Source: a virus
Length of the DNA: 20,315 nucleotides
Direction: 5' to 3' (one strand)
Virus record (IMG/VR): IMGVR_UViG_3300020810_000025
Span: 1-20,315 of that record
The stretch's first letter is position 1. The number at the start of each line of letters is the position of its first letter. The notes under the pieces were generated by a model. The model was given only the letters and a program-made list of their open reading frames with translations, made no database searches and was not told the DNA's origin. Shown here one piece after another: positions 1 through 20,315 of this stretch. The translations under genes and the position numbers were made by a program.

Positions 1-4
1 GAAG

Positions 5-337
5 ATGAAAAGCGGATTAAATCTATTAAAGATTATAGAGGAAATGCGTAAGTTTGATGCTCAAATTGAAGCTCAAGCTGTAGCGGTATTTTTTTTTGTT
101 GGCGTTTACGGCGACAAAGATGGAATATCAATGCAAAAAATAAGTGAAGATTTAGACATAGCTCAGTCTTCAGTGTCAAGAAATGTTTATAAATTATCTG
201 ACATTAACAGACACAAAAAGACAGGGATAGGTCTATTAGAGGCTTTTGAAGACCCAATGGAAAGACGTAGAAAGATTGTACGTCTTACAGCAAAAGGCAG
301 AAGAGTTTACTCAACTCTTTTGGAATGGGTCAAATAA
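5..337 (+). CDS. MarR-like winged-helix DNA-binding regulator
   Basis: A 110-aa protein with the layout of a MarR-family winged helix. A helix-turn-helix at about residues 42-65 contains ISEDLDIAQSSVSRNVYKL. It is followed by a wing at about residues 83-97 with DPMERRRKIVRLTAKGRR, the usual MarR D-x-R-x-R...LT-x-x-G signature. It should bind DNA as a dimer; the target cannot be read from sequence. It sits 18 nt upstream of the integrase gene, so it may act as the lysogeny regulator in place of a CI-type repressor; that is inference. A run of nine T (89-97) lies in the coding region. The start is only 4 nt from the window edge, so no ribosome site is visible and the true start could lie further left. 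Confidence 0.75.
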   Translation: MKSGLNLLKIIEEMRKFDAQIEAQAVAVFFFVGVYGDKDGISMQKISEDLDIAQSSVSRNVYKLSDINRHKKTGIGLLEAFEDPMERRRKIVRLTAKGRRVYSTLLEWVK

Positions 338-355
338 CAATGAGCGGAGGTACTA

Positions 356-1228
356 ATGCAACAACGAAATGTAAAGTTGTTAACGGAGATACACCGCAAA
401 TTAACTCTTAAAGGTTGGGAAAAGTTGCAATCAAAACGAGCTGATACAATAATTACTATGTTAGGTCGTGGAATGCTTGTGACTGAAGTTAACGATACCC
501 ACATTGAAAACATTGTGGACACGTTAGAAGACAGGGGTTTTGCTCCTGCTACTATCAATCGTTATCTTTCATCAATCAGTAAGATGTTAAGATTTGCCAA
601 TCAGAGACAATCTATCTATCATCTTGATAGAGTGCCTCACATTGAATGGCAAAAAGAGGACAATGGTCGAGAACGATACCTTGAACCAATGGAAGAGCAA
701 GAAATTATCAGATTGTTAACTGAATGGAATATGGTTGACTATTTGGAATTTTATTTGTTTTTAATTGATACAGGTATGAGACTTGGCGAGGCGTTATCTA
801 TTAAGAAGTTAATGGTTCATAACAACAATGGAAACTATGTTGTTAACTTACCTGCTACGGTCACTAAAAATGGTGAGCCTAGAGGTGTGCCACTAACAGA
901 ACGTGCTAAGTCAATCGTTGTTAAACTGTTGAACAATGCGGAAAGAAACGACCTTGTGTTTAAACATTTAAAGTATTGGACTTGTGAAAACACTTGGAGA
1001 CGTTTGCGAAAAGCAATGAATTTAGAAGACGACAAAGAGTTTGTCATTCATTGTTTAAGACATACTTGTGCAACACGTTTGGCACAATCTGGTAAAGTTG
1101 AATTACACATGATTGGTCAAATGTTAGGTCACAAGTCATGGAAGATGATAAAAAGATACTCTCATTTAATACCTAATAATTTAATGGGAGCAGTAAGTGT
1201 CCTTAATGGAATTAATAATTCCACATAA
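356..1228 (+). CDS. int: Tyrosine recombinase (phage integrase)
   Basis: A 290-aa integrase of the lambda-Int/XerC type. An N-terminal SAM-like core-binding domain (about 10-95) is followed by the catalytic domain (about 105-285). The catalytic set is complete: R142 in DTGMRLGEAL, K171 in the beta-hairpin, H232 and R235 in HCLRHT, H259 in MLGHKS, and the nucleophile Y268 in IKRYSHL. It should cut and join phage and host DNA at att sites. The start follows a good Shine-Dalgarno (GGAGG, 7 nt before the ATG). The gene reads toward the attP-like region at 1241-1395, the normal int-attP arrangement. No separate arm-binding domain can be assigned with confidence. T7 itself has no integrase; temperate T7-like marine phages do. 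Confidence 0.95.
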   Translation: MQQRNVKLLTEIHRKLTLKGWEKLQSKRADTIITMLGRGMLVTEVNDTHIENIVDTLEDRGFAPATINRYLSSISKMLRFANQRQSIYHLDRVPHIEWQKEDNGRERYLEPMEEQEIIRLLTEWNMVDYLEFYLFLIDTGMRLGEALSIKKLMVHNNNGNYVVNLPATVTKNGEPRGVPLTERAKSIVVKLLNNAERNDLVFKHLKYWTCENTWRRLRKAMNLEDDKEFVIHCLRHTCATRLAQSGKVELHMIGQMLGHKSWKMIKRYSHLIPNNLMGAVSVLNGINNST

Positions 1229-1288
1229 GGAAAAGTAGTGATTAGAGGATAGTTGGGTTATGTGTAATTACAACGATAATAAAAGTGA

Positions 1289-1382
1289 TGTATTTACTTG
1301 TGGATTGGTACAATAGGATTTGCAATCCTCTGCGTAACCATTCCGCCACGTTGCCTTTAGTTTGTTTTTGTAAGTAAACACA
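1289..1382. repeat. Inner inverted repeat pair flanking the att core
   Basis: AAGTAAATACA on the minus strand (1299-1289) and AAGTAAACACA on the plus strand (1372-1382) match at 10 of 11 positions, 14 and 16 nt from the core edges. The near-symmetric spacing suggests protein sites rather than chance. On the right side only 1 nt separates the inner from the outer repeat; on the left 33 nt do. Confidence 0.45.
1314..1355 (-). other. 5' half of tRNA-Cys(GCA), not a complete tRNA gene
   Basis: Read on the minus strand from 1355, the sequence starts GGCAACG (acceptor 5' strand). A D-arm with the GG-containing loop AATGGTTA closed by GCG/CGC follows. Next come the anticodon 5' stem GAGGA, the loop TTGCAAA with anticodon GCA (1323-1321), and TCCTA as the 3' stem. 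The base pair closing the anticodon stem is already G-A, and no T-arm or CGTTGCC acceptor 3' strand follows. The tRNA identity therefore ends at about nucleotide 42. This is the integration core, not a working tRNA; integration would rejoin it to the host's 3' half. Confidence 0.8.
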
Positions 1383-1480
1383 ACAACTATTCTCTATCAC
1401 ACCTCTAATAAAATAGCAAAGGAGTGAACTTAATTTGTAAGTCATTCCGCAGTTGCATCAATCAATAATAAGGAGAATAC

Positions 1481-3925
1481 ATGAAGATACTTGAAATAAT
1501 GCCAACGTATCAAGACCAGACACAAACTGAAAAGATGTCTGCTGAACTTGGAAAGAACCGCACAAATAAGAGAAGGCTGTCACACATAGAACGTGAAGAG
1601 GAAAGCGTTACGTCTTACGGTAAAGTTATTGTAGCAAATACAATACGTCCATTAGCAATAGCCATTGCAGAATGGGTAGAACATGCAATATCAAATGTTC
1701 ATTCCAAACCACCCATTGCTCTCAAATATATTTCCCAAGTAGACCCTAAAATTGTAGCATTGATAACGGCAAAACATGTAATCAATACTATTACTAATAC
1801 TAAAAATCTAACAGCTACCGCTATTACTTTAGGTGGTAGAATTGAAACTGAGATTAGTCTTAAAAATTTTAAAGGATTAAACCCAGAGTTATACGAGACA
1901 GTTAAAAAAGACTTAGACAAAAGGTCTTGGAACTATAATTATAAAAGAAGAAAATTAAGAGAAAGTGCAAAACGTGATGAAGTTATGCAGTGGGAAGAGT
2001 GGACTACTACTGAAAAACTACACGTTGGAATGGAGCTTGTTTCTTTGCTTATTTCTAGTACAGGACTTGTAGAAATAGCTACAGAACAACACAAACACAA
2101 GACTGTTAAAGTTATTAAACAGACTGCAAAAACAAAAGAATGGATTAATAACCGTAATAAGTTTAATGAGCTATTAAACCCAGAATACCTGCCTATGGTT
2201 ATGCCTCCAAAATCTGTAGAGGACGGTAAAGTAGTCGGACACGGTTATTGGACATCAGAAATGCCAGAATTAGACCTTGTTAAACAAAAAGGTAAGAAAT
2301 TCACTAAAGAATTAGAAGCCTTTGCTATGCCTGAAGTAACAACAGCAGTCAATTTAATGCAAGGAACAGCTTATAAAATTAATAAGTTTATTCTTGGTGT
2401 TATGCAAAACGCATGGGACAAAGGTTTATCTATAGGAGGTATGCCACCTATTAAAAACCTAGATTTACCAAATAAACCACATGACATTGAGACCAACCCA
2501 GAGGCACTCAAAAAGTTTAAGAAGGAAAGTGTCATAGTACATACAGAAAACAACCGTATGGTCTCTAAAAGGCTTCTATACGCTAAGATTATATGGTTAG
2601 CAGAGAAGTTTAAAGAATATGCTACTTTGTTCTTTCCTCTACAATTAGATTTTAGAGGTAGAGCTTATTGTGTACCTGCATTTCTTAACTATCAGTCTAT
2701 CAATGGGGCTAAAGCATTGCTTAATTTCTCATTAGGTAAACCTATTACTACAGAAAATAGAGGTGTGTTTTGGTTAGCTGTTCACGGTTCTAATATGTGG
2801 GGTAATGATAAGGTATCATTTGAAGATAGAGAAAAATGGTCTTATGATAATTTAGCATGGATTAAAGAATGTGCTGAAGACCCTATTGCTAATCGTAAAT
2901 GGGAGGACGCAGATAATCCTTTTCAATTTCTTGCATTTTGTGATGAGTGGAAAAGATACCATGAAACAGGTGATGGGTTTATTTCTCATATACCTGTTAA
3001 CGTAGATGGTTCTTGCAATGGATTACAAATTTATTCTTTGTTATTAAAAGATAAAGTTGCAGGTAAATTAGTTAACTGCTTACCAAGTGAAATACCACAA
3101 GACATCTACCAGTTAGTAGCTAACGAAGTTATTAAAACTTTAAAAGTTAAAGCTAGTGAAGGCGACCCATTAGCACAAAAATGGTTAGAGTATGGTGTCA
3201 AACGGTCTACATGTAAAAGACCTATTATGACAATTTGTTATGGGTCTACTAGATACTCTTGCACTGACTTTGTAGTGGAAGATTTAACCAAAAGAAAAGA
3301 CAAAGGAGAAATGCACCCTTTTGATGACATGTTTAAACCTGCAACATATTTGTCTAAAATTATTTGGGCAAGTATAGGTGAGAATTTAAAATCAGCTAGG
3401 GTAGGTATGGATTATCTACAAAACAATGCAAAGATAATTGCAAAAGAAGGAATACCTATACATTGGGTTACACCTGTAGGCTTTCCTGTGTTTCAATACT
3501 ACCCAGAAATGAAAAGTAAAAGAGTAAGGTCTCATTTAATGGGTGAGGTGTTTGCACCGCAGATAAAACAAGAAACAAAAGAAACTGATAAGTTAAGAAG
3601 TAGAAATGCTGTAGCGGCTAACTATGTTCATAGCTTAGATAGTGCTTGTATGGTTAAGACTGTTAATATTGCTAAAGCAAAAGGTATTGATAGTTTTTGC
3701 AATGTGCATGATAGTTTTGCTACACACGCTTGTGATATAGATAAACTTAATCAAAGCATAAGAGAAGCCTTTGTAGATACTTTTAGTCAAGACTTATTTA
3801 CAAAGTTTAAATTAGATGTTGGGCAATTATTGCCTGATGAAACTAGAAATAAATTACCTGCAATACCTGAAAGTGGTGATTTAAATTTAGCTTTACTACA
3901 TCAATCCAAGTTTTTCTTTGCCTAA
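1481..3925 (+). CDS. T7-type single-subunit DNA-directed RNA polymerase (gp1)
   Basis: An 814-aa homologue of T7 RNAP (883 aa); the shortfall is probably mostly N-terminal. The polymerase motifs are intact. Motif A is VDGSCNGLQ with metal ligand D509. Motif B is CKRPIMTICYGS with K579 and Y587. The VHSLDSACM segment precedes motif C, NVHDSFATH, with D744 as second metal ligand. The protein ends FFFA, close to the FAFA foot of T7 RNAP that helps form the active site. It should transcribe phage middle and late genes from phage-specific promoters. A strong ribosome site (AGGAG, 5 nt before ATG) precedes it. Its probable regulator, the lysozyme homologue, lies about 1 kb downstream. Host RNAP presumably transcribes this gene first, but no clear sigma-70 promoter was found in the gap before it. 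Confidence 0.97.
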   Translation: MKILEIMPTYQDQTQTEKMSAELGKNRTNKRRLSHIEREEESVTSYGKVIVANTIRPLAIAIAEWVEHAISNVHSKPPIALKYISQVDPKIVALITAKHVINTITNTKNLTATAITLGGRIETEISLKNFKGLNPELYETVKKDLDKRSWNYNYKRRKLRESAKRDEVMQWEEWTTTEKLHVGMELVSLLISSTGLVEIATEQHKHKTVKVIKQTAKTKEWINNRNKFNELLNPEYLPMVMPPKSVEDGKVVGHGYWTSEMPELDLVKQKGKKFTKELEAFAMPEVTTAVNLMQGTAYKINKFILGVMQNAWDKGLSIGGMPPIKNLDLPNKPHDIETNPEALKKFKKESVIVHTENNRMVSKRLLYAKIIWLAEKFKEYATLFFPLQLDFRGRAYCVPAFLNYQSINGAKALLNFSLGKPITTENRGVFWLAVHGSNMWGNDKVSFEDREKWSYDNLAWIKECAEDPIANRKWEDADNPFQFLAFCDEWKRYHETGDGFISHIPVNVDGSCNGLQIYSLLLKDKVAGKLVNCLPSEIPQDIYQLVANEVIKTLKVKASEGDPLAQKWLEYGVKRSTCKRPIMTICYGSTRYSCTDFVVEDLTKRKDKGEMHPFDDMFKPATYLSKIIWASIGENLKSARVGMDYLQNNAKIIAKEGIPIHWVTPVGFPVFQYYPEMKSKRVRSHLMGEVFAPQIKQETKETDKLRSRNAVAANYVHSLDSACMVKTVNIAKAKGIDSFCNVHDSFATHACDIDKLNQSIREAFVDTFSQDLFTKFKLDVGQLLPDETRNKLPAIPESGDLNLALLHQSKFFFA

Positions 3926-3933
3926 ACCTATGC

Positions 3934-3946
3934 ACTATCGGATAGT
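3934..3946. repeat. Perfect short palindrome after the RNAP gene
   Basis: ACTATC-G-GATAGT, a 6-bp perfect inverted repeat around one base, starts 8 nt after the RNAP stop and ends 4 nt before an SP6-promoter-like motif. The one-base centre makes it unlikely as an RNA hairpin and more like a small operator or chance palindrome. No T-run follows, so it is not an intrinsic terminator. Confidence 0.25.
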
Positions 3947-3950
3947 AAAG

Positions 3951-3963
3951 TTACACTATTAGA
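3951..3963 (+). promoter_or_regulatory. Candidate phage RNAP promoter, SP6-like, upstream of ssb
   Basis: Within the 85-nt gap between RNAP and SSB genes stands GTTACACTATTAGAA (3950-3964). The SP6 polymerase promoter core reads GTGACACTATAGAA, so the match is complete apart from one substitution and one inserted T. The same TTACACTwTTAGA string occurs at 14186-14198, in the gap before the structural module. Position after gp1 and before gp2.5 is where middle promoters lie in T7. No transcription data are available, and one insertion in a promoter core would matter, so this is a candidate only. Confidence 0.45.
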
Positions 3964-4010
3964 ATAATCAACATGGAGAAAACACTGAGAACAATAACAA
4001 TAAGGAAATA

Positions 4011-4631
4011 ATGACTAAACAAACATACAATAAGATAGTAACACCTGTGGGTGTTTCTCAATACTGTTGGCTAAACACACCTGACACTAAATTTGATAAA
4101 GAGAATGGAGGACACTTTAAAACTAACCTCATTCTAAAAGGGTCAGAAGCTCAAACAGTAATTAAATCCATTAAAGAAGAAATGAAAAAGTCTTTAGAAA
4201 TGGCTAAAGAAAAAACTAAAGGTAAAGAACCTAAAACAGCAAACATGCCTTTTGAAGAAGAATATATTGAGGGTAAACCAACTGGCAATATCATCTTCAA
4301 ATTCAAAGCTAAAGCAAAAATTATGATGAAATCTGGTGACGTAATAGACATCAAGATACCAATTTTTGATAGCAAAGGCACACCAATGAAAGAGCAAGTA
4401 TGGTCTGGTTCTGAAATGAAAATTTCAGCAGACATGATACCTTACTACACCGCAATGGCGGGAGCAGGTGTGTCTTTGAGATTAAAGGCAGTACAAATAA
4501 CCAAGTTAGTTGAAGGCGGAGCAGGTGCAGGAGCAAAAGGGCATGGCTTTGACGAAATTAAAGATGGTTATGTTGCACCCGAAGAACAACCTACTGAAGC
4601 AGATGAGATACAAGAAGCATCTGACTTCTAA
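4011..4631 (+). CDS. Single-stranded DNA-binding protein (T7 gp2.5-like)
   Basis: A 206-aa protein in the gp2.5 position (T7 gp2.5 is 232 aa). It begins TKQTYNKIVTPVGVSQYCWL and has a lysine-rich middle suited to an OB-fold ssDNA binder. The C-terminus is acidic and ends in phenylalanine (EADEIQEASDF), as in gp2.5, where the acidic tail contacts DNA polymerase and primase-helicase. It should coat ssDNA at the fork. AAGGA lies just before the ATG. Its last 29 nt overlap the start of the endonuclease I gene in another frame. Assignment rests on context, the tail and overall pattern rather than a catalytic motif. Confidence 0.85.
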   Translation: MTKQTYNKIVTPVGVSQYCWLNTPDTKFDKENGGHFKTNLILKGSEAQTVIKSIKEEMKKSLEMAKEKTKGKEPKTANMPFEEEYIEGKPTGNIIFKFKAKAKIMMKSGDVIDIKIPIFDSKGTPMKEQVWSGSEMKISADMIPYYTAMAGAGVSLRLKAVQITKLVEGGAGAGAKGHGFDEIKDGYVAPEEQPTEADEIQEASDF

Positions 4632-5016
4632 TCAAGTAGGACTTAAATATGGGTTTAGGTCAGGTCTTGAAATAGCAATCTCACAAGAGCTAGATGCTAA
4701 TAAGGTAAAGTATAAATATGAGAAGGTTAAATTGACGTATGTCAAACCACAGAAAGCTCATGCTTATACGCCTGACTTTTACCTAGATGAACAAGATATT
4801 TATATCGAAACAAAAGGTTTGTTTACTTCTGCTGACAGACAGAAGATGAGACTTGTAAAAGAGCAACACCCAGAAAAAGATATTAGATTTATATTTAGTA
4901 ATTCAAGAAGCCGAATATCTAAAAAGTCTGCAACAACTTATGCCATGTGGTGTGAAAAATATGGTTTTAAATATGCAGACAAACATATTCCATTGGAGTG
5001 GTTAAATGAACAATAA
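4603..5016 (+). CDS. Endonuclease I, Holliday-junction resolvase (T7 gp3-like)
   Basis: A 137-aa protein matching T7 endonuclease I (149 aa) along most of its length: FRSGLE, AYTPDFYL, IYIETKGL, REQHPE-like KEQHPE, FSNSR, CEKYGFKYADKHIPLEWL. The PD-(D/E)XK catalytic set is present: E23, D58, E69 and K71, equivalent to T7 E20, D55, E65 and K67. It resolves branched replication intermediates and degrades host DNA to supply nucleotides. I chose the ATG at 4603 because the family's N-terminus begins shortly before FRSGLE. A longer in-frame reading to 4510 would run through the SSB gene and adds no family sequence. The chosen start overlaps ssb by 29 nt and has only a weak ribosome site, suggesting coupled translation. 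Confidence 0.95.
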   Translation: MRYKKHLTSNQVGLKYGFRSGLEIAISQELDANKVKYKYEKVKLTYVKPQKAHAYTPDFYLDEQDIYIETKGLFTSADRQKMRLVKEQHPEKDIRFIFSNSRSRISKKSATTYAMWCEKYGFKYADKHIPLEWLNEQ

Positions 5017-5440
5017 TCTTAGAAGTAGAACTGATTTTATAGTTGTTCATTCAACTAAAACAAAAGCTAATCAAAATTTAAGTGCAAAGGATATAACTTT
5101 ACTTCATAGAAAAGAAGGTTTCTTTCACAACGCTTTTCATTTTGTAATTAAAAGAGATGGTACAGTAGAAAATGGTAGACCAGAAGATATGTCTGGTGCA
5201 ATTTTACCAATAAACCAACCTTTAATTACTAATCAAAATTCTATTGCAGTAGGTCTTGTAGGAGGCTTATCTGAAGATGGAAAAACTCTCGACACTAACT
5301 TTACATTTCAACAATACTCTTCGCTAAGAGAACTTGTCAAAAAGTTGAAAACAAAGTACAAGGTTGAGGTAGTGGGTTGCAGAAATGCAATTAACTCCAA
5401 ATCGTGCATGTGTTTTGACACAAGTGCGATTGTTGATTGA
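5006..5440 (+). CDS. T7 lysozyme (gp3.5)-like amidase homologue, probably inactive
   Basis: A 144-aa homologue of T7 lysozyme (151 aa), an N-acetylmuramoyl-L-alanine amidase that also binds and inhibits T7 RNAP. Shared segments are FIVVHSTKTKANQN, HFVIKRDGTVENGR, NSIAVGLVGG and SKSCMCFD. Of the T7 catalytic residues, zinc ligand H17 is kept as H15, K128 as K132 and zinc ligand C130 as C134. The third zinc ligand H122 aligns with N127, H121 with R126, and Y46 with F44. Loss of a zinc ligand and the catalytic tyrosine argues against amidase activity, leaving RNAP control as the likely role. The gene overlaps endonuclease I by 11 nt, and a strong terminator starts just after its stop. Family membership is firm; inactivity is inferred by hand alignment. 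Confidence 0.9.
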   Translation: MNNNLRSRTDFIVVHSTKTKANQNLSAKDITLLHRKEGFFHNAFHFVIKRDGTVENGRPEDMSGAILPINQPLITNQNSIAVGLVGGLSEDGKTLDTNFTFQQYSSLRELVKKLKTKYKVEVVGCRNAINSKSCMCFDTSAIVD

Positions 5441-5441
5441 G

Positions 5442-5477
5442 ACGCTCCTAGTTAGAAATAGCTAGGGGCGTTTTTTA
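5442..5477 (+). terminator. Strong intrinsic terminator after the lysozyme gene
   Basis: A 10-bp stem, ACGCTCCTAG (5442-5451) with CTAGGGGCGT (5462-5471), contains one G-U wobble and a 10-nt loop. A run of six T (5471-5476) follows. It begins 2 nt after the lysozyme stop and separates the gp1-gp3.5 block from the replication block. It has no matching A-run on its left side, so it should act only on plus-strand transcripts. Confidence 0.88.
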
Positions 5478-5482
5478 TTTAT

Positions 5483-5520
5483 GGGCTAATGGAGGGAGAC
5501 TGAAGTTAGCCCCTCCCTTT
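5483..5520 (+). terminator. Second hairpin region with two competing pairings
   Basis: GGGCTAA (5483-5489) can pair with TTAGCCC (5506-5512). Alternatively GGAGGG (5491-5496) can pair with CCCTCC (5511-5516), leaving a stem followed by CTTTATT. The two foldings exclude each other. It may be a second, weaker terminator or a leader structure controlling the 56-aa gene and primase downstream. The region from 5441 to 5530 holds no gene. Confidence 0.4.
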
Positions 5521-5530
5521 ATTAATCCCA

Positions 5531-5701
5531 ATGAAACATTTTGAATTAGAAACGCTTAACAGGCAGATAAACGAAGAAGCTGTACTGTGGAACAAAACTA
5601 AAGCACCTATACACAAAACAAACTGGAATATTTTGCTAAAAAAATTTAGCGAAGTTTACAAAAAACTAAAACCAGAAAAAATCTTTACAGACTTACAATG
5701 A
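5531..5701 (+). CDS. Small 56-aa protein of unknown function upstream of primase
   Basis: An open frame from ATG 5531 to TGA 5701 fills the gap between the terminator region and the primase gene. It begins MKHFELETLNRQINEEAVLW and ends KPEKIFTDLQ. It is charged, mostly helical in appearance, and has no cysteines and no membrane segment. Its stop overlaps the primase start as ATGA, the coupling seen at real gene joints in this genome, which supports it as a gene. A clear Shine-Dalgarno is lacking (ATTAATCCCA precedes the ATG). I do not recognise a family. Length is below common gene-caller cut-offs. Confidence 0.6.
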   Translation: MKHFELETLNRQINEEAVLWNKTKAPIHKTNWNILLKKFSEVYKKLKPEKIFTDLQ

Positions 5702-7293
5702 ACGAAAATGAATTTTTATATCACACTTCATGTGACAACTGCGGTTCATCTGATGCCAATTCTATTTATTCAGACGGACATGCTTATTGTTTTTCATGTA
5801 ACAAAACAACACAAGGACAATCAACAATGGAGCTTACACCAATCACAAAACAAGAAAGTAATTTTATTACAGGCGAACATTTGCCTCTTAATAAAAGAAA
5901 AATAAATTTAGATACAGTACAAAAATATAACTATCAAGTGGGTGCATGGTTTGCACGTCCTTGTCATATTGCTAATTATTATAATGATAGCAAAGAGTTA
6001 GTAGCACAAAAACTTAGATACCCTAATAAAGATTTTCAGTGGTTAGGTACACCTAAAGAAGCAGGTTTGTTTGGAGAACATACTTGTAAAGGAAAAGGTA
6101 AATACATAACCGTATGTGAAGGCGAAATTGATGCACTTACAATGTCACAATGTATGGATAACAACAAATGGGACGTTGTATCTATTAAAACAGGTGCGGC
6201 AGGTGCAAAAAAAGACATACAAAAATCACTCGATTTCTTGGAGGGTTATGAGAACGTAATCTTTATGTTCGACCAAGACGAACAGGGGCAGAAAGCGGCG
6301 ATAGAATGTGCAAAACTTCTTACGCCTTCGAAAGCCAAGATTGCGTCTCTACCTTTAAAAGACCCTAACGAAATGTTGTTAGCAGGTCAGGAAGATAAAT
6401 TAGTTAAAGCTATGTGGGACGCTAAACCATACAGACCTGATGGAATTGTCTTAGGCTCAGAAATATTTGATGAGATAATGAAAGAAGATAATTATGTTAC
6501 CGCACAATATCCTTTTAAATCTCTTAATGATAAAACTCATGGATTAAGAAAAGGTGAGTTAACAACTATCACAGCAGGTACAGGTGTAGGTAAATCATCT
6601 TTTTGTAGACACGTTGCGTTAGACCTATTGAAACAAGGTTTTGGTGTTGGCTACATTGCATTAGAAGAAAGTATTAAACGTAGTGCGTTAGGTATTATGG
6701 GTGTTCACCTAAAGAAACCTTTGCACTTAACAAGAGAAGGAATAAGTGAAACACAATTACAAGAAACTTTTAAATCTACTATTGGTAATGGGAACTTTTA
6801 TTTATATAACCATTTTGGCAACACAGTCGCCGATAGCCTTCTTAACAAAATAAGATATTTAGCAAAGTCATGTGAAGTAGACTTCGTAGTATTAGACCAT
6901 CTACACATGGCTCTATCAGCATTAGGTGATGAACATACTAATGATGAAAGAAAACTTATAGATTATTTTGTAAGTAAATTGAGAACACTGGTAGAAGAAA
7001 CAGGTATAGGTGTTATTCTTATATCACATCTTCGTAGGTCAGAAGGTGATAAAGGTTTTGAAGACGGTAAAGAAGTTACCATGAACAGTCTTCGAGGTTC
7101 AGCATCTATAGGTCAACTATCAGATTTAATCATAGGTATTAATAGAGATATTAAATCAGAAAAGAAATTAGCAAATCTTACAATTTTAAAAAACAGGTTT
7201 AGTGGTGAGACAGGTAAAGCATGTACTTTATTATATGATTTAAACACAGGTTGTCTGACAGAGACAACACCTGATGTATTAGATGACTACTAA
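5698..7293 (+). CDS. DNA primase-helicase (T7 gp4-like)
   Basis: A 531-aa bifunctional replication protein (T7 gp4A is 566 aa). A zinc-binding domain (C12, C15, C31, C34) should read the primer site. The TOPRIM primase core follows, with E141-G-E143 and FDQDEQG (D192, D194). The C-terminal RecA-like hexameric helicase has a Walker A TAGTGVGKSS (K299), a LDHLHM Walker B-type segment and ILISHLRR. It unwinds the fork and makes RNA primers, working with gp5 and gp2.5. It overlaps the preceding 56-aa gene by 4 nt. An in-frame ATG at 5827 (codon 44) directly after the zinc domain has AAGGA 9 nt upstream, so a shorter helicase form like T7 gp4B may also be made. Confidence 0.96.
   Translation: MNENEFLYHTSCDNCGSSDANSIYSDGHAYCFSCNKTTQGQSTMELTPITKQESNFITGEHLPLNKRKINLDTVQKYNYQVGAWFARPCHIANYYNDSKELVAQKLRYPNKDFQWLGTPKEAGLFGEHTCKGKGKYITVCEGEIDALTMSQCMDNNKWDVVSIKTGAAGAKKDIQKSLDFLEGYENVIFMFDQDEQGQKAAIECAKLLTPSKAKIASLPLKDPNEMLLAGQEDKLVKAMWDAKPYRPDGIVLGSEIFDEIMKEDNYVTAQYPFKSLNDKTHGLRKGELTTITAGTGVGKSSFCRHVALDLLKQGFGVGYIALEESIKRSALGIMGVHLKKPLHLTREGISETQLQETFKSTIGNGNFYLYNHFGNTVADSLLNKIRYLAKSCEVDFVVLDHLHMALSALGDEHTNDERKLIDYFVSKLRTLVEETGIGVILISHLRRSEGDKGFEDGKEVTMNSLRGSASIGQLSDLIIGINRDIKSEKKLANLTILKNRFSGETGKACTLLYDLNTGCLTETTPDVLDDY
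5813..5829 (+). promoter_or_regulatory. Internal ribosome site and start for a gp4B-like short helicase
   Basis: AAGGA at 5813-5817 stands 9 nt before the in-frame ATG at 5827-5829 (Met44). The protein from there would lack the whole zinc domain, which ends at C34, and keep the TOPRIM and helicase parts. T7 gene 4 makes gp4B from an internal start at codon 64 in the same relation to its zinc domain. Use in vivo is not shown. Confidence 0.55.
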
Positions 7294-7507
7294 AAAAACA
7301 ACAACAAAGCATAAACGAAACGCTTTGTTTTGGTCTGGCTTAATTGCTGATGCAGTTGCCAAATATAAATCAACACACGTCCCCCAAACAATATCTGTTG
7401 GAAGTATTAAAACAGCTTTCATGTTGCAAGATACTTTAACAAGCATGGCATTGAGCGGTGATGATGCGGCGTGGAATATAGAAGTTAAATTAGAAACATT
7501 ACATTAA
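7283..7507 (+). CDS. Conserved-position small protein, function unknown (74 aa)
   Basis: A 74-aa protein that overlaps the primase-helicase end by 11 nt. The N-terminus is very basic (MTTKKTTTKHKRN), followed by a mixed region with FWSGLIADAVAKY and TAFMLQDTLTSMAL, which look helical. No cysteine motif, membrane helix or catalytic signature is visible. It lies among the replication genes between gp4 and gp5, where T7 carries small accessory genes (4.3-4.7), but I see no similarity to any of them. Coding seems real because the gene is packed between neighbours with an overlap on one side and a 2-nt gap on the other. Confidence 0.65.
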   Translation: MTTKKTTTKHKRNALFWSGLIADAVAKYKSTHVPQTISVGSIKTAFMLQDTLTSMALSGDDAAWNIEVKLETLH

Positions 7508-7509
7508 TT

Positions 7510-7791
7510 ATGAAACTACCGAAAATAAATAAAAAGATACTAGATGCACCATTTGTGCATTGTTATTGGAAAGATATAAATGCCTCTGCTATTTGGACTT
7601 CATTAAAAGAAGCTAAAGCAAGTAAAGTTACTATCTGTATTACAGCAGGTTGGCTTTTAAGAGCAGACAAAGATGTGCATATAATTGCAGGTGATGTTAA
7701 TTTTAATGATGATGGCACATTAGGTGATGTAGGTAACGTCACTACTATGCCTTCAGTAAACGTCTTGAAAATTAAAAAGGTATCAGTTTGA
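7510..7791 (+). CDS. Unknown 93-aa protein upstream of DNA polymerase
   Basis: A 93-aa protein with a basic start (MKLPKINKKILDAP) and a strand-rich C-terminal half (VTICITAGWLLRADKDVHII, AGDVNFNDDGT, VNVLKIKKVSV). The look is of a small beta-sheet protein, with no catalytic motif I can identify. Its TGA overlaps the TTG start of the DNA polymerase gene (TTGA), so the two are probably translated in a coupled way. Family unknown to me. Confidence 0.65.
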   Translation: MKLPKINKKILDAPFVHCYWKDINASAIWTSLKEAKASKVTICITAGWLLRADKDVHIIAGDVNFNDDGTLGDVGNVTTMPSVNVLKIKKVSV

Positions 7792-9485
7792 GATACGTTT
7801 TTGATATAGAGACCAATGGATTTTTACATTCTTGTGACAAAGTACATTGCATTGTTTTAAAAGATATAGACACAGGGGAAATACTTACACCTGATAATGA
7901 AACTGCTATTAAAAAATTAAAAGAAGCAGAGTTAATTATCGGACATAATATAATTAAATTTGATATTCCTGTATTGGAAAAATTATATTCCGCTACATTT
8001 ACAGGCAAAATTTTTGACACACTTGTAGGTACTAGATTAATATTTTCTGACATCAAAGATAAAGATTTTTCAATAAAAGATTTTCCAAAAGATTGCATAG
8101 GTAAACACTCATTAAAAGCATGGGGCAATCGTATAGGTGAATACAAAGAACAGATAGAAACTGACTGGCAAACTTTTACACCTGAGATGCTTGAGTATTG
8201 TAAACAAGATACAGAAGTTACTTATAAACTTTATAAAGTTATCGAAGAAAAAGGTTACTCCCAAGAAGCTATGGATTTAGAACATGAAGTAGCTTCACTT
8301 ATATTTAAACAAGAAGAACATGGCTTTACATTTGATACTGAAAAAGCACAGGCTTTGTCTGTTAAATTAAAAGCAAGACTTGCTGAACTTTCAGAGGAAT
8401 TGCAAGATGTATTCCAACCAATAGTCACTGAAAGATGGTCAACAAAAACAGGTAAGAAACTAAAAGATAGTGTTACCATATTTAATCCATCAAGCAGACA
8501 CCATGTAGCTCAAAGATTAAAAGAGAAGTACGGTTGGGACGCTCAAGAATTTACAGCAGATGGTAAAGCAAAACTAGATGACAGTATATTATCTAAACTT
8601 CCATATCCTGAAGCAAAAATATTATGTGAACATTTTTTATTAAATAAAAGAATTGCACAAATAGCAAATGGTTCACAGGCTTGGTTAAAGCATGAACGTA
8701 ATGGTAAGATACATGGCACTTGTAATACTAATTCATGTGTTACATCAAGAGCTAGTCATTCATACCCTAACTTAGGTCAAGTCCCTAGTACATCAGCTCC
8801 GTTTGGTAAAGAGTGTAGAGAATTATTCACAGTACCAGAAGGTAAACGATTAGTAGGTGTAGACGTAAGCTCTTTAGAAGTGATGATGCTTTGTCATTAC
8901 ATGTCTAAGTTTGACAATGGAGCATATACAAAGGTTGCTCTTGAAGGTGACATACATACAGAGACACAAAAACTAGCAGGGCTAGACAGTAGAGATTTAG
9001 CAAAGCGTTTCTATTATTGTTTTTTATATGGTGGAAGTGTCAAAAAAATTGCTGAAGTAATAAACAAACCTTTTAAAGAAGCAGGAAAGATTAAGAAAAG
9101 ATTTTTAAATAACTTACCTGCATTACATAAACTTATAGAAGGCGTACAATCTGCGGCTGAACGAGGTTATCTAACAGGTTTAGACAAAAGACAAATCAAA
9201 GTTAGGAACAGCTACTCAGCACTCAATACACTTTTGCAATCAGCAGGGGCAATATTGTGCAAGAGATGGTTAGTAGAATTTAACAAAGAGATACAGAAAT
9301 ATAAGAACGCACAACAAGTTGTATGGGTACATGATGAAATACAAATTGAGTGTGAAGAAAAAGACGCTGATGAGATTGGTAGGATAGCAGTAGAATGTAT
9401 TAAACGTGCAGGTGAACACTTCAATCTAAGAGTGCCGCTAACAGGCGAATATAAAATTTCAACTAATTGGAGTGGAACACATTGA
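7788..9485 (+). CDS. Family A DNA polymerase (T7 gp5-like), TTG start
   Basis: A 565-aa replicative polymerase with proofreading. The exonuclease domain has ExoI VFDIETNG (D6, E8), ExoII GHNIIKFD and ExoIII YCKQDTEVTY. The polymerase domain has motif A VGVDVSSLE (D359), motif B RDLAKRFYYCFLYGG (K406; Y410 at the T7 Y526 position) and motif C WVHDEIQIE (D516, E517). It is about 140 residues shorter than T7 gp5 (704 aa), so the thioredoxin-binding thumb insertion is probably reduced or absent. The start is TTG at 7788 because MRYVFDIETNG is the family's usual beginning and AAAGG lies about 7 nt before it. The TTG overlaps the previous stop. Confidence 0.96.
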   Translation: MRYVFDIETNGFLHSCDKVHCIVLKDIDTGEILTPDNETAIKKLKEAELIIGHNIIKFDIPVLEKLYSATFTGKIFDTLVGTRLIFSDIKDKDFSIKDFPKDCIGKHSLKAWGNRIGEYKEQIETDWQTFTPEMLEYCKQDTEVTYKLYKVIEEKGYSQEAMDLEHEVASLIFKQEEHGFTFDTEKAQALSVKLKARLAELSEELQDVFQPIVTERWSTKTGKKLKDSVTIFNPSSRHHVAQRLKEKYGWDAQEFTADGKAKLDDSILSKLPYPEAKILCEHFLLNKRIAQIANGSQAWLKHERNGKIHGTCNTNSCVTSRASHSYPNLGQVPSTSAPFGKECRELFTVPEGKRLVGVDVSSLEVMMLCHYMSKFDNGAYTKVALEGDIHTETQKLAGLDSRDLAKRFYYCFLYGGSVKKIAEVINKPFKEAGKIKKRFLNNLPALHKLIEGVQSAAERGYLTGLDKRQIKVRNSYSALNTLLQSAGAILCKRWLVEFNKEIQKYKNAQQVVWVHDEIQIECEEKDADEIGRIAVECIKRAGEHFNLRVPLTGEYKISTNWSGTH

Positions 9486-9892
9486 TAAATAAAAAATTTG
9501 ATATTGACTTGAAATATGGTCAAGAGAGAGAAAAGAAATTAGCCTCAATTTTAGATAAAGATAAAACTAAAATAGAAGTTAAAACCGAAAGAGACTGGTG
9601 GTTTAAAACTGGTAACATTGCTGTTGAAGTAGAATGTAATGGTAAGCCTTCAGGTATTATGGCTACAACTGCAAACTATTGGGTACACATATTAGCTGAT
9701 GGCGATAAGGATTATTGTAGATTAATATTTGATACAAGAACTGTAAAGAGATTAGCTAAAAAATATATCAAAACTTTAAAAGCAGGTGGTGATGGGTTTA
9801 GAAGCAGGTTTGTTCTTATACCTTTAGCCGAAATATTTTTACCAAAAAATTTAAGCAAATCTATGCAGGAGAGGATAGTTAAAAATGTATAA
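9482..9892 (+). CDS. Putative PD-(D/E)XK-type endonuclease
   Basis: A protein of about 136 aa with an arrangement suggestive of a restriction-endonuclease fold. KIEVKTERDWW (the E-x-K pair) is followed by TGNIAVEVECNGKPSGI, and an earlier acidic residue lies in FDIDLKYGQEREKKL. Metal-dependent nuclease activity is a reasonable guess, not shown. It lies between DNA polymerase and exonuclease, a nucleic-acid context. I place the start at TTG 9482, which overlaps the polymerase stop as TTGA, the same join as upstream of polymerase, with GGAG 9 nt before it. A longer TTG start at 9467 would add five residues inside the polymerase gene. It overlaps the exonuclease gene by 8 nt. Confidence 0.6.
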   Translation: MINKKFDIDLKYGQEREKKLASILDKDKTKIEVKTERDWWFKTGNIAVEVECNGKPSGIMATTANYWVHILADGDKDYCRLIFDTRTVKRLAKKYIKTLKAGGDGFRSRFVLIPLAEIFLPKNLSKSMQERIVKNV

Positions 9893-10637
9893 AAAGAAAA
9901 AAGTATTGTTAATTGATGGTGATATACTTGCGTATCAAATTGCCACGAACAATGAAGTAGAAACTAATTGGGGTGATGGACTGTGGACATTACATTCAAA
10001 TGAAAATAGTTGTAAACAACAATTTGATGCAGTCATAGATGACTTAGGTTCTAACTTATCAGCAGATGATTATATCGTTGCATTAACAGATAAGAATAAT
10101 TTTAGAAAAGATATTCTTCCAACATATAAATCTAACAGAAATAATAAACGTAAACCTATAGTTTTAAATGCAATGCGTGAACACATTATGGAAAAACATA
10201 ATGGTGTAGTGTGGAAGAACTTAGAAGCTGATGATGTCATGGGTATTATGGCAACTGAACCCACGCAAGAAGATAGAGTAATAGTCAGTATTGATAAAGA
10301 CATGCGTACTATTCCTTGCACGTTATCTAATGATGGCATGACTGCTGAACAAATCCCTCAAAGATTAGCTGATTATAACTTTATGATACAGGTTTTAACT
10401 GGAGATAAGGTTGATGGGTATGATGGTATTGATGGTGTTGGAATTAAGACAGCAGAAAAGCTAATTAAGAAATACACTAATGTTCCACTTTTAGACTTAT
10501 GGAAAATTGTTAAAGGTATTTACAAAGACAAAGGTTACACCGAACAAGAAGCTCTACAACAAGCTAGGGTTGCACACATTTTAAGACATGGAGAATACAA
10601 TAAAAAAACAGGGAAGGTTACACTATGGCAGATATGA
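9885..10637 (+). CDS. 5'-3' exonuclease (T7 gp6-like, FEN/5'-nuclease family)
   Basis: A 250-aa 5' nuclease with the family's ordered acidic sites. These are LLIDGDILAY (D11, D13), LEADDVMGIMA (E114, D116, D117), VSIDKDM (D137, D139) and TGDKVDGYDGIDGVG, which leads into the helix-hairpin-helix GVGIKTAEKLI. The basic arch segment KSNRNNKRKP fits DNA threading. It removes RNA primers and degrades host DNA to nucleotides. It is somewhat shorter than T7 gp6 (about 300 aa). A GAGAGG ribosome site precedes the ATG by about 10 nt, inside the preceding nuclease gene. The 3' end overlaps the DUF3310 gene by 13 nt. Confidence 0.93.
   Translation: MYKKKKVLLIDGDILAYQIATNNEVETNWGDGLWTLHSNENSCKQQFDAVIDDLGSNLSADDYIVALTDKNNFRKDILPTYKSNRNNKRKPIVLNAMREHIMEKHNGVVWKNLEADDVMGIMATEPTQEDRVIVSIDKDMRTIPCTLSNDGMTAEQIPQRLADYNFMIQVLTGDKVDGYDGIDGVGIKTAEKLIKKYTNVPLLDLWKIVKGIYKDKGYTEQEALQQARVAHILRHGEYNKKTGKVTLWQI
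10618..10628 (+). promoter_or_regulatory. Weaker SP6-promoter-like motif at the exonuclease/DUF3310 join
   Basis: AGGTTACACTATGGCAG (10615-10631) matches the SP6 promoter segment AGGTGACACTATAGAAG at 14 of 17 positions. It shares GTTACACTAT with the copy after the RNAP gene. It lies within coding sequence, and its ATG is the DUF3310 start codon, so conservation could be due to coding. A possible promoter for the nucleotide-metabolism block; weak on its own. Confidence 0.3.
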
Positions 10638-10852
10638 TACAAAACCCTCCACACTATGCAAACAATGAGATTGAACCTATTGATTATATCATAGCAAACA
10701 AACTCACATACTGCGAAGGTAATGTTGTTAAGTACATTACAAGGTGGAGAGGTAAAGGCGGTATAGAAGATTTAAAAAAAGCAAAACAATACATTGACTT
10801 TATTATAGAAAAAGAAGGCGTACCTAAAGTCACAGAAAGTAAAGATGCTTGA
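10625..10852 (+). CDS. DUF3310 family protein
   Basis: A 75-aa protein with the DUF3310 pattern: NPPHY near the N-terminus, IEPIDYI, then GNVVKYITRWRGKGGIEDLKKAKQYIDFII. This short domain is common in phages, is sometimes annotated as a nucleotide-kinase-like protein, and has no established function. It sits directly before metabolic genes and overlaps both neighbours (13 nt with the exonuclease, 8 nt with the next gene), so it is part of the same transcript. Recognition of the domain is confident; its biochemical role is unknown. Confidence 0.85.
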   Translation: MADMIQNPPHYANNEIEPIDYIIANKLTYCEGNVVKYITRWRGKGGIEDLKKAKQYIDFIIEKEGVPKVTESKDA

Positions 10853-11213
10853 ACATAAGCATATTATTATTCGTGCCACAGTAAACAAACCTCCTAAAGA
10901 TGTCGAGTTTATTAAAAGATGGGTAAGAGAGTTAGTTGCAAAACTAAAAATGAAACCATTAGGAGATACTGTTGCAGTGTATGTAGACAAAGAAGGTAAT
11001 AAAGGTCTTACTTGTTTACAAGCCATTGAAACATCACACATAGCATTTCATTCATGGGACGAAGACGAACCTGCTATGGTTCAATTAGATGTCTACACAT
11101 GTAGTCACTTAGATAAACACATGGTGTTTAAAACTTTAGACATATTTGAACCAGTAGAAATTAATTATTTAACATTAGATAGAGAAAGATACTTAGAGAT
11201 AAAACATTTATGA
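10845..11213 (+). CDS. speD: S-adenosylmethionine decarboxylase-like proenzyme
   Basis: A 122-aa homologue of the small bacterial AdoMet decarboxylases (SpeD/SpeH), which make the aminopropyl donor for spermidine. The signature region ETSHIAFHSWDEDEP is followed by LDVYTCS. S64 aligns with the serine that becomes the pyruvoyl group after self-cleavage, H69 with the processing histidine and C86 with the catalytic cysteine. The cysteine stands 17 residues after the histidine, versus 15 in the T. maritima enzyme. The residue before the serine is T63 rather than the usual glutamate. The gene overlaps DUF3310 by 8 nt and nrdA by 4 nt (ATGA). It looks like an auxiliary metabolic gene; whether self-processing still occurs is uncertain. 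Confidence 0.8.
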   Translation: MLEHKHIIIRATVNKPPKDVEFIKRWVRELVAKLKMKPLGDTVAVYVDKEGNKGLTCLQAIETSHIAFHSWDEDEPAMVQLDVYTCSHLDKHMVFKTLDIFEPVEINYLTLDRERYLEIKHL

Positions 11214-12961
11214 TTAACTACGACAGAGACAATTTACTTACTGACTTTGGTAAGACCACATTAAAAGATAGATATTTATTACCAGAAGAAACATCACCGC
11301 AAGATGGATTTATGAGAGCGGCAAAAGCATTTTCAGATAATGATGAGATGGCAGAACGTATTTATAATTACGCTTCTAAACTTTGGTTTATGTACTCAAC
11401 ACCTATTTTATCTAATGGTGGTAGTACAAGAGGTATGCCTATCTCTTGTTTCTTAAATTATGTTGGAGATAGTAGAGACGGATTAACAGGACACTACACA
11501 GAGAATGCTTGGTTGGCATCTATTGGTGGAGGTATCGGCGGTTACTGGGGTCATGTAAGAAGTGATGGTGTTAGCACATCAGGTGGTTCACAATCATCTG
11601 GTTCAATTCCTTTTCTTCATGTAGTTGACAGTGAGATACTTGCGTTCTCTCAAGGTAAAACAAGGCGTGGAAGTTATGCGGCTTACATGGATATGTCTCA
11701 CCCAGAGATAATAGAATTTTTAGAAATGCGTAAACCTAGTGGTGGAGACATACATAGAAAATGTCTTAACCTTCATCATGGTATTAACATTTCTAATGAC
11801 TTTATGGAACTTATAGAGAAATGTATTGCAGAACCCACTTATGATGACAGTTGGAATTTAATAGACCCTCATACAAAAGAAATAGTTAGGACTGTATCAG
11901 CAAGAGAGTTGTGGCAAAAATTATTAGAAACACGAGTTGCTACTGGTGAGCCTTATGTTTCATTTATAGATACTATCAATGAAGCGTTGCCTGAAACCCA
12001 AAAGAAATTAGGGTTAAGAGTACATCATTCAAATTTATGTACTGAAATTACTTTACCTACAAATGAAAATAGAACAGCAGTATGTTGTTTGTCTTCAGTA
12101 AATTTAGAAAAGTATGATGAATGGCAAAAAGAACCTTTGTTTATTCCTGATTTAGTAAGGTTCTTAGACAATGCTTTATCTTTCTTTATAGAGAATGCAC
12201 CAGAAAATGTATTTAGAGCAAAGTTTAGTGCGGCTAATGAAAGAAGTATTGGATTAGGAGCTATGGGTTTTCACGCATATCTACAATCTAAAGGTATTCC
12301 TTTTGAAAGTGCATTAGCAAAAGCTATGAACTTAAAAATATTTAGAAAGATTAAAGAACAAGCTGTTGAAGAAAGTAAAAGTTTAGCAATTAAAAGAGGT
12401 GAAGCACCAGACATGGAAGGTACTGGAATGCGTAATGCTCACTTATTAGCTATTGCTCCTAACGCTTCCTCTTCAATTATTTGTGGAACTACATCACCTT
12501 CAATAGAACCTTTTAGAGCTAATGCTTATGTGCAAAAAACTATGTCAGGTTCTTTCTTAGTTAAAAATAAATATTTAGAAAAGCTATTAACTAAAAAAGG
12601 ATTAAACACAGATGCAGTGTGGCAATCTATTGTAGCTCAACGAGGTTCAGTATTACATTTAGATGAACTTTCTGATTATGAGAAAGACACATTTAAAACA
12701 GCAATAGAAATTAATCAACAATGGGTAATAGAACATGCGGCTGACCGACAGCAATATATATGCCAAGCTCAATCAATAAATGTTTTTGTTCCTGCTGATG
12801 TTAATATTAAAGAACTCCATGACATACACATGTTGGCATGGAAAAAGAAAATTAAAACACTGTACTATTGTAGAAGTGAAGCAATTAAACGTGCAGAGTT
12901 ATTATCAAAAAAAGTAGAAAGGACAATCATACCTGAAGCTGATTGCTTGGCGTGTGAATAA
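11210..12961 (+). CDS. nrdA: Ribonucleotide reductase class I, large subunit
   Basis: A 583-aa NrdA that reduces ribonucleotides for phage DNA synthesis, partnered by NrdB 270 nt downstream. Visible sites are C80 in MPISC (first redox cysteine), N275-L-C277-T-E279 (catalytic N-C-E, with thiyl radical C277), C292 in VCCLSSVN (second redox cysteine) and IAPNASSSIICGTTSPSIEP. LYYCRS carries the radical-transfer Tyr pair, and the C-terminal CLACE supplies a CxxC re-reduction pair. Bacterial NrdA is about 760 aa with an N-terminal ATP-cone. Here the reading starts close to the catalytic barrel, so the ATP-cone that mediates dATP feedback inhibition is absent. It overlaps the decarboxylase gene as ATGA. 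Confidence 0.95.
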   Translation: MINYDRDNLLTDFGKTTLKDRYLLPEETSPQDGFMRAAKAFSDNDEMAERIYNYASKLWFMYSTPILSNGGSTRGMPISCFLNYVGDSRDGLTGHYTENAWLASIGGGIGGYWGHVRSDGVSTSGGSQSSGSIPFLHVVDSEILAFSQGKTRRGSYAAYMDMSHPEIIEFLEMRKPSGGDIHRKCLNLHHGINISNDFMELIEKCIAEPTYDDSWNLIDPHTKEIVRTVSARELWQKLLETRVATGEPYVSFIDTINEALPETQKKLGLRVHHSNLCTEITLPTNENRTAVCCLSSVNLEKYDEWQKEPLFIPDLVRFLDNALSFFIENAPENVFRAKFSAANERSIGLGAMGFHAYLQSKGIPFESALAKAMNLKIFRKIKEQAVEESKSLAIKRGEAPDMEGTGMRNAHLLAIAPNASSSIICGTTSPSIEPFRANAYVQKTMSGSFLVKNKYLEKLLTKKGLNTDAVWQSIVAQRGSVLHLDELSDYEKDTFKTAIEINQQWVIEHAADRQQYICQAQSINVFVPADVNIKELHDIHMLAWKKKIKTLYYCRSEAIKRAELLSKKVERTIIPEADCLACE

Positions 12962-12967
12962 TATAAT

Positions 12968-13078
12968 ATGAAAAAATTACTAGCAGAACTTAATGCACTA
13001 TCTTTGTATTACCGTGAAGGTATTGCAGGTGCATGGGTAGGTTTTTTATTAGGCTTACTTGTGGGAGCAATGATATGA
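12968..13078 (+). CDS. 36-aa single-span membrane peptide between nrdA and nrdB
   Basis: The ORF from ATG 12968 to TGA 13078 encodes MKKLLAELNALSLYYREG, then a glycine-rich hydrophobic helix (residues 19-36: IAGAWVGFLLGLLVGAMI) ending the protein. That is a single membrane span with a short charged N-terminal part, probably cytoplasmic. It starts 6 nt after the nrdA stop, and its TGA overlaps the next gene's ATG. Function unknown; a holin or other small membrane effector is possible given that no holin is seen elsewhere in the window. The coupled joints and clean membrane segment support it as a gene despite its size. Confidence 0.55.
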   Translation: MKKLLAELNALSLYYREGIAGAWVGFLLGLLVGAMI

Positions 13079-13236
13079 CATACAGTACAATATTTGATGA
13101 CATAGACAAACCAAGAAGAAAAAAAAGAACTAAAAGAAAACCAAAACAATCCGTATTATGGACTGTGTACCACACGGTCTTAGCAGTAGAATTGTTAGTT
13201 ATAATTATAATAGAAGGAATAGAATTATTAAGATGA
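13075..13236 (+). CDS. 53-aa small membrane protein with a basic cytoplasmic region
   Basis: The ORF from ATG 13075 to TGA 13236 starts MTYSTIFDDIDKP and continues with a dense basic stretch (RRKKRTKRKPK). One hydrophobic segment (about 27-49, including VLAVELLVIIIIEG) comes near the C-terminus. By the positive-inside rule the N-terminus should be cytoplasmic. It overlaps both neighbours by 4 nt as ATGA, so it is made with NrdA and NrdB. I chose 13075 because a longer in-frame start at 13033 would lie inside the preceding 36-aa gene. Function unknown; holin, antiholin or membrane anchor are possibilities. No lipobox or signal peptidase site is seen. Confidence 0.6.
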   Translation: MTYSTIFDDIDKPRRKKRTKRKPKQSVLWTVYHTVLAVELLVIIIIEGIELLR

Positions 13237-14183
13237 GTTTATTTAAAAAAAGAGCATACTACAAACCGTTTGATTACGATTGGGCTTTTCAATCATACGA
13301 TATGCAACAAAAAATGCACTGGCTACCTAGTGAAGTTCCATTGCATGAAGACGTAAGAGATTGGAATGAACGATTAACTGTAGAAGAAAAAAACTTAATA
13401 GGACAAATCTTAAAGTTTTTTACTCAAGGAGATGTAGATATTTCTCAAGCATATTTAGATAAATATATTCCACAATTTAAAGCACCAGAAGTTAGAATGA
13501 TGCTGTCTGCTATAGCTACAAGTGAAGCTAATCATGCACATAGTTATTCATTATTGAATGATACTATTGGTTTACCTGATAAAGAATACAAAGCATTTCA
13601 AGAATACAAAGAGATGTCCGATAAACATGAATATTTGTTTGCATCTAAAGGCAAAGGACTAGAAGGATTAGCTAAAGAGATAGCATGTTTTTCTGCTTTT
13701 GGTGAAGGACTGCAATTATTTGCTTCGTTTGCAATGCTACTTAACTTCCAAAGATATGGACGTATGAAAGGCATGTGCCAAATCGTGACTTGGTCTATCA
13801 GAGATGAGACACACCATGTTGAAAGCATGATTAAATTGTTTCATCAATTAATAAAAGAAAACCCGAATATTTGGACAGAAAAATTTAAAGCAAGTATCTA
13901 TCAAACAGCTAGAGACATGGTTGATTTAGAAGATAAGTTTATAGATTTAGCATTTACAATGGGTGGTATTAGAGGACTTAAAGCAGAGGAAGTAAAACAA
14001 TATATTCGATATATTGCAGATAGAAGATTGCTTCAACTGTCTTTAAAACCTAATTATGGTGTTAAAACTAATCCTTTAGCGTGGTTAGATTGGGTTTTAA
14101 ATGGTGTAGAACATGCTAATTTCTTTGAAAATAGAGCCACAGAATACAACAAAGGTACTGTAACAGGTAATCTTTGGGACTAA
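13233..14183 (+). CDS. nrdB: Ribonucleotide reductase class I, small subunit
   Basis: A 316-aa NrdB that holds the diiron-tyrosyl radical cofactor. All six metal ligands are in order: D67, E98, H101, E158, E192 and H195. The last three lie in GEGLQLF and RDETHH. Y105 stands four residues after H101, the radical Tyr position (E. coli Y122), so this looks like a conventional tyrosyl-radical enzyme rather than a Tyr-less type. The C-terminus GTVTGNLWD resembles the tail that docks on NrdA. The start is ATG 13233, overlapping the previous stop as ATGA and giving the family N-terminus MSLFKKRAYYKPFDYDWAF. A longer reading to 13158 runs through the membrane-protein gene. Confidence 0.95.
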   Translation: MSLFKKRAYYKPFDYDWAFQSYDMQQKMHWLPSEVPLHEDVRDWNERLTVEEKNLIGQILKFFTQGDVDISQAYLDKYIPQFKAPEVRMMLSAIATSEANHAHSYSLLNDTIGLPDKEYKAFQEYKEMSDKHEYLFASKGKGLEGLAKEIACFSAFGEGLQLFASFAMLLNFQRYGRMKGMCQIVTWSIRDETHHVESMIKLFHQLIKENPNIWTEKFKASIYQTARDMVDLEDKFIDLAFTMGGIRGLKAEEVKQYIRYIADRRLLQLSLKPNYGVKTNPLAWLDWVLNGVEHANFFENRATEYNKGTVTGNLWD

Positions 14184-14185
14184 CC

Positions 14186-14198
14186 TTACACTTTTAGA
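14186..14198 (+). promoter_or_regulatory. Candidate phage RNAP promoter before the structural module
   Basis: TTACACTTTTAGA fills most of the 14-nt gap between nrdB and the next gene. It matches TTACACTATTAGA after the RNAP gene at 12 of 13 positions. It stands at the switch from metabolic to morphogenesis genes, where T7 has late promoters. If the start is at the G as in SP6 (14197), the transcript would begin almost at the next ATG, without a leader. Unproven. Confidence 0.4.
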
Positions 14199-14380
14199 TG
14201 AAAAACGTAATGGAAGATTTAGTTCTACCTGAAAATGTTAATGACTTAATAGAGTTATTAAACAAAGTTTACCCTGAAAAATCACCTGATTTAAAAGATG
14301 ATACTAAAACTATTTATTTTAAAGCAGGTCAAAGGGACGTTGTAAATTTTATTAACACACTAAAAGAGAGGGATAGCTAA
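14198..14380 (+). CDS. Small acidic protein of unknown function (60 aa)
   Basis: A 60-aa protein, MKNVMEDLVLPENVNDLIEL at its start, with the C-terminal segment FKAGQRDVVNFINTLKERDS. Small proteins ending in a GQR-V-F-like segment occur before the head genes of other marine podophages, to my recollection; no function is known. There is no ribosome site before ATG 14198 or the second ATG at 14210, so the transcript may be leaderless or translation may depend on nrdB. It ends 1 nt before the next gene. No membrane segment or metal site is present. Confidence 0.6.
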   Translation: MKNVMEDLVLPENVNDLIELLNKVYPEKSPDLKDDTKTIYFKAGQRDVVNFINTLKERDS

Positions 14381-14381
14381 T

Positions 14382-14594
14382 ATGTGCGGCTCAAGACCAA
14401 AAATGCCACCACCACCTAAACCTGCTCCAACGCCAGTTAACACTTCACAAACTGTGGGTGAACAAACTGCACCAGAGCTTGTTACGGCAAATGAACAAGA
14501 GTTAGATATTAAAAAGAAGAAGAAAAAGAAATCAGGCACGAGTGCTTTAAATACTTCTTCAGGTTTAAATATCGCTACTAACTCAAGTCTATAA
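14382..14594 (+). CDS. Small virion/tail-assembly protein, T7 gp7.3-like
   Basis: A 70-aa low-complexity protein. It has the proline-rich start MCGSRPKMPPPPKPAPTP, an acidic middle, a run of seven lysines (about 44-51) and the end SGTSALNTSSGLNIATNSSL. T7 gp7.3 has the same plan, with a lysine stretch followed by a Ser-rich Gly-Ile-Asn-Ile-type end, and also lies just upstream of the portal gene; it is a minor virion protein needed for tail assembly. The similarity is compositional and positional, so homology is likely but not certain. A GAGAGGG ribosome site lies about 10 nt before the ATG. The Cys2 is not in a lipobox after a signal peptide. Confidence 0.7.
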   Translation: MCGSRPKMPPPPKPAPTPVNTSQTVGEQTAPELVTANEQELDIKKKKKKKSGTSALNTSSGLNIATNSSL

Positions 14595-14597
14595 TAA

Positions 14598-16157
14598 ATG
14601 GAATATGCAGGTAGTTTACAGAAAGCAAATACAGCTAAAGAACGATACAATAAACTACTTACAGAAAGAGAACATTATTTAGATAGAGCCGAAGAGTGTA
14701 GTGAGCTTACTATACCCTCATTAATTAAACCTGAAGGTTTTACATCTTCAAGTGATTTATATAATCCATTCCAATCAGTTGGTGCAAGAGGTGTCAACAA
14801 TCTAGCAAGTAAACTTCTTTTACTTCTACTTCCCCCAAACTCCCCATTTTTTAGATTATCTATTGCAGGTGACGCTAAAAAAGAATTAGAAGAAAATAAA
14901 GAAATGAAAACAGACATAGAGAAATCTTTGTCAGTTATCGAAAAAGAAGTATCAAACAAAATTGAACAACTTGCTTTAAGAGTTTCAGTATTTGAAGCAC
15001 TTAAACATTTAATTGTTGCAGGAAATGTTTTAACTTATTTACCAAAAAAAGGAAGCATGAGAGTGTTTCCAATTTCTCAATATGTAGTTAGAAGAGATGC
15101 TTCAGGTAATATTTTAGAAATAGTGATTTGTGAAAAAGCAAGTATTTTATCTTTAGGAAAAGAAGTAGTAGCACAAGTTATATCTGACCCTGATTATAAA
15201 TCAGATGAAGATATAGAATTATACACACATATTTATAAATTAAATGATGATGAGTTTTATGTTTGCCAAGAAGTAAACGGTATTAAAATTCCCGAAAGTC
15301 AAGGTACATTTAAAAAAGAAAGAATGCCTTACCAAGCTCTAAGAATGGTTAGAGTTGATAATGAAGATTATGGTAGAGGGTATGTAGAAGAATTTATTGG
15401 TGATTTAAAATCTTTAGAAGGTTTATCACAAGCACTTGTAGAAAGTGCGGCGGCATCATCTAAAGTTGTTTTCATGGTTAGACCTAACTCTGTTACTAGA
15501 AAAAAAGATTTAGCTATGACTAGAAATGGTGACATTATTACTGGAACAGCAGAAGACGTAACCGTTTTACAAACACAAAAACAATACGATTTACAAGTAG
15601 TTGAAAGAAGTATTGCAAAATTAGAAGAAAGAATGTCTTACGCATTTTTACTACACACAGCAATACAAAGAGATGCTGAAAGAGTTACAGCACAAGAAAT
15701 TAGATACATGGCAGAACAATTAGAAACTGCTATGGGTGGTATATATTCATTACTATCACAAGAGTTTCAATTACCTTTAGTTTCTATTCTTATGAAAAGA
15801 ATGGAACAAGCAAATGAAATACCAAAACTACCTAAAGGAACTGTCCAACCAACTATTATTACTGGTATAGAAGCATTAGGTAGAGGAAATGATTTACAAA
15901 AATTAAGAGAATTTGTTGCAGAGATAGGAAATCTTGCACAGATAAATCCACAAGTTGTTCAGGCGTTAAACCCAGATGATTTAATCAAACGTATCGCTAT
16001 TGGTTTAGGTATAGATACAGATGGTCTATTAAAATCAGAAGAACAACTCGCACAAGAACAAGCGGCTCAACAAGAGCAAATGGAAAATGACCAGATGATG
16101 CAAATGGCAGAGAAAGCAATTCCTCAAGTTGCCAATAATTTATCTAAACCACAATAA
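14598..16157 (+). CDS. Portal / head-tail connector protein (T7 gp8-like)
   Basis: A 519-aa protein close to T7 gp8 in length (536 aa) and in its place between gp7.3 and scaffold. The N-terminus has the podophage portal pattern of helix YNKLLTEREHYLDRAEECSE, then TIPSLI and a segment with GVNNLASKLLLLLLPPNSPF. The central part includes RMPYQALRMVRV and YGRGYVEEFIGDLKSLEGLSQ, and ERVTAQEIRYMAEQLETAMGG lies in the C-terminal half. These are typical of T7-type connectors. Twelve copies should form the ring through which DNA enters and leaves the head. The acidic Gln-rich C-terminus is also typical. The start is 3 nt after the previous stop. Confidence 0.95.
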   Translation: MEYAGSLQKANTAKERYNKLLTEREHYLDRAEECSELTIPSLIKPEGFTSSSDLYNPFQSVGARGVNNLASKLLLLLLPPNSPFFRLSIAGDAKKELEENKEMKTDIEKSLSVIEKEVSNKIEQLALRVSVFEALKHLIVAGNVLTYLPKKGSMRVFPISQYVVRRDASGNILEIVICEKASILSLGKEVVAQVISDPDYKSDEDIELYTHIYKLNDDEFYVCQEVNGIKIPESQGTFKKERMPYQALRMVRVDNEDYGRGYVEEFIGDLKSLEGLSQALVESAAASSKVVFMVRPNSVTRKKDLAMTRNGDIITGTAEDVTVLQTQKQYDLQVVERSIAKLEERMSYAFLLHTAIQRDAERVTAQEIRYMAEQLETAMGGIYSLLSQEFQLPLVSILMKRMEQANEIPKLPKGTVQPTIITGIEALGRGNDLQKLREFVAEIGNLAQINPQVVQALNPDDLIKRIAIGLGIDTDGLLKSEEQLAQEQAAQQEQMENDQMMQMAEKAIPQVANNLSKPQ

Positions 16158-16169
16158 GGAAAATAACAA

Positions 16170-16895
16170 ATGGTAGAAACAGTAGAAATAAAACAAGAAG
16201 AGACTACTAGCGAAAAGCCAGTAGAGGAAAATGTTACACAAAGTAAACCTGAAGGTTTGCCAGAAAAGTTTAAATCAGTAGAAGACTTGGCAAAATCATA
16301 TCAGGAATTAGAAAAGAAACTTGGTGACAGTCAACCTAAAGAAACGGAAATATCTAAAGATACTAATTCAGATTTAGATATAGCTGAAAAAGCAGTTGAA
16401 ACCGCAGGGTTAAACATGGACACTCTTGCGTCTGAGTATGCTGAAAAAGGTGAGTTAGATGTAAAATCTTACGAAGCATTAGAAAAAGCAGGGATACCTA
16501 AAGATTATGTAAATCAGTTTATTGAAGGTCAAAAAGCAATAGCTGACCAACAAGCAACATCTATCAAAAATATGGTGGGTGGTGCAGATGCTTATACTGA
16601 GATGTCTAACTGGGCGGCAGAAAATATGTCTGAAGAAGAGAAAACTGCATACAACACAGCAGTCAATTCTAAAGATTTAGAAACTGCAAAGTTAGCTGTT
16701 GTAGGATTGAAAGCTAAATTTGAAAGAGCTAATGGTAACGAACCAAATTTACTTGAAGGCAAAGGAACAGTGTCAGGTGAAAAAGGTTATGCTTCATGGG
16801 CTGAAGTTACAAGAGCTATGGGTGATGAAAGATATTCTAAAGACCCTGCGTATCAAGCATTAGTAAAAGAAAAATTAGCTAACTCGGATTTATAA
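16170..16895 (+). CDS. Capsid assembly scaffolding protein (T7 gp9-like)
   Basis: A 241-aa acidic, helix-rich protein between portal and capsid genes, as T7 gp9 (307 aa). The N-terminus is Glu/Lys-rich and disordered-looking (METVEIKQEETTSEKPVEEN in character). It is followed by LPEKFKSVEDLAKSYQELEKKLG, a segment frequent in podophage scaffolds. The C-terminal part, with WAEVTRAMGDERYSKDPAYQ, is the likely capsid-interacting end. It should direct procapsid assembly and leave before DNA packaging. AAGGAAAA precedes the ATG by about 7 nt. Confidence 0.92.
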   Translation: MVETVEIKQEETTSEKPVEENVTQSKPEGLPEKFKSVEDLAKSYQELEKKLGDSQPKETEISKDTNSDLDIAEKAVETAGLNMDTLASEYAEKGELDVKSYEALEKAGIPKDYVNQFIEGQKAIADQQATSIKNMVGGADAYTEMSNWAAENMSEEEKTAYNTAVNSKDLETAKLAVVGLKAKFERANGNEPNLLEGKGTVSGEKGYASWAEVTRAMGDERYSKDPAYQALVKEKLANSDL

Positions 16896-16899
16896 AATT

Positions 16900-17028
16900 A
16901 TGAAAAATTCTTTATATAATAATCTTAATAAAAGAAAACGAGCAGGTACTTCTCGTCCAAAATCAAAAAGTACAATAAGTGTAAAAGCCTATGCAAAGAT
17001 GAAAAAAGGCTTTTCTAAAAAAACATAG
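16900..17028 (+). CDS. Small, very basic 42-aa protein between scaffold and capsid
   Basis: The ORF from ATG 16900 to TAG 17028, starting 4 nt after the scaffold stop. It begins MKNSLYNNLNKRKRAGTSRP, continues KSKSTISVKAYAKMKKGF and ends SKKT, so about a third of its residues are Lys or Arg. Charge and position suggest a nucleic-acid-binding or capsid-interior protein made with the head proteins; that is inference. I recall similar short RKRAGTSRPKxKSTIS-type proteins at this place in other marine podophages but cannot verify it here. No ribosome site is obvious, so translation may follow from the scaffold gene. Confidence 0.6.
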   Translation: MKNSLYNNLNKRKRAGTSRPKSKSTISVKAYAKMKKGFSKKT

Positions 17029-17031
17029 TTG

Positions 17032-17051
17032 TGCAACACTAATGTGTGGCA
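17032..17051 (+). repeat. Hairpin upstream of the capsid gene
   Basis: TGC-A-ACAC, loop TAAT, then GTGT-G-GCA forms seven pairs with one A-G mismatch. It starts 4 nt after the 42-aa gene. No T-run follows, so it is not an intrinsic terminator; an RNA processing site or mRNA-stabilising hairpin for the capsid message is possible. The rest of the 17029-17168 gap holds a 4-bp CCCT/AGGG hairpin (17084-17095) and two AAATAACT-containing repeats (17073-17083, 17109-17118). I found no clear promoter in it. Confidence 0.35.
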
Positions 17052-17168
17052 ACTGCCATCAACAATTTAGCCAAATAACTTGACCCCTTGCGAGGGACAA
17101 TCTTGACTAAATAACTGAATTGAAGAGGCTTTTATCAATAAACGTCATAAATAAACAAGGAGAACACT

Positions 17169-18146
17169 ATGGCAAACGCAAGTCCAGTTAAATTTGGAAA
17201 TGCTAATTCTGGTGCAACTCGTGATGACGCTTTGTTTTTAAAAGTATTCGCAGGTGAAGTTATTACTTCATTTGACAGAGCTTCAAAAACAGAGGGTGCT
17301 GATATGGTTAGAAGTATCAGTAATGGGAAGTCAGCAACTTTTCCAGTAATGGGAAGAATTGGTGCTTCATATCACGCAGTTGGTACTGAAATTACAGGTT
17401 CAGATATTAACCACAACGAAAAGGTTATTACAATTAATGACCTTTTAATATCTTCAGTATTCGTATCGAATATCGAAGAAGCAAAAAACCACTGGGACGT
17501 AAGGTCAGCTTACTCTACTGAAATTGGTAGAGCTTTGGCTTTTCAAAAAGATAAGCACATCTTACAAACTATTGGTCAAGCATCTTTAGCACCTGCAAGT
17601 ATTACTGGTGGAGATGCTACAAATAACGTAATAAACACAGGTATCGCATCTGCTACAGATGCTACTGCGGCTAATGCAATGATTGATGCAATCTTTGCGG
17701 CGGCTAAAGAACTTGATGCTAACTATGTTCCTTCAGAAGGCAGAAAATGCTTTATGAGATTGGAAGAATACTACAAATTAGCAAACGCTACAAATGCAGT
17801 GAATGTTGATTTCAGTGGTAACGGTTCAATCGCTGAAGGTAAAGTTCACAAAATTGCAGGTATTGAATTAGTACCTGTGGCACACTTTGTTAACTCTAAT
17901 GTAACTTCAGGTACAGACGCAGGTTCAGCAACTAATGGTGGTTCAACTCCTCAAGCAGTTGACCTATCAAACTTTGTTGCTCTTGTATCTCACCCTTCAG
18001 CAGTCGGAACTGTTAAGCTAATGGATTTAGCTGTTGAAAAAGAGTACGACATTAGAAGACAAGGTACGTTAATGGTAGCTAAATACAGCATGGGTCATGG
18101 TGTATTAAGACCAGAAGCGGCAGTCGGAATTAAAGAAGCGGCATAG
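17169..18146 (+). CDS. Major capsid protein (T7 gp10A-like)
   Basis: A 325-aa capsid protein (T7 gp10A is 345 aa). The N-terminal half follows T7 closely: ALFLKVFAGEVITSFDRAS, MVRSISNGKSATFPVMGRIG, NEKVITINDLLISSVFVSNI and EEAKNHWDVRSAYSTEIG. The end, PEAAVGIKEAA, is also of the usual type. It should adopt the HK97 fold and form the icosahedral shell. A strong ribosome site, AAGGAGA, stands 6-7 nt before the ATG, as expected for the most abundant product. The 140-nt leader is one of the longest gaps in the window. I see no slippery site supporting a gp10B-type frameshift product. Confidence 0.96.
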   Translation: MANASPVKFGNANSGATRDDALFLKVFAGEVITSFDRASKTEGADMVRSISNGKSATFPVMGRIGASYHAVGTEITGSDINHNEKVITINDLLISSVFVSNIEEAKNHWDVRSAYSTEIGRALAFQKDKHILQTIGQASLAPASITGGDATNNVINTGIASATDATAANAMIDAIFAAAKELDANYVPSEGRKCFMRLEEYYKLANATNAVNVDFSGNGSIAEGKVHKIAGIELVPVAHFVNSNVTSGTDAGSATNGGSTPQAVDLSNFVALVSHPSAVGTVKLMDLAVEKEYDIRRQGTLMVAKYSMGHGVLRPEAAVGIKEAA

Positions 18147-18159
18147 TCCCTCTTTACTT

Positions 18160-18199
18160 ACATTGGGCGGAGATTAACACTGACAATCCGCCCAGTGTT
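18160..18199 (+). terminator. Large hairpin after the capsid gene, T-phi-like position
   Basis: ACATTGGGCGGA (18160-18171) pairs with TCCGCCCAGTGT (18187-18198) over 12 bp with one G-U, closing a 15-nt loop. It lies between capsid and tail tubular A, exactly where T7 has its late terminator. There is no strong T-run after it (TCTCACAC follows), so termination may be partial, or the structure may protect the capsid mRNA. A competing 7-bp pairing, AACACTG (18176-18182) with CAGTGTT (18193-18199), uses the loop and the stem's 3' side. Confidence 0.6.
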
Positions 18200-18227
18200 C
18201 TCACACAAAATTTAACATAGAGGATAG

Positions 18228-18836
18228 ATGGCAACACAAATAACACCCACAACCGAATTACAAGCTGTTAACACAATGCTTTCTACGATTGGAGAAGCTC
18301 CAGTCAATAGTATTACAGGCACTACAACAGTTGATGTAAGTACAGCAAAAAATATTCTTAACGAAACATCTATGTCTATCCAATCTCAAGGGTGGAATTT
18401 CAACACACATACCAATTATAAATCTTTATCTTTAGATAGTGATAGCAAAGTTCCGCTTCCGTCTAACTGTGTAAAAGCAGATGCTAATGCACACTATAGA
18501 CAATATAATTATACAATAAGAAGTGGTTTTCTATATGATATGGATAATCATACTGATGTTTTTACTTCAGCTCCAAATTCAGTTGATTTAGTTCTAGTAC
18601 AACAATTTGAAGATTTACCAGAATACGCAAGACAATACATTACAATGAAAGCGGCAAGAAGATTTGCGGCTAGATTTATTGGCGATAAAGAAATTACACA
18701 ATTAATTGGTCAAGATGAAAATGAAGCATTAATGGCATTTCATCAAGCTGATAGCCAAGAAGCTGATGTCAATATTCTTGAAGGGGACAGCAATACATTT
18801 TCTATTATTCACAGAACTACTAGAAGGACTTATTAA
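18228..18836 (+). CDS. Tail tubular protein A (T7 gp11-like)
   Basis: A 202-aa protein (T7 gp11 is 196 aa). The opening TELQAVNTMLSTIGEAPVNS is the hallmark of gp11-type proteins. LNETSMSIQSQGWNFNTH, LVLVQQFEDLPEYARQYITM and KAARRFAARFIGDKEI follow in the family's order. Twelve copies should form the upper tail ring (gatekeeper) between portal and nozzle. The GAGGA ribosome site lies only 3-4 nt before the ATG, which is close. The gene follows the post-capsid hairpin by 28 nt and is separated from the next gene by 2 nt. Confidence 0.95.
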   Translation: MATQITPTTELQAVNTMLSTIGEAPVNSITGTTTVDVSTAKNILNETSMSIQSQGWNFNTHTNYKSLSLDSDSKVPLPSNCVKADANAHYRQYNYTIRSGFLYDMDNHTDVFTSAPNSVDLVLVQQFEDLPEYARQYITMKAARRFAARFIGDKEITQLIGQDENEALMAFHQADSQEADVNILEGDSNTFSIIHRTTRRTY

Positions 18837-18838
18837 AA

Positions 18839-20315
18839 ATGGGAAGTGTTGTTTCACAATCTATTCCTAACTTCTTAAATGGCATGTCTCAACAGACACC
18901 AACACAAAGAGGTATTAATCAAGGAGAAGACCAGATAAATTTACAAAACGGATTAGTAGATGGTTTATCAAAAAGACCTCCTTTAGATTTTGTAGCAACA
19001 TTAGACAACAGTAATATTTATTCTAACAAAACAAAATTTTGGCAAATACAAAGAGATGCTGACAATCAATATATCGTGGCATTATATAATGGTGGGGTAA
19101 AAGTATTTGGTTTAGATGGTACAGAAAAAACAGTTACAGTAGCAAGTGGGTCAGGTTATTTAACTTCTACAAACCCTAGAGAAAATTTTAAATTAGTTAA
19201 CATAGCAGATTATACATTTGTAGCTAACACAGGAACTACAGTTGCGGCTGATAGCACAACGTCTGCGGCTAAAGTAGAAGAGTTTTTAATTGTTTGTAAA
19301 TTAACAAACTACGGTAGAGAATATAAAGTTGCATTGAAACACCCATCAATGGCACAAGAACTAGAAGTAGTCTTTCAATTACCTTCAGGTAATGATGCGT
19401 CCACCGATAGTAAATTTAGAGATACAAATAAAATAACAGATATTCTTTTATATGGTACATCAAGTACACATTGGGACAGTGCCGCAGATGGTATTGGATT
19501 TAATGTTAGAAGAACAGATACGAATGCGTCTGTGTCAACAACACAAGGTTTAGCAAATTATTCTGGGTTTACGTCATATTTTACTTTTGAAGCATACGAC
19601 AGTGTAATCTATGGAAAACCTACCGACCAAAACGCTAACTATGAAATAACTACTTCAGATGGTTCTGGTAACACAGCCATGTATTCTATAAGAGATGAAA
19701 TACAAGATTTTAGTAAATTACCTTTTTATGGAAAAGAAGGAGTAATAATAAAAATTACTGGAGAAGAAGGTGATACACTTTCAGATTACTATGTAAAATT
19801 TTCAGGAAAGTCTGGTGTATGGAATGAAACTATTGCACCTGCTACCTCTATTGGTTTAGATAATTCTACAATGCCACACGCATTGATTAATAACAATGAT
19901 GGAACTTTTACATTTCAAGAATTAGATTGGACAGATAGAGTATGCGGAGACGCTGATACAAACCCTGACCCAACTTTTGTTGGTAAAAAAGTAAATAACT
20001 TAACTTATTATAAAAATAGATTAGGAATATTATCAGGAGAAAATTTAGTATTAACAGAAAATGCTTCTTTCTTTAATTATTTTGCTACAACATCAACACA
20101 AGTTTTAGATACAGACCCGATTGATATTGCGGCTTCAGGTACAGAAGTTAATACACTTAAAAACTCTGTTGGATTTAATGAAAGTTTATTATTATTTTCT
20201 GATACTGCACAATACAAACTAGATAGTTCAGGTGAAACTATTTCACCAACTTCAGCAATACTTAATCAAGTATCTTCATTTGAACATGATGATAAAGTTA
20301 CACCAGTATCAGCAG
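18839..20315 (+). CDS. Tail tubular protein B / nozzle (T7 gp12-like), partial
   Basis: An open frame from ATG 18839 that is still open at the window edge, about 492 codons so far (T7 gp12 is 794 aa). The N-terminus reads MGSVVSQSIPNFLNGMSQQ, then a DQINLQNGLVDGLSKRPPL segment. T7 gp12 has the same SQSI...G-SQQ and EGL-KRPPL elements. The middle is rich in beta-strand and Ser/Thr, with SFFNYFATTSTQVLDTDPID, a segment seen in gp12 homologues. Six copies should form the tail nozzle. It begins 2 nt after tail tubular A stops. The C-terminal third is outside the window. Confidence 0.93.
   Translation, partial: MGSVVSQSIPNFLNGMSQQTPTQRGINQGEDQINLQNGLVDGLSKRPPLDFVATLDNSNIYSNKTKFWQIQRDADNQYIVALYNGGVKVFGLDGTEKTVTVASGSGYLTSTNPRENFKLVNIADYTFVANTGTTVAADSTTSAAKVEEFLIVCKLTNYGREYKVALKHPSMAQELEVVFQLPSGNDASTDSKFRDTNKITDILLYGTSSTHWDSAADGIGFNVRRTDTNASVSTTQGLANYSGFTSYFTFEAYDSVIYGKPTDQNANYEITTSDGSGNTAMYSIRDEIQDFSKLPFYGKEGVIIKITGEEGDTLSDYYVKFSGKSGVWNETIAPATSIGLDNSTMPHALINNNDGTFTFQELDWTDRVCGDADTNPDPTFVGKKVNNLTYYKNRLGILSGENLVLTENASFFNYFATTSTQVLDTDPIDIAASGTEVNTLKNSVGFNESLLLFSDTAQYKLDSSGETISPTSAILNQVSSFEHDDKVTPVSA

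Follow-up and report, generated by a model that had tools for sequence, protein, structure and literature searches.

An altered amidase active site in a T7 lysozyme homologue of HTVC019P-type pelagiphages

A gp3.5 gene between endonuclease I and primase

The DNA analyzed here (hereafter, the window), a virus fragment of 20,315 bases, has its genes arranged as in an HTVC019P-type Pelagivirus: a MarR-like regulator, an integrase, a T7-type single-subunit RNA polymerase (RNAP; 1481–3925, + strand; PF00940, E = 1e-104; C-terminus ...FFFA), SSB, endonuclease I (T7 gp3; 4603–5016, +; PF05367, E = 1e-50), the gene studied here (5006–5440, +), primase, polymerase, exonuclease, ribonucleotide reductase, and head genes. 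It does not include the late region. The endonuclease I gene overlaps the start of the gene at 5006–5440, which lies between endonuclease I and primase and 3' of the RNAP gene, as is found for the T7 gp3.5 family; the order RNAP, SSB, endonuclease I, gp3.5, primase is shared with T7. At its stop codon is a strong intrinsic terminator (5439–5474, +; −23.6 kcal/mol, z −5.95), whose hairpin and T tail occurred in 27 of the clade's 31 distinct downstream sequences and which would close a transcription unit just 5' of the primase gene. Elsewhere, the window encodes an S-adenosylmethionine decarboxylase-like protein (10845–11213, +; phrog_3125, E = 1e-14), a phage-encoded gene present in some Pelagiviruses and absent from the annotations of HTVC019P and HTVC031P.

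The 144-residue product of 5006–5440 is a homologue of T7 gp3.5 by both sequence and fold. It matched Amidase_2 (PF01510, E = 5e-10), phrog_822 (E = 1e-44), and the T7 lysozyme structures 1aro_L/1lba (E = 2e-23), with 41% identity to T7 gp3.5, and its AlphaFold model (pLDDT 84.7, pTM 0.81) retrieved T7 lysozyme alone (1lba) as the top Foldseek match, followed by T7 lysozyme in complex with RNAP (1aro_L). Compared with T7 gp3.5, the N-terminus is three residues shorter and the C-terminus is short; family scans revealed no added wall-binding domain. The proteins annotated as "lysozyme" or "amidase" in HTVC304P, HTVC201P, and HTVC019P are the same protein (84–97% identical; 96.5% for the "lysozyme" of HTVC304P and HTVC201P), carry the same altered residues described below, and show no important difference from that of the window; their annotation claims more than has been established.

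Selection maintains the gene, which evolves somewhat faster than most of its neighbors: the median pairwise dN/dS across the clade was 0.185, compared with 0.11–0.18 for five neighboring genes, and a ratio near 0.18 indicates that the gene is functional. Within the window's clade, 81 of 144 sites were invariant and the C-terminal metal segment was well conserved. The longest invariant run in the 61 clade sequences, residues 62–81 (5189–5248; MSGAILPINQPLITNQNSIA), is a loop five residues longer than the T7 stretch that it replaces (VGSHAKGYNHNSIG), and it has no equivalent of T7 His68. The strong conservation of this loop and of the C-terminal segment suggests that more than the N-terminal face of the protein matters in this clade.

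Active-site residues and their decay among relatives

Three of the five T7 active-site residues (numbered without the initial Met) are kept in the window protein: zinc ligand H17 as His15 (codon 5048–5050; invariant in all 61 clade sequences), catalytic K128 as Lys132 (5399–5401; K in 52, N in 8, I in 1), and zinc ligand C130 as Cys134 (5405–5407; C in 60, S in 1), all on the + strand. The catalytic Tyr, Y46, is replaced by Phe44 (5135–5137, +), which is F in 57 and Y in 4 of the 61. These assignments, seen in alignments both to T7 and to the family, agree with an earlier note made from the window sequence alone. That note had also placed the second zinc ligand, H122 (the first His of RAHHEVAPKAC), at Asn127 and its neighbor H121 at Arg126 (5381–5386, +), which proved to be one to two residues off. 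When the window protein is aligned to T7 alone without gaps, Arg126 falls at H122; in the family alignment, the H122 position is Cys125 (5378–5380, +), with sister phages reading VEVVGHRD and the window clade VEVVGCRN, so that Arg126-Asn127 align with the RD of the GHRD motif. The one-residue shift at this site is offset by a longer loop before Lys132 in the window clade. Structure models, predicted without metal and compared for strand positions rather than site geometry, gave the same correspondence: in an intact relative (L151), ligand His119 is the first residue past strand 115–118, and in the window protein Cys125 is the first residue past strand 121–124.

The family alignment and the two models together rule out both Asn127 and Arg126 as the H122 position and identify Cys125 as its modeled equivalent. 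The ligand has thus not simply been lost: the His is replaced by a residue that can itself bind zinc, and relatives share Cys125 (61/61) and Phe44 (57/61). Because Cys125 is invariant and Cys can bind zinc, a His/Cys/Cys metal site is possible in place of the His-His-Cys site of the T7 gp3.5 family. The site may thus be changed rather than broken, and metal binding by this putative Cys ligand may persist, with activity being less likely.

We scored 154 distinct gp3.5 proteins, derived from 256 loci, at the five T7 active-site positions. All five residues (H-Y-H-K-C) were intact in 58 of 58 distinct Stopavirus-type proteins and, partial proteins excluded, occurred together in none of approximately 93 from Pelagivirus and Votkovvirus. 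In another sample, made up of T7 and 98 distinct T7- and roseophage-like proteins, 98 of the 99 were intact, the exception having Thr for Lys. The decay is clade-wide and exceeds what chance would give, and different residues were lost in different Pelagivirus and Votkovvirus lineages. The window type reads H-F-C-K-C, with variants at 44 (Y), 132 (N or I), and, once, 134 (S). The HTVC031P and Eistla types read H-F-H, lack the Lys, and end in Cys, Ser, or Ala, while in HTVC109P types Ser replaces the Cys and, in some cases, Tyr replaces the second His. HTVC168P keeps H, Y, H, and C and lacks the Lys; judging from these residues, some relatives such as this one may still be active. In Votkovvirus (HTVC200P, HTVC119P), T7 IFVHCSATKP is represented by IFIDSTKTP, with H17 changed to D, and the segment bearing H122, K128, and C130 is gone, leaving the N-terminal part. 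In a tree of 51 proteins, the changed forms grouped into a single 33-row clade (support 96/94), separate from Stopavirus and the outgroups. Tyr in scattered clade members indicates that the change to Phe occurred more than once or reverted, and L058, the deepest branch of the window's clade, reads H-Y-C-K-C; with Tyr and Lys alongside Cys125, it suggests that the ligand change probably came first. An incomplete literature search returned no published account of this decay.

The annotated Votkovvirus proteins look N-terminally truncated. This was ruled out because the frame is conserved for about 20 codons upstream of the annotated ATG, itself not conserved (7604 in HTVC200P; L069 7529–7604, L070, L231–L242). 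Only TTG-like starts occur in that upstream stretch, and the annotated start looks wrong.

A second muramidase in relatives

The earlier note had reasoned that lysis would need another enzyme, and relatives of the window do encode one outside the region that it covers, which appears to take care of lysis. Near-complete genomes of the Pelagivirus/Votkovvirus clade carry a second muramidase, of GH24 (PF00959) or pesticin type (PF16754), usually just past the large terminase; such a dedicated muramidase elsewhere in the genome is a difference from T7. The pesticin type was found in HTVC031P and three IMG/VR genomes. The GH24 lysozyme gene of HTVC304P sits after the large terminase, and the 13 records that match this lysozyme best are the same 13 whose gp3.5 is closest. 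The window does not reach into the late region, so a second muramidase in its own genome is inferred from these relatives.

HTVC011P-type phages (Stopavirus/Fussvirus), which infect the same host and have a homologous gp3.5 in the same gene position, differ from the window in having all five residues intact and no GH24 or pesticin-type enzyme in the genomes tested. Neither family scans nor an HMM derived from the GH24s of pelagiphages detected these enzymes in HTVC011P, HTVC025P, HTVC041P, Gjalp, and two intact-type contigs, one of them partial, and GH24 was not found in 16 T7/roseophage-type genomes scanned with PF00959 alone. These absences cover GH24 and pesticin-type enzymes (for the T7 type, PF00959 only). 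A genome-wide PF00959 scan was rejected as proof of absence on its own, as it missed the GH24 genes of Eistla and two contigs (G009, G011) that were revealed by protein scans, ORF lists, or the HMM; the post-terminase ORF of G009, for example, escapes Pfam yet can be aligned to the GH24 set. One contig without a second lysozyme (G005) was set aside as a counter-example: its last 3.5 kb contain no terminase ORF, and it seems to end before that gene. The link between decay and a second muramidase is strong in pattern. Since it stems mostly from a single clade, it does not represent many independent events, and a Fisher test was dropped because it would have treated related genomes as independent.

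By eye, the GH24 lysozymes of HTVC304P and HTVC019P have Cys at what we take to be the position of the T4 lysozyme catalytic Asp20 (EEGFRMETYYCTEGHLTGGYGH; L002 39656–40075, L003 41483–41905). Two Pelagivirus GH24 lysozymes (L269 7582–8196, +; L270 7240–7872, −) have an N-terminal hydrophobic, signal-anchor-like segment, which suggests a different export route in those lineages.

Candidate functions of the altered protein

T7 lysozyme is the textbook bifunctional phage protein, an N-acetylmuramoyl-L-alanine amidase that also inhibits T7 RNAP.

The two activities can be separated by mutation. The Y46F change abolishes amidase activity in T7 (PMC8124813), while both Y46F and K128T retain RNAP inhibition according to a passage of PMC4573324 that cites Cheng 1994. 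Zinc is required for the amidase and not for RNAP inhibition, and residues 2–52 contact RNAP (PMC5445346). In PGRP-LB, only the Tyr to Phe change eliminates activity on all substrates (PMC8124813), and in Ts2631, Y58F and H131N leave 10% and 3% of activity, respectively (PMC4573324). The window protein carries the Y46F-equivalent change. From these mutants and the piecemeal decay across the clade, its amidase activity is probably low or lost, and we consider it fairly probable that this descendant of the bifunctional T7 lysozyme is mainly non-lytic and probably acts as an RNAP regulator. The gene order, purifying selection, and kept N-terminal region fit a regulatory role, and Votkovvirus proteins retain the part matching the RNAP-contacting region without the metal segment.

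Binding to the presumed partner, the RNAP encoded at 1481–3925, is inferred from homology and gene order. Where the T7 polymerase touches lysozyme, the match to T7 is only 4 of 15 aligned residues, compared with 272 of 806 overall, and the insertion that carries two of these contacts is missing. Conservation of the lysozyme-binding face, sought as positive evidence, was thus not found, the match being no better than for the polymerase overall. The RNAP of HTVC011P, whose gp3.5 site is intact, matches no better at these positions; the two partners may have co-evolved. The earlier note's proposal that probably only the regulatory function is kept is supported as to an amidase that is probably lost or weak, while its "only" goes beyond RNAP contacts that are not conserved above background in these phages. 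Other observations also sit poorly with a pure regulator: the conserved C-terminal metal segment is not demanded by an N-terminal RNAP-binding role, and Lys132 and a possible Cys ligand remain.

Those same residues are the starting point for the main alternative, which we regard as unlikely but deserving of weight: the protein would still function as a zinc amidase despite the ligand swap (His15/Cys125/Cys134, assisted by Lys132), its activity lowered but not eliminated by Phe44, and GH24 would have been added without replacing it. His15 and Cys125 (61/61) and Cys134 (60/61) are kept while positions 132 and 44 vary, the H-Y-C-K-C form of L058 implies that Cys125 arose with Tyr and Lys present, and PGRP-LB ligand mutants retain part of their activity (PMC8124813). 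Yet with 81 of 144 sites invariant, conservation at three ligand positions says little, Lys132 is lost in 9 of 61 sequences, and the loss of other residues in sister lineages suggests no common need for catalysis; the Tyr to Phe change, moreover, abolishes T7 and PGRP-LB activity and reduces that of Ts2631 to 10% (PMC8124813, PMC4573324). The fold also serves without catalysis in PGRPs of animals, which retain peptidoglycan binding (PMC8124813), and such PGRPs were among the fold matches of the window model. Together with the invariant block at residues 62–81, this would suit a PGRP-like peptidoglycan-binding protein that helps to time lysis or to sense the wall and does not act on RNAP. We think this improbable: the gene lies in the early/middle block by endonuclease I and primase, far from the late genes, family scans give no wall-binding addition, and a phage precedent was not found in the literature searched. 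The several changed active-site residues and the shortened Votkovvirus versions might even be read as signs of a functionless, decaying relic, a reading made very improbable by the dN/dS of 0.185, by a frame that is intact across the clade at up to 26% protein divergence, and by the intact start, stop, and terminator.

Under the favored reading of a mainly non-lytic protein, the ancestor would have been a T7-type protein with both functions, amidase and RNAP inhibition. A dedicated GH24 or pesticin-type muramidase would have taken over lysis in the Pelagivirus/Votkovvirus ancestor, after which the amidase chemistry would have decayed by different paths in different lineages, with selection still maintaining the fold. 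In the window lineage, the H122 ligand would have changed to Cys125 first and the catalytic Tyr to Phe44 later, with metal possibly still held by His15/Cys125/Cys134 as a structural site; the retained function would most likely be to bind the phage's own RNAP and restrain transcription. More tentatively, we propose as a possibility, though not the expected case, that this whole clade of abundant marine phages, once a separate muramidase handled lysis, turned a bifunctional endolysin into a dedicated RNAP regulator by several routes, the window lineage doing so with a structural zinc held by His/Cys/Cys.

The non-catalytic PGRPs (e.g., PGRP-SA) resemble this case in having an Amidase_2 fold with a broken metal site kept for another function, but they are animal peptidoglycan receptors that have lost the zinc ligands and retain the Tyr (PMC8124813). 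The natural gp3.5 variants seem to repeat the laboratory split of T7 lysozyme activities by single mutations such as Y46F, and do so in phages of Pelagibacter, among the most abundant marine bacteria. Relatives range in steps from an intact site through ligand swap, loss of the Tyr, and loss of a ligand to deletion of the segment, so that natural proteins can be compared directly as to which function keeps gp3.5 in a genome. The "lysozyme" and "amidase" labels in these pelagiphage genomes should not be taken to mean endolysin.

A separate observation concerns the RNAP of HTVC025P, HTVC041P, and Gjalp, which is annotated as two ORFs (L276 3767–6930, L277 4185–6804, L278 7222–9841), with two small genes between them in HTVC025P; it is possibly a naturally split single-subunit RNAP.
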